Below are positions 1-64,000 of a stretch of DNA of 64,000 nucleotides, piece after piece (the stretch's first letter is position 1; each line of letters opens with the position of its first letter). This stretch comes from Paenibacillus sonchi. Its GTDB lineage: Bacteria; Bacillota; Bacilli; Paenibacillales; Paenibacillaceae. Under the pieces are notes generated by a model. It was given only the letters and a program-made list of their open reading frames with translations. It had not been told where the DNA came from and made no database searches. The stretch lies in NCBI RefSeq assembly GCF_016772475.1, contig NZ_CP068595.1, positions 620,001-684,000 on the forward strand, read 5' to 3'. A program made the translations under genes and the position numbers.

Positions 1-2
1 GG

Positions 3-569
3 ATCGAACCGATCGCTGAGGCGCTTGGAGATCTGGACCCGAATATCGATGCCCGTGAAAATGATGTGGACCCGGCTGAATGGCGCGGCTTCCATAAAAT
101 CGAGCAAGCCCTCTGGCAGAAAAACTCTACAGACGGGATGACCGGGACAGCCGATCAGCTGCTCAAGGATGCGCAGTTGCTTCGCGCCAAGGTCGAAACC
201 GTGGACATCAACGAGAGCCTGCTTGTTACCGGGGCCGTTGAGCTGCTGAACGAGGTTTCTTCTTCTAAGGTAACAGGCGAGGAAGAGCGTTACTCCCATA
301 CGGACCTGTATGATTTTGTGGCTAATGTGGAAGGGGCGCAGAAGATTTATGAGCTGCTGAAGCCTGAGCTGACCAAAAAAGATCCTTCGCTTGCGCAAAC
401 GATCGGCGAACGGTTCGATGCGCTGCTGGCCGAGCTGGCGCCTTTTAAATCCGGGGACGGCTACGTTTCCTACGAAACGCTGAAGGAAGATGAAGTGCGT
501 AAACTAAGCCAGAATCTGGATGCTTTAGCGGAGCCCCTGTCCAATATGGGTACTATTCTAGGAGTGTGA
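3..569 (+). CDS. efeO: EfeO/EfeM imelysin-domain iron uptake protein, C-terminal part
   Basis: This is the C-terminal 188 codons of the periplasmic or extracytoplasmic component of the EfeUOB ferrous/ferric iron uptake system. The frame is open to the window edge, so the N terminus lies outside. The imelysin (peptidase M75-like) signature is visible near the start as GFHKIEQALW, which carries the GxHxxE metal-binding motif of the family. The rest is helical and rich in Leu, Glu and Lys, as expected for the helical-bundle fold. The stop codon overlaps the ribosome binding site of efeB (AGGAG at about 560), so the two genes are cotranscribed. Family identity is firm. Whether it has a cupredoxin domain (EfeO) or lacks one (EfeM) cannot be told from this fragment. 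Confidence 0.9.
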   Translation: MEPIAEALGDLDPNIDARENDVDPAEWRGFHKIEQALWQKNSTDGMTGTADQLLKDAQLLRAKVETVDINESLLVTGAVELLNEVSSSKVTGEEERYSHTDLYDFVANVEGAQKIYELLKPELTKKDPSLAQTIGERFDALLAELAPFKSGDGYVSYETLKEDEVRKLSQNLDALAEPLSNMGTILGV

Positions 570-573
570 CCGC

Positions 574-1869
574 ATGAAACCTACAGATAACAATGATGCC
601 AAAGGGGCACCCATCTTCGATAAAAAACTAAGCCGCCGCGAGATGCTGCGGCTTACCGGCGCCTCCGGGCTCGGACTGCTGCTGGGCGGCAGCAGCGTTG
701 GCGGCATCTTGGCAGCACGTGAAGCCACCGGCCGGGCAGCATCCGCTCCGCAAGTCTCCAGTGCGGATGTCATCCCGTTCTACGGGAGCCATCAGGCCGG
801 AATTCTGACTCCTGCGCAGAACTTCCTGTGCTTTGCTGCGTTTGACCTGACGACCACCAGACTGGCTGATGTCCAAAAGCTGCTCCAGTCATGGACTGCT
901 GCAGCTGCTGCCCTCACCTCCGGGAGCCTGATCGGCAGCGCCAATGACAACCCCAATCTGCCTCCTACCGATACCGGAGAGGCCGACGGGCTTACACCTT
1001 CCAAATGTACGCTTACTTTTGGCGTGGGACCTGCTATGTTTGACGGGCGTTTCGGACTCGCTGCCAAACGCCCGTCCACTCTCGCCGATCTCCCGCCATT
1101 TGCGGGGGACAGTCTGGAGCCGCAGTGGTGCGGCGGTGATTTGTGCGTCCAGGCATGCGCGGACGATATGCAGGTAGCATTCCACGCCATACGGAATCTT
1201 GCCCGCATCGCCAGAGGAACAGCGGTTTTGCGCTGGACACAGGAAGGCTTTCAGCGCACAGGCAATGCCGATCCCAAAGGCGGCACTCCGCGCAATCTGC
1301 TTGGCTTCAAGGATGGTACTGGGAACCCTGATGTGACTGACGATGCCGAAATGCGCGAGGTGGTCTGGTGCGGCAGCGAAAGCCCCGCCTGGATGCAGGG
1401 CGGCACCTACATGGCTGTACGCCGTGTACGGCTGCGCATTGAGGTATGGGACCGCTCCACGTTAAGCGACCAGGAGGCCACCTTCGGCCGCCACCGCCAA
1501 AGCGGCGCACCTATCGGAGCCACAGACGAATTCGCCAAGCTGAACCTTGAGGCGGCGGACGCGGAAGGCAAACCCGTCATCCCGCCGGATTCCCACTCGG
1601 CACTTGCCCATGGAGACGGTACGGTCAAAATGCTGCGCCGCTCCTACTCCTTTTCCAGCGGAATGGATCTTACCACCGGGCAGTTAGATGCGGGCCTGCT
1701 GTTCATCAGCTTCCAGAAGGATCTGGTGAAGCAGTTCGTGAGCATTCAGAAGCGCCTCTCCAAAAATGACCGGCTGAACGAATATATGGTGCATACCGGG
1801 AGTGCGGTTTTTGCCTGCTTCCCCGGCGTGCGCGAAGGCGGCTATATCGGGGAAACTCTGCTCGGCTGA
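574..1869 (+). CDS. efeB: EfeB, Tat-exported Dyp-type heme peroxidase
   Basis: Dyp-type peroxidase of 431 residues that works with EfeO and EfeU in iron uptake, oxidising Fe(II) and possibly extracting iron from heme. A twin-arginine signal is visible at residues 19-45 (LSRREMLRLTG followed by a Gly/Leu-rich stretch), so the folded heme protein should be exported by Tat. The Dyp GxxDG motif occurs as GFKDGTGNP near residue 245, the FGRHRQSGAP block near 306 and the proximal-histidine segment PPDSHSALAH near 338. Length matches the family. It starts four bases after the efeO stop with a good ribosome binding site and is followed by efeU after 35 bases, giving the operon order efeO-efeB-efeU. 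Confidence 0.94.
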   Translation: MKPTDNNDAKGAPIFDKKLSRREMLRLTGASGLGLLLGGSSVGGILAAREATGRAASAPQVSSADVIPFYGSHQAGILTPAQNFLCFAAFDLTTTRLADVQKLLQSWTAAAAALTSGSLIGSANDNPNLPPTDTGEADGLTPSKCTLTFGVGPAMFDGRFGLAAKRPSTLADLPPFAGDSLEPQWCGGDLCVQACADDMQVAFHAIRNLARIARGTAVLRWTQEGFQRTGNADPKGGTPRNLLGFKDGTGNPDVTDDAEMREVVWCGSESPAWMQGGTYMAVRRVRLRIEVWDRSTLSDQEATFGRHRQSGAPIGATDEFAKLNLEAADAEGKPVIPPDSHSALAHGDGTVKMLRRSYSFSSGMDLTTGQLDAGLLFISFQKDLVKQFVSIQKRLSKNDRLNEYMVHTGSAVFACFPGVREGGYIGETLLG

Positions 1870-1904
1870 GCGTAACAAAAACAGATAAACGGAGGTTCGC
1901 AGCA

Positions 1905-3908
1905 GTGAAGGAACGGGTACACAAATCTATAGAAGCGCACAAGCCCTATTCCCGGCCTGCCCGGCTCCCATGGAAAGGGATGATCCCGATGCTGGCAGCT
2001 ATACAGAATAAGGAAAAAAACGTGCGGGAAGTCCAGCGGCGGGACAACCATCCAGGTCTGACTGTGACGGAAACCCGCAGGTTGGATACACAAGTGAGAC
2101 GGCGTACGGATAAGCCGGGGACGCTTAGGTTAATACAGGCAGCCGTATTGCTAGGCTGCCTGTTCCTGCTGCTCGGCAGGCCGGCAGCGGCAGCCCCGGC
2201 GGCGGAACCGCCGCTGGACGAGTTGCTGCCGCCGGTCGGCAGCGCGCTCGTCGAAGCCGGCCAGAGCCGCTGGGACGCGGCCGCCGCCGATCTTGACGCG
2301 TTCGCCGCGCTGTGGCGCAGCGCGAACGCAGGGACGCCGGACCCGGCACTCGCCGGTCCGGCTGCCGCCGTGGACGCCGCGCTTCTGGAAGCGGCGGATG
2401 CCCTTGAGGCGGGTGGCGGCACGCCCGCCAAAACTGCACTGTCCACGCTAGCCAGAAGCGTGGACGCCTATGTGAGCGCCGCCTCCGGCACGGGCGGCGC
2501 GGACGCTGGCGCCGCCGGCCGCGATGCGGCGGCGAAGCTGCTGCCCGCTGCCGAACGCGTGCGGGAGGCGGCGCGCAGCGGGGACTTTGCGGCGGCCGCG
2601 GAAGCGTACCGCGCAGTCGTCAACGGCTGGACGCCGGCGGAGCGCGGCATCCGGGCCGATAATCCAGCAGTCTACGGCCTGCTGGAGACGAAGATGAGCC
2701 TGCTGCGCATCTCGCTGCAGGCAGAGCCGGTGCGCGGAGAAGCTGCGCTCACGGAGGCGGAAGCGCTGTACACCCTGCTGGCCGGCTATAGTGAAGGCAA
2801 AGCCGTAGACACCGGCAGAGCCTCCGCTGAACCGGCATCCATTGAAGGGCTGATCGGATACCTGAAGCAGGCTTCTGCTGCAGCAACTGCCGGTGACAGT
2901 GCCGGAGCAGCGGGCATTATGGAGCAGTTCATCGCCGCTTGGCCTTCAGCTGAAGGCAAGGTGCAGATCGCTTCGCCCAAAGTGTATGCCAATATTGAAA
3001 ATGAGAGCGCAGCGGTCACCGGAGATCTTCTCTCCAATCCGCCCAAGCTGGAGCAGGCGCTGGCGGCCATGGACAACATGCTGTCGGAGCTGGCACCTCT
3101 GGCGGGAGAAACAAGCTACACCGCCTGGAATGCCGCATTGATTCTGCTCCGTGAGGGTCTGGAGGCCATTCTTGTGCTCGCCGCCCTTCTTTCTTATCTT
3201 AAGCGGGACGGTACGCCCAAAACGCAGCGCTGGATCTGGTCCGGTGCCGCAGCCGGACTCCTGGTAAGCATCCTGCTGGCGGTTATCTTAAGTCTAACCA
3301 TCTCCAAAGCGGCTTCCGGCAGCGCACGGGAGCTGATCGAAGGCATTACCGGGCTCGTTGCCGTGATAATGATGCTCACAATCGGACGCTGGCTGCATGG
3401 CAAATCCAATACCGCTGCCTGGAACAATTATGTAGGAGTACAGGTTGACGGGGCATTGGCCAAAGGCAATCTATGGTCCCTGTTCCTGGTAGCAGCCCTG
3501 GCTATTTTGCGTGAAGGTGCGGAAACGACCATTTTCTATGTGGGAATGGCGCCTTCCATTGCCGTCACGCAGCTGCTGCTTGGCATCGGGGGCGCTCTGG
3601 TCGTACTGATCATTCTCGGGTATGCCATTATCGCCTTAAGTGCAAAGTTGCCGATTGCTGTTTTTTTCCGCATAGCCACCGTACTGATCTACTATCTGGT
3701 GTTCCGCTTCCTCGGCGAGAGCATACACTCCCTCCAGGTAGCGGGCAGAGTTCCGGCACATGCGGAGAACGGCCTGCCTTCCATCGGCTGGCTCGGTTTA
3801 TACCCAACCTGGGAAACCCTGGTGCCCCAGCTGATCATACTGGCCTTCATTTGCTGGGAGCTTCTGCGCAGCAGAACAGCAGCCGGCAAATCACGGATAG
3901 TGGAATAG
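1905..3908 (+). CDS. efeU: FTR1-family iron permease EfeU with a long extracytoplasmic N-terminal region
   Basis: Membrane iron permease of the FTR1/EfeU family, 667 residues. The permease domain is C-terminal, from about residue 405, with the two diagnostic REGLE-type motifs at about 415 (LLREGLEA) and 535 (ILREGAET) inside hydrophobic helices. The GTG start is preceded by GGAGG at 1891-1895 with nine bases of spacing. The N terminus is odd: about 74 polar residues come before a hydrophobic signal-like segment (about 75-97), and then there are about 300 residues rich in Ala and Gly that should lie outside the membrane. A start nearer the signal segment is possible, but none has as good a ribosome binding site. 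The segment at 2200-2650 is distinctly more GC-rich than its surroundings. Confidence 0.92.
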   Translation: MKERVHKSIEAHKPYSRPARLPWKGMIPMLAAIQNKEKNVREVQRRDNHPGLTVTETRRLDTQVRRRTDKPGTLRLIQAAVLLGCLFLLLGRPAAAAPAAEPPLDELLPPVGSALVEAGQSRWDAAAADLDAFAALWRSANAGTPDPALAGPAAAVDAALLEAADALEAGGGTPAKTALSTLARSVDAYVSAASGTGGADAGAAGRDAAAKLLPAAERVREAARSGDFAAAAEAYRAVVNGWTPAERGIRADNPAVYGLLETKMSLLRISLQAEPVRGEAALTEAEALYTLLAGYSEGKAVDTGRASAEPASIEGLIGYLKQASAAATAGDSAGAAGIMEQFIAAWPSAEGKVQIASPKVYANIENESAAVTGDLLSNPPKLEQALAAMDNMLSELAPLAGETSYTAWNAALILLREGLEAILVLAALLSYLKRDGTPKTQRWIWSGAAAGLLVSILLAVILSLTISKAASGSARELIEGITGLVAVIMMLTIGRWLHGKSNTAAWNNYVGVQVDGALAKGNLWSLFLVAALAILREGAETTIFYVGMAPSIAVTQLLLGIGGALVVLIILGYAIIALSAKLPIAVFFRIATVLIYYLVFRFLGESIHSLQVAGRVPAHAENGLPSIGWLGLYPTWETLVPQLIILAFICWELLRSRTAAGKSRIVE

Positions 3909-4400
3909 CGGCTGTATTACTGAAAATGGCACCCCTTCCTAGCATAATTGTATTTGATACAACTAAAACGCCCAATTTTCATGCTGAAACCAACTTAATT
4001 GCACTTGGTACAGTTAGATTAGCAGCGATTCCGTAAACGAGGGGCTTTAGCTATTTTTAGCTGCACAGAATACATTTAACGCAAGAATTATGGGTTCTGC
4101 AGGTCCCTTTAACTGCAGTAAATACAGCTAACCCGGGAACGGGTTGAACTTTTCAGAATCCTCTTCCCATATCCCCCTCCATGGAGCCAGCAGCTTGCGG
4201 ACAACCAATCCTCTCCCTGCGGTCCAGGGGGGTTTTTTGCTGTTCTGGCGGACACCAGCGCTGTATTCCGGTTAAAAACATGTTCAAAAGACCACTTTAC
4301 TAAGCAGATATGGACAGCCCGAATGCTTGAATATCTGTACCCTAAATGGATGGCTAAATAGCAAGTCAAAATCCCTCTTGCAACCTCAGGGGTTTTGCCT
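3909..4400. other. Intergenic region without a convincing gene
   Basis: About 490 bases between efeU and the nag operon. It is more AT-rich than its neighbours. I find no open reading frame with a ribosome binding site, no clear intrinsic terminator after efeU, and no RNA motif I recognise. Confidence 0.5.
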
Positions 4401-4412
4401 TATTCTATTCAT

Positions 4413-4459
4413 GAAAATAATTTTCTTGTATGCCAGTATAATAATAAAAATAATTTCAT
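4413..4459 (+). promoter_or_regulatory. Promoter and candidate RpiR/MurR operators of the murR-nagBA operon
   Basis: A perfect -10 hexamer TATAAT lies at 4437-4442. It is flanked by a perfect palindrome GAAAATAATTTTC at 4413-4425, where the -35 would be, and a half-matching copy AAAATAATTTC at 4446-4456. RpiR-family regulators of Firmicutes often bind AT-rich GAAA/TTTC palindromes, and the first downstream gene is such a regulator, so autoregulation of the amino-sugar operon is a reasonable inference. The -35 element itself is weak. The ribosome binding site (GAAGGTGGAG) follows at about 4473-4482. Confidence 0.55.
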
Positions 4460-4485
4460 TATGCTAAAGAAAAGAAGGTGGAGCG

Positions 4486-5362
4486 ATGTCTCCTATTCTG
4501 TATGCTTTGGAGCATGAGAAATCCAAGCTGTCACAGATGGAGCGCAAGCTGGCGGAGCGGATTCTGGCCTCTCCCGGAGAAATAGTCCATATGGGCATCA
4601 CGGAGCTGGCAGAACAGTGCGGTATCAGCCCTGCTACGATTACAAGGTTCTGCAAGGTTCTGCATTTCAAAGGATTCCCGGATTTCAAGGTCAAGCTGGC
4701 GGCGGAGATTGCCCACAGTGACGGCTCTCCTGAGGGCAGCGGGTCTTCTTATCAGGATATTGTCGCAGGCAATCCGCTTTCGGTAATTGTGGAAGCAATG
4801 CAGGCCAATCATCTCGCTTCCATCCGTGATACCACTTCCCTCCTTGACCTTGAACGGCTGCAGAGCGCTATTGATGTATTATGCCGGGCCCGGCGGGTGG
4901 ATATGTACGGGATGGCCACCTCTTCGATCGTGGCCCAGGATTTCTATCAGAAGCTGATCCGCATTGGCGTGAACTGCACCGCTTTTGCTGATTCCCATAT
5001 GCAGATTACGTCCGCTTCTTCGCTCCAGGAGGGTGACGTGGCGTTCGCGGTCTCTTATTCGGGAGAAACCCCGGAAACGATTGACGCCTTAAGCTGTGCC
5101 GCCGCGAGCGGGGCGGCTACCATCTCACTCACCTCTTACGGCAGCAGTTCACTGGCTACTCTGGCCGACATCCCGCTGTTCTCTTCCTCTCTGAGCAGGG
5201 GATGCGGCGGGGGACATGGCTTCACGGATCGCCCAACTGCATATCATCGATATTTTGTTCACCGGAATGGTCAGCACACGGTTTGGAGATTTCATTCCCA
5301 AGCTGGAGCAGTCTTATTTGAATGTCCAACATTACCGTCACAAACGGGGAGGTCAATCTTAA
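4486..5362 (+). pseudogene. MurR/RpiR-family phosphosugar-responsive regulator, frame-disrupted
   Basis: N-terminal RpiR helix-turn-helix (residues 1-77, with CGISPATITRFCKVL as recognition segment) followed by a SIS sugar-phosphate-binding domain (about 110-240, with SYSGETPETI). The reading frame then leaves the family sequence after LADIPLFSSSL near 5190. The expected C terminus is encoded two frames away (SRIAQLHIIDILFTG ... stop at 5360-5362). Restoring one G at about 5193 and one G in the G-run at 5209-5213 gives a normal 293-residue protein whose TAA overlaps the nagB ATG. As it stands, the first frame reads straight through into nagB and would encode a MurR-NagB fusion. Because nagB keeps its own ribosome binding site and start, two sequencing deletions or real inactivation are likelier than a fusion. 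The expected role is control of nagBA. Confidence 0.85.
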
Positions 5363-6090
5363 TGAATATTTTGAAGTTTACAAGCGATGAAGATTTCGCG
5401 CAAACCGGTGCCAATCTGATTGTAAGCCTGCTGCAGAGCAATCCCAAAGCTGTGCTGGGCCTTGCTACCGGAAGCTCGCCGGTTGGCGTCTATGCCAAGC
5501 TGGTGGAAATGCATGCCAAAGGCATCGTCAGCTTCGCCAAGGCATCGTCCTACAATCTTGATGAATACGTCGGATTGCCTGTGGATCATCCGCAGAGCTA
5601 CCGCAGCTTCATGAATGAACACCTGTTCAATCACATTGATATCGATCTGGCCAAAACCCATGTGCCGAACGGCAACGCGGCTGATCTTGAAGCGGAATGC
5701 CTTGCCTATGATAAGCTGCTGGAGGAAGGCGGTCCGGTGGATCTGCAAATTCTGGGGATCGGCAGCAATGGTCATATCGGCTTCAATGAGCCGGATGCCA
5801 GCCTCACCAGCGGCACGCATGTCGTTGACCTGCTGCCGGAGACACTGGAAGCCAATGCACGCTTCTTCGACAGCCGGGAAGATGTTCCCCGGCAGGCGGT
5901 GACCATGGGAATTGGCGGTATTCTCAAGGCACGGCAAATTGTTTTGCTGGTGCGCGGCGAAGAGAAAGCGGAGGCGGTAAAAAATGCGCTTGAAGGGCCT
6001 ATCACGACACAGTGTCCGGCTTCCCTGCTCCAGAGCCATCCCAATGTTGTTGTACTGCTCGATGAAGGAGCGGCAAAATGGCTAAAATAA
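5362..6090 (+). CDS. nagB: Glucosamine-6-phosphate deaminase
   Basis: Cytoplasmic enzyme of 242 residues that converts glucosamine 6-phosphate to fructose 6-phosphate and ammonia. Family motifs are all visible: the phosphate loop LATGSSPVGVY, the catalytic region LDEYVGLPVDHPQSYRSFM and GIGSNGHIGFNEP. The start at 5362 is chosen from the GGGAGG at 5347-5352, nine bases upstream, and from the TAATG overlap with the end of the regulator frame. The gene ends inside nagA (13-base overlap), a typical sign of translational coupling. Together with nagA it feeds N-acetylglucosamine from chitin or cell-wall turnover into glycolysis. Confidence 0.95.
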   Translation: MNILKFTSDEDFAQTGANLIVSLLQSNPKAVLGLATGSSPVGVYAKLVEMHAKGIVSFAKASSYNLDEYVGLPVDHPQSYRSFMNEHLFNHIDIDLAKTHVPNGNAADLEAECLAYDKLLEEGGPVDLQILGIGSNGHIGFNEPDASLTSGTHVVDLLPETLEANARFFDSREDVPRQAVTMGIGGILKARQIVLLVRGEEKAEAVKNALEGPITTQCPASLLQSHPNVVVLLDEGAAKWLK

Positions 6091-7274
6091 CGACAGGCCG
6101 GCTGTTGTTCGGGAATGTGCTGACACCGGCAGGGATTATCCGGGAGGGCGTAATTGCTGTATCGGAGGAGGCCATTCATTATGCCGGGGAAGCCGCTTGG
6201 CTGCCGGAAGCTTACACCCAGTGGCCTGCAGGCAATGAGAAAACAAGCGGCGGCCTGCTTATTCCGGGATTTGTTGATGTGCATGTGCATGGCGGAGACG
6301 GCTTCGATTTCATGTATGCGGATGCGGATGCGCTAACGGCGATTACCCGGTATCATGCTTCGCAGGGTACAACCACCATGCTGGCCACCACCATGACAGC
6401 GGGCAAAAAGGATATTGACCGGGTGCTCTCAGAAGTTCACGCCTTCCGTTCTGCCCCCATGCCCTATGCCCAGCTGGCGGGGGTTCATTTGGAAGGCCCG
6501 TTCATCAGTCCCAAATGGTCAGGGGCGCAAAACCCTGAGCATATTGTTCCTGCCAATGTGGAATGGCTGGAGCAGTGGGAAACCTTGTATCCGGGATTAA
6601 TCCGGCAGGTAACCATCGCTCCGGAAGGAGAAGGTGCGCTTAGGGCCATCACCTGGCTCCGGAAGCACGGAGTCACCGCAGCGCTTGGACACACGAACGC
6701 TTCCTTTGAAGAAGTTATCGCCGCAGCCGATGCCGGACTGAATCAGGCTGTGCATATGTTCAATGCCATGACCCCGCTCCATCACCGCAAGCCCGGAGCC
6801 GCGGGCGCCATCCTGTTCGATGCGCGTATCCGTGCGGAGATTATTGCCGACGGGATTCATGTGCATCCGGCAGCCATCTCTGTGCTCGCCCGCCTCAAGA
6901 AAGAAGGCAATCTGCTGTTGATCACAGATGCCATGTCGGCGACCGGCCTCAGTGACGGCGAATATACCATCGGGGACCTTCCCGTTCTGGTCCGTGACGG
7001 TGTCGCCCGGCTGAAGGAGAATCCGGAAGCTCTCGCGGGCAGCACGCTGACCATGATCCGGGGGTTCCGCTATCTGGTTCAGGAGGTCGGCCTGACTCTG
7101 GAGGAAGCCTCCAGAGCCGCAAGCCTGACACCGGCTCAAGCTCTTGGCCTTGAGCGGACCATCGGGACCTTGGAAGCCGGTAAACGCGGAGATATCCTGC
7201 TGCTGGATAATGAGCTGAACCTGCAAGAAGTCTGGATCAACGGACGTAAAATCGCTGATCCCCAAATGCCCTGA
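6078..7274 (+). CDS. nagA: N-acetylglucosamine-6-phosphate deacetylase
   Basis: Amidohydrolase-fold enzyme of 398 residues that removes acetate from GlcNAc-6-phosphate, the step before NagB. Visible motifs are the metal-binding DVHVHGGDGFDF near residue 70, LEGPFISPKWSGAQNP near 137, the ALGHTNA histidine segment, HMFNAMTPLHHRKPG and the catalytic aspartate in ITDAMSATGLSDGEY. The ATG lies within the last codons of nagB and is preceded by GAAGGAG. Length is typical. An intrinsic terminator follows directly, so this is the last gene of the operon. Confidence 0.95.
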   Translation: MAKITTGRLLFGNVLTPAGIIREGVIAVSEEAIHYAGEAAWLPEAYTQWPAGNEKTSGGLLIPGFVDVHVHGGDGFDFMYADADALTAITRYHASQGTTTMLATTMTAGKKDIDRVLSEVHAFRSAPMPYAQLAGVHLEGPFISPKWSGAQNPEHIVPANVEWLEQWETLYPGLIRQVTIAPEGEGALRAITWLRKHGVTAALGHTNASFEEVIAAADAGLNQAVHMFNAMTPLHHRKPGAAGAILFDARIRAEIIADGIHVHPAAISVLARLKKEGNLLLITDAMSATGLSDGEYTIGDLPVLVRDGVARLKENPEALAGSTLTMIRGFRYLVQEVGLTLEEASRAASLTPAQALGLERTIGTLEAGKRGDILLLDNELNLQEVWINGRKIADPQMP

Positions 7275-7283
7275 TTTATCAAG

Positions 7284-7328
7284 ACAGCCCCGCACCCGGT
7301 GTTAGATGCCGGGAGGGGGCTGTTTTTT
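7284..7328 (+). terminator. Intrinsic terminator of murR-nagBA
   Basis: ACAGCCCC at 7284-7291 pairs with GGGGCTGT at 7316-7323 around a GC-rich loop, and the arm is followed by a T-run to 7328. It lies ten bases after the nagA stop. There is no T-run on the other strand, so it serves the plus strand only. Confidence 0.85.
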
Positions 7329-7441
7329 GCCTATTAGTACTTATTGCTTGAAATAATCTATCCCTTAGATAAGAATACTTAACAGAAGTTCAGGAATTGC
7401 ATTCATTGCTGCACTGTCTCAGACAATCCTTTGGATGAAGA

Positions 7442-8473
7442 TCAATATCCGCTGCGGGTCGGGAAGATACGCTGCACCATTGTGCCGAAATCTCTCGCAA
7501 AGCCTCTTAACGGATGGCCTGCACGGAATTCCTGGGCGTAAAAGTTAGCCCGGTCCACGAAATCCGGATTGGCCGATACATAGACATTATCAATATTTTT
7601 ATCGTACTTTTTGACCTCGGCGGCAATTTTGTCCTTCATGTCCCGGGTGACGGTATCATTGGCAAGCGTGTTCACACCATTCGCATTCGTTCCGTTTGCC
7701 GCACCAGTGCCCATACCATTAGTACCATTCATTCCATTCATGCCAGTTGTTCCATTCATGCCAGTTGTTCCATTCGTGCTGTATGGGGTGATCGAGCGTG
7801 TGCCCGCCGCCGTTCCCATACCTCTATCGATATCACGCTTCAGGACCCGGCCGTCGGTCATGTTGTTTCCGGACATGATTCCGTTGCCGCCATTACCTGT
7901 AAAAGCCCCCGGATTGGCCAAGCCGGTTCCACCCACAGTCCCTCTTCCGGTGGACAGGCTTCCCGGAATGCCTGTCATCGAACCGCCTACCCCTGTCATT
8001 CCAGGCACGCCGTTTCTGGAACCCCGCGTGTCGCCATTGCCTGTGATTCCGGTCGTTGTGCGTCCCAAAATCCTTCCGCTGCCGGCTACCATTCCCGAAG
8101 GGCCCGCCGTGCCGTTGTAGCTGTTAATACGCGTGGTATTTCCGTTGCTTTTGGCATGGACTCCGCCTGAAGCCTCATCCAAAACTACGGCAACATATGC
8201 ACTTTTCCCTGCCACTACCACATTCGCCGAACGAACCTCCGGCATGGCTGCAATCCGGTCAGCCAGCTCCTCGCTGACTTCCATTTTATCGAAGGCATTG
8301 GCTCTAACTCCCTGTACGGAGTTAACACCCAGCCTTCCGTCATGGGTTCCCCGCACATTTTGGGTATGAACTTTATTATCGCTTGCCGTGTTATTGGTCC
8401 CGCAGCCTGTGATGCTAACCACGCCCAGAAGCAGGGCAGCGGAAACCGACATGCTGATCTTCGATCGCAACAT
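7442..8473 (-). CDS. YhcN/YlaJ-family sporulation lipoprotein with a Gly/Asn/Thr-rich insert
   Basis: Predicted lipoprotein of 343 residues. The start at 8473 is chosen because GGAGG lies eight bases upstream; a longer frame upstream has no such site. The signal peptide ends in the lipobox SITGC with the lipidated Cys at residue 24. Residues about 60-100 (LADRIAAMPEVRSANVVVAG) and the C-terminal part (MKDKIAAEVKKYDKNIDNVYVSANPDF) fit the two halves of the YhcN/YlaJ domain, found in lipoproteins of the forespore or spore inner membrane. Between them is a low-complexity region of about 150 residues rich in Gly, Asn and Thr with repeats such as GTTGMNGTTGMNG. Expression in the forespore is expected from the family, but I did not find a definite sigma-G promoter. 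Confidence 0.85.
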   Translation of the reverse strand: MLRSKISMSVSAALLLGVVSITGCGTNNTASDNKVHTQNVRGTHDGRLGVNSVQGVRANAFDKMEVSEELADRIAAMPEVRSANVVVAGKSAYVAVVLDEASGGVHAKSNGNTTRINSYNGTAGPSGMVAGSGRILGRTTTGITGNGDTRGSRNGVPGMTGVGGSMTGIPGSLSTGRGTVGGTGLANPGAFTGNGGNGIMSGNNMTDGRVLKRDIDRGMGTAAGTRSITPYSTNGTTGMNGTTGMNGMNGTNGMGTGAANGTNANGVNTLANDTVTRDMKDKIAAEVKKYDKNIDNVYVSANPDFVDRANFYAQEFRAGHPLRGFARDFGTMVQRIFPTRSGY

Positions 8474-8683
8474 GAACTCATCCTCCATCCTCGAAATTGT
8501 TAGTTGTGCCGCGTAACAACGATTAGGATGGCCCCCATCTTGCCAGGCTATCCTGAAAGGATTTGGCATGCCGCCCTTTCACCGTCACGTGTAAGGGCAG
8601 TCCGGCGTATCTTATAAACAGCAGCCCTGCTTCTGCAAAGGGCGCCAGTGTTTCTCCGCAAGGTAAATTCAGGAGGGATGACC

Positions 8684-9754
8684 TTGAAGGTTTTATTTAC
8701 ATTTTATGTGGCCAGCGGCGGAGTCGAGACATTGAACAAGCTGCGGTGTGAAAGTCTGCTGCGCAGCGGCATCGAGTGTCATGTGCTGTATTTGAGGTCG
8801 GGTTCAATCAGTCAGAGCCCGGCAAGCTTCCCTGTATTTATCGCCCCCACAGACGCGGATATCAAAGCGGTGCTGGACACCCATAACTATGATGCCATAA
8901 TTGTAACCTCGGATTATTTACTGCTGGAGCGTCTGCGCCGTCTGGGATACAGCCGAATCCTGATCTATGAATCCCAAGGCCTGGGAACACGCACAGACGC
9001 GAAGCTTCTGATCACGGAGGCAGTGCCTTTTTTACGTTCATACTGTAACGCTGTATTGATACCGCCCACAGATCACTTGCTGGAGCTGTTCATTTCAATC
9101 TGCCCATGGCTCCAGCGGTATGTTATTCCTAATATTGTGGATGTCCAGTCGTTCCGGTACATTCCCGATGAAGCACCATGTGATCCGGTTATCGCCTGGG
9201 TAGGGCGCCTGGAGACGAATAAGAATTGGAGCGAATATCTGAAAGTTGCCCATTTAATCCGCCGCAGCAAGCCGGAGCTGCATCTATGGATGTTTCATGA
9301 TCCGAACCTTGCAACCAGCGAGCAAAAGCAGCTGTTCCACGAAGAGCTCCATGCTCTCGAACTGCATGACCGGCTGAATGTTTTCACCAATATTCCCAAT
9401 CATGTCATGCCGGTGTATTACTCTTCCATAGCCGCTTCAGGGGGATTCCTGCTGTCTTCCTCAATCACTGAGGGCTTTGGGTATGCGGTTGCCGAGGCTG
9501 TCTGCTGTACCTGCCCGGTGCTGAGCACGGATTCCGACGGGGTGCGTTCTTTCATCATCCATAATGTGACCGGAAAATTCTATCCGCTGGGCAATGTAGA
9601 AGCCGCCGTCAAAGAGGGGCTGGAGCTTATGGATAATCTGCCGCTCCGGGACTCTATCCGCGAGCATGGCCGTCTCCATATGGTCTCCAGTTTCGGTTCC
9701 GTTAAATATGCCCAGTCTTTCCGGGAAATGTTGAACTCCTTCGCCATTTTCTAA
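8684..9754 (+). CDS. Glycosyltransferase, GT4/GT1-type fold
   Basis: Glycosyltransferase of about 356 residues with two Rossmann-like halves. The N-terminal half begins KVLFTFYVASGGVETLNKLR, a GT-B acceptor-domain start. The C-terminal half has the donor-sugar region VIAWVGRLETNKNWSEYL and the E-x7-E-like motif SSSITEGFGYAVAEAV. A TTG start at 8684 is preferred because AGGAGGG at 8671-8677 is correctly spaced from it, while the ATG at 8678 directly abuts that site. It stands alone on the plus strand, convergent with the large minus-strand sugar operon, and shares a bidirectional terminator with it. The acceptor and donor are unknown; context suggests the same surface glycan. Confidence 0.85.
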   Translation: MKVLFTFYVASGGVETLNKLRCESLLRSGIECHVLYLRSGSISQSPASFPVFIAPTDADIKAVLDTHNYDAIIVTSDYLLLERLRRLGYSRILIYESQGLGTRTDAKLLITEAVPFLRSYCNAVLIPPTDHLLELFISICPWLQRYVIPNIVDVQSFRYIPDEAPCDPVIAWVGRLETNKNWSEYLKVAHLIRRSKPELHLWMFHDPNLATSEQKQLFHEELHALELHDRLNVFTNIPNHVMPVYYSSIAASGGFLLSSSITEGFGYAVAEAVCCTCPVLSTDSDGVRSFIIHNVTGKFYPLGNVEAAVKEGLELMDNLPLRDSIREHGRLHMVSSFGSVKYAQSFREMLNSFAIF

Positions 9755-9759
9755 ATACA

Positions 9760-9805
9760 AAAGAACCCTCAATCCCACACGGTCACGTGGATTTGAAGGT
9801 TCTTT
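9760..9805. terminator. Bidirectional terminator between convergent glycosyltransferase genes
   Basis: AAAGAACC at 9760-9767 pairs with GGTTCTTT at 9798-9805, extended inward by imperfect pairing around ACGGTCAC. The A-rich start and T-rich end give U-tracts on both strands, fitting its place between two converging genes. Confidence 0.8.
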
Positions 9806-9825
9806 AGGCCGGATGGAGCGCTGTT

Positions 9826-10863
9826 TCAACCCCGTTTGAATACAATATCATACAGCTCTGCCTGAAAAATATTATAGCTCTTCTCCCAGGTAAACCGCAG
9901 GGAGTCGGCTGCTCCATTAATGGCCAGACGTTCACGCTGCTCCTTATTCCGGATGAGCGTTACCACATCTTCAGCCAGCCGGTTTTCATACCGGTACGAC
10001 ATCAGGCAGTTGCTTCCATGGACACAGTATTCAAGATTGCCCCCGGAATAGACCGTGACGAGGGCCGCCCCGCAGCGCATCGCTTCAAGACCAGGGAGCG
10101 AACCACTGTCATAGGTGCTGGAGCTGACAAAAATATCACTTTCATTATAGTGGTAACAAAGCTCTTCATCACTCGAGGGGGTACGCAGACGGTAATGCCC
10201 ATCTTTAAAAAGAGACTGCAGCCATGGGGATTCCGCATATTCACGCGGTGGAGTGATCAGGCAGATTTCGGCCTCCGGCTGCTGCCCTTTAATCATATCC
10301 AGCTGCTGCAGCAGATACTCCTGTTCCCGATGCCCCGAAAAACCGCCCTCCGGCTTGCGGACAATGGCAGACACTATAAGCTTTCTGTTCGCTTCGCGGA
10401 TATGCATATTATAAAAGTCAGAGCTGAGGCCAATCGGCACAATTCTGCCTTTGATTCCATGATTAATGCGGACGATACTCTGCTGCCAGCGGGAAAGCAC
10501 CAGCAAATTCGGTGTTAGATGATAGGAAGCAAACGACTGGTTGTTGTCCGGCAGGAACGTGGGCTCATAACAGAGTGCGAGCCGGATGTTTATCCCCTTG
10601 CCTTGTTCGCTGGCCCGCTGCGATACAGGAACAGTCGTGAAGTAGTTGGAGACAATGACATCGCCCGCCGGAAAATCATCCTCCGAAATCACGGTATCGC
10701 CAGCAAAAATAACCGGACATCGCATCGGGTATTCGACAATGCCTTGGGAGGGCATCAGAACGGTTACTTCATGCCCTCCATCCGCAAGACGATTGGCCAG
10801 TTCGGCCAGCATCCTCTGCGCGCCCCCTCTGGTCAGAGTCAGAACGGGAAAGGTTATTCTCAT
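9826..10863 (-). CDS. Glycosyltransferase, GT4-like
   Basis: GT-B fold glycosyltransferase of 345 residues, the last gene of the minus-strand sugar operon. The N terminus RITFPVLTLTRGGAQRMLAE is the usual acceptor-domain opening with the GGAQR loop. The C-terminal donor-binding motif is seen as SSSTYDSGSLPGLEAMRCGA. It overlaps the upstream GT2 gene by four bases (ATGA), so translation is coupled. It probably adds a sugar to the glycan built by this operon. Donor specificity cannot be read from the sequence. Confidence 0.87.
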   Translation of the reverse strand: MRITFPVLTLTRGGAQRMLAELANRLADGGHEVTVLMPSQGIVEYPMRCPVIFAGDTVISEDDFPAGDVIVSNYFTTVPVSQRASEQGKGINIRLALCYEPTFLPDNNQSFASYHLTPNLLVLSRWQQSIVRINHGIKGRIVPIGLSSDFYNMHIREANRKLIVSAIVRKPEGGFSGHREQEYLLQQLDMIKGQQPEAEICLITPPREYAESPWLQSLFKDGHYRLRTPSSDEELCYHYNESDIFVSSSTYDSGSLPGLEAMRCGAALVTVYSGGNLEYCVHGSNCLMSYRYENRLAEDVVTLIRNKEQRERLAINGAADSLRFTWEKSYNIFQAELYDIVFKRG

Positions 10864-11582
10864 TTTCTTCTCTCCTTCCGGAGCAGCCGTACAAGCGACT
10901 TGTGATGCAGTTCCTGTACTTGCTTAATCTCCCGCTTCTGCGCCTCACTATGGATAATGGAGCCCATTTCCTGATGCACCCGGTAATCCAGCAGCGGATC
11001 TTCAATGTAGGACCATTCATAATAAGCCAAAATGCGCAGCCATAAATCATAGTCCTGGGTATACAGCAATTTCTCATTAAACAATCCGACCTTCTTGAAA
11101 ACGTTCATATCCAGCATCACAGAGCTTCCATTCACCGGACAGCCCGTCATCAGGGTCTCGATCAGCTCAGCTTTGCTGTGAAATGGCACACTGATCCTTC
11201 CGGAAAAACGCTCTCCCAGCTCATTGATATAGTAATAAGCCGTATGATTAAAGGAGGTCTGTGTAGCAAGCATAACTGCGATTTGCCGGCCGATTTTATC
11301 GGGGTGGAAACAGTCATCGGCGCTTAGCCAGGCGAAATATGCCCCGCTGGCCGAGGAAATTCCCAGGTTGAGGGCTGAAGCAGTGCCGCCGTTTGTTTTG
11401 CGGAGCACTTTGATCCGCCCGCTGTAAGGCGCCAGCTTTTCCGTGTGAAGGGTCGACCCGTCGTCCACAACGATAATCTCTATATCCGGGTAGCTCTGCG
11501 CAAGTACGCTTTCGATGGCAAGATGCACGTATGAACAATTGTAAAAAGGGATAATCACCGAAACCCTGGTTCCATAGTTCAT
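10860..11582 (-). CDS. GT2-family glycosyltransferase
   Basis: Single-domain GT-A glycosyltransferase of 240 residues. Visible features are the N-terminal VSVIIPFYNCSYVHLAIESV, the nucleotide-binding VVDDGS, and a DxD-like aspartate pair in AWLSADDCF. It is clearly paralogous to the GT2 at 12221-12937, with the same DDGSTxHT segment and a similar YTxDYDLWxR motif, so a local duplication is likely. A good ribosome binding site (GGAGGTGAG) precedes the ATG. It overlaps the next gene by four bases. Confidence 0.9.
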   Translation of the reverse strand: MNYGTRVSVIIPFYNCSYVHLAIESVLAQSYPDIEIIVVDDGSTLHTEKLAPYSGRIKVLRKTNGGTASALNLGISSASGAYFAWLSADDCFHPDKIGRQIAVMLATQTSFNHTAYYYINELGERFSGRISVPFHSKAELIETLMTGCPVNGSSVMLDMNVFKKVGLFNEKLLYTQDYDLWLRILAYYEWSYIEDPLLDYRVHQEMGSIIHSEAQKREIKQVQELHHKSLVRLLRKERRK

Positions 11583-11610
11583 GCGCTCACCTCCTTCCCG
11601 GATGGATTAG

Positions 11611-12186
11611 TTATACGGTTTTGCAGGCCAGCAAGGCGTCCAGTGGCGCATGATTCGGTCCGAACGCTTCCAGGAAGGAAGGATTCTCCGCGTGATGAAA
11701 GCCTTTCAGCACAGTTACAGCATATCCCAGCCCCAAAAAATCTTCCGGTTCCCAGCCGCTCCGGTGTTTTTGATAGTACTCTCCTTGCAGATGGTAATGA
11801 TCCGTTCCTTCTTGGGGAAAAAAACCGCGTGGGGTAAAAACAACCACGCGGCCCGCTGCGATCACCTCCGCTTTCCGCAAAAGCTCCTTGCCTTCGCTCA
11901 TGGTGAAATGCTCCAAAGAGTCAATCAGTGTTACCGCCGAGAAGGTGCCCGGCAGAAACAGCTTATCGATATGTCTCGCATCAGCATGCACCGGAATGAT
12001 ATGGGACGCTGTATACTTGCGGTGCAGGAGATAGGGCCTGTGAATATCCAGGCCAATCACAACCGATGCCTCATAGCGTTCAAGCAACGTACCGGTTCCG
12101 CTGCCCACATCGAGTATCGTTTCTGCGAATTTCAGATGCTCCAGCAGAACCGGAAGGAAGTCCTTTACTTTAATTTCCCGGTACAT
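11611..12186 (-). CDS. Class I SAM-dependent methyltransferase
   Basis: Methyltransferase of 191 residues lying between two GT2 genes. The SAM-binding motif I is ILDVGSGTGTLLE, followed by an acidic segment VVIGLDIHRPY and motif IV-like VTLIDSLEHF. The start at 12186 is chosen from the GGGAGG nine bases upstream; an in-frame ATG further upstream lacks one. By position it probably methylates a sugar hydroxyl or another group of the growing glycan, a common capping modification. A small-molecule or protein target cannot be excluded. Confidence 0.87.
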   Translation of the reverse strand: MYREIKVKDFLPVLLEHLKFAETILDVGSGTGTLLERYEASVVIGLDIHRPYLLHRKYTASHIIPVHADARHIDKLFLPGTFSAVTLIDSLEHFTMSEGKELLRKAEVIAAGRVVVFTPRGFFPQEGTDHYHLQGEYYQKHRSGWEPEDFLGLGYAVTVLKGFHHAENPSFLEAFGPNHAPLDALLACKTV

Positions 12187-12220
12187 AGTTTCTAACCTCC
12201 CACATCTACCAGATTGCTGC

Positions 12221-12937
12221 TCAGCCGCCCATGGAAGCAATTAAACTGCGGAGCATGGGGGTGTAACGGGCATTGGTCGCCGCAGCTTCAGCCATAATGG
12301 CATCATAATGCTTGAGTGTTCCCATTCCGTCATGCCGCCGGTAGGCAGTCAGGGACTGATTGAGCATCACAGGCGGATATCCGTTCAGAATCGCCCGGAA
12401 CCACAGGTCATAATCATGGGTGTAGGGCAGCGACTCATCGAAAAGCCCAATGGCGGCGAACAGCTCCCGCTTGAACATTACGGTGCAGCCATTAATCGGA
12501 TTGCCCTGCAGAAAACAGCGCAAATAGTCAAGATAGCTTGGAAATACCACTGCTGCATTAAGCTCGGTCAGCTGTGTGCTTCCATTAATATAATTGAAGT
12601 TGGTGTAGGTAATCAGCAGACGGTTCTGGTCCATGAACAGCACTTGATTATTAATCTTGTCGCGGTAGAACATATCATCCGAGCTGAGCCAGACAACATA
12701 ATCACCTGTGGCATGACGGATTCCGTGATTCAGTGCGGACGCGGTTCCTCCATTAGCCTTCCCCAGATAGTGAATGTGCGGGAGGTACGGCGTAATCCGG
12801 TCTGTGTGCATAGTGGAGCCATCGTCAACAACGATGATCTCATATGGCTGCCAGGATTGGTTCAAGGCGCTTTGCAGCGCCTGCTCGATATAAGGGCAAT
12901 TGTAAAAAGGAATCACCACGGATACTCTCGGTTTCAT
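12221..12937 (-). CDS. GT2-family glycosyltransferase
   Basis: GT-A glycosyltransferase of 238 residues with RVSVVIPFYNCPYIEQAL at the N terminus, IIVVDDGSTMHTDR, and the acidic pair in VWLSSDDMF that should bind the metal-nucleotide. PYTHDYDLWFRA resembles the acceptor-side motif of its paralogue two genes downstream. The four-base overlap with the SDR gene upstream (12934-12937) shows coupling. It belongs to the UDP-deoxyaminosugar operon and is a candidate for using that sugar. Confidence 0.9.
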   Translation of the reverse strand: MKPRVSVVIPFYNCPYIEQALQSALNQSWQPYEIIVVDDGSTMHTDRITPYLPHIHYLGKANGGTASALNHGIRHATGDYVVWLSSDDMFYRDKINNQVLFMDQNRLLITYTNFNYINGSTQLTELNAAVVFPSYLDYLRCFLQGNPINGCTVMFKRELFAAIGLFDESLPYTHDYDLWFRAILNGYPPVMLNQSLTAYRRHDGMGTLKHYDAIMAEAAATNARYTPMLRSLIASMGG

Positions 12938-13935
12938 GAAGCACCTCCTTCTCTGCTTGCCCGGTAATAGTCCACAATATCCGCAAGTGAACGGGACAGC
13001 TCGATCAGCGGGCTCCAGCCGAGACAGGCAGCATTGTCCTCGGGGGATGCGGATACTTCTTCCTGATTAACTAATGCGCTGGACAACGCTGCCGGAACGG
13101 CAGCTGCGGATAAAGCGGCTTCCTGCTCCGCAGCCGCTTCCACCGGCCCCCAATCCATCGCTACCGGAGCAGCCGCATGGGCCAGCAATTGCCCGGCAAC
13201 CGCGCCAAGTCCACGCAGGGTGCCGGAATCAATACGGTAGATCTTCCCCGGCTCTCCACTGCGCAGAATACAGTCATAGGCTCTGACCGCATCCCGCACA
13301 TCAAGAAAGTCCCTGAGGGCAAACCGTGAGGAAAGCCTAAACGGCGGAAGGGTTTCAGAAGTGCCTGCAGCGGCCTCACTGCGCACAATATGCTGTGCCA
13401 GCAGGGAACAGAAGCCTGTAGACGGCCCGGGCCCGATCAGATTGCAGGGTTCCGCAAGCAGCACCGGCTGCTTGAATAATGTGCACCAGGCCAGAGATAC
13501 CAGTTCCTCCAGGGTTTTGCTCAGACTGTACGGATGAGGCGGTCCTCCCGCTAGGCCCGGCTTGAACTTAAGCCGGGAGCCGGCCACCAGAATACGGCGG
13601 GCCGGCCGGGTACGCAATCCCTCCAGCAAGTAGAGCGTAGACATGACGTTCGTTTCCATGTAGAGCAGCGGGTCCTGCCAGGATTCCGGGACTGAGTTTT
13701 TGCCGGCGAGGTGCAGCACTTCATCCGGCTGAACCTCTTCAATCATTGTGTTCACTGCCTTACGGTCGCTCAAATCACAGACCTGCTGCTTCACACCTGC
13801 GGGAAAAATGCCGGAAGCTGCTGCTGCACTCCGCACCACGGCAGTCACTTCCGCTCCTGCTGCATGAAAGTAAGCCACGGCATGCCTTCCGGTAAATCCG
13901 GAAGCTCCGGTAATCAGAATTCTCCGCGCCTTCAT
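12934..13935 (-). CDS. NAD(P)-dependent sugar epimerase/dehydratase (extended SDR)
   Basis: Extended short-chain dehydrogenase of 333 residues. The N-terminal cofactor loop is ITGASGFTGRHA, and the YxxxK catalytic motif appears as PYSLSKTLEE after VAGSRLKF. VLHLAGKNSVPESWQDP resembles the region found in GDP-mannose 4,6-dehydratase and GDP-6-deoxy-4-ketohexose reductase relatives. It overlaps both neighbours by four bases. The specific reaction is unknown. It may add a fourth step to the deoxyaminosugar route or make another nucleotide sugar. The C-terminal 60 residues are Ala-rich and less conserved-looking. Confidence 0.85.
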   Translation of the reverse strand: MKARRILITGASGFTGRHAVAYFHAAGAEVTAVVRSAAAASGIFPAGVKQQVCDLSDRKAVNTMIEEVQPDEVLHLAGKNSVPESWQDPLLYMETNVMSTLYLLEGLRTRPARRILVAGSRLKFKPGLAGGPPHPYSLSKTLEELVSLAWCTLFKQPVLLAEPCNLIGPGPSTGFCSLLAQHIVRSEAAAGTSETLPPFRLSSRFALRDFLDVRDAVRAYDCILRSGEPGKIYRIDSGTLRGLGAVAGQLLAHAAAPVAMDWGPVEAAAEQEAALSAAAVPAALSSALVNQEEVSASPEDNAACLGWSPLIELSRSLADIVDYYRASREGGAS

Positions 13936-14771
13936 ATCGACATCGCCGGCTGCTTCATCCAGGCCGCCAGTTCTGCCAGCATCACGGGGTACGGAGGCAG
14001 CTGCACCTGAACATCCGCTCTCGTGCTGACCAATGTGCGGTCCTGAACATGCGCAGACTCGGGGATAATTTCCACATCCTCTTTGTTGAAGGCTGCCTGC
14101 ATGTGCCGTAGCAGCTCATATTTGCTGACCGGCTGCGGATGGGCCAGATGGATCAGCCCGGAGATCTCCGGTTCCAGCAGAGCGTCTATAGCTTTGGCCA
14201 GCTCCAGTGTAGTTACCCCGTTCCACATCACCCGCCGGTATCCGGATACCGGCCCCCGCTGGGCCAGGAACCATTCCATCAGCCCGATGCCCGAAGGGCG
14301 GATTTCCGGGCCAATGATAGAGGTTCGGATCGTCAGGTGCCCGGGCTCCCGCACTTCTCCAAGACTTTTGGTGATCGCATACACAGATGTGCCGTCAGGC
14401 GTATCGTCTTCTGTATAACCGCCGCGTGTTCCTTCGAACACGCAGTCGGTACTGATATGGATGAGCCGGGCACGCACACCGTCCGCCGCGCGGCGGAGCC
14501 GGTGGGGCAGGAACCCGTTCACATGGTAGGCGCCGATCCGGTCACGTTCGGCAAATTGATTCAGCACGCCCAGCGCATTGATGATGCAATGGGGAGAGAC
14601 GATTTCGACCAGCTTTTCAACTCCGGCAATATCGTCGGCATCTACATACAGCCCGCCAAGATCACTCTTATCCCGGGTTGTATGGAAGACGTGATGCTTG
14701 CCTTGACGGCGGAAATAATCCGCCAGCATATGACCCGCCATACCGTTTCCGCCGAGGATAAGCAGCTTCAT
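13932..14771 (-). CDS. RmlD-like nucleotide-sugar 4-ketoreductase
   Basis: SDR protein of 279 residues similar to dTDP-4-dehydrorhamnose reductase. Features are LILGGNGMAGHMLADYF at the N terminus, CIINALGVLNQFAERDR, STDCVFEGTRGGYTEDD and the catalytic Y and K in YAITKSLGE. The gene sits directly after a UDP-GlcNAc 4,6-dehydratase-like gene and close to a UDP-sugar 2-epimerase gene. That trio matches the pathways to UDP-L-FucNAc (WbjB-C-D/CapE-F-G) or UDP-L-RhaNAc and UDP-L-QuiNAc (WbvB-R-D). The lack of the C-terminal cupin domain of CapF/WbjC, and the RmlD-like length, favour the WbvR-type reduction. The pathway assignment is inference. Confidence 0.85.
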   Translation of the reverse strand: MKLLILGGNGMAGHMLADYFRRQGKHHVFHTTRDKSDLGGLYVDADDIAGVEKLVEIVSPHCIINALGVLNQFAERDRIGAYHVNGFLPHRLRRAADGVRARLIHISTDCVFEGTRGGYTEDDTPDGTSVYAITKSLGEVREPGHLTIRTSIIGPEIRPSGIGLMEWFLAQRGPVSGYRRVMWNGVTTLELAKAIDALLEPEISGLIHLAHPQPVSKYELLRHMQAAFNKEDVEIIPESAHVQDRTLVSTRADVQVQLPPYPVMLAELAAWMKQPAMSI

Positions 14772-15754
14772 TGCAGGAACCCTCCCCGGATCAGGATCTC
14801 CTTGATCTCCCTCTGGTCCATCAGGTTGTTCTCGGAGCTGAAGCTGTTGAAGGAAACATGGGGATACCTGCTGTAATGGATTTTTAATTCAGGCATATCC
14901 AGTGTAGGCAGGATGACCAGATACTGCTCATCGTAGACAACCGTCGTCTGGCTTTCGAAATCACTCATCAGAATCTCATGGATTTTTTCGCCAGGGCGGA
15001 TACCTGCTTCAATAATGCTCACATCCCGTCTGCCTGAAGCCTCAATCAGCACTTCGGCGAGATCCACGATCCGGCAGGTTGGCATGGTCATTACAAAGAT
15101 TTCACCACCGAGGCTGACCTCAGAGGCCTTGAACAGCAGGGTGATGGCATCGCGCAGAGTGAAGAAGAAGCGGGTCATTTTCATATCTGTAATCCGCACC
15201 TGTCCCTTGTCCTTGATCTGCTTCATGAACAGATGAACCACACTGCCGTTCGTTCCCAGCACATTCCCGCCGCGCACCGTCACGAACCGGGTTTTGGAGC
15301 CCAGCAGGTTGGCGTAGACGAACAGCTTTTCCCCGATGGCTTTGGTCATCCCGTAGAAATTAGAGGGATTGGCCGCTTTGTCGGTGGAGATGTAAATCGC
15401 TTTTTCCACATTGCTGGCAATGGCCGCTTCAATGACATTCTGGGTGCCGACCACGTTGGTCTTGAGCGCTTCATACGGCTGGTCCTCGCAGACCGGAACA
15501 TGCTTGAGGGCCGCCAGATGAAAGACATAATCGATGCCCCGGCACGCCGCCACCAAAGCGTCCTTGTCACGGATATCGCCAATGATGAAGCTCAGGCGGG
15601 AATCCTCATATTCGCGGCTCATGGCCACTTGAGCAGACTCGCTGCGGGAGAATATGACAATCTCTTTCGGGTTCTGCGGCAAAAGCTGCCGGATGAGTTC
15701 ATGCCCCCAGGAACCGGTTCCGCCTGTAACCAAAATCCTTTTATTATTGAACAT
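14768..15754 (-). CDS. UDP-N-acetylglucosamine 4,6-dehydratase-like (inverting) SDR
   Basis: Polysaccharide-biosynthesis SDR of 328 residues. The Rossmann loop is VTGGTGSWGHEL, and the catalytic segment YISTDKAANPSNFYGMTK contains the S/T, the acid-lysine pair and the YxxxK motif of the CapE/WbjB/PseB group. HLAALKHVPVCEDQPYEA is also characteristic. The start at 15754 follows GGAGGG at eight bases. The expected reaction is dehydration of UDP-GlcNAc to a 4-keto-6-deoxy sugar with C5 (and perhaps C3) inversion, the first committed step to L-configured 2-acetamido-2,6-dideoxyhexoses. The gene overlaps both the 2-epimerase upstream and the reductase downstream. Confidence 0.9.
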   Translation of the reverse strand: MFNNKRILVTGGTGSWGHELIRQLLPQNPKEIVIFSRSESAQVAMSREYEDSRLSFIIGDIRDKDALVAACRGIDYVFHLAALKHVPVCEDQPYEALKTNVVGTQNVIEAAIASNVEKAIYISTDKAANPSNFYGMTKAIGEKLFVYANLLGSKTRFVTVRGGNVLGTNGSVVHLFMKQIKDKGQVRITDMKMTRFFFTLRDAITLLFKASEVSLGGEIFVMTMPTCRIVDLAEVLIEASGRRDVSIIEAGIRPGEKIHEILMSDFESQTTVVYDEQYLVILPTLDMPELKIHYSRYPHVSFNSFSSENNLMDQREIKEILIRGGFLQ

Positions 15755-16838
15755 GCAGGTTCCCTCCAAGCAAAAATTTGACTACCTTAACAGAGACATC
15801 CGGGGTCAAATAGCCTTCCGGCGCCTCCCATTCGGGACTCAGTGACGTCATCAGCCGGGTACAGCGCAATATGCTCTCCTGCTCCACTCCTGAAACTACA
15901 TTGCTTCCGCAGTCCACCGTTTCCGGACGTTCTGTGGTCCGGCGGATGGTTACTGTCGGCACTCCCATCAGGCAGCATTCCTCCTGAACGGTTCCGCTGT
16001 CGGTGATTGCGCACAGGGCATACTGCTCTAAATGGACAAAATCAAAAAATCCAAAAGGCTCATGAAATTCCACCAGCGGGTTCATCTCCAGCTTGAATTG
16101 CTCCGCCAGCTTGGAACGCGTACGGGGATGGATGCTGCAGATCAGGCGTAGGCCAAAATGCTCTGCCACCAGGTTCAATCCCGACATAATCTGCCGGAGC
16201 GATTCGGGATCATCCACATTTTCGGCCCGGTGGGCAGTAACCAGAAAGTACTGTCCTGCCATAAGGTTCAGCCGGCCCAGAATATCGCTGGCTCCGATCT
16301 GCCGGTTATAATGCTTAATCACTTCATGAATCGGATTTCCGGTTAAAACAATGCGCTGGCTAGGAAATCCTTCGCTGAGCAGATGCCGCTTGCTCTGCTG
16401 GGTATAGGGCATATTTATGGTGGAGACAGCGTCTATGACACGGCGGTTTTTCTCCTCCGGCACTTTCAAATCGTAGCAGCGGTTTCCCGCTTCCATATGC
16501 ACCACAGGAATGCCCATCCGCTCAGCGAGGATGGCGCACAGCGCACTGTTCGTATCCCCCAGGAGCAGAATCCGGTCGGGCTGCTCCCGGAGCAGAATAC
16601 TCTCCAGGCTCCCGAACATGGCAGCAAGCTGCCCGCCAAGCCCGGCCTGCTTATCCTGAAGCACATAATCCGGTGCCCTCAGCCCCAGCTCAGTGAAGAA
16701 AATCCCGCTGAGGCTGGCGGTGAAGTTCTGTCCCGTATGCACCAGCACATGCTGCTCCGCATGCTCATCGAGCAGCGGAATAATGACACTTAGGCGGATG
16801 ATCTCGGGCCGTGTGCCTAAAATCGTCATGATCTTCAT
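15744..16838 (-). CDS. UDP-N-acetylglucosamine 2-epimerase family protein
   Basis: Epimerase of 364 residues with the GT-B-like fold of the WecB family. Motifs are KIMTILGTRPEIIRLS at the N terminus, LLGDTNSALCA, the VVHMEAGNRCYD block, the TAHRAENVDDPE segment and TDSGTVQEEC near the end. The start at 16838 has GGGGAG upstream; the frame runs open for 52 more codons but without a site. VPEEKNRRVID resembles WbjD/CapG/WbvD, which epimerise UDP-2-acetamido-2,6-dideoxy-L-sugars, more than it does housekeeping MnaA. It is the first gene of the tight operon that runs down to 9826. Confidence 0.9.
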   Translation of the reverse strand: MKIMTILGTRPEIIRLSVIIPLLDEHAEQHVLVHTGQNFTASLSGIFFTELGLRAPDYVLQDKQAGLGGQLAAMFGSLESILLREQPDRILLLGDTNSALCAILAERMGIPVVHMEAGNRCYDLKVPEEKNRRVIDAVSTINMPYTQQSKRHLLSEGFPSQRIVLTGNPIHEVIKHYNRQIGASDILGRLNLMAGQYFLVTAHRAENVDDPESLRQIMSGLNLVAEHFGLRLICSIHPRTRSKLAEQFKLEMNPLVEFHEPFGFFDFVHLEQYALCAITDSGTVQEECCLMGVPTVTIRRTTERPETVDCGSNVVSGVEQESILRCTRLMTSLSPEWEAPEGYLTPDVSVKVVKFLLGGNLHVQ

Positions 16839-16954
16839 GGGTTCACTCCCCTTTGGGTGTTGGCCTGCCGCAGGATTGTGCGGCGGGGTGGTGTTAAGCC
16901 ACAGCACGCCAGAGTTGGCCGGTTGCCGGGTGCGTCTGGCGTGCGGGTGACCCG

Positions 16955-17240
16955 ATAAAACGGCATTTCTGCCGTTGTTAGAGGTTACTTTCACGTGAGC
17001 GGCAGATTTAACGGCAGTTCTGCCGGTGTTGGGTGCGACTGGTGCGGGAGCGGCGGATTTAACGGCAGTTTTGCTGTTATTGGGTGCGATTGGTGCGGAC
17101 GTGGCGGATTTAACGGCAGTTTTGCTGTTATTGGGTGCGACTGGTGCGGGAGCGGCGGATATAACGGCATTTTTGCTGTTATTGGGTGCGATTGGTGCGG
17201 GAGTGGCGGATTTAACGGCATTTTTGCCGTTGCTTCGGAT
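16955..17240. repeat. 51-bp tandem repeat array with AACGGCA/TGCCGTT hairpins
   Basis: Units begin at 16999, 17050, 17101, 17152 and 17203 (last one partial), exactly 51 bases apart. A lone hairpin of the same type lies just before at 16965-16982. Each unit has a palindromic core of the form AACGGCA-N4-TGCCGTT; where one arm changed (TGCTGTT), pairing survives as G-U. The array lies upstream of the 2-epimerase operon start. The unit length is a multiple of three, so frames stay open on both strands, but nothing suggests translation. Confidence 0.9.
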
Positions 17241-17404
17241 ACAAGTGGGAAAAAGTATAGTTATTTCTCCCGAAACTAAACAATCATAAGATTTAGGTGG
17301 AAAAAGTAAACTTAATTCGGCAATATTTGTCCGTTAGTAGCAAAATGAGCCGAAATAGTGGTACTTTTTCCACTTAGTTTGTGTAACGCAGGGCTATCGA
17401 GCAA

Positions 17405-17778
17405 ATTAGTGATACTTTTTCCACTTCACCCAACCAAGGCGCATCGTGAGGATACGTCGTTCCTTATACAAACTTCTTAACAACCTGAACCTAGCGCGCC
17501 GGTGGCGGAGTTAATGAAACTTCGGCCGGATTAGTGATACTTTTTCCACTTCACCCAACCATGGCGCATCGTGAGGATACGTCGTTCCTTATACAAACTT
17601 CTTAACAGCCTGAGCCTGGCGAGCCGGTGGCGGAGTTAATGAAACTTCGGCCGGATTAGTGATACTTTTTCCACTTCACCCAACCATGGCGCATCGAAAG
17701 GATACGTACGTTCCTTATACAAACTTCTTAACAACCTGAACCTAGCGCGCCGGTGGCGGAGTTAATGAAACTTCGGCC
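17405..17778. repeat. Three direct 125-bp repeats carrying a TGATACTTTTTCCACTT motif
   Basis: Copies start at 17405, 17530 and 17655 and are nearly identical, differing by a few substitutions and a small insertion near 17706. Each contains ATTAGTGATACTTTTTCCAC and ends with GCGCGCCGGTGGCGGA. A related but diverged copy of the AGTGGTACTTTTTCCAC motif stands before the array at about 17358. No start codon plus ribosome binding site is associated with it. Confidence 0.92.
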
Positions 17779-18105
17779 TATGTTGCCTGCATGCTGGCGC
17801 GCCGGTGGCGGAATTTACATTACTTTGTGGTGTTGGTCATTTGGCGCGTTGATGGCGGAATTAATTGTACTCCAGACGGTATTGCGTGCATCTGGGCGCC
17901 GGTGGCGGAAATATCGCCACTTCGGCCGGTGTTGCCTGCATGCTGGCGCGCTGGTGGCGGAATTAACTATACTTCAGACGGTGTTGCGTGCATCTTGCGC
18001 GCCGGTGGCGGAATTATCGCCACATTGGCCGGTGTTGGTTCCGCCTGGCGCGCCGGTGGCGGAAATAACGGCATTCTGGCCGTTATTGAGCGGCACGGCG
18101 CGGCT
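17741..18105. repeat. Diverged repeat array with a GGTGGCGGAA core, about 51-bp period
   Basis: The core GGTGGCGGA occurs near 17752, 17804, 17852 (as GATGGCGGA), 17901, 17953, 18004 and 18055, a spacing of 48-52 bases. The last unit contains AACGGCATTCTGGCCGTT, linking it to the hairpin family of the array at 17.0 kb. The region fills the 1.3 kb gap between the 2-epimerase gene and the downstream end of the GT4 gene. I see no gene here. Confidence 0.8.
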
Positions 18106-18168
18106 TCAAGCGGCTGCGCACTTGCACCGCGCAGCTGCTTGAAGGGCACGCCTCCCCCGGCGGCGTGC

Positions 18169-19740
18169 CTAGGCCGCTTTGCCCCGCCGCTTCGCTTTGC
18201 GGCGGGCATGACCCGCGCGGCGCGGCTTGCCGCCGCTGCTCCTCCGGCGCGCGCTGCCTGCGGCGCGCCGCTTGCGGCCGGGGCGCGGACGGCTGCGCGC
18301 CCGGGATGCGGCGCGGCGGAGCTTGCCGCGCCGAAGCTTGCCGCGCCGCAGCCGTGCTGCGCGGCTTGCGGGAGTTCGCCGCTGCGGCTCCGGCTGCGGC
18401 GGGGCGGGCTGCGGCGGGGCGGGCTGCGGCGGGGCGGGCTGCGGCGGGGCGGGCTGCGGCGGGGCGGGCTGCGGCGGCGGGGCGGGCCCGCTGCTGTCCG
18501 AAGCTTCGGCAGCAGCGGGGGGCTCCGGTTCGCTGACAGGTTCCGGCAGCGCGGGGCAGTAGCGGAGATGCCACTTCTCCGCTAGGCCGAGCAGGCGCGC
18601 GCGGTAGGCCGCCGGCCCATAGACGGCTTCGACGCGCTCCCGCGCCTGGCTGCCGACGACAGCTGCCAGCCCCGGCTCCTTCAGCAGGCTGTTCACCCGC
18701 TGTGCCAGCTGGTCGATGTCTCCCACCGGAGCAAGCAGTTCGCCGCAGCCGGCGGCATGGAGAATTTCGTACAAGCCGCCGGATGCATAAGCCACTACCG
18801 GCTTACCAAAGGCCAGGCCTTCCAGCGCAGTCATACCGAAGCCCTCGCGGATCAGGCTGGGAACCACCAGCATATCCATGGCGCAATAGACCTCCGGAAG
18901 ACTTTCTTCATAGCCTACAAATTTGAAATATGAGGTCAGGCCTTCCAGCTTCACCTTGCGGACGCAGCGCTCATAGTAGCTTTTATCTCCGGGTGTCCCG
19001 ACGACCATGAATTTTGCTTCGGGATGCTCCTTTGATACAAGCACAGCCATTTTTACGAAATGCTCCAGTCCCTTTTCTTTATTAATAAATGAAGAAATAT
19101 AACCGATAAGCGGCTCTTTGGGGGCAACCCGCAAATCACGGCGGCGTTCGCTCCGCAGCTTGCTCCAGGCTTCGAACATCATCTCCGAATCATTCCACGA
19201 CGGGGGAAGCTGGGTTACCTTCTCCGCGCGGATATCCTCGGGAAAGCAAGACGCCGCCGTATGGGAGATGGCCAGAATCTCATCGCTGTTCTTGTGGATC
19301 AGCTCTGTACTGATTGAAGTGAAATCGTTGTCCGTGATGGTCTCCGAGATCTTCCACACCACGGGGATGCCCAGTGATTTCGCCGCCATCGCCGGCAAAG
19401 CATGAACACAGGTGCTGGAGATAATAAACGCCGGGCGCAGGGCAGCAAGCCACTCTACCAGCTCGCCATACTCAAGTTTCTCCTGAAATTTGCGGATATC
19501 CGGCTCAAGCCCGGCATAGGGTGTGTACATCCCGTAGACCAGAGGAATGGTCAGCAGCTGTACATTCAGTCCATTATTTCGCGCCTGCCGGGTCAGCTTG
19601 CCTTCCTGGGGTGCCACGAGAACGCAGTTGAAGTAGGGTGACAGCTCCCGGCTGAAGAACAGCAGCAGCTTCTCCGCCCCTGTAATGCTGCGTGTATTGG
19701 ATACATGGGAAAAGAGCACGATTGTCGCTTTGTCGGCCAT
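18169..19740 (-). CDS. GT4-family glycosyltransferase with Pro-rich linker and Arg/Lys-rich tail
   Basis: The glycosyltransferase domain fills residues 1-395: SITGAEKLLLFFSRELSP at the N terminus, the donor-domain opening PLIGYISSFINKEKGLEHF and the motif PSLIREGFGMTALEGLAFG. After it comes a low-complexity extension of about 125 residues. First is a PPQPA repeat, encoded by about six copies of a 15-bp GC-rich unit at 18400-18480. Then follows an extremely basic stretch with RRGKLRRGKLRR and many further Arg/Lys residues. The tail could bind an anionic polymer or anchor the enzyme to a surface layer; that is inference. The ATG at 19740 has AAGGAG about 12 bases upstream, so the exact start is uncertain. 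A structured leader lies at 19780-19935. Confidence 0.87.
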   Translation of the reverse strand: MADKATIVLFSHVSNTRSITGAEKLLLFFSRELSPYFNCVLVAPQEGKLTRQARNNGLNVQLLTIPLVYGMYTPYAGLEPDIRKFQEKLEYGELVEWLAALRPAFIISSTCVHALPAMAAKSLGIPVVWKISETITDNDFTSISTELIHKNSDEILAISHTAASCFPEDIRAEKVTQLPPSWNDSEMMFEAWSKLRSERRRDLRVAPKEPLIGYISSFINKEKGLEHFVKMAVLVSKEHPEAKFMVVGTPGDKSYYERCVRKVKLEGLTSYFKFVGYEESLPEVYCAMDMLVVPSLIREGFGMTALEGLAFGKPVVAYASGGLYEILHAAGCGELLAPVGDIDQLAQRVNSLLKEPGLAAVVGSQARERVEAVYGPAAYRARLLGLAEKWHLRYCPALPEPVSEPEPPAAAEASDSSGPAPPPQPAPPQPAPPQPAPPQPAPPQPAPPQPEPQRRTPASRAARLRRGKLRRGKLRRAASRARSRPRPGRKRRAAGSARRRSSGGKPRRAGHARRKAKRRGKAA

Positions 19741-19779
19741 GGTGTGTCGGCGCTCCTTGGCGGGGCTGTGGAGCAGCCA

Positions 19780-19936
19780 TTCACCTCCCTAAAAGTTTTA
19801 CGGAGCATTGCTGCTTGAAATAACTTCGCAGTAAAACTTGCTTCGGAAGCATCTGCTTAGTTTTACGGAGCATTGCTGCTTGAAATAACTTCGCAGTAAA
19901 ACTTGCTTCGGAAGCAACTGCTTAGTTTTACGGAGC
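19780..19936 (-). promoter_or_regulatory. Structured leader element, 2.2 tandem copies, upstream of the GT4 gene
   Basis: A 65-bp unit occurs at 19795-19859 and 19860-19924 and starts again at 19925. On the minus strand each unit has GCTTCCGAAGC, then AGTTTTAC, 29 bases, GTAAAACT. The two latter arms (19831-19838 and 19794-19801) are complementary and close a stem. In the copy nearest the gene the stem runs directly into TTTTAGGGAGG, a Shine-Dalgarno sequence. A second, covarying copy of this element lies in front of the araC gene at 51.4 kb. The rest of the gap up to 20131 shows no gene. Confidence 0.65.
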
Positions 19937-20131
19937 AAATTTTACCGATCATGTCCTGCTGTAAACCCGCATTGCTTGAGCTGAAATTTTGGGCACCACG
20001 GCGGTTAAAGCGAGGGATTCTGCTGGCAAACGCCAATGCCCGGTACTCCAGTAGTATATTGAGAGGGAACAGATGCCGGCACGACACCTGTCCCCCGGAT
20101 ATACGCACATTTCCCATGCGCTTCGTACTGC

Positions 20132-21265
20132 TTAGCCATAAATTATGGTCAACAGCTTATGCAGGCGTCTGGTGTACGTGTGATCCTTAAGCGTCCGTTC
20201 AAAAGCGCGCAAAGCCATCGCACGGCGTTCCTCTTCATGAGTGAGGTAATAGCGGATTTTATCCATCATTTCGCGCGGGCTGGTGAACGTATCGATCTCT
20301 TCACCTACGGTATAAAAAGTACCCATATCATCTCTTGCATCACACAGCTGCAGGGTTCCGCTGGCCGCAATTTCAAAGGTGCGCGGGTTCGGCGAAACCG
20401 CAGGAATTAATAAAGTGTTGTTATTCGCTGCTTCGTCGATGTGGGATCGATGGAGATTAATGACGATTTTGGAGCCGCTGTAGGTAACTGCTGTCTCCTG
20501 CGGCGTCATCCATTTGCCGATTTCAATACGTTCCCCATAGAGCGGCGCCTCCGGCAGCCGATCCCACCAGATACCGTTGATGATTGTGTTATAGCTCATC
20601 AGCTCCGGCATAATCTCACGGAAGAAGTGAACTCTGTTCCAATAGGCCGAACCAATAAAGCTGATATCCCGGCTGACCGGCGAACGTCCGGTTGTCGGGC
20701 GGTAATGCTCCCTGTGGGCAGCAAAGGGCAGATAATGCACCTCCGGGCATCCCAAGCCACGGTAGAATTCCACACAATTCTGTTCCAGCGTGAACACATA
20801 ATCGTAATGGGCTACGATTTTTACCGTGAAATCCGTATAGTAGGGATCGTCCGTAAGCCAAATGGCTGTCTTGATGCCCATACTGCGCAGGACGGCCACT
20901 TGGTCAAGCGGCAGATCCATTCCATCCAAGACCAGCACCAGATCAGGGCGCTGCGCACCCACAAGCTCCACCAGATTCTGCCGCACATCGGTAATCGTGA
21001 CCTGAGTGGTCAATTTTTGCAGCGCATAGAGGACTGCATCATCGAGCGGAGAGTACGGATAGCCTTTACCCGATGCCACATACATCACATGGATATTGCG
21101 AACCGGAAGCGGCTCCTCCGGCCGGCCATCCAGAATGGCGAGTCTTCCCCGCAGGTAGCCTTCATCGTACCCTACCTTGAAGCCGGACAGGCGGCCCCGG
21201 AGCTTCTCTTCTTCCGCCGGTGTCCGTGGCAGCGGCGGTGCAGGAATTATAAAATTATTATTCAT
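20132..21265 (-). CDS. CgeB-like glycosyltransferase-fold protein
   Basis: Protein of 377 residues of the CgeB/spore-protein YkvP-like glycosyltransferase family. Typical segments are DLVLVLDGMDLP, IKTAIWLTDDPYYTDFT, HYDYVFTLEQNCVEFY, EVHYLPFAAHREHY, ISFIGSAYWNR and, near the C terminus, NPRTFEIAASGTLQLCD, which holds the donor-binding region. CgeB of Bacillus subtilis is a late, mother-cell protein needed for spore-surface maturation. The N terminus has the short motif GYDEGYLRG. A GGAG ribosome binding site precedes the ATG. It lies 32 bases after a second, frame-disrupted CgeB-like gene, so the pair forms an operon. Confidence 0.88.
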   Translation of the reverse strand: MNNNFIIPAPPLPRTPAEEEKLRGRLSGFKVGYDEGYLRGRLAILDGRPEEPLPVRNIHVMYVASGKGYPYSPLDDAVLYALQKLTTQVTITDVRQNLVELVGAQRPDLVLVLDGMDLPLDQVAVLRSMGIKTAIWLTDDPYYTDFTVKIVAHYDYVFTLEQNCVEFYRGLGCPEVHYLPFAAHREHYRPTTGRSPVSRDISFIGSAYWNRVHFFREIMPELMSYNTIINGIWWDRLPEAPLYGERIEIGKWMTPQETAVTYSGSKIVINLHRSHIDEAANNNTLLIPAVSPNPRTFEIAASGTLQLCDARDDMGTFYTVGEEIDTFTSPREMMDKIRYYLTHEEERRAMALRAFERTLKDHTYTRRLHKLLTIIYG

Positions 21266-21297
21266 AGGTTACTCGCTCCTTTAATCCGTATTGAATA

Positions 21298-22387
21298 TCA
21301 TCCTTGTGCTGTTAGAACATTCAGCAAGTGAGGCAGCCGGGAAGTAAAGGTATGATGGCGGAGGGTCGTCCGCAGCCCCTGAAGTGCGATCTGCCGGCGG
21401 TCCTTCTCATGATTCAGATAGTAGTCGATTTTGAACTTCAGCTCGTCGGGATTTTCAAAAGTATCCAAATCCTTGCCCGGGCGGTAATAATTGCCCAGAT
21501 CCTCGCGGACATCCGTCAGCTGCATGGTCCCGCAGGCACTAATTTCATAGGTTCGCGGATTAATAGAGCGGGAGGGAAGCTGAAAAGAGTTCCGGTTGTC
21601 CTGCCCGCCCTCCCACGGACGGTGAATATTAATGACCAGCTTCGCACCGCTGTAATAATTTGCGGTCTCCTCCGGAGGAATAAAGCCGTCTTTGATAAAA
21701 GGTGACAGCTCCTCATAGGTGGACAGCCGTTCCCAGAACCCTCCGGCGATCAGCACCTTCTTGCCTTGAAGAAACGGAGCCAGCCCGTCAAACAGCTCTG
21801 TCCGGTTGCGGAAGGCATTGCCGATAAAAACAACATCGAATTGATACTGCGGACCGGTGCGGCGCGGGTAGAACATCTGCGGATTCACACAGAGCGGAAG
21901 GTAATGTACAGAGTTCACTCCCAGGTCGTGATAGAACTCCACACATCCCAGTTCATGTGTAAAGACATGGTCATAATGCTTGCAAATTACTGATGTATCC
22001 TCAGTAAAATAAGGATCATCCACAAACCAGATTGCTGTAGGAATACCCAGTTTCCGTATTTCCGTGATCTGTTCCAGATGATTGTCGGGGAACACATGCA
22101 GTCCGTTCATGACCAGCACAGCTCCCGGCGACTCGCGGGCAGCTGTCTCCAGCATGGTCTCCGGAGAGCTGATGACCAGTTCGCTGACAAGCTGCCCCAG
22201 CGCTTCCGTTACTCCCGCATCAATCGCTTTGAAATCCCTGCGGCACATACATCAGCTTGAGCGGCCGGCATGCCCCCACCTCCGGGGAATTCAGGCGTCT
22301 CACGGCTTCACACAGGCCGAGGCGGTAGCCTTCCTGATAACCGTCGCGGTAATCCGGTGGATGCACTTTTCTCTTTTTTGATTTCAC
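21298..22387 (-). pseudogene. CgeB-like glycosyltransferase-fold protein, frameshifted near the N terminus
   Basis: The main frame (from about 22230 down to 21298) is a paralogue of the next gene, with HVFPDNHLEQITEIRKLG, TAIWFVDDPYFTEDT, HYDHVFTHELGCVEFYHDLG and NPRTYEISACGTMQLTD. Its natural N terminus is in another frame: a GTG at 22387 opens KSKKRKVHPPDYRDGYQEGY and continues to KLMYVPQGF. There, one extra base in the AAA run at about 22228-22231 throws translation out of frame, and the correct continuation would be QAIDAGVTEAL. Removing one base restores a protein of about 362 residues. Such a one-base change in a short A-run may be a sequencing error. Like its neighbour it carries a GYxxGYxxG motif close to the N terminus. 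Confidence 0.85.
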
Positions 22388-22599
22388 AGCTTTCACCCTG
22401 CCCCGTTATATTCTCAAGACAGTATAACTATATGCGGAGTCAGCATCCGCCTCATGGACATCTGTCTGTATTCCGCCGAAATTGGCATATGCCCCCTGTC
22501 TATTGCCCAAGCTGCCCGAACCTTTGCAGACGGGTTCCACTCGGGCTACAATTATGGAAGCAAGTGTGAGTCTATTAAGAAGTTTGGGAGAGTGGGATA

Positions 22600-23373
22600 A
22601 TGTATGCAATGGATAACGCCATGCTCTACATCCGCCATGCGGAGCTGCTGCGTGAACGGGTCCCTTCTTTTCAGGCCTATCCGTTTGATCTTCCGGTGAT
22701 CCGCAGCTTTAACCGGCTGGCTTTTCAGAACCGGGTTACATTCCTTGTGAAGGAGAACGGGACGGGGAAATCCACGCTGCTGGAAGGCATTGCTGCAGCC
22801 TGGGGCTTCAATCCGGAAGGCGGAACGCTGAATTTCTCATTTAATACCCGCTCCTCGCATTCCAGCCTGCATGAGTACCTGCGGCTTGTCAAAGGGGTGA
22901 GACGCCCAAGGGACGGCTTCTTTCTGCGTGCGGAGAGCTACTATAATGTGGCTTCTTATATTGACCAGCTGGATGAGGAACCGGAAGAACAGTTTAAGAT
23001 TCCTATGATCAAAGATTCCTACGGGGGCAAGTCACTGCATGAGCAGTCGCACGGGGAATCGTTTTTTGCCGCCTTTGTCCACCGCTTTGGCGGGCAAGGC
23101 CTCTATATACTCGACGAGCCGGAAGCCGCCCTCTCCCCGCTGCGGCAGATGTCGCTGCTGGTGCGCATGCACGAGCTGGCGGGGCAGCACTCGCAATTTA
23201 TCATCGCCACCCACTCACCGATTCTGATGTCCTATCCCGGGGCGGATATATACCTGCTGGAGGACGAGGGCATCCGGCCTGTCCCTCTGGAAGAAACGGA
23301 GCACTACACCGTAACCAAAGCATTTATGAACGACCGTGCGGGAATGCTGCGCGAGCTGCTGGGAGACGGCTGA
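22600..23373 (+). CDS. Small AAA/ABC-type ATP-binding protein
   Basis: Stand-alone ATPase of 257 residues with Walker A VKENGTGKSTLLEG near residue 52 and Walker B plus D-loop region YILDEPEAALSPLRQM near residue 170. The H-loop is in FIIATHSPILMSY. It belongs to the predicted-ATPase group related to ABC and RecF/SMC heads (COG3910-like), which have no membrane partner and no known role. GGGAG nine bases upstream supports the start. The Walker A has E-N-G in place of the common G-x-N-G opening. The gene is divergent from the cgeB pair and followed by a repeat array. Function unknown. Confidence 0.85.
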   Translation: MYAMDNAMLYIRHAELLRERVPSFQAYPFDLPVIRSFNRLAFQNRVTFLVKENGTGKSTLLEGIAAAWGFNPEGGTLNFSFNTRSSHSSLHEYLRLVKGVRRPRDGFFLRAESYYNVASYIDQLDEEPEEQFKIPMIKDSYGGKSLHEQSHGESFFAAFVHRFGGQGLYILDEPEAALSPLRQMSLLVRMHELAGQHSQFIIATHSPILMSYPGADIYLLEDEGIRPVPLEETEHYTVTKAFMNDRAGMLRELLGDG

Positions 23374-23464
23374 AAAGGATAACGGGGAGTGAAGGTGGGA
23401 CAATGGGCTGCCAACTGGCGGAAAGTTGTCTGAAATTTAGCATTTTCCGCGCTGCGGCCCAGTC

Positions 23465-23715
23465 GGCAGATTGCTGCACAGAATGCAGTATTTTTCCCGC
23501 TACTGCCACTTCAGGCGGCGGAGTGCTGCACGGAATGCAGTATTTCTCGTGCTACGGCCACTACAGGCGGGGGATTGTTGCACGGAATGCAGCATTTCTC
23601 GTGCTACTGCCACTTCAGACGCTAGTTTGTTGTATTACGTGCAGCATTTCTCTTGCTTTCGTTTTTCAGAAGTCAGATTGTTGTAAAACGTACAGCATTT
23701 CACCCCCTCTCACTC
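23465..23715. repeat. 52-bp tandem repeats with a CTGCA-N5-TGCAG palindrome
   Basis: About five degenerate units start near 23471, 23523, 23575, 23627 and 23679. The best-conserved part is TGCACGGAATGCAGTATTTC, with CTGCA and TGCAG arms that pair across five bases, followed by a CTACTGCCACTTCAGGCG-like spacer. The copies decay towards the 3' end. They fill the space between the ATPase gene and the terminator of the next operon and contain no recognisable gene. Confidence 0.82.
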
Positions 23716-23722
23716 AGTACAC

Positions 23723-23770
23723 AAAAAGACACCTGCACAGGTTAATCCCTCGCCTGTACAAGTGTCTTTT
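23723..23770 (-). terminator. Intrinsic terminator after the spo0E-like gene
   Basis: AAAAGACACCTGCACAGG at 23724-23741 pairs with CCTGTACAAGTGTCTTTT at 23753-23770 with few mismatches. The arms end in A/T runs, so it can work in both directions. It is 18 bases past the end of the Spo0E-like gene. Confidence 0.8.
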
Positions 23771-23788
23771 GACATTCTGCATAATATT

Positions 23789-23974
23789 CTAGTGATCTCT
23801 CCTGGTAATTTCCCCGGTCTCGTCAGTCTGACATTCAATATACTCGTTGATCAGCATATCCAGCTTCACCGATTGGCTGAGCACTTTAGGGTGGCTGATC
23901 CCCAGCTCCAAGGCCAGGGAGTGCAGCTCTTTCCGGGCTTGTTCAATACGTGCCTGATGTTGTTTATCTCCCAT
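23789..23974 (-). CDS. Spo0E-like aspartyl-phosphate phosphatase
   Basis: Small protein of 61 residues fitting the Spo0E family, which dephosphorylates Spo0A-P and so delays sporulation. It is a two-helix hairpin: ARIEQARKELHSLALELG, a turn ISHPKVL, then SQSVKLDMLINEYIE. The second helix contains the S-x3-D signature (SVKLD) of the catalytic surface. The ATG at 23974 lies inside the last codons of the upstream membrane-protein gene (11-base overlap), and no strong ribosome binding site is seen, so translation is probably coupled. The frame is open for 14 more codons upstream, but a start there seems less likely. Confidence 0.83.
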   Translation of the reverse strand: MGDKQHQARIEQARKELHSLALELGISHPKVLSQSVKLDMLINEYIECQTDETGEITRRDH

Positions 23975-25409
23975 AATGGCCGCTTTTCCCGGCAACGGAT
24001 TGTACCAGCCGCACAAGCTTGTGGACTGCCCAGCCGAACATCACCACAGCCATCATATCGAAGCTGACGTTGAACAGAAACAAGTGCTTCCCGATATCGG
24101 CCCTGCCATCCCCCATAATCGGTACCAGGAAAGAAAATAGCCCAATCAGACCCAGCAGCATCAGCAGTTCCCCGGCAATCCGCCCGCGCAGATCCCGGCT
24201 GCGGAAATATTCGAACAGGACGCCGGCATAATAGAGCAGATAGAATATAGCCAGAAAGCCCAGCGAATGCGGCAGCACTTCTCTTTTGAACTGGCTCCAG
24301 GTGCTGTACGCATAGGATAATGCTTTTTCGGGCTTGCCTTCGGACTTCTCATAGTTTCCAAGGTAATACGGACGCAGGTCCATGCTGTTCCGGGCAGCAA
24401 ATTTCATGCCGTCTATCAGCCGCGAGGGATGTTTAATATAGTAGAAGAGCACATCCTTATGGGACACCCGGTCATAGAAATCCGCCTGAAGCGACGGATC
24501 ATCCTGCTTGATCGCCGTACCGGACTGGAAATAGTTCGTGCCCGCAAGCACTTCCAGCTTCTCCGGCAAACCCAGCTCGCGCAAGTCTCCCCGCACATCC
24601 GGCGATTCGTTCAAAATCCCGAAAAACACCGTCTGATACAAGTTGATATGCTTCAGCTCTTTGGGCGCCGCCACATACATAATCACCGAGACAAGACATA
24701 CCGCTACCGCGAACCTCATGGCCAGCTTGCGCCAGTTTCCCGTTCCGTTTAGTGTCATCAGCCGCAGGAAGATCAGGGAAAAGGCTATGCCCACCGGGGC
24801 ATTCTGGATTTTGGAGCAGACAAGAAATAATACAGCGATAAAAAACAGCGTCAGCCCTTTGGTTGTCGGCCGCTCCTGTCCTGCCAGCCTGAGTCCCAGT
24901 GCAAAAGTAAGCAGCATGGACACCATCGATACCGGCTCGCCAAACAGGGAATTGAAGTAGGCCAGATACCCGATATCGTAAAATACGATAAGCATTCCTG
25001 CACCGAGCAGCAGTCCCGTAATATAGGAGCGGCTGCCGCCCAGCTTGACGATCATCCAGGTCGCCGCCAGCAGCAATAGCGCATACACTGCCGCCAGCAG
25101 GCGGATATCAAAATAACTGCCGTGCACCAGCCCGGCCAGCAGTCTCGGCACCAGCACCAGCAGAATTTGCGAGGACGGATAGAAGCCCAGGAACAAATCC
25201 CCATAGGCAAATCTCGAATGGCTGAAGCTGAAAAAGCGGTCGGCATAGCTTTCCGCGGCATTATAGTAATCCAGCCCCACTGTATTCATCATCCGCTTGA
25301 AGTCGCCATTATCGGCCACGCCGACGAACGGCTGCACAAACAGCAAATAGATGATTAGGCCGCAGCCTGCAAGGGCAATCAGATTTTCTGCTTTGTACCA
25401 ACGTTTCAT
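23964..25409 (-). CDS. Polytopic membrane protein, WsfD-like glycan biosynthesis family
   Basis: Integral membrane protein of 481 residues with about ten to twelve hydrophobic helices. The opening VQPFVGVADNGDFKRMMN is reminiscent of WsfD-type proteins of S-layer glycan clusters and of GT-C-like membrane glycosyltransferases, where an acidic loop after the first helix is important. A large extracytoplasmic loop lies at about residues 245-345. It is located next to an LTA-synthase-family gene (gap of nine bases) and near the glycosylation cluster, so a role in transferring a lipid-linked sugar outside the membrane fits. I am confident about the topology, less so about the family. Confidence 0.72.
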   Translation of the reverse strand: MKRWYKAENLIALAGCGLIIYLLFVQPFVGVADNGDFKRMMNTVGLDYYNAAESYADRFFSFSHSRFAYGDLFLGFYPSSQILLVLVPRLLAGLVHGSYFDIRLLAAVYALLLLAATWMIVKLGGSRSYITGLLLGAGMLIVFYDIGYLAYFNSLFGEPVSMVSMLLTFALGLRLAGQERPTTKGLTLFFIAVLFLVCSKIQNAPVGIAFSLIFLRLMTLNGTGNWRKLAMRFAVAVCLVSVIMYVAAPKELKHINLYQTVFFGILNESPDVRGDLRELGLPEKLEVLAGTNYFQSGTAIKQDDPSLQADFYDRVSHKDVLFYYIKHPSRLIDGMKFAARNSMDLRPYYLGNYEKSEGKPEKALSYAYSTWSQFKREVLPHSLGFLAIFYLLYYAGVLFEYFRSRDLRGRIAGELLMLLGLIGLFSFLVPIMGDGRADIGKHLFLFNVSFDMMAVVMFGWAVHKLVRLVQSVAGKSGHYGR

Positions 25410-25418
25410 ATCTTCCCC

Positions 25419-27317
25419 CTACCGCTGCGGAAGCAGCTTCACGTATTCATCCGATAAGCCCATCAGCTTCAGAATATATTCATAGTCGCTCTGATATTTA
25501 TGGATATCCGCTACCGGCTGAAGCGTATCCAGCGACACCGCCTCGCCATCTGCGAAGCCCTTGCCCGGCACGAACATAATCTCATTGTTGAAAAAAGAGC
25601 CTGTTGGTGAATAATAGCGCATGCCCACCACGTTGCGGTCAATATTAAGCAGATCATGCCCAAAGGCCGTGAACCCTTCCTGTTTCAGCGATACCCCCAG
25701 CAGATTGGCAAGGGTCGGCAAAATATCCAACTGCCCCCCGGTCTGCTTGACAACCTTGCCCTGGGCCATGCCAGGCACATGCATAATCAGCGGTATATTG
25801 AAGCGGCTGATCCGCGAATCGTAAGGGATTCCGAGCGCTTCCTCCACCTGCTCCGGGGGAACATCCTTGGGCTGCAGCCCGAAATGATCGCCGTACAGCA
25901 CCAGGACCGTATTATCCCAGAGTCCGTTCTGCTTCAGTCCGTCAATCAGGGTGCCGATAGCATAGTCTGTATAGTTGATAGCGGTCAGATAGTCACCAAG
26001 CATCGTATTCTGCAAAGAGTCCGGCAGGGTGATTCTTATGAAGGCATCGGGGATTTTGAAGGGATGATGGCTGGAAGCCGTCACCAGCTGGGCATAAAAT
26101 GGCGTCCCCTTGGACTGCAGTGCTGCCAGTTTCTCCACAGCCGTAATATACAGCTGCTCGTCGGAAGCGCCGAAGGCATTGAAATGGTCATTTTTGAAAT
26201 CGCCTTTTTCATAATAGCCATTGAAACCCAGCGCCGGATACAGCTCATTGCGGTTCCAGAAGCCCACCTTGTTCACATGAAAAGTGTACGCCTCATAGCC
26301 TTTATCCCGCAAAAGACGCGGCAGACTTGGCAGCACCCGGTCTCCGAAGCCTGTAGACATCGCCAGCGTTGCAATCGGATAAATGGAGGTATTGCTCATA
26401 AACTCCGCATCCGAGGTGTTGCCTGCTCCGATCTGCTGATAGACATGCGGGAAATAAAAACCCTCGCCGGCCAGGCTGTTCAGCACGGGTGTCAGCTCCT
26501 GTCCGTCCAGCGACTGATGAAGCGGAAAGTTCTGAAAAGCCTCCATCTGAATCACGATTACATTTTTCCCCTGCTGCGAACCGAAATAATCCGGCATCGT
26601 CCCCGCAGGCTTGCTGCTGTAAGGATAAGTGGCCTCCAGCGCGTCAACCTTGGCAATCGTCTCCCGGATGTCCCCGGTGCCGATGAGGCCGTTGTCCTCC
26701 TGTGATTTCATCGCTGCGAACACCTCATAGTTCAGAAACCCGGCGCTCTCCGCCTGCACCAGCTCATTGGTAACCCCGCGTGCCGCATGAACAGAGTAAG
26801 CCGATAATGCGCCGCCGCCGATAATGGACACAAGGATGACGATCCACTGTACTCTCCGTGCTCCAGGTGAGACATAGCGGCGCAGCGGATGGGATGCCCC
26901 TCTTTTCCATCTGCGGAACAGCCTGTAGACGCCTGCAATCACCAGATCTGCAAAAAACAGATAATCAATGCTCTGGATTGTAGATTCTACACTCTCTTTC
27001 ACCTGAAACACCTGATTCAGCTCATAAAAGGCCAGGTAGGTTGGAACGGAGCCGAAATGGTTGAAATAGACACTCGCCGCAAACAGCAGCAGCGATAGCA
27101 GACCGTTAAAAGTCCAATACACCCCTGTCCTGATCCGCGCCGGAATGACCAGTGTCAGGATTCCCATCAGCAGCAGCACGGGCGCCAAATCCGCGGCAAT
27201 CCATTCCCAGGCAATCCGGTCAAAAAACAGCCCCCGCAGCAGCAGCAGCTTCAGCCAGACCAGCCCGGCCACAATATAGAATGGTCCCCCTACCCGCACA
27301 GGTTTGTTCTCGTTCAT
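25419..27317 (-). CDS. LTA synthase family (sulfatase-fold) membrane enzyme
   Basis: Protein of 632 residues with five N-terminal membrane helices (to about residue 190) and an extracellular sulfatase-like domain. The catalytic region shows NVIVIQMEAFQNFP (metal-binding Glu), GNTSDAEFMSN with the nucleophilic Thr near residue 300, and the histidine segments YTFHVNKVGFWNRN and VLVLYGDHFGLQP. This is the pattern of LtaS and its relatives, which polymerise glycerol-phosphate from phosphatidylglycerol or add glycerol-phosphate to other polymers. A separate phosphatidylserine decarboxylase occurs 20 kb away. It may make lipoteichoic acid or modify a surface glycan. Length and topology are typical. 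Confidence 0.92.
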   Translation of the reverse strand: MNENKPVRVGGPFYIVAGLVWLKLLLLRGLFFDRIAWEWIAADLAPVLLLMGILTLVIPARIRTGVYWTFNGLLSLLLFAASVYFNHFGSVPTYLAFYELNQVFQVKESVESTIQSIDYLFFADLVIAGVYRLFRRWKRGASHPLRRYVSPGARRVQWIVILVSIIGGGALSAYSVHAARGVTNELVQAESAGFLNYEVFAAMKSQEDNGLIGTGDIRETIAKVDALEATYPYSSKPAGTMPDYFGSQQGKNVIVIQMEAFQNFPLHQSLDGQELTPVLNSLAGEGFYFPHVYQQIGAGNTSDAEFMSNTSIYPIATLAMSTGFGDRVLPSLPRLLRDKGYEAYTFHVNKVGFWNRNELYPALGFNGYYEKGDFKNDHFNAFGASDEQLYITAVEKLAALQSKGTPFYAQLVTASSHHPFKIPDAFIRITLPDSLQNTMLGDYLTAINYTDYAIGTLIDGLKQNGLWDNTVLVLYGDHFGLQPKDVPPEQVEEALGIPYDSRISRFNIPLIMHVPGMAQGKVVKQTGGQLDILPTLANLLGVSLKQEGFTAFGHDLLNIDRNVVGMRYYSPTGSFFNNEIMFVPGKGFADGEAVSLDTLQPVADIHKYQSDYEYILKLMGLSDEYVKLLPQR

Positions 27318-27416
27318 AACTTCTCCTCTGTAACTTGTAATTGATTTGTTAACCCAATTCTCTTTTTCTGTAAAATCTCAGATTTCTTTAGTATAACAAT
27401 AGTTCTGAGGCTTATC

Positions 27417-27450
27417 AAAAAAGGACGCCGCCCTGTATAGGCAACGTCCC
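27417..27450 (-). terminator. Intrinsic terminator after the sigma/anti-sigma operon
   Basis: On the minus strand GGACGTTGCC pairs with GGCGGCGTCC (27423-27432) across a CTATACAGG loop and is followed by six T. It lies about 25 bases past the stop of the anti-sigma-like gene. Confidence 0.8.
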
Positions 27451-27474
27451 TTAAAAGGTATATATAAAATCTCA

Positions 27475-28647
27475 TCATTCAGGGGTAGTTATCTGACGTC
27501 CCATGCTGTAAAACACCCCTTCATAATTGAACGCGGCGTTGATACGAAAGTCTCCTGACGGGCTCTCAAACGAAATATTCCCTATTGTTTTATTGACAAC
27601 AGTGTAATCCTCCAGCCGGATGCCGAATAACTCATCAGCAATAACGGCAGCCGAGCTCTGCAGCTTGGCATTATCCATAGCGAGCATCTTCGTGTCCTGT
27701 TCTCCATGAATTTTAGAATCATATGACCCTTCAATATATAGGGAGTTATCCTCTACATGCAGGATTTCATGTGTGGCATAATCCATTATCACTGTGGAAG
27801 GCCCATTTTCATCCTCTCCATATATTAAAGTGATGACATCCCACTTCGCAGCCAAGCCCCGGGTAATCTGATACAAGTGATCTTCACCCTCACCTCTAAG
27901 AAGCTTAAGCGCCTTATCCGCTTTCTGTATCACTTCTCCGCTTAACTCATCCTTGTCCAGGTTGATCGTCGCCCCGGCATAGATGCCGTTTGCATAGTCT
28001 ATCCGTCCTTCCTTCCCGAGGAGAATGTCATGGGTCTGGAAGGCTTGGTCAGCATCCCGATAATAAGAAGTAAAATGTTTAAGCCCGGTAACCGTAAATC
28101 CCTCTGCATACCCATTATCCCGAAGCTTCACAGCCGCTTCACTCATAAGCCTGGAATCGATTTCTTTGAGGCTGTAGAGAGCGCTCATATTCCACTCTGT
28201 AACCTCGCCGCTCTCAGTATCTATTCTGATCGTGCCGCTGAATTCTCCTTCCCCGAAACGGACAACGGCCTCATTTATTCTCTCCATCCGCTCCAAACTC
28301 ACAAAAGGAAGCTTCTTTCCAAGCTGCTCCCGCATGATGCGCTCGGCTGTCTTGCGGAGCCCAGCATCGGTGAGGTCGGGAGTCTTCACCTCCTGGTAGA
28401 ACACGCCCGCCTGTCTGCCTTCTCCCAGAAGCCCTTTCTGCTGCAGGAGTGCTCCCGCTCCGGCCAGCAGCAGAATAATTGCAGCTGCTATGCAGCTTAA
28501 CCGCAGCTTGCGGCCTGCCCGTTCCGGTCCCGGTGCGCCGGTCCGCACCTGCATAATAACTTTATCCGCAGCCGCTTCCGTGAACCTTGATTCCCGGAAT
28601 GGACCGTTCCGCGCTTCTTCATACCACTTCGGCCCCCGCTCCTTCAT
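27475..28647 (-). CDS. Putative anti-sigma factor, single-pass membrane protein
   Basis: Protein of 390 residues with a polar N-terminal cytoplasmic part (1-45), one hydrophobic helix at about 46-68 and a long extracytoplasmic domain that looks like repeated PepSY-type beta-rich segments (for example IRIDTESGEVTEWNM and TVIMDYATHEILHVEDN). The gene overlaps the ECF sigma gene by four bases, and this arrangement is the usual one for a sigma factor and its membrane anti-sigma. No zinc-binding HxxxCxxC motif is present, so it is not a ZAS-type anti-sigma. The N-terminal 45 residues would have to bind sigma. The function comes mainly from context. Confidence 0.7.
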   Translation of the reverse strand: MKERGPKWYEEARNGPFRESRFTEAAADKVIMQVRTGAPGPERAGRKLRLSCIAAAIILLLAGAGALLQQKGLLGEGRQAGVFYQEVKTPDLTDAGLRKTAERIMREQLGKKLPFVSLERMERINEAVVRFGEGEFSGTIRIDTESGEVTEWNMSALYSLKEIDSRLMSEAAVKLRDNGYAEGFTVTGLKHFTSYYRDADQAFQTHDILLGKEGRIDYANGIYAGATINLDKDELSGEVIQKADKALKLLRGEGEDHLYQITRGLAAKWDVITLIYGEDENGPSTVIMDYATHEILHVEDNSLYIEGSYDSKIHGEQDTKMLAMDNAKLQSSAAVIADELFGIRLEDYTVVNKTIGNISFESPSGDFRINAAFNYEGVFYSMGRQITTPE

Positions 28648-29237
28648 GACTCCATCCCCCTTAATTTCTCCTGGACTTTATGCCTCGCGCGGTGCAGCCT
28701 GGATTTGACGGTTCCCGGAGAGAGCCCGGTCAGTCCCGCGATTTCCTGAACGGACAGCTCTGCCTTCAAATCCAACACCAGCACCTCGCGGAACTTGTCA
28801 GGAAGCTGCATGATGATGCTCCAAATCTCGTCTGTCCGGCGGTTGCCGAGATATTCCATCTCCGCAGAGCGGGCCGTACCCGGAAGTTCATCAGGCCAGC
28901 TGTTCCTGGCAGGCTCATTATTACGGATGGCCTGTACACCACCCCAGAATCCCGACCGGAAGAACCGCGACTTGCGGTAAGAGAATACGGTATTCCTGGC
29001 AATGGTGAACAGCCATGCCTTAAAGGAAGAGGGGCCCCGGTAGGTTCCGATCCGGTAAAAGCATTTAATAAATACCTCTTGTGCCAGGTCATCCGCGATA
29101 TCGGCGCTTTTGGTGAGATAGTAGATATAATGCCATACATCATTTCCGTAAAAGCCCATGATCTGCCTAAGCTGTTCTTCGCTCATGGCCGCAGCATGCG
29201 CCAGGTCCTGCAGTTCGATTTCCCATCCCAGTTCCAA
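28644..29237 (-). CDS. ECF-type RNA polymerase sigma factor
   Basis: Extracytoplasmic-function sigma factor of 197 residues. Region 2 is seen at about residues 25-90 with SADIADDLAQEVFIKCF and SFKAWLFTIARNTVFSYRKS. Region 4 is near the C terminus with LPDKFREVLVLDL and GLSPGTVKSRLHRARHK as the helix-turn-helix. A TTG start at 29237 is preferred: GAGGTGA lies at the right distance, whereas an in-frame GTG three codons earlier abuts that site. It is the first gene of a pair with the putative anti-sigma factor. An ECF-like promoter (GGAACC-N17-GTC) is just upstream, suggesting autoregulation. Confidence 0.9.
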   Translation of the reverse strand: MELGWEIELQDLAHAAAMSEEQLRQIMGFYGNDVWHYIYYLTKSADIADDLAQEVFIKCFYRIGTYRGPSSFKAWLFTIARNTVFSYRKSRFFRSGFWGGVQAIRNNEPARNSWPDELPGTARSAEMEYLGNRRTDEIWSIIMQLPDKFREVLVLDLKAELSVQEIAGLTGLSPGTVKSRLHRARHKVQEKLRGMES

Positions 29238-29258
29238 CGTCTTCACCTCACTTTATAT

Positions 29259-29284
29259 GACCCCAAATCTGTCCAGGCGGTTCC
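29259..29284 (-). promoter_or_regulatory. Candidate autoregulated ECF promoter of the sigma operon
   Basis: On the minus strand a -35 GGAACC (29284-29279) and a -10 GTCATA (beginning 29261) are 17 bases apart. GGAAC in the -35 and GTC in the -10 are the common themes of ECF-dependent promoters. The -10 is only about 22 bases from the TTG start, and the element lies directly after a terminator, so it could drive this operon alone. Confidence 0.5.
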
Positions 29285-29293
29285 CGGAACCGC

Positions 29294-29324
29294 AAAAAAA
29301 AGCAGAGGGCCCGTTCCCTCCGCT
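29294..29324 (-). terminator. Intrinsic terminator between the amidohydrolase and sigma operons
   Basis: On the minus strand AGCGGAGGG (29324-29316) pairs with CCCTCTGCT (29309-29301) and is followed by a run of eight T (29301-29294). Besides ending the amidohydrolase transcript, it ends the candidate short RNA. Confidence 0.85.
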
Positions 29325-29381
29325 GGTTACAATCGTTAGTTGATATCCTGTGCTGCATTCCCGTGATCTGGAAATTTCCAT
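29294..29381 (-). ncRNA. Candidate short transcript (small RNA or attenuator) with own promoter and terminator
   Basis: A near-consensus vegetative promoter, TTGACC (29416-29411), 17 bases, TATAAT (29393-29388), faces an intrinsic terminator 64-94 bases downstream with no open reading frame between them. The predicted RNA is about 88 nt and contains a GGAAATTTCC palindrome near the 5' end. It resembles no RNA family I can name. It may be an independent small RNA or a transcription-attenuated leader of the sigma operon. Confidence 0.45.
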
Positions 29382-29387
29382 CTGCAA

Positions 29388-29416
29388 ATTATACCGGCAG
29401 CCTTGCAGGCGGTCAA
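29388..29416 (-). promoter_or_regulatory. Vegetative-type promoter in the amidohydrolase-sigma gap
   Basis: TTGACC at 29416-29411 and TATAAT at 29393-29388 with a 17-base spacer, reading towards the sigma gene. It lies downstream of the amidohydrolase stop and upstream of an intrinsic terminator. Confidence 0.65.
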
Positions 29417-29464
29417 TGCCATGAGTAAGCAGAGGGCATCCGCAGCTTTTCATGCAATCAATGA

Positions 29465-30802
29465 TCAGGCAAGCGGAGTCTGCGCCAGCAGCCTTTTAAT
29501 GGAGCGGTTGGCTTCATGCAGCACTGTCACCTTGTCTACCGTCTTCAGCAGCCCTTTATCCATGAGGATTTCACCGTCAGCAATCGTTGTTTCCACATCG
29601 GCCCGGGTTGCCGAATAGACAATGCGGGAGATCGGATCTACATCGAAGGAAGGGAAGGTATGGAAGTTGTAGAGATTCAGGATAGCCAGGTCTGCTTTTT
29701 TGCCAACCTCTATGCTGCCGATTTGTTCCTCCATACCCACAGCCTTGGCTCCGCCGATGGTCGCCATCCGGAAGACACTTTTCGCATCCATCGTGGTCGG
29801 CCCGTGCTGCGGCTTCTGAATCATGGCGGCCAGCCGCATTTCATTGAACATATCCAGGTTGTTGTTGCACGGCGCCCCGTCTGCGCCCAGGCTGAGATGA
29901 ATGTGGTCATGGAGCATGCCCGGTGTATCCGCGATACCGGAAGCCAGCTTCAGATTAGAGCCCGGGCAATGGCTGACATGAACCCCGCGGTCACGCAGGA
30001 TGCGCCGTTCCTCCTCATCCAGCCAGACGCAATGCGCCAGAATCAGGCGTTCGTTCGCCAGCCCCAGATGATCCAGATAGACAATGTTCCGCATCCCGGT
30101 CATAGCCTGAACGATCTCAATTTCCCCCAGGTTCTCGGAAGCATGGGTATGCACCTTGACTCCGTAGCGCTCCGACAGGTCACGCACCTCCCGCAGCAGC
30201 GGCTCAGTGCAGGAGATTACAAAACGCGGCGAAAACGCATATTGAATCCGGCCGTTTCCATACCCGTTCCATTTTTCCAGCAAATCCACGCTCTCCTGGA
30301 GCGAAGCTGCTGTCTCCTCCTGCAGGGCCACAGGCGCATCCGCATTCTTCTGGTCCATCATCACCTTGCCGGACAAGGCGCGGATACCGCTCTTGGCGAG
30401 TGCCTGAAACGCAAAATCCGTATGATGCACTGTCTCCATATCCACAATTGTCGTGGTACCGCTGGAAATGAGCTCACCGATACCCAGCATAGCGGAATAA
30501 TACAGCGACTCCTCGTCATGCGCCGCTTCAAGCGGCCAAATCCGCTTGCGCAGCCAGTCCATCAGCTCCAGGTCATCCCCCTTGCCCCGGAACAGCGTCT
30601 GGCAGAGATGAATATGAGTCTGCACAAAACCGGGAATGACAGTACGGTTCCTGGCGTCGATCACCCGCTCATCTCCCTGCGCAACGAGGCCGCTGCCGAT
30701 CTCGGCAATCAGATTGTCCCTGATGCGGATATCTCCATAGATGATTTCCTCCTGCTTGTTCATTGTGATAATCTCTGCATTCCGGATCAGGATATTTGCC
30801 AT
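29465..30802 (-). CDS. Amidohydrolase-family deaminase, probably acting on a purine or purine nucleoside
   Basis: Metal-dependent hydrolase of 445 residues in the ATZ/TRZ, MtaD and 8-oxoguanine deaminase branch. Metal and catalytic residues are in THIHLCQT (HxH), KVHTHASEN, LAHCVWLDE and LGADGAPCNN. LELMDWLRKRIWPLEAA is the substrate-loop segment typical of deaminases of this branch. The start at 30802 is chosen from AAGGGGG nine bases upstream; another ATG two codons earlier is too close to it. Relatives are annotated as 5'-deoxyadenosine, S-adenosylhomocysteine, guanine or 8-oxoguanine deaminases. A guanine-class riboswitch precedes the gene, which favours guanine or a related purine as substrate. 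The substrate assignment is inference. Confidence 0.88.
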   Translation of the reverse strand: MANILIRNAEIITMNKQEEIIYGDIRIRDNLIAEIGSGLVAQGDERVIDARNRTVIPGFVQTHIHLCQTLFRGKGDDLELMDWLRKRIWPLEAAHDEESLYYSAMLGIGELISSGTTTIVDMETVHHTDFAFQALAKSGIRALSGKVMMDQKNADAPVALQEETAASLQESVDLLEKWNGYGNGRIQYAFSPRFVISCTEPLLREVRDLSERYGVKVHTHASENLGEIEIVQAMTGMRNIVYLDHLGLANERLILAHCVWLDEEERRILRDRGVHVSHCPGSNLKLASGIADTPGMLHDHIHLSLGADGAPCNNNLDMFNEMRLAAMIQKPQHGPTTMDAKSVFRMATIGGAKAVGMEEQIGSIEVGKKADLAILNLYNFHTFPSFDVDPISRIVYSATRADVETTIADGEILMDKGLLKTVDKVTVLHEANRSIKRLLAQTPLA

Positions 30803-30845
30803 CTTCATCGTCCCCCTTGTCTTGTGCATCCATAACCGCCTTAAC

Positions 30846-30945
30846 ACAAAAAGGCCACAAAAATATGCCTGGGCATATTTTCGTAGCCGGAAATTTACGG
30901 TTCCCGGTAGAGACCCTTAAACCAATTATTAAGGATATACGAAAA
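30846..30945 (-). ncRNA. Purine riboswitch, guanine class, with overlapping terminator
   Basis: On the minus strand the aptamer occupies 30945-30878. P1 is TTTTCGTA pairing with TACGAAAA, P2 is CCTTAA with TTAAGG, and P3 is CCGG with CCGG around AACCGTAAATTT. The conserved joining sequence GTCTCTACC (J2/3) and the loop CCGTAAA are present. The specificity position in GGCTACG is C (complement of 30886), the guanine type. J1/2 is one base shorter than in the classic xpt aptamer. Directly after it, CTACGAAAATATGCC (30886-30872) can pair with GGCATATTTTTGTGG (30869-30855) and is followed by CCTTTTT, an intrinsic terminator that uses the 3' strand of P1. Ligand binding should therefore prevent termination. 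Confidence 0.85.
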
Positions 30946-30978
30946 GAAGGATTATTCAATTGCTTGCTGAATAACCCT

Positions 30979-31008
30979 ATCATAAATGAATGACAAGTTT
31001 AGTGTCAA
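30979..31008 (-). promoter_or_regulatory. Promoter of the riboswitch-amidohydrolase transcript
   Basis: On the minus strand a perfect -35 TTGACA (31008-31003) and -10 TATGAT (30984-30979) are separated by 18 bases. The start of transcription would be about 25-30 bases before the riboswitch P1 stem. The 150 bases beyond it, up to the GNAT gene, are AT-rich and show nothing else. Confidence 0.8.
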
Positions 31009-31158
31009 TACGCGTTATATAAAATTACATAATTATATTTTTAGATATGTTTCGATAAAAAAAATAATGATCTACACCGATTACATGTCATGTTTAGTTA
31101 CAAAAAAGCCATTTAGCAAGCATCCTCTGCTTATCTCATCAGGGACCCCCGTTAACGG

Positions 31159-31703
31159 TTAACTGGCTTGTCCATTATTTCCGCCGGCTGTGAGCACTTT
31201 CTCGAAAACCGTAAAGTTCGCCGTGCGCCCGGGAAAATCCACTATACCTCTGTATTCATATCCCAGCGAGGGATACAGTGCAGCGCTCTGGCATTCTTGG
31301 CGTAGGTATCCAGCCGGATACTGGTATAGCCGCGGCTCCGGGCATGTTCTTCGGCAAAAGCAATCAGCTTGCGCGCAATTCCTTTGCCCTGCACTTCAGG
31401 ATGAACGGCCAGCCGGTGCATAATAAGATGCGGCCCCGGCCCCTCTGCCCAGTCAATGGCATCGTACTGCTCCGCCTGTTCCTCATCCAGCACAATAATA
31501 CCAGCGATGGCTCCCTGCTCTTCATAGGCATACAGCGTGCCTTTATCCACATCCTCCGAGATGACCTCCCGGTTCGGGTAGCTCTCATTCCACTGATCGC
31601 TTCCGCCGGCCTGCATGACCTGTACACAATTGGCAATCAGCTCCATGATCGCTCCAATCTCATCTTTACGTGCATTACGTATCTTATCTCCACTCATGGA
31701 CAT
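31159..31703 (-). pseudogene. GNAT-family N-acetyltransferase, frameshifted near the C terminus
   Basis: GNAT acetyltransferase. The acetyl-CoA loop is visible as VHPEVQGKGIARKLI, preceded by HLIMHRLAV, and followed by RGYTSIRLDTYAKNARALH. After this the first frame stops early at 31242. The family C terminus continues in the next frame as LGYEYRGIVDFPGRTANF and ends at 31159-31161. Adding one base at about 31277 (CAC-TG to CAC-CTG) yields an intact protein of about 181 residues. The substrate is unknown. It stands alone with an A/G-rich ribosome binding site before 31703. A sequencing deletion is the likeliest cause of the break. Confidence 0.83.
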
Positions 31704-31801
31704 CCCTGCTTCCTATCGACATTTGAACCTGGTAGAGATTCTGTTAAGAAGTCTACCATATCCGGGAGCGGTATCGATAGTGTGGATGCATCCGCGCCAA
31801 A

Positions 31802-31850
31802 GCTCTATAGAGGGCGGTGTGCGGTATACCGCATGCCGCCTCTATAGAGC
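31802..31850. repeat. 49-bp inverted repeat
   Basis: GCTCTATAGAGGGCGG at 31802-31817 pairs with CCGCCTCTATAGAGC at 31836-31850, and the pairing continues imperfectly to a GTATAC centre. It lies 27 bases downstream of the three-gene minus-strand operon and may act as its terminator or as a transcript-stabilising hairpin, but neither strand has a proper T-run. Confidence 0.75.
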
Positions 31851-31876
31851 CTCCTTATCCTATGGCTCCGGGCATC

Positions 31877-32614
31877 TCAGCCCAGCTCCAGCTTATGCCC
31901 GTCCTCGAAGCCCTTGGCGAAACCCGCGTCGAAACCCACGTTGTATGCTTCGGTGTAGCCCTGCTGAAAGGCGTCTCCCGGCGGCGTTTCCGGAGGGACG
32001 CCCAGATCCGGGGGAGCTGCACCACCTGCGCCACGGGCGGAACCTCAACCGCCGCGACTACTTCTATCGGCGGTTGAACTACCTGCACCGGCGGTTGGAT
32101 GACCTGCACTCTGCGGACAAGCCGGCGGCGAAGTCTTCTTTTCTCCGCGGCAGGAGGCCTCTCTTGGTCTTGCCGGTACGGAGCGCCAATCCTCTGCCCG
32201 CTTTGCGTGAAGGTCCTTTGCGGATTCTGGCTTTGCGCGACAGCAGCAGTGTGCGTCTGCGGGTTCTGCTGCCCAAGCGTACCTTTCCCAGCTTCTTTTT
32301 CTTCATCCTTCTCCTCCTCCTGAACTCCATGTACTTCTTGCGGTACCGCCTGCGCAAGCCGGACTCAGCCATGGCGCAGCAGGATTTCCCCGTTTCGGCT
32401 GATGCAGCGAAATACCGGACATCATCCGGCACATCGAGCTCTGATATTGGCTTAGAATCCGGATATTGTCGCTCAGCTTGCGGGCTGTCAGCTCCGATTG
32501 CCCCGTAACCTCGGCGATACTCTCCAAGATGGCCGCAAGCGCAGCCTGGCTGCGGGCAATGGAGCGGATCATCTCCAGCTTGACGGCGTGTTCAGAGAGC
32601 AGCCCGCCGCTCAT
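31877..32614 (-). pseudogene. Protein of unknown function with a helical N terminus, basic middle and GYxxAYxxGF tail, two frameshifts
   Basis: Third gene of a minus-strand trio. Residues 1-75 (SGGLLSEHAVKLEMIRSIAR onward) form a helical domain. The frame then appears to lose register near 32356 (an extra base in AA) and again in the G-run at 32010-32014 (one base missing). With both corrected, the product is about 245 residues. Its middle is Gln/Glu-rich and then basic (EKRRLRRRLVRR), followed by a Val/Pro segment (IQPPVQVVQPPIEVV) and a tail with FQQGYTEAYNVGFDAGF repeated Gly-aromatic spacing, ending at 31877. I do not recognise the family. The tail pattern resembles the N-terminal GYxxGYxxG motif of the CgeB-like proteins in this window, so a spore-surface role is possible. 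Confidence 0.6.
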
Positions 32615-32958
32615 TTGCTGTCTTCCCCGAAGTCGAAGCCCTCGCCGGACAAGCCGCCAAAGCCTTCCCCGCCTTCTCCGCCTTCTTCACCGCTGCCCAG
32701 CACCGCTTTTAAATTGCTGTACAACCCATTTTCCAGCTTGGTCAGCCCTTCAACCATTTCCACGATCACTTCGTGAATGGAGATGGATTCCTTAAGCTGC
32801 TCTTCATGGGAGTCGAACGCTTTAGCGTGGATATGATGCTGTGTCCACTGCTTCACTTTTTCCGCTTCCACCGCCTTGGCCTCAAGAATCATTGCGATGT
32901 TCCACTGGATAGTAGCGGACGACTCCAGCATTTGCAGATAAGCCTTTTCTCTGCTCAT
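32611..32958 (-). CDS. Small helical protein of unknown function
   Basis: Protein of 115 residues, predicted almost entirely alpha-helical over residues 1-88 (for example IQWNIAMILEAKAVEAEKV and HEEQLKESISIHEVIVEMVE). It has an acidic, Gly-rich tail (GEEGGEGGEGFGGLSGEG). GGAGGTGG lies upstream of the ATG. It overlaps the next gene by four bases. I do not recognise the family. The three genes at 31.9-33.3 kb look like one operon of structural or adaptor proteins. The position between glycosylation genes and the fibre gene makes a spore-coat role plausible but unproven. Confidence 0.75.
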   Translation of the reverse strand: MSREKAYLQMLESSATIQWNIAMILEAKAVEAEKVKQWTQHHIHAKAFDSHEEQLKESISIHEVIVEMVEGLTKLENGLYSNLKAVLGSGEEGGEGGEGFGGLSGEGFDFGEDSK

Positions 32959-32982
32959 CTTCCACCTCCTGCTCTGTAAGCG

Positions 32983-33270
32983 CTACTCTTCTTCCTGGCC
33001 GTTCAGTTCCTTGATAACCCTGCCCACCCCTTCAGCCATCGCCTCTTCCAGATCAGCAATCGCGTTAAGGTAGGCAATAATATTTTTGTTGACCTGACCC
33101 GTGCTTTCCACCAGCCCGCTGAATCCGCCAAAATCAGGCTCTACATCCGGCAGATCATGGACAATTTGCGACATACGGACGGCTACGTGGCGTTCGGCGT
33201 CGAGAATCCGTGCCATCTGTTCGTGCGTATGGGCCATGTGCTGCAGGACCTTCGTTATTTTATTCTGCAC
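32983..33270 (-). CDS. Small helical protein of unknown function
   Basis: First gene of the trio, 95 residues from a GTG start at 33270 that has AAAGGAG at a good distance. An ATG two codons earlier is too close to that site. The sequence is helical with heptad-like spacing (VLQHMAHTHEQMARILDAER, then VRMSQIVHDLPDVE). A Gly/Phe-containing linker (DFGGFSGLVE) leads to a second helix ending in acidic residues (ELNGQEEE). No signal peptide or membrane segment is present. It resembles the second gene in overall design (helix, acidic end), suggesting the proteins form a coiled-coil complex. Function unknown. Confidence 0.72.
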   Translation of the reverse strand: MQNKITKVLQHMAHTHEQMARILDAERHVAVRMSQIVHDLPDVEPDFGGFSGLVESTGQVNKNIIAYLNAIADLEEAMAEGVGRVIKELNGQEEE

Positions 33271-33514
33271 CTTCATGTCTCCTTTGCTCAAACGCCCTGC
33301 TACAGCATATGCGGCAGAAGCCCTAGCGGTGCTGGGCTTTACAGGAAGTTGCGGAGTGGCACCGGGTTAAATTGCAGATTCCAGAACAAATAGCGTAGCC
33401 CCCCGGCCAAACCTCGATACAGGATGTAACATATTAGAATAGACTTGTATCAGGGATGCGCAGAGCAGCAATTAAACCTTATGTAATGCAACGGGAGAGG
33501 GAGGCTATGAAGGA

Positions 33515-33544
33515 TTGACAAGGTGGAGATGCCGAGATTATGCT
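33515..33544 (+). promoter_or_regulatory. Probable promoter of the GNAT gene at 33.6 kb
   Basis: TTGACA at 33515-33520 is followed after 18 bases by TATGCT at 33539-33544, about 70 bases before the TTG start. The remainder of the gap 33271-33514 shows no gene. Confidence 0.5.
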
Positions 33545-33612
33545 GGGAATGGATTTGTACTTTTTTCCATATTAATACTTAAAGCCGGCACTGCCGGATT
33601 GGGGGCACTCGA

Positions 33613-34149
33613 TTGAAACTCAAGAGCACCCGCCTGGATCTGCGGCCTTTAACACTGGCCCAGCTATCCTTGGCGGGATTGAATTATGCCGGACTGGAGC
33701 GGGATTTTGGCTTGAACGTCAGCGGAACTGTACTGGATGATGAAATGCTGTATGCCATGCAGGTCAGACACTCCAAGGTGCTTCAGGACCCGCTCAACTA
33801 CCCATGGCTGACCAACTGGGCGGTCATCCAGCGGGAAGAACAGCGGCTGATCGGCTTCATCATCCTCAAGGGCTGCCCGAATGATCAGGGCGAAGTTATC
33901 GTAGGTTACACAATTAACGAAGGCCACCGCCGACAAGGATATGCTACAGAGGCATTGCAATGCATCTGCGGCTGGATTTTCAGCGATCCGCGGGCGCTCT
34001 GGGTCATCGCCGATACCGAAAAAGACAATGCCGCCTCGCACAAAGTCCTTAAGCATCTCGGCGCACAAAAGCACCGGGAGACCAAAGAGCTGATCTGGTG
34101 GCGGATTGCCCGGCCGGACACCCAGGCTCCGGCAGGAACCGTGGTCTGA
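33613..34149 (+). CDS. GNAT-family N-acetyltransferase (RimJ/RimL-like)
   Basis: Acetyltransferase of 178 residues. The N terminus KLKSTRLDLRPLTLAQL is the usual RimJ/RimL-like opening. The acetyl-CoA-binding segment is VGYTINEGHRRQGYATEAL, followed by the C-terminal VIADTEKDNAASHKVLKHLG, the typical N-x-x-S motif before the last helix. The TTG start has a GGGGG stretch seven bases upstream. It is monocistronic, with a repeat array directly downstream. The substrate could be a ribosomal protein N terminus or a small molecule; this cannot be decided here. Confidence 0.88.
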   Translation: MKLKSTRLDLRPLTLAQLSLAGLNYAGLERDFGLNVSGTVLDDEMLYAMQVRHSKVLQDPLNYPWLTNWAVIQREEQRLIGFIILKGCPNDQGEVIVGYTINEGHRRQGYATEALQCICGWIFSDPRALWVIADTEKDNAASHKVLKHLGAQKHRETKELIWWRIARPDTQAPAGTVV

Positions 34150-34204
34150 TACGCGCATCCCCAGATGCAATGGTGATCCGCGTGAGCCGCAGTTGTTGAG
34201 GGGC

Positions 34205-34620
34205 GCGCTGGCGTGGGACGGGCGAAACAACGGCAGTTTTGCCGTTGTTTTAGGGGCCGCGAGCACGGGACGAGCGAAACAACGGCACTTTTGCCGTTGT
34301 TGAGGGGCCGCGGGCGCGGGACGGGCGAAACAACGGCAGTTTTGCCGTTGTTTTAGGGGCCGCGAGCACGGGACGAGCGAAACAACGGCAAAAGTGCCGT
34401 TGTTGAGGGGCCGCGGGCGCGGGACGGGCGAAACAACGGCAGTTTTGCCGTTGTTGAGGGGCCGCGGGCGCGGGACGGGCGAAACAACGGCACTTTTGCC
34501 GTTGTTGAGGGGCCGCGGGCGCGGGACGGGTGAAACAACGGCAGTTTTGCCGTTGTTGAGGGGCGCGGGCGCGGGACGGGCGAAACAACGGCACTTTTGC
34601 CGTTGTTGAGGGGCCGCTGA
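34205..34620. repeat. Eight 51-52-bp repeats with AACGGCA/TGCCGTT hairpins, one with flipped loop
   Basis: Units of the form GGGACGGGCGAAACAACGGC, then a T-rich loop, GCCGTTGTT, GAGGGGCCGCGGGCGC repeat from 34215 onwards. Units alternate between loops GTTTT and CTTTT. The unit around 34376-34405 reads AACGGCAAAAGTGCCGTT, the reverse complement of the common AACGGCACTTTTGCCGTT, so its hairpin is inverted relative to the others. The array lies between the GNAT gene and the terminator of the second glycosylation operon. Both strands keep long frames open because most units are 51 bases, but no translation signals exist. Confidence 0.92.
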
Positions 34621-34640
34621 TGGCGCTCACGCAGCAGACC

Positions 34641-34672
34641 AAAAAACACGCGCCTCACGGCAGCGTGTTTTT
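34641..34672 (-). terminator. Intrinsic terminator of the second glycosylation operon
   Basis: On the minus strand AAAACACGC pairs with GCGTGTTTT and is followed by further T. The hairpin overlaps the last codons and stop of the nucleotidyltransferase gene. Confidence 0.75.
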
Positions 34673-35386
34673 CAGCTTTTCTCCGGCTTCGTACAGGGAT
34701 TGGAATGTTCCGGCGTCGCTCCACCATTCCTTGAGCACATCATAGCTAAGCCTGCGGTTGGAGGCGTAGATGTTGTTCACGTCGGTGATCTCAAGCTCGC
34801 CTCTTTGGGAAGGAGATACGCGCCGGATAATATCGAATACAGCCTCATCATACATATAAATGCCGGTTACGCAATATTTTGTCTTCGGATGCTCAGGCTT
34901 CTCCTCGATATAGGCAATCAAGCCGGTATCCTGACTGTCGAACACGGGAACACCATATCTCCGCGCATCGTCCACCGGTTTCAGCAAGACTTTGGCTGTC
35001 CCCGGAGGCTGCTGCAGATACTTTTTCACATAAGGCGCCAGATCATCCATAAAAAGATTGTCACCAAGCAGTACGACAAACCGCTCACCCGGGAGAATGA
35101 ATCCTTTCGCCAGCTCCAGCGCTTCCGCAATGCCTCCGGCGGCCTCCTGGATTTTGTAAGTCAGAGAAACGCCAAACTCTGCCCCGCTGCCTAAAAAATC
35201 CGTATACTGCCCCGCGGACTGCTTGCTGATGACCAGGAGAATATCGGTTATACCCCCCCGGCGCAACCGGTCTATACCGTAACACACCATAGGATATTTG
35301 CCGACCGGAAGCAAATGTTTGTTCATAAGCCGGGTCAGCGGATATAGTCTTGATCCTGTTCCGCCCGCCAGTATGACTCCTTTCAC
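34655..35386 (-). CDS. Sugar-1-phosphate nucleotidyltransferase, SpsI/RmlA-like
   Basis: Nucleotidyltransferase of 243 residues. The N-terminal signature GVILAGGTGSRLYPLT, the NKHLLPVGKYPMVCYGI segment, FVVLLGDNLFMDD (metal-binding Asp) and YIEEKPEHPKTKY (catalytic Lys region) place it with short glucose-1-phosphate thymidylyl- or uridylyltransferases. Bacillus SpsI, from the spore-coat polysaccharide operon, is of this short type. It should activate a hexose 1-phosphate with dTTP or UTP to supply the glycosyltransferases of its operon. It is the last gene of the minus-strand operon from 38146. The matching dehydratase, epimerase and reductase genes for rhamnose are not in the window. Confidence 0.9.
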   Translation of the reverse strand: MKGVILAGGTGSRLYPLTRLMNKHLLPVGKYPMVCYGIDRLRRGGITDILLVISKQSAGQYTDFLGSGAEFGVSLTYKIQEAAGGIAEALELAKGFILPGERFVVLLGDNLFMDDLAPYVKKYLQQPPGTAKVLLKPVDDARRYGVPVFDSQDTGLIAYIEEKPEHPKTKYCVTGIYMYDEAVFDIIRRVSPSQRGELEITDVNNIYASNRRLSYDVLKEWWSDAGTFQSLYEAGEKLKNTLP

Positions 35387-35433
35387 TTACTTTCCTCCTT
35401 TTTATCTGTGTCTTAAGCCTTTGGGTCAACGTT

Positions 35434-36171
35434 TCAGATGAACTCTGCCGGATCTGCGTGCCATTTATCCATAAAAATCCTGCGATTGCGTTCCACCAGC
35501 TCCTGCAGCCGTGAGGAGTAAACCTCCTTAAAGCTGGCACTTCCTTCATGATGCACCAGGCAATTCCCGGCAATAAGCAGACGGTAGCCCCGCAGCCGGG
35601 CGCGGTAGCAGTAATCATCGTCTTCATAGTGTCCCGGCGAATACCGCTCATCCAGTAAGCCGATGGTGTCCAACAGCTCTCTTTTAAATAAAAAGCACAA
35701 GCCGACCAGACGCTGGGTTCCGATCCATTCAGACGGTCCCCGAAGACCCAGCCTCTCCGCCTCGGCGTGAAATCCGGAAATATCTGTATACGGCACACTA
35801 ATCTGCTGGCGCCCGCTGGCATAGTTCGTTACAGGTCCTACGATGCCGACGTCCGGCGCACTGTACAAGGCGTTTTTCAAATGGGTAAGCCAGCCTTGCG
35901 ATACTATAACATCATTGTTCAGCAGCAGCAGTTCATCGCCCGAGGCCAGTTGCATGCCCAGATTGCAAGCCGCAGGGAATCCCCGGTTCTGGGGAAGAGA
36001 AATAAAGGTCAGCTTGTTCTCGCGGCAATAAGCGTCTGTTCCATCGGTTGAAGCATTGTCGATCACAATTATTTCATAGGGTAATTCAGTGTATTCTCTG
36101 ACCGCTTCCACACAGGAGCTGAGCAAGCTAAGCCTGTTATAGGTTGGAATAATAATACTGGTCATTGTCAT
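35434..36171 (-). CDS. GT2-family glycosyltransferase (rhamnosyltransferase-like)
   Basis: GT-A glycosyltransferase of 245 residues. The N-terminal TSIIIPTYNRLSLLSSCV, IIVIDNASTDGTDAYC, LLLNNDVIVSQGWL (DxD-like) and YSPGHYEDDDYCYRARLRG motifs are all present. The EDDDYC segment is typical of rhamnosyl- and related GT2 enzymes that modify surface polymers. The start at 36171 follows GGAGG and overlaps the preceding stop by four bases (ATGA). Together with the neighbouring nucleotidyltransferase it could build a short oligosaccharide. Confidence 0.9.
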   Translation of the reverse strand: MTMTSIIIPTYNRLSLLSSCVEAVREYTELPYEIIVIDNASTDGTDAYCRENKLTFISLPQNRGFPAACNLGMQLASGDELLLLNNDVIVSQGWLTHLKNALYSAPDVGIVGPVTNYASGRQQISVPYTDISGFHAEAERLGLRGPSEWIGTQRLVGLCFLFKRELLDTIGLLDERYSPGHYEDDDYCYRARLRGYRLLIAGNCLVHHEGSASFKEVYSSRLQELVERNRRIFMDKWHADPAEFI

Positions 36172-37301
36172 ATTCCGTTCCTCCAAGCTGCCAATTGCCG
36201 CCGCTGCTCCTGCAGGATTTCAGCGGAGATCATCCCTCCGGCGTTACGGTGCATGAGCACCCTGAGCAGCGCTTCCGCATGATCTCCGGCGATCAGTTGC
36301 TCCATAGCATTGCCGGCTCCTGTGTTTCCCTGGCGTAGTCGGTTATGCTTGATGACGTCCACCCTCCCTGCTTTCTCCACTCTCAGCTGCTCTATGATCG
36401 AGAGAGCCTGCGCTTTGGGCGGAACCGTCAGCTCACGGTAGCCGATCCGCTCCAGAGCCCGCCGCGACAGGGCATGGGGGACAGCAGTCATCGAGCTGAC
36501 CCCCAGGTCGTTTCTGCCGAGAACACTGTTCAGATATAGTTTGCAGCGTGTGACATCATCGCTTAAGGCGAACGGAGGCAGCAGCGCATCCAGGTCATTC
36601 AGTGCGACATCCACACCACCGTCCACAGCCGAAGCAAAAACAGCCAGCTGTGAAGCCGGAATGACCATGTCCCCATCCAGGAACAGCAGGATGTCGCCCC
36701 GGCTGAGCTTGGCCCCAAGCGCCCGCCCTACATCATGCCCCGCAGATTCCGGACAATGCACCACTGTGGCCTGCTTGAACATCCGGGCAAGGCCGTAGCT
36801 GTTATCGGTGCACCCGTTCAGCACAACGATGATCTCCGCCGGATTCAGGCGCTGCACCTGCTTCAGCAGCCCCGGCAGCGTGCGCTCCTCATTGCGCGCC
36901 GAGATAATTACCGACAACGAGCCGCGAAGTTTCGGCAGCAAAAGCTCTGCTTCGCGGGAGGCGGAAGCAGAAGCCCTCTCCTCCGGGCGCGCGTCCTTGC
37001 CTGCCGCTTGCCTGGCGGCAGGGCTGCCGGCGGCAGCGCTCCGCCGGACCACGGTTCGGGCGGCGGCACCAGCTTGGGCAACCCTGCGCTTGCCGGCGGT
37101 GCCGCCCGTCCCCGTCCGGCGGGCAGGCGCAGCTCCCGCCGTCTTGACCATGGCGGCGGCAGATCTGCCTTGGCCTGGCGTGGGCGCTCCCCCGCGGGAG
37201 GCAAGTGAAGCCCGCCGCGCTTTGGCTTCAGAGCGGCGGATGGAAGATGTATTAGCCTTAGGCCGGGAGCTGGCCCCAGGATCGAGCTTAGCTGCTGTCA
37301 T
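36168..37301 (-). CDS. GT2-family glycosyltransferase with a 120-residue Ala/Arg-rich N-terminal extension
   Basis: Residues 1-120 are low complexity, dominated by Ala, Arg, Gly and Ser and strongly basic (for example RRSEAKARRASLASRGG). The catalytic GT-A domain follows: SLSVIISARNEERTLPGLL, AEIIVVLNGCTDNSYGL, and LLFLDGDMVIPASQL, the DxD motif. Its catalytic part is clearly paralogous to the gene upstream (37298-38146), sharing the GHDVGRALGA and MTAVPHALSRRAL segments. Four-base overlaps on both sides mark an operon. The basic extension is unusual for this enzyme class and might tether the protein to an anionic surface or nucleic acid. Function of the extension is unknown. Confidence 0.87.
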   Translation of the reverse strand: MTAAKLDPGASSRPKANTSSIRRSEAKARRASLASRGGAPTPGQGRSAAAMVKTAGAAPARRTGTGGTAGKRRVAQAGAAARTVVRRSAAAGSPAARQAAGKDARPEERASASASREAELLLPKLRGSLSVIISARNEERTLPGLLKQVQRLNPAEIIVVLNGCTDNSYGLARMFKQATVVHCPESAGHDVGRALGAKLSRGDILLFLDGDMVIPASQLAVFASAVDGGVDVALNDLDALLPPFALSDDVTRCKLYLNSVLGRNDLGVSSMTAVPHALSRRALERIGYRELTVPPKAQALSIIEQLRVEKAGRVDVIKHNRLRQGNTGAGNAMEQLIAGDHAEALLRVLMHRNAGGMISAEILQEQRRQLAAWRNGI

Positions 37302-38146
37302 CTCACCATCTCCCTTCGCCGGTTGCCATCATTGAAGCCCGCTCTTTCGCCTCTTCGCTGAAGCACCATGCCTGCCGCGTCCAGATGATCCGTGAGGATC
37401 ACCTCACGCAAGGGATCTGCGCCCGCCTGCTTGGGGCGGACGGCATTCAGCCTGCCTACAGGCACCTTGTGCACCGCCTTCACAAGCAGACCTTCAAGCA
37501 CAGCCTGCGCATGTGCGAGCGGAGGCCTGGACAGCAGGCCGCTTCCTAGCGCGGCAAGCGCTTTACGGCTGAGCGCATGGGGGACTGCCGTCAGCGAGCA
37601 GCCTTTTAGATCAGAGCGGCCAAGCATAATGTTGAGTGCATGCTTGGAGAGCACTACCGGATGCGGGAACTTACTCCGGACCGGACCGGAATAATCATTT
37701 AGAGCCACATCTGTACCATGGCTGACTGCGGCCACAAAGGGACGCAGCTGTGAAGCGGGGATGACAAGATCCCCGTCGGTGAAGAGCAAAACCTCTCCTT
37801 TAGCCGCTTCTGCTCCAATACTGCGGCCCACATCATGTCCGAGCGGCTGCTCGAAGAGGATGACACGCGCCCCCTGTGACAACGCAATGTCTGCTGTATT
37901 ATCGAGAGAGCCGTTAACCACAACAATAACCTCACAGCGGGGATGAACTCCCCTTGCTCCGGCAATCACTTTGGCAATCGTTCCCGCTTCATTCATAGCC
38001 GGAATGATTACCGACACGTAAGGCTCAGGGTGATTGGCCGCAGGGCGCGGCGCGGCAGGGCGCACCGGCCGGGAGATTCTCCGCGTTGGTTGCAAAGCCC
38101 GCCGCCCCGTGCGGCGGGCAGATGTACGTCTATGCTTCAAGCTCAT
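37298..38146 (-). CDS. GT2-family glycosyltransferase with a short basic N terminus
   Basis: GT-A enzyme of 282 residues. The first 45 residues are Arg-rich (LKHRRTSARRTGRRALQPTR), then the catalytic domain begins with YVSVIIPAMNEAGTIAKVI and continues with CEVIVVVNGSLDNTADIA and LLFTDGDLVIPASQLRP (DxD). It shares GHDVGRSIGAEA and LTAVPHALSRKAL with the next gene, so they arose by duplication. Two enzymes of this paired type, which resemble transferases that set up processive or repeated addition, may act on related acceptors. It is the first gene of the operon that ends with the SpsI-like gene. Confidence 0.88.
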   Translation of the reverse strand: MSLKHRRTSARRTGRRALQPTRRISRPVRPAAPRPAANHPEPYVSVIIPAMNEAGTIAKVIAGARGVHPRCEVIVVVNGSLDNTADIALSQGARVILFEQPLGHDVGRSIGAEAAKGEVLLFTDGDLVIPASQLRPFVAAVSHGTDVALNDYSGPVRSKFPHPVVLSKHALNIMLGRSDLKGCSLTAVPHALSRKALAALGSGLLSRPPLAHAQAVLEGLLVKAVHKVPVGRLNAVRPKQAGADPLREVILTDHLDAAGMVLQRRGERAGFNDGNRRREMVR

Positions 38147-38832
38147 CCACCTTCCTTGCAGGGCATGGTCTCCGGGCTGAGGGTTACATCACAGTCTATG
38201 TAATCCGCTGTCCCGGGTAACGGCAAATGTCTCCCTGCACGCAGAAATTTGGACAAAAGCCCGACGCCGCCTCCGTAATACAAAATCTCCCTAACGGGTG
38301 AATACTAACTCACAGCTTACGATTGCAGGGATTCCCCACCGTCCCAATATCAACGGGGCACGCTGGAGGCCCGGATTGTTGTTCAATAGGCAAGATTAGC
38401 GTCTTTTGGCTTGCTTAAAGCCTACTTTGTTGTGCAACGTGTACAACTTTGGCCCATAAGCTAGGGTTAGGACAGGTATCTTTGACCGTGCGGTTTTGCG
38501 CGGGTTCCTCTGCGGACTCAATAAGCACCCTTCACGCTCTATCCGCAGCTGATGCGAACAGGAAATCCTTTATTGTGCCGAATCAGACGGTTCAGGAGGT
38601 TATGCGGAATGATTCCGCTATTTGCCCTTTCTCCCCTCATTCTAGGCTCATAAGATCGATATAACGGCTCCTGAGTCCGAAACAACCAGAAAGACAGGCT
38701 TTTTCGCAAAATTAGGTCTTCTCTGTCCGCTTCACTCTACTGACGGATTCCAATCCTCTTGCACCTCCAGTATCATCTGAAGCTCAAGCTCCCAAGATAT
38801 CCGCATTTTTGGGCATTGTATAATTTCCTGCA
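38147..38832. other. Intergenic region between the glycosylation operon and the fibre gene
   Basis: About 690 bases with no convincing gene. It contains short repeated words related to other intergenic parts of the window, such as TTGTTGTGCAACGTGTACAA near 38430, which recalls the TTGTTGTAAAACGTACAGCA of the 23.6 kb array. There is also a small hairpin TGCGGAATGATTCCGCT at about 38603. The promoter of the operon reading from 38146 should lie at its left end, but I cannot point to clear hexamers. Confidence 0.5.
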
Positions 38833-38867
38833 CAAAAAACAAGGACGCAGCCGTTGGCTGCGCCCTG
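38833..38867 (-). terminator. Intrinsic terminator of the giant repeat-protein gene
   Basis: On the minus strand AGGGCGCAGCC pairs with GGCTGCGTCCT across AAC and is followed by TGTTTTTT. It lies about 40 bases past the stop codon at 38905. Confidence 0.88.
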
Positions 38868-38904
38868 TTAAAAATTTTACACTATTCTCTTCCCGGCCCC
38901 GCTC

Positions 38905-41900
38905 TTAATCAAACGCCCGATGATCCTTGGCCGGCTTCAACAATGGGGAGCCGAGGGCAATCCATGATAACACTCCATAGAAATGCGAGGTCTCGCGCAG
39001 CCTCACCACCTCAATGACTGCTTCTCCACCGCCCCTGCTTTTCAGCGAGGCATGGAAGAACGGCTGATTGGTCATGGCAACAAGCACATAGCCGGTATGG
39101 CCAAAGCTTTCATCAAAAGTCACTGTAACCTCTGCACTCTCCGCGTCCCCGTTGAACATGAACGCTGTCATGCCGAACTGCTGCAGAACCTGCCGGTTGC
39201 CTGAACTCTGTACCGGACTGAACGACAGGTGCTCCGCATTTACCGATCCGGGCGTCAGATGATCACCGATTATTGCACCAGGAGCAATATGATAGCTCTG
39301 TACGCTGTCTTCTTCCAGATGACGGGATTGAATGGCGAATGAAGTGATTTTGGAGGCGTCCACCGCTTCATCCTGAAGCTCTATGTTTCCAACTGCGCTT
39401 TCAGCCAGCTGCCTGGTTCCTACACTGCCGAACGCAAGCTTCTCCCCGGTAATGCTGCCATCCGGCAGCAGGTCTGCACTGTGGATTTCCTCCGCCAGAT
39501 GCTCAAGCTTGATGATACCGGGGCTCAAATGACGTTCCTCCAGCGCTTCATCCGCAATATGTCCGCCGTGAACGCTCTGCAGCTGAAGGTGCTGCGGGCC
39601 TACCGCGTCATCCGCCAGCTTGGCATCGCTGATGCTGCCATCCGGCAGCAGGTCTGCACTGTGGATTTCCTCCGCCAGATGCTCAAGCTTGATGATGCCG
39701 GGGCTCAAATGACGTTCTTCCAGCGCTTCATCCGCAAGATGCCCGCCGTGGACGCTCTTCAGCTGGAGGTGCTGCGGGCCTACCGCGTCTAACGCCAGCT
39801 TGGCATCGCTGATGCTGCCGTCCGGCAGCAGCTCGGAGGTCAGCACACTCTCGGACAGATGAGCAAACTGAATGCTGCCAGAGCGGATATGGCGGCCATC
39901 CACCGCCCCCGGAGCCAAATGACCTCCGTATACACTGCCCGGGGCCAGTTGATAGGACCCTACTGCCTCTGCCGCCAGCTTGCTGCCGTCGATACTGCCG
40001 TCCGGCAGCAGCTCTGGAGTCAGTGTATCCTTTGCCAGATGTGCCAGCCGGATACTGCCAGAGCGGATATGGCGGCCGTCCACCGCTTCTGGAACCAGAT
40101 GGCCTCCATTTATACTGCCGGGAACCAGATGCTGCGGACCCACCGCGCCTACCGCCAGCTTGCTGCCGTCGATGCTGCCGTCCGGCAGCAGCTCTGGAGT
40201 CAGTGTGTTCTCGGACAGATGCTCTAGATGAATGCTGCCGGGGCGGATATGGCGGCCGTCCACTGCTTCAGGAGCCAGATGGCCTCCATTTATACTGCCG
40301 GGAGCCAGATGCTCCGGACCCACCGTCCCTGCTGCCAGCTTGCTGCCATCGATGCTGCCGTCCGGCAGCAGCTCTGGAGTCAGTGTGTTCTCGGACAGAT
40401 GCTCTAGATGAATGCTGCCGGGGCGGATATGGCGGCCGTCCACTGCTTCAGGAGCCAGATGGCCTCCATATATACTGCCGGGAGCCAGATGCTGTGAACC
40501 CACCGCGCCTGCCGTCAGCTTGCTGCCGTCGATACTGCCGTCCGGCAGCAGCTCCGCGCTGCGGACTTCTTCCGCCAGATGCTCAAGCTTGATGATGCCG
40601 GGGCCCAAATGGCGATCTTCCAGCGTTCCATCTGCCAAATGCCCGCCCTCGATGCTCTGCGGCTTCAGATGCTCCGGACCTACTGACCCTGCCGCCAGCT
40701 TGCTGCCGCCGATACTGCCATCCGGCAGCAGCTCTGGAGTCAGTGTGTTCTCAGCCAGATGTGACAGCCGGATACTGCCTGAGCGGATATGGCGGCCGTC
40801 CACTGCTTCTGGGACCAGATGGCCTCCATATATACTGCCGGGAGCCAGATGCTGCGGACCCACCGCACCTGCCGCCAGCTTGCTGCCGCCAATGCTGCCA
40901 TCCGACAGCAGTTCTGGAGTCAGTGTGTTCTCAGCCAGATGCTCTAGATGGATGCTGCCGGGGCGGATATGGCGGCCGTCCACCGCTTCAGGAGCCAGAT
41001 GGCCTCCATATATACTGCCGGGAGCCAGATGCTCCGAACCCACCGCGCCGGCCGCCAGCTTGCTGCCGTCGATACTGCCGTCCGGCAGCAGCTCCGCGCT
41101 GCGGACTTCTTCCGCCAGATGCTCAAGCTTGATGATGCCGGGGCTCAAATGGCGATCTTCCAGCGCTCCATCTACCAGGTGACCGCCCTCGATGCTCTGC
41201 GGCTGCAGATGCTCCGGACCCACCGCTCCGTCCGCCAGCTTGCTGCCATCAATGCTGCCGTCCGGCAGCAGCTCCGCGCTGCGGACTTCCTCCGCCAAAT
41301 GCTCAAGCTTGATGATGCCGGGGCTCAAATGGCGATCTTCCAGCGCTCCATCTACCAGGTGACCGCCCTCGATGCTCTGCGGCTGCAGATGCTCCGGACC
41401 CACCGCTCCGTCCGCCAGCTTGCTGCCATCAATGCTGCCGTCCGGCAGCAGCTCCGCGCTGCGGACTTCCTCCGCCAAATGCTCAAGCTTGATGATGCCG
41501 GGGCTCAAATGGCGATCTTCCAGCGCTCCATCTACCAGGTGACCGCCCTCGATGCTCTGCGGCTGCAGATGCTCCGGACCCACCGCTCCGTCCGCCAGCT
41601 TGCTGCCGTCGATACTGCCATCCGGCAGCAGATCCGCGTTGCGGACTTCTTCCGCCAAATGCTCAAGCTTGATGATGCCGGGGCTCGAATGGCGATCTTC
41701 CAGCGCTCCATCTGCCAGGTGGCCGCCCTCGATGCTCTGCGGCTGCAGATGCTCCGGACCCACCGCTCCATCCGCCAGCTTGCTGCCGTCAATGCTGCCG
41801 TCCGGCAGCAGCTCCGCGCTGCGGACTTCCTCCGCCAGATGCTCAAGCTTGATGATGCCGGGGCTCAAATGGCGATCTTCCAGCATTCCATCTGCCAGGT

Positions 41901-44900
41901 GACCACCCTCGATGCTCTGCGGCTGCAGATGCTCCGGACCCACCGCTCCGTCCGCCAGCTTGCTGCCGTCAATACTGCTATCCGGCAGCAGCTCCGCGCT
42001 GCGGACTTCCTCCGCCAGATGCTCAAGCTTGATGATGCCGGGGCTCAAATGGCGATCTTCCAGCGCTCCATCTGCCAGGTGACCGCCCTCGATGCTCTGC
42101 GGCTGCAGATGCTCCGGACCCACCGCTCCATCCGCCAGCTTGCTGCCGTCAATGCTGCCATCCGGCAGCAGCTCCGGAGTCAGCGTACCCTCTGCCAGAT
42201 GCTCCAGATGAATACTGCCGGGGCAGATATGGCGGCTGTTCACTGCTTCAGGGGCCAGGTGGCCGCCATATACGCTTTCGGTGGCCAGATGCTGCGGGCC
42301 TACCGCCCCGGCTGCCAGCTTGCTGCTGTCAATGCTGCCGTCCGGCAGCAGCTCCGCGCTGCGGGTTTCTTCCGCCAGATGCACAAGCTTGATGATGCCG
42401 GGGCCCAAATGGCGATCTTCCAGCGTTTTATCTGCGAGATGACTGCCGTAGATGCTCTGCGGCTGCAGGTGATGCGTACCCACCACACCAGCCGCCAGCT
42501 TGCTTGCTCCAATGCTGCCGTCCGGCAGCAGGTCTGCGCTGTGGACTTCCTCCGCCAGATGCGCAAGCCTGATGATACCGGAGCTCAAATGACGCTCCTC
42601 CAGCGTTCCATCCGCAAGATGTCCGCCCTGGATACTTTGCGCTTGCAGATGCTGCGGACCCACTGCCCCCTCTGCCAGCTTGCTGCCGTCGATACTGCCG
42701 TCCGGCAGCAGGTCTGCGCTGTGGACTTCCTCCGCCAAATGCGCAAGCTTGATGATACCGGAGCTCAAATGACGCTCCTCCAGCGTTCCATCCGCAAGAT
42801 GTCCGCCCTGGATACTTTGCGCTTGCAGATGCTGCGGACCCACTGCCCCCTCTGCCAGCTTGCTGCCGTCGATACTGCCGTCCGGCAGCAGGTCTGCGCT
42901 GTGGACTTCCTCCGCCAAATGCGCAAGCTTGATGATACCGGAGCTCAAATGACGCTCCTCCAGCGTTCCATCCGCAAGATGTCCGCCCTTAATGCTCTCC
43001 GCTTGCAGATGCTGTGAACCCACTGCCCCTTCTGCCAGCTTGCTTCCTTCGATGCTGCCGTCCGGCAGCAGCTCCGCGCTTTTCGTCCCGGCAGCCAGAT
43101 GGCTCAACTGGATGCTGCCGGGACGGATATGGCGGCTGTCTACCGCATCCGCTGCCAAATGTCCTCCATAGACGCTGCCGGAAGCCAGCTGAAAAGAACC
43201 TACCGCACCAGCCGCCAGCTTACTTCCTCCAATACTGCCATCCGGCAGCAGCGCTGCACTGCGGGCTTCATCCCCCAGATGCTCAAGCTTGATCAGACCG
43301 GGACGCAAATGCCGTTCCTGCAGGATTCCGTCTACAAGATGTTCACCATAAACGCTTTCTTGCTGCAGATGGAGCGAGCTCACCGCGCCTGCCGCCAGCT
43401 TCACGCCGTCGATACTGCCATCCGGCAGCAGTTCCGGGGTCAGCGTGTCTTTGGCCAAATGCTCAAACTGGATGCTGCCGGAGCGGATATGGCGGCTGTC
43501 TACCGCATCTGTGGTCAAATGATCTGCATACACGGTGCCGGGGGCTAAATGGAACGGTCCGACGGAGCCCTCGGCCAGCTTCATACTGCTGATGCTTCCA
43601 TCCGGCAGGATGTCTGCACTGCGTGTTTCTTCCGCCAGATGCGCCAGAGTGATCTCTCCGGCCCGAATATGCTGTCCTTCCACCGCCTCCGGCTGCAGAT
43701 GCCCGGCTCCCACACTGCCGGGAGCCAAATGCGTGGCCTCTACAGCACCCGGTACCAGCTTCTCTCCGCCAATACTGGCGTCCGGCAGAATTTGGCTGCT
43801 GCGGACTTCCTCGGCCAGATGGGCCAAGGTAATGCTGCCTTGCCCGATATGCCGTCCTTCCACCGAAGCTTCAGCCAAGTGGCCGTTTTCTACACTTTTC
43901 TGCGCAAGGTGGCGGGAGGAAACAGCTCCTTCGATCAGCTTGGCTCCGGAGATGCTGCCATCCTGAATCTGAATGGAAGAGACCGAACTTGGGTTAATAT
44001 GTCCATTGCCGATGGACATCGGCCGAATATGTGCACCGCCCACACTTCCCGGGGCAAGATGTCTGCCCTGCACTGCAGCGTCGATGATCGAACCAGATCC
44101 GACCGCCCCCGCTGCCAAGTGCTCGGCTTGAACGGACGATGCTCCCAGTTTGGCGGATTCTACGCTTCCATCCGCCAGCTTTGCCGTCGTAACCGACAGG
44201 TCTCCCAGCTTATCGGTGGACACACTTTCCGGCGACAGCTTCAATGAAGTTACTGCATAATCAGACAGGTGATGCGGCTGAACAATAGCGGCGGAAAGAT
44301 GAATTTCCTTCACAGCACCTGTACCCAGCTTTTCACCCACCACCGAACCCGGCTGCAGTGCAGAAGAGGTGACACTGTTATCTCCAAGATGCCTGCGTTC
44401 CACAGCACCCGGTGCCAAATGCTCGGCATCCACCACTGCGCGCTGCAATACACGCCCGCTGACGCTGGCATCGGCCAGATTTTTTTCCTCAACCGTACAA
44501 AAAGCAATATGCTCTCCACTAACAGCTTCCCGCGCAATAGCATTGGGACTAACCGCACCGTGAGCCAGCTTGGCGGCAGTAATACTGCCATCCGCCAATT
44601 TATCCGGGGTAATACTTTGCGGACGAAGATGCTCTCCTGCCACTGAGGCACCTGCCAGCTGTTCACCCGTAACAGCTCCGCTGGCCAGATGGGCTGTAAG
44701 CACTGCCTCTTCCTGCAATTGGATTGAACCGACTGATTTCGCTGCCAAATGGGAATTTTCAATAGACTCGCGCTGCAGGTGGACGGAAGTAACAGCCTGC
44801 ATGGCAATCTGAGGCCCACGTACAGCAGATTTGGCGATATGCCGTGTCGTGACGGCTTCATCAGCCAGCTTATGCGAGAGAATGCTTTGATCGGCGATTT

Positions 44901-46119
44901 TGGAGGAGGTGACCGCCTGCTCCACAAGCTGGGCTGTCCCTACCGCACCTTCTGCAAGCTTTACAAAAGAAATGCTGCGGTCCGCCAAATGACGGCTGGC
45001 AATTTCACCGTCAGCAATATGGCTCCCATTCACACTTTCCGGGCTTAAGTGCTGCCCGCGTATCACCTCTTTGCCAATCTGGCGTGAACCTACCGCACCG
45101 TCGGCAAGATGCCCGCTTTCGATAACACCAAGTTGAAGCTGCTCTTTGCCGATCAGCCGGCCGGCCAGCTGTTCCGGTCCAATCGCACCCGGAGCCAGAT
45201 GCGCCGCTGTAATTGCGCTGCTGCTGATATGGCGGCTCTCAATTACGGCCTCCCCCAGCTTGGCACCGCTGATTTCACCGTCGGCAATTTTATCGCCCGA
45301 TACCGCTTCGTCAGCCAGCTTGGAACGGTCAATGCTTCCATTCGCCAAATGCCGGCTGACGATGCTGCTGCTCAGGATTTTCTCGCCTGTCACCGCCCCA
45401 TCCTCCAGCAGCTCCGCTGTGATGATGCAGTCGCTGAGGTGGCGGCTGGTAATGGCCTGGTCGGCAATTTGGCCGCCGCCGATGATCCGGTCAGCCAGCT
45501 TCTCCGGACCGATGCTGCCATTTTTCAGCTTCTCACCGCTAATGGAATGGTCCAGCAGCTTGCCGCCGCTGATGCTTCCTTCCGCCAAATGTTCGCCCGT
45601 TACGGATTCAGGGGCCAGTTTGGAGGATGTTATTGCCTTGTCCGCGATATTAATGCTCTGCACAGCATAGTCCTGCAGCCAGGGCGTGCCGATGATGCCG
45701 AATTTCAGCTTGGACCCGTCAATGGTCCGGGGCGCAATTTTTCTTCCGGTAACGGCAGCATCGGACAAATCGTCCGTATATACAGGCTGGAGGCGTTCCT
45801 TTTCCACCACTGGCAGCACAATCTCAGGGATTGGCAGCAAAGGTTCATCATCCTCAACGTCAATTTCCGCCACCTGTTCCTGAGGCTCTTGCTGATCAAG
45901 TACGGGAGATTGTACGAATTCCGCCGCCTCAAGCGTATCCACCCCGCTCACCTTCAGAGTTGAACTCCCGGCATCCGGCGTTTCGCTGCCGGAGGTGTCT
46001 GCCACCTCCTGTACCTTGGGACTGCTTCCCAGCAAACTGAGTTCCTTCATATTCGGATTATCCACAATATAGAGCGGTTTTTTGGAACTGCGGTGCTGAT
46101 TTCTTCTGGAGCCCTTCAC
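38905..46119 (-). CDS. Giant decapeptide-repeat, fibre-like protein with a WIAG-type C-terminal domain
   Basis: Protein of 2404 residues from a GTG start preceded by GGAGGAG. Residues 1-115 are a polar linker starting KGSRRNQHRSSKKPLYIVDN. From about 120 to 2290 the chain is a decapeptide repeat of the form L-x-x-G-S/A-I/V-x-x-x-H/K (for example LADGAVGPEH, LQPQSIEGGH), grouped in the C-terminal two thirds into 60-residue units. Such periodic LADGSI-type repeats are known from trimeric beta-helical fibres, for instance in phage tails. The last 100 residues form a beta-rich domain ending VLSWIALGSPLLKP, which fits the WIAG-tail family of Paenibacillus-like spore formers. There is no signal peptide, LPxTG or membrane helix, so export by secretion is not evident. 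Assembly on the spore from the mother-cell side would need none. Confidence 0.85.
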   Translation of the reverse strand: MKGSRRNQHRSSKKPLYIVDNPNMKELSLLGSSPKVQEVADTSGSETPDAGSSTLKVSGVDTLEAAEFVQSPVLDQQEPQEQVAEIDVEDDEPLLPIPEIVLPVVEKERLQPVYTDDLSDAAVTGRKIAPRTIDGSKLKFGIIGTPWLQDYAVQSINIADKAITSSKLAPESVTGEHLAEGSISGGKLLDHSISGEKLKNGSIGPEKLADRIIGGGQIADQAITSRHLSDCIITAELLEDGAVTGEKILSSSIVSRHLANGSIDRSKLADEAVSGDKIADGEISGAKLGEAVIESRHISSSAITAAHLAPGAIGPEQLAGRLIGKEQLQLGVIESGHLADGAVGSRQIGKEVIRGQHLSPESVNGSHIADGEIASRHLADRSISFVKLAEGAVGTAQLVEQAVTSSKIADQSILSHKLADEAVTTRHIAKSAVRGPQIAMQAVTSVHLQRESIENSHLAAKSVGSIQLQEEAVLTAHLASGAVTGEQLAGASVAGEHLRPQSITPDKLADGSITAAKLAHGAVSPNAIAREAVSGEHIAFCTVEEKNLADASVSGRVLQRAVVDAEHLAPGAVERRHLGDNSVTSSALQPGSVVGEKLGTGAVKEIHLSAAIVQPHHLSDYAVTSLKLSPESVSTDKLGDLSVTTAKLADGSVESAKLGASSVQAEHLAAGAVGSGSIIDAAVQGRHLAPGSVGGAHIRPMSIGNGHINPSSVSSIQIQDGSISGAKLIEGAVSSRHLAQKSVENGHLAEASVEGRHIGQGSITLAHLAEEVRSSQILPDASIGGEKLVPGAVEATHLAPGSVGAGHLQPEAVEGQHIRAGEITLAHLAEETRSADILPDGSISSMKLAEGSVGPFHLAPGTVYADHLTTDAVDSRHIRSGSIQFEHLAKDTLTPELLPDGSIDGVKLAAGAVSSLHLQQESVYGEHLVDGILQERHLRPGLIKLEHLGDEARSAALLPDGSIGGSKLAAGAVGSFQLASGSVYGGHLAADAVDSRHIRPGSIQLSHLAAGTKSAELLPDGSIEGSKLAEGAVGSQHLQAESIKGGHLADGTLEERHLSSGIIKLAHLAEEVHSADLLPDGSIDGSKLAEGAVGPQHLQAQSIQGGHLADGTLEERHLSSGIIKLAHLAEEVHSADLLPDGSIDGSKLAEGAVGPQHLQAQSIQGGHLADGTLEERHLSSGIIRLAHLAEEVHSADLLPDGSIGASKLAAGVVGTHHLQPQSIYGSHLADKTLEDRHLGPGIIKLVHLAEETRSAELLPDGSIDSSKLAAGAVGPQHLATESVYGGHLAPEAVNSRHICPGSIHLEHLAEGTLTPELLPDGSIDGSKLADGAVGPEHLQPQSIEGGHLADGALEDRHLSPGIIKLEHLAEEVRSAELLPDSSIDGSKLADGAVGPEHLQPQSIEGGHLADGMLEDRHLSPGIIKLEHLAEEVRSAELLPDGSIDGSKLADGAVGPEHLQPQSIEGGHLADGALEDRHSSPGIIKLEHLAEEVRNADLLPDGSIDGSKLADGAVGPEHLQPQSIEGGHLVDGALEDRHLSPGIIKLEHLAEEVRSAELLPDGSIDGSKLADGAVGPEHLQPQSIEGGHLVDGALEDRHLSPGIIKLEHLAEEVRSAELLPDGSIDGSKLADGAVGPEHLQPQSIEGGHLVDGALEDRHLSPGIIKLEHLAEEVRSAELLPDGSIDGSKLAAGAVGSEHLAPGSIYGGHLAPEAVDGRHIRPGSIHLEHLAENTLTPELLSDGSIGGSKLAAGAVGPQHLAPGSIYGGHLVPEAVDGRHIRSGSIRLSHLAENTLTPELLPDGSIGGSKLAAGSVGPEHLKPQSIEGGHLADGTLEDRHLGPGIIKLEHLAEEVRSAELLPDGSIDGSKLTAGAVGSQHLAPGSIYGGHLAPEAVDGRHIRPGSIHLEHLSENTLTPELLPDGSIDGSKLAAGTVGPEHLAPGSINGGHLAPEAVDGRHIRPGSIHLEHLSENTLTPELLPDGSIDGSKLAVGAVGPQHLVPGSINGGHLVPEAVDGRHIRSGSIRLAHLAKDTLTPELLPDGSIDGSKLAAEAVGSYQLAPGSVYGGHLAPGAVDGRHIRSGSIQFAHLSESVLTSELLPDGSISDAKLALDAVGPQHLQLKSVHGGHLADEALEERHLSPGIIKLEHLAEEIHSADLLPDGSISDAKLADDAVGPQHLQLQSVHGGHIADEALEERHLSPGIIKLEHLAEEIHSADLLPDGSITGEKLAFGSVGTRQLAESAVGNIELQDEAVDASKITSFAIQSRHLEEDSVQSYHIAPGAIIGDHLTPGSVNAEHLSFSPVQSSGNRQVLQQFGMTAFMFNGDAESAEVTVTFDESFGHTGYVLVAMTNQPFFHASLKSRGGGEAVIEVVRLRETSHFYGVLSWIALGSPLLKPAKDHRAFD
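39481..43860. repeat. Exact-phase 180-bp tandem repeats inside the giant gene
   Basis: The segment encodes about 24 consecutive 60-residue units, and matching words recur at multiples of 180 bases throughout (for example GCTCAAGCTTGATGATGCC at 41121, 41301, 41481, 41661, 41841, 42021). Bases 41221-41400 and 41401-41580 are identical, and so are 42601-42780 and 42781-42960, while units near both ends of the array have diverged. No unit contains an indel that would break the frame. Confidence 0.93.
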
Positions 46120-46369
46120 AAGCAGTCTCCTCCTTCCATCTATTGTTTCTCCTAGGCATCATATGCAGCGCACTGGGCGGATGACACCCTTTTGCGCGCC
46201 AAGCCTGACAATTCTGCTTCTGCTGCCGGAGGAAACGGAATACGCAGTTTCTTTCAAAAAAGGGCTTCTGCCACAGCGCATCCGTCCAACCCTAAAAGGC
46301 AAGTACACACATACAATGACACAGGAAGAGGAGCAGCCGGAACAATAGAAGATAACAGGAGGAACAAAC
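46120..46369. promoter_or_regulatory. Divergent promoter region of the fibre gene and the YheC/D gene
   Basis: A 250-base gap between two divergent genes. In the plus direction CACATACAATG lies at 46308-46318, about 50 bases before the YheC/D start. The same word CACATACAAT occurs 46 bases before the YjcZ start at 56 kb and fits the sigma-K -10 consensus CATANNNTA in part. In the minus direction GCATATGATGCC lies at about 46156-46167, near the fibre gene start, a weaker match. Late mother-cell expression of both genes would fit, but this is tentative. Confidence 0.35.
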
Positions 46370-47464
46370 ATGGGGCAAAAGCTCGTGGGAATACTGTTAA
46401 ATGCCGCTATGCACCGGGGCGTTCCCCGGCTAAAAACGGGACAGGAATCACTGGAGAGCTATGAGGAAGCCGCCGCCGCATACGGATTAACCCCCTGCTT
46501 CCTGAAGCTGTCCGATATCGATACGAAATCCGGCTACAGCATTGCCTACGTAAATGGGCCTAATGGCTACAGGAGTGCCGTAATTCCGACACCGGACGTC
46601 ATTCACAACCGGGCCATCTACGACCCGGGGAGCCGTGGAGTTGAAAGACTCCTTCGCAGCGGCGTTCAGGTATATAATACATGCAACCGCTATGGAAAAG
46701 ACCAGATCCATGGGTTGCTTGAGCAGAATGAAGGGCTGCGCGGCCTTCTGCCGGTCACCTCAGCCGGGCTCTCCGGACTGAAGGAAATGATGGACAGCTA
46801 TTCCGATCTTATCCTGAAGCCTTGCCGGGGGAGTATCGGGCAGGGCGTAATGCGCCTCTCGCAGAACAGTCCCGGGCACTGGACCTGGAGCTATCTGCCC
46901 GGCGGCTCCAACAGCTGGGCCAGTACAGCCGTCTACCAGGATGCCCTGCCCAGAGCCCTGCGGGCGCGCCTGGCATCTGCTCCTTACCTGGTCCAGGAAC
47001 GTATCCCGCTGGCCGAGCTTGGGGGCCGGCCGTTTGATCTCCGCGTCACCGTTCAGCGGGGCTGGGGCGGAGAGTGGCAGGTCACCGGACTGTTCGCCAA
47101 ACGGGCAGCACCCGGCGGCTTCGTCTCCAACATTGCCCGCGGCGGGGAGGCGCTTGACCCCACCTTTGCACTGGAGCAGGCATTCTCCGGTGCCGCAGCG
47201 GCAGGTATCCGCATGTCCGTTCTGGCGCACAGCCTCAGTGTTGCACGTGAACTGGAGAAAAGTCTCCCCGGCCTGGCGGACATCGGACTGGACATGGGCA
47301 TCACCGGAAAAGGCCGCATCTATTTCATCGAGTGCAACGGACGGGATCAGCGCTACGGCTTCCGCAAAGCCGGACTGACCGGCACCTGGAAGGAAAGCTA
47401 CCGGAAGCCTATGGCATATGCAAGATACCTGCTTGACCGTCCTGCACGGCATAACAGTTATTGA
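46370..47464 (+). CDS. YheC/YheD-family ATP-grasp protein (endospore coat-associated)
   Basis: ATP-grasp fold protein of 364 residues of the YheC/YheD family, whose Bacillus members are found with the spore coat. Visible are the N-terminal KLVGILLNAAMHRGVPR, a conserved HNRAIYDPGSRGVERLL segment, the ATP-grasp region DLILKPCRGSIGQGVMRL, QERIPLAELGGRPFDLRVTV, and the metal-binding end YFIECNGRDQRYGF. AGGAGG lies at the right distance from the ATG. The reaction is unknown; the fold predicts ATP-dependent ligation of a carboxylate to an amine, such as adding amino acids to a coat component. It is divergent from the giant fibre gene, so the pair may be coexpressed. Confidence 0.9.
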   Translation: MGQKLVGILLNAAMHRGVPRLKTGQESLESYEEAAAAYGLTPCFLKLSDIDTKSGYSIAYVNGPNGYRSAVIPTPDVIHNRAIYDPGSRGVERLLRSGVQVYNTCNRYGKDQIHGLLEQNEGLRGLLPVTSAGLSGLKEMMDSYSDLILKPCRGSIGQGVMRLSQNSPGHWTWSYLPGGSNSWASTAVYQDALPRALRARLASAPYLVQERIPLAELGGRPFDLRVTVQRGWGGEWQVTGLFAKRAAPGGFVSNIARGGEALDPTFALEQAFSGAAAAGIRMSVLAHSLSVARELEKSLPGLADIGLDMGITGKGRIYFIECNGRDQRYGFRKAGLTGTWKESYRKPMAYARYLLDRPARHNSY

Positions 47465-47551
47465 TTTGTCTCCTATTCTATGTCAATATAATGCAGAGCG
47501 GGCGGTCCCGGACACGGGACCGTGCTGCTGCATGATGGAAGGGAGATAATC

Positions 47552-48343
47552 ATGGTAAAACAATTGCTGCGGCTGATGACCGAGTTGTCCTCGCACAGAT
47601 GGCTTTCCCGGTTGATGGGGGCTTTTTCCCATAGCAGACTCAGCCGTTTTTTAATCCCGGCATTTATTCGGATTTATCATATTCCCGCTTCTGAGGCAGA
47701 GAAGCATTCCGGGGAATACCTTACACTCAATGAATTTTTCAGCCGCCGCCTGAAACCCGGCATGCGTCCTATCGCCGGCCACGAGAATGCGGTAGCCAGC
47801 CCGGTGGATGCGCTGATTACCGCCATGGGCGAGATTCATTCCGGAACGATAATGAATGTAAAAGGACAGGACTATGAACTGGAAGATCTTTTGAACCATT
47901 CCCCGCACCTGGAGCTGTACAAAAAAGGCTTTTTCTTCGTGCTCTACTTAAGTCCAACGGATTATCACCGGATTCACTCCCCGCTTACCGGGCGCAAGGT
48001 CGAAAGTGAGCATATCCGCGGACGGGCCTATCCGGTCAATGAGTTTGGCATGAGACACATGAAAGGTGTGCTGAGCCGCAATGAACGGCTGATTACTTAT
48101 ATCGCCGGAGCCAACGGTGAAGCCGCCGTGGTAAAAGTCGGCGCGATGAATGTCAGCAGCATCCATTACGCGGATGAAGCGGCTGATGCCTGGCAGATCG
48201 GCGACGATCTCGCTTATTTCGAATTCGGCTCCACCGTAGTACTGCTCCTGGAGAACGGCAGCTTCACCGTGCGTCCAGGGCTGACCAGCGGAACCAAGGT
48301 GAAGATGGGCGAGCTGCTGGGCACGCTGCAGCGGCCGGTGTAG
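47552..48343 (+). CDS. psd: Phosphatidylserine decarboxylase
   Basis: Pyruvoyl-dependent decarboxylase of 263 residues that makes phosphatidylethanolamine at the membrane. Family segments are LTLNEFFSRRLKPGMRPI, AVASPVDALI, FVLYLSPTDYHRIHSPLTG and FEFGSTVVLLLE. The GST in the last is the self-cleavage site whose Ser becomes the pyruvoyl group. The start at 47552 follows GGGAGAT; the frame extends ten codons upstream without a better site. Length is normal. An intrinsic terminator follows. No phosphatidylserine synthase is visible next to it. Confidence 0.93.
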   Translation: MVKQLLRLMTELSSHRWLSRLMGAFSHSRLSRFLIPAFIRIYHIPASEAEKHSGEYLTLNEFFSRRLKPGMRPIAGHENAVASPVDALITAMGEIHSGTIMNVKGQDYELEDLLNHSPHLELYKKGFFFVLYLSPTDYHRIHSPLTGRKVESEHIRGRAYPVNEFGMRHMKGVLSRNERLITYIAGANGEAAVVKVGAMNVSSIHYADEAADAWQIGDDLAYFEFGSTVVLLLENGSFTVRPGLTSGTKVKMGELLGTLQRPV

Positions 48344-48350
48344 AATAATC

Positions 48351-48395
48351 AAAGGCGGCAAGTCTCCCATGGCCTGGAGATCTGCCGCCTTTTTA
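48351..48395 (+). terminator. Intrinsic terminator of psd
   Basis: AAAGGCGGCA at 48351-48360 pairs with TGCCGCCTTT at 48383-48392 and is followed by further T. It begins seven bases after the psd stop. Confidence 0.88.
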
Positions 48396-48516
48396 AAAAT
48401 ATAAGCATTTAGATGCTTCACGCAAAAAATTATCCTTATATTTCTCGCTGAAACGGTACCGTCTTTTCAAGGACGGCTAAGCCGTTTCTACTTGTTGACA
48501 CCTATATCCAACAGAA

Positions 48517-49266
48517 TTATTCCGTCACCTTGCTCTGATTCGCCACCTCGCGGGCTTTCTCCTGCACCTCTGCCGGTTCCCCGAGATAGAAGCGGCTGAT
48601 CGGCTTCACATCATCATCCAGCTTGTAGACCAGAGGGACTCCGGTCGGCACATTCAGGTCCAGCAGCGCCTTCTCGTCAATGTCTTCCATGAATTTGATC
48701 AGCGCCCGCAGCGTGTTGCCATGCGCCGAGATCAGCACCCGTTCCTTCTTGCGGATCAGCGGCACGATGCGGTTGCTCCAGAAATCACCGACACGGTGTA
48801 CGGTATCTTCCAGGCTTTCGCCGCGCGGAATATCGCCGGGCCGGACCTCCTTGTAGCGGATGTCGTTCCTGGCATAACGCGGATCATCCGGCTCCAGCAT
48901 CGGAGGCCGGACGGACAGGCTGCGCCGCCAGATGTGCAGCTGCTCTTCGCCGTATTTTACCGCAGTCTCGCTCTTGCTCAGACCCTGCAGCGCTCCGTAA
49001 TGACGCTCGTTCAGCTTCCAGGATTTCTGTACCGGAATCCACAGCAGGTCCATTTCATCCAGCACATAATTCAATGTCTTGATTGAACGCTTCAGCACAG
49101 AAGCAAAGGCCAAATCGAAAGTATAGCCGGCCTCCCTCAGCAGCTTGCCCGCCGCTTTAGCTTCCTCTACCCCCTTCTCCGTCAGATCGGGGTCGCTCCA
49201 GCCTGTGAACAGATTTTGGCGGTTGTACTCGCTCTCTCCATGGCGTATCAATACGATTTCGTACAT
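48517..49266 (-). CDS. gpmA: 2,3-bisphosphoglycerate-dependent phosphoglycerate mutase
   Basis: Histidine phosphatase superfamily enzyme of 249 residues that interconverts 3- and 2-phosphoglycerate in glycolysis. The phospho-histidine motif EIVLIRHGESEYNRQN is at the N terminus. ERHYGALQGLSKSE, the RDIRYKEVRPGDIPRGESLED region and LISAHGNTLRALIKFM with the second catalytic His follow. The start at 49266 follows GCAGGAGGAG; nine more codons upstream are open but lack a site. Length matches GpmA. The gene is monocistronic. Confidence 0.94.
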   Translation of the reverse strand: MYEIVLIRHGESEYNRQNLFTGWSDPDLTEKGVEEAKAAGKLLREAGYTFDLAFASVLKRSIKTLNYVLDEMDLLWIPVQKSWKLNERHYGALQGLSKSETAVKYGEEQLHIWRRSLSVRPPMLEPDDPRYARNDIRYKEVRPGDIPRGESLEDTVHRVGDFWSNRIVPLIRKKERVLISAHGNTLRALIKFMEDIDEKALLDLNVPTGVPLVYKLDDDVKPISRFYLGEPAEVQEKAREVANQSKVTE

Positions 49267-49429
49267 ACTCTCTCCTCCTGCCCGTAGTTTCATAATCTAT
49301 ATAATCCTACTCCCATCATAGGCCTGCTGACCGGGTTCTTCAAGGCCTTGCTTCGGCGGCTCTCCGGTTTCTTTACCGGTCCAAAAATCGTCCTCCAGCC
49401 ACCGCTTTTGCCGCCTGTTGCCGCTCCCG

Positions 49430-49918
49430 CTACGATCCGTGCGCTGACAGCCGCCGCAGCACCGCGTCCCGCAGCACCCGCGCATGATTGTGCTGCTCAT
49501 CCTTCGCTGCATACAGCAGCGTCACCGGGCTTTCCCTGGCCCAGGCGCACAGCCGCTCCATTTCGCCCGCCGCCGGCTCCGATTGTAGTTCCTCCTCATA
49601 CAGCACCGCAAACTCCGCAAATTTGTCGGGTTTATGAGCGAACCACTTCCGCAATTCGGGTGACGGCGCGGCCTCCCGCATCCAGTCGTCGAGCTGTGCC
49701 GATTCCTTGGACACCCCGCGCGGCCACAGGCGGTCAACCAGCACCCTTCTGCCGTCCGCCGCCTCCGGCGGGGCGTAGATACGTTTGATTCGGAGCGTAT
49801 CCGTACCTGCATCTGCACGCATATCCCCTGAGCCTGTACTTGTCACTTCGACCGAGCCTGCATCTGTCTTCGATGCCCCTAGACCCGCCTTTACCGCATC
49901 TGATCCGTTACTTGACAC
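49430..49918 (-). CDS. DUF488-family protein with an N-terminal extension
   Basis: Protein of 162 residues. From residue 41 it is a normal DUF488 (YeaO-like) protein: LRIKRIYAPPEAADGRRVLVDRLWPRGVSKES, then the W-F-A-H-K region and LLYAAKDEQHNHARVL. The first 40 residues (many Ser, Thr, Asp and Gly) are not part of the family and may reflect an upstream start. A GTG at 49918 with GGAG eight bases upstream supports the longer form. The molecular function of DUF488 is unknown. Confidence 0.85.
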   Translation of the reverse strand: MSSNGSDAVKAGLGASKTDAGSVEVTSTGSGDMRADAGTDTLRIKRIYAPPEAADGRRVLVDRLWPRGVSKESAQLDDWMREAAPSPELRKWFAHKPDKFAEFAVLYEEELQSEPAAGEMERLCAWARESPVTLLYAAKDEQHNHARVLRDAVLRRLSAHGS

Positions 49919-49941
49919 ATAACTTGCTCCTCTCCCGTTTC

Positions 49942-50148
49942 TTAAGCATATATGCCGCGCAGCCGTATATTGGAGCCGAATAAGCCCCTGGCACCGGTCA
50001 CCTCACAGGATGGATGGCCGGGACCGTATGCTGTTTGGAACGATTGCTCCGCGTGTTCGGGTTCAGCATAACTTCGGGAAGGAAGACAGCGGCCCAAACT
50101 GAGTTCGTTGACCTTCCATCCACTTTCCCCCGATCGTCTATATTTCAC
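49942..50148 (-). pseudogene. Remnant of an aldo/keto reductase N terminus
   Basis: The first 35 codons read KYRRSGESGWKVNELSLGRC followed by AEPEHAEQSFQTAYGPG. This matches the opening of aldo/keto reductases of the voltage-gated potassium channel beta-like group (KYRRLGxSGLKVSExSLG), but the similarity ends after about 45 residues, no TIM-barrel body follows, and the start has no ribosome binding site. A decayed gene fragment is the best reading. Confidence 0.6.
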
Positions 50149-50582
50149 CGGATAATCTTCCTTGTGAATAAGAGTACGCCTGCTTTTATTATAAATAAGC
50201 CGCTATCCATTAACCGCGCCCGGTTTACGCCTTGGCAGCTATATTACCAATAAGCAACATGCATAAAACGCCGCCGTTATATCAAAAAACCGGAAGCCCT
50301 CCGGCCCCGGTCTCTTCTTATATCCATTGGACCAGTCTATGTCCCATGGCCTAGCATTCCTAATTCACTCAGAACCAATGATCGGGAGTCATCACGCTGC
50401 TGTGCTTCAAGCGTCTCCAGCGGTTGCGGAAAATCCCGCTCCCTCCGCCTTTGCAGTCGGTATTGCAGATCCGTCGTCTTATCATTTTGTTCATTCTCCC
50501 CTTCCAGGCAGCAGTTCACATCGTATGTAAACAGGCTGCAACGTATTTACCCCGGCTGGAAAAAACTGAAACAACCGGGAAA
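50149..50582. other. Intergenic region, no gene seen
   Basis: About 430 bases of mixed composition. There is a GC-rich hairpin CCGGAAGCCCTCCGG at about 50290 on the 3' side of the araC gene. It has no proper T-run in the direction of that gene. Nothing else is supported. Confidence 0.45.
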
Positions 50583-51367
50583 TCAGCGGATTTCGGACGG
50601 ACTTTTCCCGGTGTGCTGCTTAAATTGGCGGCTGAAAAAGAAAATATCGCGGTAGCCCAGCGCATCCGCCACCTCGGTCACGTTCATTCCGGCGTACAGC
50701 AGCAGATGCTGTGCCCGCTCAATCCGGGTGCGGATCACATAAGACTGAACGGAAGATCCGGTAATCTCCTTGAATTTGATTGAAAAATAACGCGGCGACA
50801 GCCCTGCGCGCGCCGCCAGATCCTCCACCCGATGCATCGCTCCGGGATGCTGGCTGACATAGTTGGCCACCTCATGGATGACCTCTGCGAGCTGGTTGCT
50901 TACATGGCGTTCCACCGGCATCACCTGATCCTCACGCAGCAGATGAATCATCAGCTGCTTCAGAATGAGCTGGCCTTCCTCCTGTGCCGCGAAGGTCTTC
51001 ACCAGGAACAGGCGGACATACCGGGCCAGCAGATGCTCGAACTCCACCGTTTCCGACAGCACGCGGTAAGGCTCGGGAATGTCTGTCACATCCTCAGCAA
51101 CATCAAAGTGAATATATGTAAGCACAAGCGGCTTTTGCGGATTATGGGTCGCACTCGTATGATCTCCGGGACGGAACAGGAAGCAGCTCCCCTGGCCCAC
51201 CTGATAAGGCACCCCTCTGCGCACAACCGTGCCTTCCCCGCTCCAGACATAGAACAAATCATAATTTTGCAGCGGCTTCTCTCTTTTTGCCATTTCCAGC
51301 CCGGTTCGCAGACAATCTTCGCCAGAGCCGGCAGGATCACAAAAGAGGACGGCGATGCATGCAGCAT
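50583..51367 (-). pseudogene. AraC-family transcriptional regulator with cupin-like sensor, frameshifted near residue 28
   Basis: Regulator of about 262 residues when repaired. The ATG at 51367 follows AGGGGGG and opens LHASPSSFVILPALAKIVCE ending PGWKWQK. The next residues of the family, KREKPLQNYDLFYVW, are in the next frame, so one base is missing in the T5 run at 51284-51288 (an A-run on the coding strand). The sensor part contains VWSGEGTVVRRGVPYQVGQG and FLFRPGDHTSATH. The C-terminal domain has two helix-turn-helix units (VEDLAARAGLSPRYFSIKFK and VTEVADALGYRDIFFFSRQF). It probably senses a sugar-like ligand, but the target is unknown. The untranslated leader holds a structured element shared with the 19.8 kb region. 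Confidence 0.83.
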
Positions 51368-51445
51368 AATGTTCCCCCCTAAAAGTTTTGCGGGATTCCG
51401 CTTCTTCGAGATTACTTTGCAGCAAAACTCGCTTCGGAAGCGTCC
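51368..51445 (-). promoter_or_regulatory. Structured leader element upstream of araC
   Basis: On the minus strand GCTTCCGAAGC (51441-51431) is followed by AGTTTTGC (51429-51422), 30 bases, and GCAAAACT (51391-51384), then TTTAGGGGGG (Shine-Dalgarno) and the ATG at 51367. It is the same arrangement as in the element at 19.8 kb, with A-T replaced by G-C in both arms of the stem (AGTTTTAC/GTAAAACT there, AGTTTTGC/GCAAAACT here). This compensatory change supports a base-paired RNA or a mobile palindromic repeat. Confidence 0.65.
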
Positions 51446-51513
51446 CCAATATTCGGTACAAAATACAACAGGCCGCCTGTTCGCGGCATTTCCATACTTC
51501 TCATAATACCTTG

Positions 51514-53297
51514 TCATGTCCTATTTTGCACATCCTTCCAGGCCAGCAGGAGACGATTGACCCCGATTTCCAGCTGCCCGCTGTCCAAATGGGCAAAAGA
51601 AAAGCAGGCGGCCGGCGCACCCGGCACGACCCGGTACAGCGCGGCGTCCCGGAAATCCGTGCCGCGCTTAAGCGCCGCCGCCCGGAAGGCGGCGAATTCC
51701 TCCCTGCTGCGCCGCCAGTGCGCGTAGATATGCAGACCCGCATCGCCGGGCAGCGGCTCAAACAGCAGACCGAGCCGCTCCGACAGCAGGGAGCGGAAGA
51801 TGCGGGCACGCTCGCCATAAATGCGCGTCATCCGCCGCAGGTGACGGCCGTAGCCGCCGGTATGCATGAAGCGCGCCAGTGCGCGCTGCTCCAATTGGGC
51901 TCCCGGCAGCGGCTCATACAGCGCTTTGGCGGCGGTTACCGGCTTGATCAGCCAGGGCGGCAGGACCGCATAGCCCAGCCTTAAGCCGGAGAACATGCTG
52001 TTCGAGAACGAGCCGATGTAGACGACCCGCTCCTCGCGGTCAAGCGCCTTCAGCGGTTCTATGGGCCGCCCGCCCCAGCGGAACTCGCTGTCATAATCGT
52101 CCTCAACGATCAGCGCTTCCTGCCGGCGCGCCCACTCCAGCAGACGGCGCCGCCGGTCCAGCGGCAGCACCGCGCCAGTGGGGAACTGGCGGCTTGGCGT
52201 AACGAACAGCAGCCGGGCCGCCCAATCCTGCGGCACCAGCCCGCTTTCGTCTACCCGGCCAAGCAGCAGCTCTCCCCGGAAATCTCCACCGCTCTGCGGA
52301 TGCCGTGAAATCCGGGATCTTCGACAACAGCAGGGCTTCCTGGCTCCAGCAGCAGCTGTGCCAGAAGAACAATACCCTGCATCGAGCCGCTGAACAGCAC
52401 GATGTGTTCCGCTTCTGCCCGGATGCCCCGGGTCACGCGGAGATGGGCGGCAATGGCCCGCCGCAGGCCTTCTTCCCCTTGAGGCGGGCAATAACCCTCC
52501 AGCAGCCCGCCGCTTTTGCCTCCGGCGTATTTCAGCGCACTCCGCCATTCGGCGTAAGGAAAATGCTCCATCAGCATTCCCCGGCTCCGAAAGCTGACGA
52601 ATGCCCCATCCGCCGGTTCATATATGGAGACATGTTGGTGCATCAGCCGGTTTCCCCAGCTGGAGAGCGGTTTCCCGGAGTAAGGCTCTCCCGGTAAAGA
52701 AGCAGTGGGGGCCGCATCAGAAGCATTAGGAGCATTAGAAGCAACAGGTACGTGTACATTACCTATGATTCCAGTTTGTACCGCATAATAACCGGTTTCC
52801 CCAGGATCGGCGGATTCTTGGACTGGCATGGTTCCCTCAGCCTGCGGATCACCACCGCTATCCGCCGCCCCGGCCATTCCCGCTTCTGCACAGTGGGCAC
52901 TATCCGCCGGCTCCATCATCCCCGCTTCATCAAAGGCTGCCTCAGCAGGTTTCCCCGCAGGAGCAGGCTCTTTTAACATATCCGCTGCACCCTCACCTTC
53001 GGCCTCTTGGGCTGCCCCCTTCCGCTCCCCTTCTGCCGGATAAAAACTGTCATCCGCGACAAAGGTGCCCCGGCCGGTCTCTGTCCGGATGTAGCCGTCA
53101 GCCAGCAGCATATCGTAAACCTGGGATGCCGAACCCCGTGACATTGCGTACAGCTCCGCCAGCTTCCGTGTCGACGGCAGTCTTGTCCCGCCCGGCAGAG
53201 TCCCGCCAAGGATCGCTGCGCGCAGCGCATGGTACAGAGCCAGATATTTGTAGCGGTGCACCGCCAGGTACTGGTCATATGGCAACGTAAAATTCAT
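51514..53297 (-). pseudogene. MocR/PdxR-type GntR regulator with aminotransferase-like domain, frameshifted
   Basis: N-terminal GntR winged helix (residues 1-75: KYLALYHALRAAILGG, LPSTRKLAELYAMSRGSASQ, YIRTETGRGTFVAD). An unusually long linker (about 85-215) rich in Ala, Glu and Pro precedes the fold-type I aminotransferase-like domain. The frame breaks after GIRRAVEISGE: one base is missing in the C4 run at 52274-52277 (G-run on the coding strand), and the continuation ELLLGRVDESGLVPQDW is in the next frame, ending at 51514. Repaired length is about 594 residues. The position of the PLP-binding Lys (GSFSK in the family) is Asn here (GSFSNSMFSGLRLGY). It is divergent from a PNPOx-like gene, as expected for a vitamin B6-related regulator. 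Confidence 0.85.
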
Positions 53298-53335
53298 GTC
53301 CCTACCTCTTCACATCAAAGTGGACTAATAAAATT

Positions 53336-53364
53336 AATGTAAACCGGTCCTTTTTTATTGTCAA
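53336..53364 (-). promoter_or_regulatory. Promoter of the MocR-type regulator
   Basis: On the minus strand TTGACA (53364-53359), 17 bases, TACATT (53341-53336). The spacer contains GGACCGG, and GTGGAC/GGTCC half-sites flank the -10, which might be the regulator's own operator in the divergent region. Confidence 0.55.
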
Positions 53365-53440
53365 TTCTTCCTCTATTCTAAGGAAACCGTTTGATCCGGA
53401 GCATAGGACTCCGCAACCCATGAGAAAAGGAAGTGCCGTT

Positions 53441-54064
53441 ATGCGCAGAAAAGAATTTCAGGTAGAGCAGGAAGAGGAGCTGATCGAGTTTCTGGGCGGA
53501 ATGAGCTTTGGTTTTCTCGGTACCAGCGATGAGCAGGGGCAGCCGCGTGTGACGCCGCTGAATTTTGTATATATGGAGGGAAACTTCTATTTCCACGGCA
53601 GCCATGCCGGAGGCAAAATGAAGAGCATCCGCCACAATCAGCAGGTATGCTTCACTGTTGCCGACGAATATGCGCTCATTCCCTCCTATTTCAGCGATCC
53701 CGAGCTGGCCTGCCCCGCCACCGCCTATTTCAAAAGCGTAACCGCTTATGGACAGGCTGAGCTTGTAGAGGATGCTGCCGAAAAAGCAGCCGTACTTACT
53801 CATTTTATGCAAAAACTCCAGCCGGAAGGCGGTTTTGCCCCAATTGATGCCGAAGATCCCAGATACCGTTCACGGCTGAAGGGTGTCGCAGTAGTGCGAA
53901 TCGTTCCCGAAGAGATCGCGGCCAAGTTCAAATTCGGCCAGAATCTGAAGGAAGAGGAGCGGACCGCCGTTACACAGGGACTGAAGGACAGAAACGGGGC
54001 ACGTGACGCCGAAACCATTGCCATGATGGAAAAATACTGCCCCTTCCATTCCAATATAGATTGA
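53441..54064 (+). CDS. Pyridoxamine 5'-phosphate oxidase-family (FMN-binding split barrel) protein
   Basis: Protein of 207 residues of the PNPOx-like split-barrel family. The FMN-binding strands are visible as FGFLGTSDEQGQPRVTPL and NFVYMEGNFYFHGSHAGGKM, followed by VCFTVADEYALIPSYF, as in the NimA-like and PNPOx-like group (YhbP and relatives). The start at 53441 is set by AAAGGA nine bases upstream; seven more codons upstream are open. It faces the MocR/PdxR-type regulator across a 140-base divergent promoter region, which suggests regulation by it. Whether it oxidises a B6 vitamer or another substrate is unknown. Confidence 0.88.
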   Translation: MRRKEFQVEQEEELIEFLGGMSFGFLGTSDEQGQPRVTPLNFVYMEGNFYFHGSHAGGKMKSIRHNQQVCFTVADEYALIPSYFSDPELACPATAYFKSVTAYGQAELVEDAAEKAAVLTHFMQKLQPEGGFAPIDAEDPRYRSRLKGVAVVRIVPEEIAAKFKFGQNLKEEERTAVTQGLKDRNGARDAETIAMMEKYCPFHSNID

Positions 54065-54542
54065 ACTTGAACCGCCCAAACCCGATAACTCTTACGTTCA
54101 GTTTATATAGTGGAAAAAGTATCACTAATCAAGCTCATTCCGCTTATGAAGCAGCCTATGTTGGAAAAAGTACCACTATTTTCGCTGAAAATGGCCATAT
54201 GAAGGAAATATCCACGAATTAGGTGTACAAATTCCAACTAAGACCTCCTGAAACCAGGAATTCAGCTCATTAGTTTTACTTTTTAACCACTCATTAGCTT
54301 TAGTTCCTGACATGCTTCATGGTTTTCCCAAGCCCTCACGTTCTCCAATTCAACTCTTTTCCCCGAATGCCTTAGCTTCACGTATGGCGATTGGTTTCCT
54401 ACGATGAGATAAGGTGCGGGAGAATCCGCGGCAAATTTTCTAAAAGGTTCAGCAAAAAACGTCTTTCATCAGTGACGGCGGAGTATCACGGTGATATAAT
54501 GTTAGGCAATGTTAACGTATATCCCAGAAGAATACCGGAAGG
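54065..54542. other. Intergenic region with a repeated GGAAAAAGTA motif
   Basis: About 480 bases with no gene. GTGGAAAAAGTATCACTAAT at 54111-54130 and TTGGAAAAAGTACCACTATT at 54164-54183 are relatives of the ATTAGTGATACTTTTTCCAC motif of the 125-bp repeats at 17.4-17.8 kb, in the opposite orientation. The rest is AT-rich and featureless. The aminotransferase promoter should lie at its right end. Confidence 0.6.
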
Positions 54543-54551
54543 ATGAAACTG

Positions 54552-55853
54552 ATGAATCCATTGGCTGAACAATTGAATGACAGCATCAAGGCAGGCAATG
54601 AACATGTGTACGATATGCTCTCCAATCTGGGCAAAGCGCTGTATTATCCCAAGGAGGGCATTCTGAGCCAATCCGCCGAAGCGGCTGCTCATGCCAAGAA
54701 ATACAACGCAACCATCGGTATTGCCACCGAACATGGTGTACCTATGCACCTCGGCGTTATTCAGGAAAAGCTCTCCGCTTACAGCCCCAAGGATTTGTAC
54801 GGCTACGCTCCGCCGGCAGGCAAGCCGGAGCTGCGCACCCTGTGGCGGGAAAAAATGCTTCGCGAGACGCCGTCGCTTGAAGGCAAGTCCTTCGGCAACC
54901 CTATCGCTACCAATGCCCTGACCCATGGGCTCAGCATCGTTGCCGACCTGTTCGCCGATCAGGGGGATGCCGTCATCTATCCGGACAAAAACTGGGAGAA
55001 CTACGAGCTGACCTTCGGCGTCCGCCGTCTCAGCGACACCGTGAACTATCCGCTCTTCACGGAAGATATGAGCTTCAACAGCGAAGGGCTGCTGGATGCC
55101 CTGCTGGCCCAGAAGGACCGCGGCAAAGCCATTGTGCTGCTTAACTTCCCGAATAACCCTACGGGCTATACTCCCGGCATCAAGGAAGGCGAAGCGATTG
55201 TTGCCGCTATTCTGCGCGCAGCGGAAGAAGGCATCAATGTTGTGGTGGTCAGCGATGATGCTTATTTCGGACTCTTTTTCGAGGATTCACTGAAGGAATC
55301 CCTGTTTGGCCGTCTGGCTAACCTGCATCCGCGCGTGCTTGCCGTGAAGATTGACGGAGCGACCAAAGAAGAGTTCGTCTGGGGCTTCCGCGTCGGCTTC
55401 ATCACCTATGCTTCAGACAGCAAGGAAGTGCTCGCTGCCCTGGAGCAGAAGACAATGGGGATTATCCGCGCCACCATCTCCAGCGGACCGCATCCCTCAC
55501 AGACTTTCGTGCTCGATGCGCTCAAATCGCCGGAATTTGCCGAACAGAAGGAAGAGAAGTTCCAGATTATGAAGGGCCGTGCCAACAAAGTGAAGGCACT
55601 GCTGGACAGCGGCAAATACGGCGATGAGGTATGGACCTATTATCCGTTCAACTCCGGGTACTTTATGTGCCTGAAGCTGCACACCGTTCCGGCTGACGCC
55701 CTGCGTCTGCACCTGATCCATAACTACGGTCTGGGGACCATTGCCCTGGGTGAGACCGATCTGCGCGTGGCCTTCTCCTGTATTGAAGAAGATCAGCTAG
55801 AGGATCTGTTCGATATGGTCTATGCAGGAATCCGCGATCTGGAAAAAGCCTAA
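54552..55853 (+). CDS. Class I/II aminotransferase (PLP-dependent)
   Basis: Aminotransferase of 433 residues. PLP-fold features are YGYAPPAGKPELRTLWREKM, NALTHGLSIVADLF, VLLNFPNNPTGYTPG and VVVVSDDAYFGLFFE. KIDGATKEEFVWGFRVGF has the catalytic Lys (K in ATKEEF) at the usual position before the Arg-rich stretch. The start at 54552 is preferred because GGAAGG at 54537-54542 is nine bases upstream; an in-frame ATG three codons earlier abuts it. The substrate is likely an aromatic or branched-chain amino acid; I cannot be more precise. A strong terminator follows. Confidence 0.9.
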   Translation: MNPLAEQLNDSIKAGNEHVYDMLSNLGKALYYPKEGILSQSAEAAAHAKKYNATIGIATEHGVPMHLGVIQEKLSAYSPKDLYGYAPPAGKPELRTLWREKMLRETPSLEGKSFGNPIATNALTHGLSIVADLFADQGDAVIYPDKNWENYELTFGVRRLSDTVNYPLFTEDMSFNSEGLLDALLAQKDRGKAIVLLNFPNNPTGYTPGIKEGEAIVAAILRAAEEGINVVVVSDDAYFGLFFEDSLKESLFGRLANLHPRVLAVKIDGATKEEFVWGFRVGFITYASDSKEVLAALEQKTMGIIRATISSGPHPSQTFVLDALKSPEFAEQKEEKFQIMKGRANKVKALLDSGKYGDEVWTYYPFNSGYFMCLKLHTVPADALRLHLIHNYGLGTIALGETDLRVAFSCIEEDQLEDLFDMVYAGIRDLEKA

Positions 55854-55875
55854 TCACAAGCTGTAAAATAGATGT

Positions 55876-55905
55876 CAGCCCCGGCCGTGCCGGGGCTGCT
55901 TTTTT
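55876..55905 (+). terminator. Intrinsic terminator of the aminotransferase gene
   Basis: CAGCCCCGGC pairs with GCCGGGGCTG across CGT and is followed by CTTTTTT. It starts 22 bases after the stop. Confidence 0.93.
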
Positions 55906-55930
55906 GCGGGCCGTTATGGCATTGGCCTAT

Positions 55931-55958
55931 ACACGTTGTTCCCTCCGCACATACAATA
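55931..55958 (+). promoter_or_regulatory. Sigma-K-like promoter of the YjcZ gene
   Basis: CATACAATA at 55950-55958 fits the sigma-K -10 consensus CATANNNTA exactly. An AC dinucleotide, the minimal sigma-K -35, lies 17 bases upstream at 55931-55932. The start codon follows 45 bases later. Confidence 0.5.
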
Positions 55959-56003
55959 CGGTGTACTCAAGTACAATAACTCACACGCGAAAGGGGAATG
56001 AAC

Positions 56004-56114
56004 ATGAGCGAAGAAGTTAGAGGCGGATACGGATACCCTGGGTTTACAAGCACTGGTGCAATTCTGGTTCTCTTTATCCTGCTGGTTATCATCAGCCGTT
56101 CACTCTTTGTCTAA
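56004..56114 (+). CDS. YjcZ-family sporulation protein
   Basis: Very small protein of 36 residues. It begins SEEVRGGYGYPGFTST and continues with a single hydrophobic stretch (GAILVLFILLVIISRSLFV). This Gly/Tyr-rich start plus one C-terminal membrane-type helix is characteristic of YjcZ/SscA-like proteins of spore formers, some of which take part in late coat assembly. AAGGGGAATGAAC before the ATG is a good ribosome binding site. The preceding sequence has a sigma-K-like -10 element, as expected for a late mother-cell gene. It is monocistronic. The annotation is easily missed because of its length. Confidence 0.85.
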   Translation: MSEEVRGGYGYPGFTSTGAILVLFILLVIISRSLFV

Positions 56115-56254
56115 CCGGGAATGAACATCCCGGGAGGGAGCTCCGGCTCTCTCCCACTTGCCCGCGTTTTACAGCATTCCCTGTTTCTTGCCTCCGTTCC
56201 AAACAGGAATTTCTTCAATTCCAGAAATAGGTTTAGATAAGCTTCAACTATCAG

Positions 56255-56301
56255 AAAAAGACGCCCTGACGGAGCTATGCTCCGCTCAAGGCGTCTTTTT
56301 T
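56255..56301. terminator. Bidirectional terminator between yjcZ-like gene and ecsB
   Basis: AAAAAGACGCCCTGACGGAG at 56255-56274 pairs with CTCCGCTCAAGGCGTCTTTTTT around GCTATG. A-run and T-run at the two ends allow termination on both strands. It ends at the ecsB stop. Confidence 0.9.
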
Positions 56302-57518
56302 CAGATATCGTCGTCGTCCTGCGCCGATTTGCGGGAGGCCCTGCTTTTGAAGAGATAGGCCAGCAGCGCGCCGGCCAGAAAGGTCCCGATGACCGGCAGC
56401 GGCCGCCCGGCGATCCCAGTCAGAAAAGGTACAGCGGTCAGCATAGCCAGCAGCAAATGTGCGCGGAAGATGAACTGAATCGTACTGCTTGCCTTGCTGC
56501 CCTCCGGCAGCGGATAGACAGTCAGCCAGAACGATTCGCTATGCAGCTTGCGCAGCGCCGATAGCTGTACGCCCATGACCAGCACGAAGAACAAATAGAT
56601 GCCGGAACCGATGTAGCTCTCCCGGTTCCACCAGACCAGCAGCAGCGCCAGGAGGAAGATCCGGATCACGATACCGAAGATGTCGCCCCTGGCGAAGCTT
56701 TTGGTCAGCAGGAAGCGGTAAGCGGTGCTGCGCCGCCAGGCGATCCCCGCGCCCCACTTGGACAAGTAGCGGCGGGGATAGACCCGCTGCTCCCGTCCGG
56801 GCACATCCACGAACCATCCGAGGATCATCAGCGCTCTTGCCCCTTGATTGCGCTCGGTGGCGATCAGCCGTTCCCAGGGAACGGAGAGCCGTGCCGGAAC
56901 GGCTAGCGCCGCCACATAGGCTGCTGCCAGAATAACAATAAAGATCAGTGCCCGGAGCGCAGGCTGCCAGAGCCAGGCGGCAATCATCAGGCCGGAGACT
57001 GCCCAGCGGAGCAGGCTGTAGCCCATGGAAGCCGGACGGGACAGCATGGCAAGCTCCCGCCACAGGCCAAAGCTTGCCAATATTTTCACCAGAATCAGCA
57101 CAGCCAATGTGGCAAACAGCATTTGATGAGAATCATCCGTCCGTATGTACAGCGGCCAGAGTGTAATCAGCACGAAGGCCAGACGCAGAATTTTCCACAC
57201 ATTTCCGGCGGTCCAGGCAGGAGCGAAATATTCCTTCATCCGGTGGCCCTGCGGAAGCAGAAAAATCGTATCCGGGCTTTGCAGATAGGTCCGGAAGCTG
57301 CTATGCGCCGCTGCAGGCAGCAGCAGCACCAGCATGATCCAGCGGATGGGAATGCCTTCAGGGACATCGCGGAGCAGCGAGGTATACCAGGCCGAGAAGA
57401 TAATCAGCACCAGCAGGAAAACCATCGCGATACCGCTCTGAATGATATAACCTACATAAGGAGTGAGGCCTCCCATGAACCGGCTGCGCCGCTGCCGGCG
57501 CAGCTCCTTCAAATCCAT
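56301..57518 (-). CDS. ecsB: ABC transporter permease EcsB
   Basis: Membrane protein of 405 residues with about nine to ten hydrophobic helices, matching EcsB. The N terminus LKELRRQRRSRFMGGLTPY and the loop SPDTIFLLPQGHRMKEYFAP are characteristic. GGAGGG precedes its ATG. It follows ecsA directly. In Bacillus the EcsAB transporter is needed for proper function of membrane proteases, secretion, competence and sporulation; its substrate is uncertain, with peptide export discussed. No ecsC follows. Confidence 0.9.
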   Translation of the reverse strand: MDLKELRRQRRSRFMGGLTPYVGYIIQSGIAMVFLLVLIIFSAWYTSLLRDVPEGIPIRWIMLVLLLPAAAHSSFRTYLQSPDTIFLLPQGHRMKEYFAPAWTAGNVWKILRLAFVLITLWPLYIRTDDSHQMLFATLAVLILVKILASFGLWRELAMLSRPASMGYSLLRWAVSGLMIAAWLWQPALRALIFIVILAAAYVAALAVPARLSVPWERLIATERNQGARALMILGWFVDVPGREQRVYPRRYLSKWGAGIAWRRSTAYRFLLTKSFARGDIFGIVIRIFLLALLLVWWNRESYIGSGIYLFFVLVMGVQLSALRKLHSESFWLTVYPLPEGSKASSTIQFIFRAHLLLAMLTAVPFLTGIAGRPLPVIGTFLAGALLAYLFKSRASRKSAQDDDDI

Positions 57519-57519
57519 A

Positions 57520-58266
57520 TCATTTCCCTCCCTGCACCAGTTCGTAGAACAGCTGCTCCAGATTCAGTCCCTGCAGTCCGGCAGCCGCGCTCATCTCGGC
57601 CAGCGTACCCTGCGCGATCACCTTGCCGCGGTGCAGGACAATGAACCTGTCACAGTAATTCTCAATGGTAGAGAGAATATGGGAGCTTAACAGAATCGAA
57701 GCTCCGGTATTCTTCAGCTCCAGCATGAAATCAAGCAGGGAGCGGATGCCCAAAGGGTCCAGCCCCAAAAATGGCTCGTCGATCACATACAGCGCCGGAC
57801 GCGCCACAAAGGCGCACATAATCATGACCTTCTGCTTCATCCCTTTGGACAAATGCGAGGACAGTGTATCCATCTTATCATCCATATTAAAAAGTGCGGC
57901 CAGCCGGCTGCTGCGGGATTCATAATCGCTCTGCTCCACGCCGTAAGCCCTGGCGGTAAATTCCACATGCTCGCGTACTGTCATTTCCTCATACAGCAGC
58001 GGGGACTCCGGCACAAAGGACAGTGCGCCGTGATAGGCTTCCGGGTCGCTGCTCCGGGTCTTCCCCTGGACCGTGATCTCGCCTTTATGCGGCGACATCA
58101 GGCCCAGAATATGCTTCATGGTCGTGCTTTTGCCTGCTCCGTTCAATCCGATCAGCCCGACCATTTCTCCAGGCTGTACCTCAAGGCCGATATCGTGAAG
58201 CACCGGCTTGTTCAGGCTGTAGCCTCCGCTTAAGCCCGTAATTTCCAATACGGGGGCAGTACTCAT
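57520..58266 (-). CDS. ecsA: ABC transporter ATP-binding protein EcsA
   Basis: ATPase subunit of 248 residues. Walker A is GLNGAGKSTTMKHILGLM, the Q-loop is in LSFVPESPLLYEEMTV, the signature is the variant LSKGMKQKV (as in EcsA rather than LSGGQ), and Walker B is YVIDEPFLGLDPLG followed by the switch His in LLSSHILSTIENY. The gene overlaps the end of the DEAD-box helicase by four bases and ends one base before the ecsB start, so the three form an operon. Confidence 0.93.
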   Translation of the reverse strand: MSTAPVLEITGLSGGYSLNKPVLHDIGLEVQPGEMVGLIGLNGAGKSTTMKHILGLMSPHKGEITVQGKTRSSDPEAYHGALSFVPESPLLYEEMTVREHVEFTARAYGVEQSDYESRSSRLAALFNMDDKMDTLSSHLSKGMKQKVMIMCAFVARPALYVIDEPFLGLDPLGIRSLLDFMLELKNTGASILLSSHILSTIENYCDRFIVLHRGKVIAQGTLAEMSAAAGLQGLNLEQLFYELVQGGK

Positions 58267-59729
58267 TGACCTTCACCTCTCGGGGTTTTGTCTTTCAACC
58301 ACTTTGGCGCTCCTTTGTTCTTGCGGTTCTTCTCGCGCTCCGCATTGCTGGTGCGCGCTTTGCCTGCGGGAGCACCGCCGCGTGCTCCTGCGGCGGGACC
58401 CGCGCTGTGGCGCTGCTGGCCGCGCCGCGCATCAAAGCCCGCTGCCGCTCCCGGCTGCGCTGCAGAAGCCCCGGCCGGGGAGGCTGGGCCTCCCGCTGCC
58501 GCAGTCCGCACCTGCGGCTTGCCGCTGCGCGTCGCAGCTCCACTCCCGCCGCTGCCATCGCGGCGGCTAGAACCTGTCCCGCTGCGGGCCTCCTCGGCGG
58601 TCAGCGCCTTGCCGCCGACCATTTCCCTCTCCTCCAGCCGGATGTCCAGCTCCTTAGCGAACTTGCGCATAATGAACGTCTGCTGCTCCGTGACAATCGT
58701 CACGGACAGCCCGCGCCGTCCCATGCGTCCTGTTCGCCCGGCCCGGTGCACATAATGCTCCGAGTCGAAAGCCGGATCGAAGCTGACGACCAGGGTCAGA
58801 TTATCGATATCGAGGCCCCGGGCCGCCACATCACTGGCCACCAGCACGCGGAAGCGCCCGTCGCGGAAGCGGGCCAGCACATTGCTGCGCGTCACCTTAT
58901 CGGCATCTCCGTAGAGTGCTGCTGCCGTAAGCCCCAGATAGTTCAGCTTGGCGGTCACCTCAGCGATGTCGTCGGTGGCATTGACGAACACAATCGCCCG
59001 CTCCGGATTGTAATGACGGATCACCCGGCGCAGCATATCTATCTTGTTCCGTTCCTCGGTCACCACGTAGTGATGCTCAAGACTCTGGGCAGTCATGATC
59101 CCCGGATCAATGCCGACCTCTGCCGGATTCTTCATCTCGCGTGCTGCAAGCGCCTTCGTCTCCGGCCCGATGGTCGCCGACAGCATGACCAGTTGCCGGG
59201 TGCGAAGAGCGCTGCTGACGATCTTCGCCACCTCGCCCGCACCGCTGAGCTGGAACATCTGGTCCGCTTCATCGATGACAATCGTGGTCACCTCATGCAT
59301 CTTCAGCTTGCGCAGCCCGATCAGCTCCCGGATGCGGCCGGGAGTGCCCACTACAAGCTGCGGATGCTCGCGCAGCTTATCGATCTGCCGTTTGATCGCC
59401 GCGCCGCCGATCAGGCCTAACACCTTGATGCCGCGATGGGCGCCATAACGCTCCGCCTCGCGGAGAATCTGCATCGCCAGCTCCTGCGTAGGGGCCAGCA
59501 CCAGCTTCTGCACCACTTTCTGCTCCGGATGAATCCCCTGGAGCAGCGGCAGCAGGTATGCCAGCGTCTTGCCGGTTCCTGTCTGGGATGCGGCAAGCAC
59601 GTCTCTTCCCTCCAGCAGCAGCGGAATCGTCTCCTTCTGAACAGGGGATGGATCTTGAATGCCGAATTCCGACAATCGGGCAACGAAGTCTTCCTGGATG
59701 CCGATGGCCGCAAAAGAAGCTTTATTCAT
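58263..59729 (-). CDS. DEAD-box RNA helicase with a basic Gly/Ala-rich C-terminal tail
   Basis: ATP-dependent RNA helicase of 488 residues. In order: Q motif FGIQDPSPVQKETIP, motif I ASQTGTGKT, Ia LAPTQELAMQI, Ib GTPGRI, II DEAD (VIDEADQMF), III SAT, IV IVFVNATDD, V VASDVAARGLDI and VI HRAGRTGRMGR. The last 100 residues are low complexity, rich in Ala, Gly, Arg and Lys, as often seen in CshA-like RNA-binding tails. It probably acts in mRNA turnover, ribosome assembly or cold adaptation. It is transcribed together with ecsAB. Confidence 0.93.
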   Translation of the reverse strand: MNKASFAAIGIQEDFVARLSEFGIQDPSPVQKETIPLLLEGRDVLAASQTGTGKTLAYLLPLLQGIHPEQKVVQKLVLAPTQELAMQILREAERYGAHRGIKVLGLIGGAAIKRQIDKLREHPQLVVGTPGRIRELIGLRKLKMHEVTTIVIDEADQMFQLSGAGEVAKIVSSALRTRQLVMLSATIGPETKALAAREMKNPAEVGIDPGIMTAQSLEHHYVVTEERNKIDMLRRVIRHYNPERAIVFVNATDDIAEVTAKLNYLGLTAAALYGDADKVTRSNVLARFRDGRFRVLVASDVAARGLDIDNLTLVVSFDPAFDSEHYVHRAGRTGRMGRRGLSVTIVTEQQTFIMRKFAKELDIRLEEREMVGGKALTAEEARSGTGSSRRDGSGGSGAATRSGKPQVRTAAAGGPASPAGASAAQPGAAAGFDARRGQQRHSAGPAAGARGGAPAGKARTSNAEREKNRKNKGAPKWLKDKTPRGEGQ

Positions 59730-59777
59730 AATTGTAGTTCATCCTTTTCCCTTAAGATAATATGTTTATTATATGCC

Positions 59778-59806
59778 AAAAAGGCCTCTCCACCAAATGG
59801 AAGGCC
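59778..59806 (-). terminator. Intrinsic terminator after the SDR gene
   Basis: On the minus strand GGCCTTCC pairs with GGAGAGGCC across ATTTGGT and is followed by five T. It lies about 50 bases past the stop at 59859 and ahead of the helicase start. Confidence 0.82.
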
Positions 59807-59858
59807 GCTTGATCGTGTTAAGCCGTGATAGAAAGACACTTTGTCCTTGATCTGCCGG

Positions 59859-60635
59859 CTATTTCCGGTTCATCATGTTATAGGTGAGCTTATCCGCGAG
59901 CCGGGGGAACAGGCCATACAGGCGGATGCCAACCGCCGCGAAGCCCGGAAGATCGATCTCCTCTTTGCCTTTATCGATCAGCCTGACAATTTTCTTGGAT
60001 ACATGCTCAGGCGTCATCATCATCCGGGCTACACTCTTTTCATAGCTGCCGGAGGGGTCGGCCGTACGGAAAAATTCCGTCGCAATCGGTCCGGGATTGA
60101 CTGCCGAGACAATGATCCCCTGCTTGCGCAGCTCCTGGCGCAGCGCATTCGTGAAGCCCAGCACGGCATGTTTGGTTGCGGTGTAAGCAACGGACCGGGC
60201 CGTGCCGATTTTGCCGGCCATAGATGCCATATTAACAATCTGCCCGCTTCCCCGTTCCAGCATATGCGGGACTACAGCTTTTGTACACCGGACTATGCCC
60301 ATGTAGTTCACGTCCATCATGTCATCGAACTCCCGGGACTCCATGTCGGTAAAAGCGGCAAACTTGCCATATCCGGCGTTATTCAGAAGAACATCGATTC
60401 TGCCGTATACACTGAGAATGTCCGCAAAGGTGTTCTGTACCTGCTCTTCATCGGTAACATCGCAGGCATACAGTCCAAAAACGCCCAGAATACCAGCCGC
60501 GGTGTCTTTCAGCTTATCCTCTGAACGGGCCAGCAGGATAGGGATAGCCCCACGCTTGCCGAGCATCTGTGCTGTCAGCGCTCCAATCCCGCTTGAGGCT
60601 CCAGTAATTACAACGACTTTGTCTTGTAGTGCCAT
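59859..60635 (-). CDS. Classical SDR oxidoreductase (YqjQ-like)
   Basis: NAD(P)-dependent short-chain dehydrogenase of 258 residues. Motifs are VVITGASSGIGALTAQML (cofactor loop), DVLLNNAGYGKFA, IVNMASMAGKIGTARS (catalytic Ser) and the YTATKHAV catalytic Tyr-Lys. NPGPIATEFF follows, typical of classical SDRs with fatty or lipid-like substrates. The ribosome binding site is moderate. Substrate unknown. It shares the minus strand with cheX, 28 bases upstream. Confidence 0.9.
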   Translation of the reverse strand: MALQDKVVVITGASSGIGALTAQMLGKRGAIPILLARSEDKLKDTAAGILGVFGLYACDVTDEEQVQNTFADILSVYGRIDVLLNNAGYGKFAAFTDMESREFDDMMDVNYMGIVRCTKAVVPHMLERGSGQIVNMASMAGKIGTARSVAYTATKHAVLGFTNALRQELRKQGIIVSAVNPGPIATEFFRTADPSGSYEKSVARMMMTPEHVSKKIVRLIDKGKEEIDLPGFAAVGIRLYGLFPRLADKLTYNMMNRK

Positions 60636-60663
60636 GAATTCATTCTCAGCTCCCGATGTCCGC

Positions 60664-61119
60664 CTAAGAGATCATTACCTGAATATCGAGCTCTCCGATA
60701 CCTTCCATTAAAAGCGGAATGCTCAGCGCTTTACGCGGCAGCACCGCCATGCCCTCTGTCTTCACCAGCTTGGGCGGAGTAATATCCACCGATACCCCCT
60801 GATTGGACAAAATGGTGCTGGCGTTGCCGCTGATCATGTTGCCCAGCTCCGAAATTGCGCTCTGGCCCATCTCGTCCATCTCCGTAATCACATAGCCGCC
60901 CATCATGGCCGATACGATCTTAAGCGCTACCTGTTCACCAATCCCGAAGATAATATCCCCGCTCAGTTGACCAGTCATCCCCACCTGTATCCATATATGA
61001 CTATCAATCAGTTCGATATCCTTAATCCCCAAATTACCGGTGGATGGCGAGACCTGTATCACCTGTTCAATTACAATTCTTGCAGATTCTAAAAACGGAT
61101 TAATTACTTCTGCTTTCAT
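60664..61119 (-). CDS. cheX: Chemotaxis protein CheX-like CheY-P phosphatase
   Basis: CheX/CheC-type protein of 151 residues. The family signature ISELGNMISGNAS, with the catalytic E-x2-N, is present at about residues 89-101, within a pseudo-symmetric alpha/beta fold (FGIGEQVALKIVSAMMGG and LSIPLLMEGIGELDIQVMIS). CheX dephosphorylates CheY-P and helps adaptation. Its presence implies a motile organism, although no other chemotaxis gene is nearby. The ATG has GGGGGG-type purines upstream. Confidence 0.9.
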   Translation of the reverse strand: MKAEVINPFLESARIVIEQVIQVSPSTGNLGIKDIELIDSHIWIQVGMTGQLSGDIIFGIGEQVALKIVSAMMGGYVITEMDEMGQSAISELGNMISGNASTILSNQGVSVDITPPKLVKTEGMAVLPRKALSIPLLMEGIGELDIQVMIS

Positions 61120-61612
61120 GAAAGTGCTGTCCCCCCTCTACCAGGCTTTAGTCTTGTATCAAAAGTCCCAGTCAATAATGATTTATTATACTTCATATAT
61201 CGGTATTATTCACCAAAAATTAATGGTCTTTCCGAAGGAATTCTGAAGATAGTTGCAGGGGTAACATTGCCCTGCCGGAGGTTATCTCCTATAATTTAAT
61301 CAAATGCCAACATCCGGCGTAAGATAGATGTAGACACTGTTGCGTCATCCCTGGCAAAAAACGGCCTTGGCGCGGGTGTTTCACTGACTTTGCAGGAACC
61401 CCGAACCACCCGAATATCCTGATTAGTTTTCTGGCCCCACATCGTGGAGCGTTACTTCACGGCTTATCCCGAACACTCGGCAGTCACCGAGGGCACAATG
61501 TAATTCCCTGGTCGGAGGCGGACTCCTGAGTCCTGTGACAAGCATGTTTTTATTAAATAATCCTACACACAAATCGGCGGCATCCATCAGCAGGCCAAAA
61601 GGGGGTAAGTCC
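61120..61612. other. Intergenic region, possible decayed coding traces
   Basis: About 490 bases between cheX and a LysR-type gene. Bases 61327-61422 read VDTVASSLAKNGLGAGVSLT and on, which vaguely resembles the effector-domain end of a LysR regulator, but it has no start and no continuation, so it may be chance. A palindrome-rich stretch at 61440-61530 (GGTCGGAGGCGGACTCCTGA) is present. No functional gene is supported. Confidence 0.35.
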
Positions 61613-62514
61613 ATGAATATCAGTCAGCTTGAAACGCTGATTACCATCTCCAAAACCATGAGCTTCCGCAAAGCGGGCGAACTGCTCAACCTGACCCAGC
61701 CGGCGGTTTCGGCCCAGATCAAAAGCCTTGAGGAGGAGTTCAAAACACAGCTTGTTGACCGCAACCAGCCGGTGACACTGACGGACAGGGGACAGGTATT
61801 CCTCACGCACGCTGAACAGATTGTAGGTCTTGTCGAAGAGCTTAAGCAGCGCCTTGCGGATCTGGATGAAAACCCGCAGGGGCATATTATTCTCGGGACG
61901 ACCACCTCAATCGCCATTCAGATTCTGCCGCGGATCCTTTCTTATTTTCAGGACCAGTTCCCGCATATCAAAACTTCGATTTCTTCCATGTCTTCGTCCC
62001 AGATTTATCAGCATGTGGAGAACGGCCTGGTCGATGTCGGCATCGGCTACTTAATCGGACGCAGTCCGGGAATGACTACCTCAGTGCTCTATTACGACAC
62101 CTTCGAATTAGTGGTTTCCCCCGTCATCCCCTTGCACAGGTCAAATCGGCCGGAATTGAAGCGCTGCGCAATACCCCGCTGATCCTGCTCTCGCCGGACA
62201 CCGTCGGCCGGAGATTCGCTGATGAGGTGTTCGCCAAGCACGGCATCCAGCCGCAGGTAATCATGGAGCTGACCAGCAGCGAGGAAGTCAAGCGGATGGT
62301 GGAGCTGGATCTCGGTGCGGCGGTGATTTCCAAGCAGTCGGTGACCGCCGAGGTGCGCAGCGGCACCCTTAAGATCGTCCCGATTATCGAGCTTGAGGTC
62401 ACCCATCCTGTAGGCGTCATTACGAAATCAGGCAAATATGTCAACTCTGCCATGCGGCAGTTTCTAAGCGACCTCAAGGGCATGCCGGAAACCCACTTCA
62501 TCGGCTCAGAATAA
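61613..62514 (+). pseudogene. LysR-family transcriptional regulator, frameshifted in the effector domain
   Basis: N-terminal winged helix (residues 1-60) with MNISQLETLITISKTMSFRK, LTQPAVSAQIKSLEEEF and LVDRNQPVTLTDRGQVFL, the usual LysR pattern, then a periplasmic-binding-like effector domain. At YYDTFELVVSP the frame leaves the family: one C is missing in the C5 run at 62118-62122. With it restored the chain continues RHPLAQVKSAGIEALRNTPL and ends normally at 62514, giving about 300 residues. The start at 61613 follows AAAAGGGGG. It is 19 bases upstream of a PHP-family phosphatase gene on the same strand, which it may regulate or be cotranscribed with. Confidence 0.87.
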
Positions 62515-62533
62515 ACAAGGAGATGATCAACCC

Positions 62534-63346
62534 ATGAAATTCGACCTGCATACCCATCATTTCCGCTGCGGCCATGCTGACGGAACGATCAGGGACTATA
62601 TTGAAGCCGGCATTGCCGCCGGTCTGACAGTCATCGGTATTTCCGATCATACGCCATACTTCGGAAGTGAGTCCGAGCAGGCTTTTCCCCGTATTGCCAT
62701 GGCCAAATCGGAGCTCGCCCGCTATGTGGAGGAAGTACTGGCCCTGCAAAAAGAATACGCAGGCACCATCGATGTGCTGCTGGGGATCGAATCAGACTAC
62801 TTCCCCGAATATGCAGAGCTGTACCGCCGGACATTATCGGCCTATCCGTTTGATTACATCATCGGCTCGGTGCATAATGTGGGCGGTGTGAGCATCTTCA
62901 ATAAAAGCCGCTGGAAAAACCTTGATCTCCAAGGGAAGATCGCCAGCAAAGCTGAGTATTACCGGCTGATTACCGCTTCCGCCCGCAGCGGCATGTTCCA
63001 GATTCTCGGCCACATTGATGCCATGAAGGGCAATTATCCGCAGTTCGCGGATATCCCGGCCACAGCCGAAATCGACGAGTGTCTGCGCGTTATTGGAGAA
63101 TGCGGCATTGCGATCGAAATCAACACCTCCGGAGGCACCAAGCTCTGCGGAGGCTGGTATCCTTCGGATGACATCCTGGAGCGGGCGCTGCATTATGGTG
63201 TAGAGGTCACCTTCGGCTCCGATGCCCATCTCCCTTCCCGGGTCGCTGACCAGCGGGAGGCTGTAGCGGCACGCCTGAAGGAGATCGGATTTACCCGCTG
63301 GGTCTACTTCAAGCAGACTGAGCAAATCTCCGTGCCGATTCAATAA
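62534..63346 (+). CDS. PHP-family histidinol-phosphatase-like protein
   Basis: PHP-domain phosphoesterase of 270 residues. Metal-binding motifs are FDLHTHHFRCGHADG at the N terminus, IGISDHTPYFGSE, LLGIESDYFPEYAELY, YIIGSVHNVGG, ILGHIDAMKGN and the last one EVTFGSDAHLPSRVAD. This fits HisK/HisJ-type histidinol-phosphatases and their relatives. CAAGGAGATG lies before the ATG. No other his genes are near, so the physiological substrate could be histidinol phosphate or another phosphate ester. Confidence 0.9.
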   Translation: MKFDLHTHHFRCGHADGTIRDYIEAGIAAGLTVIGISDHTPYFGSESEQAFPRIAMAKSELARYVEEVLALQKEYAGTIDVLLGIESDYFPEYAELYRRTLSAYPFDYIIGSVHNVGGVSIFNKSRWKNLDLQGKIASKAEYYRLITASARSGMFQILGHIDAMKGNYPQFADIPATAEIDECLRVIGECGIAIEINTSGGTKLCGGWYPSDDILERALHYGVEVTFGSDAHLPSRVADQREAVAARLKEIGFTRWVYFKQTEQISVPIQ

Positions 63347-63376
63347 ATCAAGTAGGCGACCTATAATCGCAAGTAG

Positions 63377-63446
63377 AAAAAGGCACCCCAGCCTTCACGG
63401 TTACGGACGTTTGGTTCCGTCACCATGATTCGCTGGGGTGCATTTT
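63377..63446. terminator. Bidirectional terminator between the PHP gene and the nitroreductase gene
   Basis: GCACCCCAGC at 63383-63392 pairs with GCTGGGGTGC at 63432-63441; a second smaller hairpin (GTTACGGACG.../GGTTCCGTCAC) lies inside. A-run and T-run flank the arms on the two sides. The two genes converge here. Confidence 0.82.
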
Positions 63447-63449
63447 GGT

Positions 63450-64000
63450 TCAATTCTTCAGATTATCGCAGGTAAAGCCCTGCCGCTTCAGCGTATGCTG
63501 AGCGTCTCCATACTGCGGATTGAGTGTATAAAAATGGGCGATTGTGCTGCTCCAGTCCCGCTCCGTCAGCCCCTGCTCCTTCAGAGAAGCCCGGTGCGCC
63601 AGATTGTAAGCCTCAATCAGGCTCTTCACCTCCGGATTGTACTGTTCCTCATGCAGCACAGCCTCAAGGGGGAGTCTTGGCTTCTTCGGCAATTCTTCAG
63701 CAGGGTATCCGACGCATAGTCCCACAACCGGGAATACATACTCCGGCAGCTGCAGAAGCTCGATGACCTCCGCCGTGTGGCGGCGCACTCCGCCAATCGG
63801 GATGATGCCCAGCCCCAGCGACTCCGCTGCCGCAATGGCATTGGATAAGGCAATCCCCACATCTGTAGCGCCGACGAGCAGCGCATCGACATCCTTGGCG
63901 GCCTCAAAAGGCTGCCCCTCCAGTTCACCCGCTACCTTGGCCCGGTAAAAATCCATGCAGAATACCAGAAATACCGGCGCTTCCGCCACATGCTTCTGGT
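63450..64000 (-). CDS. Nitroreductase-family FMN oxidoreductase, C-terminal part
   Basis: The last 183 residues of a flavin-dependent nitroreductase-family enzyme; the N terminus lies beyond the window and the frame is open to its edge. Family segments are APVFLVFCMDFYRAKV, VGIALSNAIAAAESLGLGI and IPIGGVRRHTAEVIELLQLP, with the YVFPVVGLCVGYPAEELPKKPRLPLE block that is typical of NfsA/NfrA-type NADPH oxidoreductases. The C terminus DWSSTIAHFY is also usual for them. Products in Firmicutes reduce quinones, nitro compounds or FMN. It ends just before a shared terminator. Confidence 0.88.
   Translation of the reverse strand, partial: QKHVAEAPVFLVFCMDFYRAKVAGELEGQPFEAAKDVDALLVGATDVGIALSNAIAAAESLGLGIIPIGGVRRHTAEVIELLQLPEYVFPVVGLCVGYPAEELPKKPRLPLEAVLHEEQYNPEVKSLIEAYNLAHRASLKEQGLTERDWSSTIAHFYTLNPQYGDAQHTLKRQGFTCDNLKN

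Follow-up and report, generated by a model that had tools for sequence, protein, structure and literature searches.

A purine riboswitch in the 64,000-nucleotide stretch of Paenibacillus sonchi DNA analyzed here (the window) probably turns on transcription of the deaminase gene behind it (an ON switch), an aptamer with a guanine-I pocket mediating guanine-induced deamination of guanine, with ligand, direction of control and enzyme substrate all predicted. The aptamer, the terminator, the bases common to both, their conservation and the active-site motifs of the enzyme are present in the sequences described below. Taken together, these features point to a real and conserved guanine-I-type riboswitch, probably wired for predicted ON control of a probable guanine deaminase.

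When all 64,000 bases were compared with 4,227 Rfam families at the gathering threshold, one RNA family was found in the window, RF00167 (Purine), at 30962-30864 on the minus strand. The match covered the full model (1-102) and scored 70.7 bits against a gathering threshold of 37 (E 1.9e-10). The complete purine-aptamer core described in an earlier note on this DNA (J2/3 GTCTCTAC, L3 CCGTAAA, C74, and the P1, P2, and P3 pairings) was found as described, and the Infernal search with the Rfam purine model proposed there returned this match. Among guanine-I features, the window has C74, U51, U47, U22, and an 8-nt J2/3 without insertions. U22, U47, U51, and C74, which we take to be the ligand contacts by the numbering of the xpt structure, are all kept, and the pocket bases are, as far as sequence can tell, those of the original guanine class. 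The window departs from the consensus at three points: L2 has 6 nt (not 7), P3 has 6 bp (not 7), and nucleotide 73 is G for A. A73 is conserved in the Rfam consensus and characterizes guanine-I; however, it does not appear to be a strict criterion, as G73 also occurred in 6 of 47 other sampled switches. J1/2, previously thought to be one base short, shows no shortening in the Infernal alignment, reading UAU where the consensus has UAA; the gap had been misplaced, and the missing bases lie in L2 and P3. Because the 6-nt L2 is conserved in relatives, recurring in 70 of the 73 pattern-parsed related aptamers (of 75), the sequencing indel once suspected was dismissed.

Downstream, a 16-bp terminator (30888-30873 with 30868-30853) has a CCAG loop followed by UUUUU and a folding energy of -23.0 kcal/mol alone. 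The P1 3' strand does serve as terminator 5' arm, as the earlier note had it, though the length of 14-15 bp given there was too short. This arm takes up the entire P1 3' strand and J3/1, including the specificity base C74, so that the pbuE-like arrangement, a P1 3' strand within the terminator 5' arm and then a U tract, is found in the window. Folds of the full leader with and without the aptamer constraint, calculated with an energy model that leaves out ligand, pseudoknot, and kinetics, gave -52.4 kcal/mol for the lowest-energy state, which has the terminator, and -44.9 kcal/mol with P1, P2, and P3 forced, favoring the terminator state by 7.5 kcal/mol. In growing transcripts folded in 4-nt steps, P1 was there at 100 to 120 nt and lost at 124 nt. 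No separate antiterminator was found in the leader fold. Since aptamer P1 and terminator use the same bases, both states cannot coexist; hence, ligand binding should block termination and raise read-through, which is the predicted direction of control in the cell.

In the proposed mechanism, polymerase would transcribe past P1 when ligand is absent, J3/1 and the P1 3' strand would be drawn into the 16-bp terminator, and the hairpin would stop transcription ahead of the deaminase gene. With guanine bound (hypoxanthine or a similar purine is also possible), the shared bases would stay in P1 and the three-way junction, the terminator would be blocked, and the deaminase would be made. Guanine excess would in this way induce its own removal through conversion to xanthine. 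The ATG at 30802-30800 appears better placed as the gene start than the GTG at 30847 of the longest open frame because of the AAGGGGG at 30818-30812. Elsewhere in the window, a tandem array in which a 51-bp unit (103 bp as a double unit) is repeated about eight times occupies 34192-34617, between genes that by eye are nucleotidyltransferase-like and acetyltransferase-like.

Table 1. Features of the riboswitch and deaminase locus in the window
Feature	Coordinates	Strand	Basis
-35 element TTGACA, 18-bp spacer	31003..31008	-	consensus match only
-10 element TATGAT	30979..30984	-	consensus match only
5' hairpin of predicted leader, 12 bp	30948..30978	-	computed fold
Purine aptamer match RF00167, model 1-102, flanks included	30864..30962	-	Rfam covariance model, 70.7 bits
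P1 5' strand	30938..30945	-	Rfam model alignment
J1/2, UAU, full length	30935..30937	-	Rfam model alignment
P2 5' strand; innermost pair U-U in window	30928..30934	-	covariation in relatives
L2, 6 nt (consensus minus one); its GG opposite CC of L3	30922..30927	-	model alignment
P2 3' strand	30915..30921	-	covariation in relatives
J2/3 GUCUCUAC, 8 nt like guanine-I, U47 and U51 kept	30907..30914	-	model alignment
P3 and L3 (CCGUAAA), 6-bp stem	30888..30906	-	model alignment, covariation in relatives
J3/1: G73 (consensus A73) and C74 (specificity base)	30886..30887	-	comparison with relatives
P1 3' strand, common to aptamer and terminator	30878..30885	-	leader fold
Terminator 5' arm: last P3 base, J3/1, P1 3' strand and on	30873..30888	-	computed fold
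Terminator 3' arm	30853..30868	-	computed fold
Terminator U tract, UUUUU	30848..30852	-	sequence
Shine-Dalgarno AAGGGGG	30812..30818	-	sequence
Deaminase gene, 445 aa, NF005557 (named 5'-deoxyadenosine deaminase)	29465..30802	-	NCBIfam match and motifs
Deaminase motifs: H63xH65xxQ68; GKVMMD 145-150; SPR193FVISC; H220xxE223	within 29465..30802	-	sequence

To follow the switch across genomes, we used a covariance model (R1) of 24 rows, the window and 23 relatives. Among the best 80 of 381 relatives from a genome scan (the named loci), R1 matched within about 370 bases upstream of the deaminase gene in 75, 23 of which had also gone into building the model; the link to a purine-type deaminase that had been drawn from the window alone is thereby kept. 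An initial regular-expression count (59 of 110 loci) was too low, its pattern having required TCTACC, and is superseded by the covariance model. R1-positive named loci were mostly from Paenibacillus, with others from Niallia, Metabacillus, Domibacillus, Lysinibacillus, and Bacillus; no R1 match preceded the deaminase in five of the 80 (L098, L099, L107, L142, and L145). Each of the 30 genus loci (L037-L066) had a match, the window being among them and some coming from strains also present in the named set; at 20 loci of TIGR02967 guanine deaminases, neither R1 nor Rfam gave any (0/20 each). A search of the class recovered the same RNA with the same kind of enzyme, identified by eye and by Pfam, in genome G464 (L229, L249). 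No purine genes were found among 12 neighboring genes of nine orthologues (four in L249, one each in eight), nor among the deaminase's neighbors within the window.

R1 also detects ordinary purine switches: at E 0.001 it had a match in 291 of the 398 genomes of the class, and where a permease, purE-like, or oxidoreductase gene followed, switches scored 68 to 73 bits, the weakest deaminase-linked match scoring 70.1. Because these scores overlap, the set is defined by position before a deaminase gene together with shared features. The P1/terminator overlap, scored where a U run within 95 nt had a hairpin containing at least 6 of the 8 P1 3' bases, was present in 75 of 75 deaminase-linked switches; under the same rule it occurred, among sampled purine switches, in 7 of 41 whose J3/1 is AC and in 2 of 7 whose J3/1 is GC, the window being one of these two. 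This comparison sample, 56 loci from the window's genome and its relatives, included 8 unparsed and was skewed to high scorers. A different rule, applied first, had given 72 of 73, one relative standing at 2 of 8. The ON logic that the earlier note had predicted from a direct P1/terminator conflict is consistent with this overlap in all relatives scored. J3/1 was GC in 72 of 73 parsed relatives versus 6 of 47 other sampled purine switches (window left out), and J1/2 was UAU in 44 and UAA in 29 of the 73. In a 75-row alignment, which was fitted to the model and hence tilted towards structure, 11 of 21 pairs had changes on both sides, a count reached in 0 of 500 shuffles. Across 60 distinct terminators, the base opposite nucleotide 73 tracked it (G-C 50, G-U 3, A-U 1, unpaired 6), and in the two relatives with A73 (L141 and L144) the opposite base was U. 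In our reading, the terminator gains more from G73 than the pocket does, and the shared J3/1 suggests how terminator needs may shape a base beside the ligand pocket.

For the enzyme, the NCBIfam equivalog NF005557 (5'-deoxyadenosine deaminase) was the best model by far, at 711.6 bits over a cut-off of 522. Scores under the respective cut-offs came from the N-ethylammeline chlorohydrolase model (399.7 bits), 8-oxoguanine deaminase NF006055 (280.3 versus 532), and guanine deaminase TIGR02967 (258.5 versus 375.4), the first of these exceeding TIGR02967; the MTA/SAH deaminase model NF012037, at 239.1 bits, scored lower than guanine deaminase. The active-site motifs give a different picture from the database name, the window deaminase carrying those of solved guanine deaminases. 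HxHxxQ, GKVxMD, and PRFxxSC occurred together in all 80 orthologues and all 20 TIGR02967 proteins, and the human guanine deaminase 2uz9, of the same amidohydrolase type, has all three and shares the HxSE motif as well. In MTA/SAH deaminase 4f0r, PHAPYT replaces PRFxxSC, and 3e0l, presumably a loop-redesigned human enzyme with altered specificity, is without PRFxxSC. HxHxxQ by itself appears unspecific: of 25 8-oxoguanine deaminases above cut-off, 23 had it and none had either GKVxMD or PRFxxSC.

No TIGR02967 match was found in the P. sonchi genome at 1e-90, nor any guanine-deaminase model among its four cytidine-deaminase-fold genes at 1e-15; these best matched TadA, ComEB, cytidine deaminase, and RibD, two of the matches (ComEB and RibD) falling under cut-off. 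The RibD-like frame (C1:6770080-6770307, L255) has only 104 aa, which may reflect a broken ribD or an assembly fault at this site. The deaminase family was found in 67 of 100 genus genomes and was near-complementary to TIGR02967 (both 10, this only 57, TIGR02967 only 26, neither 7; Fisher p 5.6e-10, kinship ignored). A pucD-family xanthine dehydrogenase large subunit was not found in the genome; hence, xanthine would be salvaged or exported, not oxidized by a pucD-family enzyme. Guanine to xanthine is the probable activity, and the guanine substrate proposed in the earlier note gains support from the motifs and from the lack of a second guanine deaminase in our searches of the genome. The recurrence of one sensor-enzyme pair in most related genes examined likewise suggests a guanine deaminase, not the database-named activity. 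PMC8360030 describes a rice amidohydrolase that is SAH-deaminase-like and deaminates guanine, 2'-deoxyadenosine less, and 5'-deoxyadenosine not.

The guanine ON switch could also govern a true 5'-deoxyadenosine- or adenosine-type deaminase, guanine merely signaling purine surplus. The NF005557 name and the best solved relative by sequence, the MTA/SAH deaminase 4f0r (219.6 bits; guanine deaminase 6ohb, 158.6), weigh for such an enzyme; both also count against our main reading, as do the TIGR02967 score below cut-off, the 10 genus genomes with both deaminases, and the 7 with neither. We nevertheless consider it unlikely, given that L148, the closest paralogue of the deaminase in this genome and under every cut-off shown for it, has PHAPYT and none of the three motifs that all 80 orthologues carry, that no second guanine deaminase was found in the genome, and that the MTA/SAH model trails the guanine deaminase model. 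The likelihoods attached to the alternatives overlap, as this one shares the guanine ON switch. Far more remote is the idea of an 8-oxoguanine deaminase gene behind an aptamer of the published 8-oxoguanine class. A PNAS study of 2023 reportedly places that class in Paenibacillaceae as ON switches with an amidohydrolase deaminase as target, a likeness to our element in each respect. In 296 genomes of the order, 25 genes exceeded the 8-oxoguanine deaminase cut-off; a purine switch preceded 18 by pattern, all 18 with J2/3 GCUCUAC and J3/1 AC (a separate check of 20 of the 25 loci gave 13 purine matches). These switches (L158, L161-L177) are probably the published class. Compared through them, the window element was rejected as a member, since their J2/3 is one base shorter and their J3/1 is AC, versus GUCUCUAC and GC. 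The window enzyme also falls well short of the NF006055 cut-off, and PCSPFS, present in 24 of the 25 true 8-oxoguanine deaminases, was in none of the 80 orthologues.

Alternatively, G73, the frequent UAU in J1/2, and the short L2 might mark a distinct variant class with its pocket retuned to a different purine, one degraded by the deaminase. The GC in J3/1, near-constant in relatives and infrequent in other purine switches, favors such a class, and a G in place of the usually conserved A beside the pocket could shift specificity; yet the ligand contacts are all kept, J1/2 varies, and nucleotide 73 pairs in the terminator, facing U in both A73 cases, so that terminator strength can explain G73. 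We regard a retuned pocket as improbable. That the element is an OFF switch or a degenerate, nonfunctional relic is very hard to credit, even though guanine-I switches commonly lower expression, according to PMC9295807: P1 and terminator are mutually exclusive in 75 of 75 relatives, the leader fold has no separate antiterminator, and conservation is strong, with covariation. A guanine-induced guanine deaminase is hence our preferred reading. If true, it would provide a conserved case of a guanine-I-type aptamer wired to turn a gene on, with one metabolite repressing synthesis and salvage and inducing breakdown, and an enzyme family filed under another name would gain a substrate that can be tested. 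With considerable doubt, one might go further and propose a separate subclass over several Bacillales genera, its J3/1 (G73-C74) common to pocket and terminator, its ligand perhaps not plain guanine, and the "5'-deoxyadenosine deaminase" family an unrecognized guanine or modified-guanine deaminase outside TIGR02967. The parts are of known kinds; in a literature search with most subscription journals outside it, neither the combination, the enzyme reassignment, nor any link between this deaminase and a purine switch with this fold was found.

Other purine switches were also observed. The P. sonchi genome has them before purE-like (L001) and xpt-like (L002) genes, labeled by eye, and both are presumably OFF as in Bacillus subtilis. 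A CGTATATCC...GTCTCTACA...GGCTACGA-type aptamer precedes an FAD-dependent oxidoreductase gene at L004, L235-L237, L243, L245, and L246; the L235 oxidoreductase matched PF07992 and PF21688, and the others were labeled by eye. At L004 (P. sonchi, C1:2358354-2358453), 6 of 8 P1 3' bases lie in a terminator arm. In genome G683 (L248, C34:19500-38500), a purine-breakdown cluster is flanked by two guanine-type switches, ON-like by eye, the first before pucE-, xdhC-, mocA-, and pucD-like genes and an adenine deaminase, the second before a xanthine/uracil-type permease; the arrangement fits purine breakdown, and the xanthine-dehydrogenase matches were under cut-off.

The window element resembles guanine-I riboswitches of the xpt-pbuX type (RF00167) in aptamer fold, J2/3 length, U22, U47, U51, and C74, and the GG/CC pairing between L2 and L3. 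It differs from them in being predicted ON rather than OFF, in G73 for A73, in its 6-nt L2 and 6-bp P3, and in its target, a deaminase, whereas guanine-I targets act in synthesis, salvage, or uptake. In the pbuE adenine ON riboswitch, which has U74 and controls an efflux pump, the P1 3' strand likewise lies within the terminator 5' arm; the window shares this arrangement, but has C74 and a deaminase. Contrary to what had been supposed, an ON guanine switch has precedents: PMC9295807 describes guanine-II switches in Paenibacillus as predicted ON, carrying insertions in both J2/3 and J3/1 and standing mostly before phosphoribosyltransferase genes, and xanthine-II and 2'-dG-III, on the same scaffold, as also predicted ON; it further announces an 8-oxoguanine class and puts the preference of guanine-I aptamers for guanine over hypoxanthine and xanthine at only about 10-fold. 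The P. sonchi genome itself has a guanine-II-like switch, its J3/1 bearing an insertion, before a gene that by eye is phosphoribosyltransferase-like (L005, C1:437390-437492), an arrangement as described there for Paenibacillus. The window element is, like guanine-II, guanine-type, predicted ON, and from Paenibacillus. Unlike guanine-II and xanthine-II, as characterized in PMC9295807, it has a J2/3 of 8 nt and a J3/1 of 2 nt without insertions, and it carries U51 in place of the G51 of xanthine-II. Xanthine-I (NMT1; PMC7373994) is an unrelated RNA fold that senses xanthine and uric acid and acts as an OFF switch, in contrast to the purine fold and predicted ON control of the window element.
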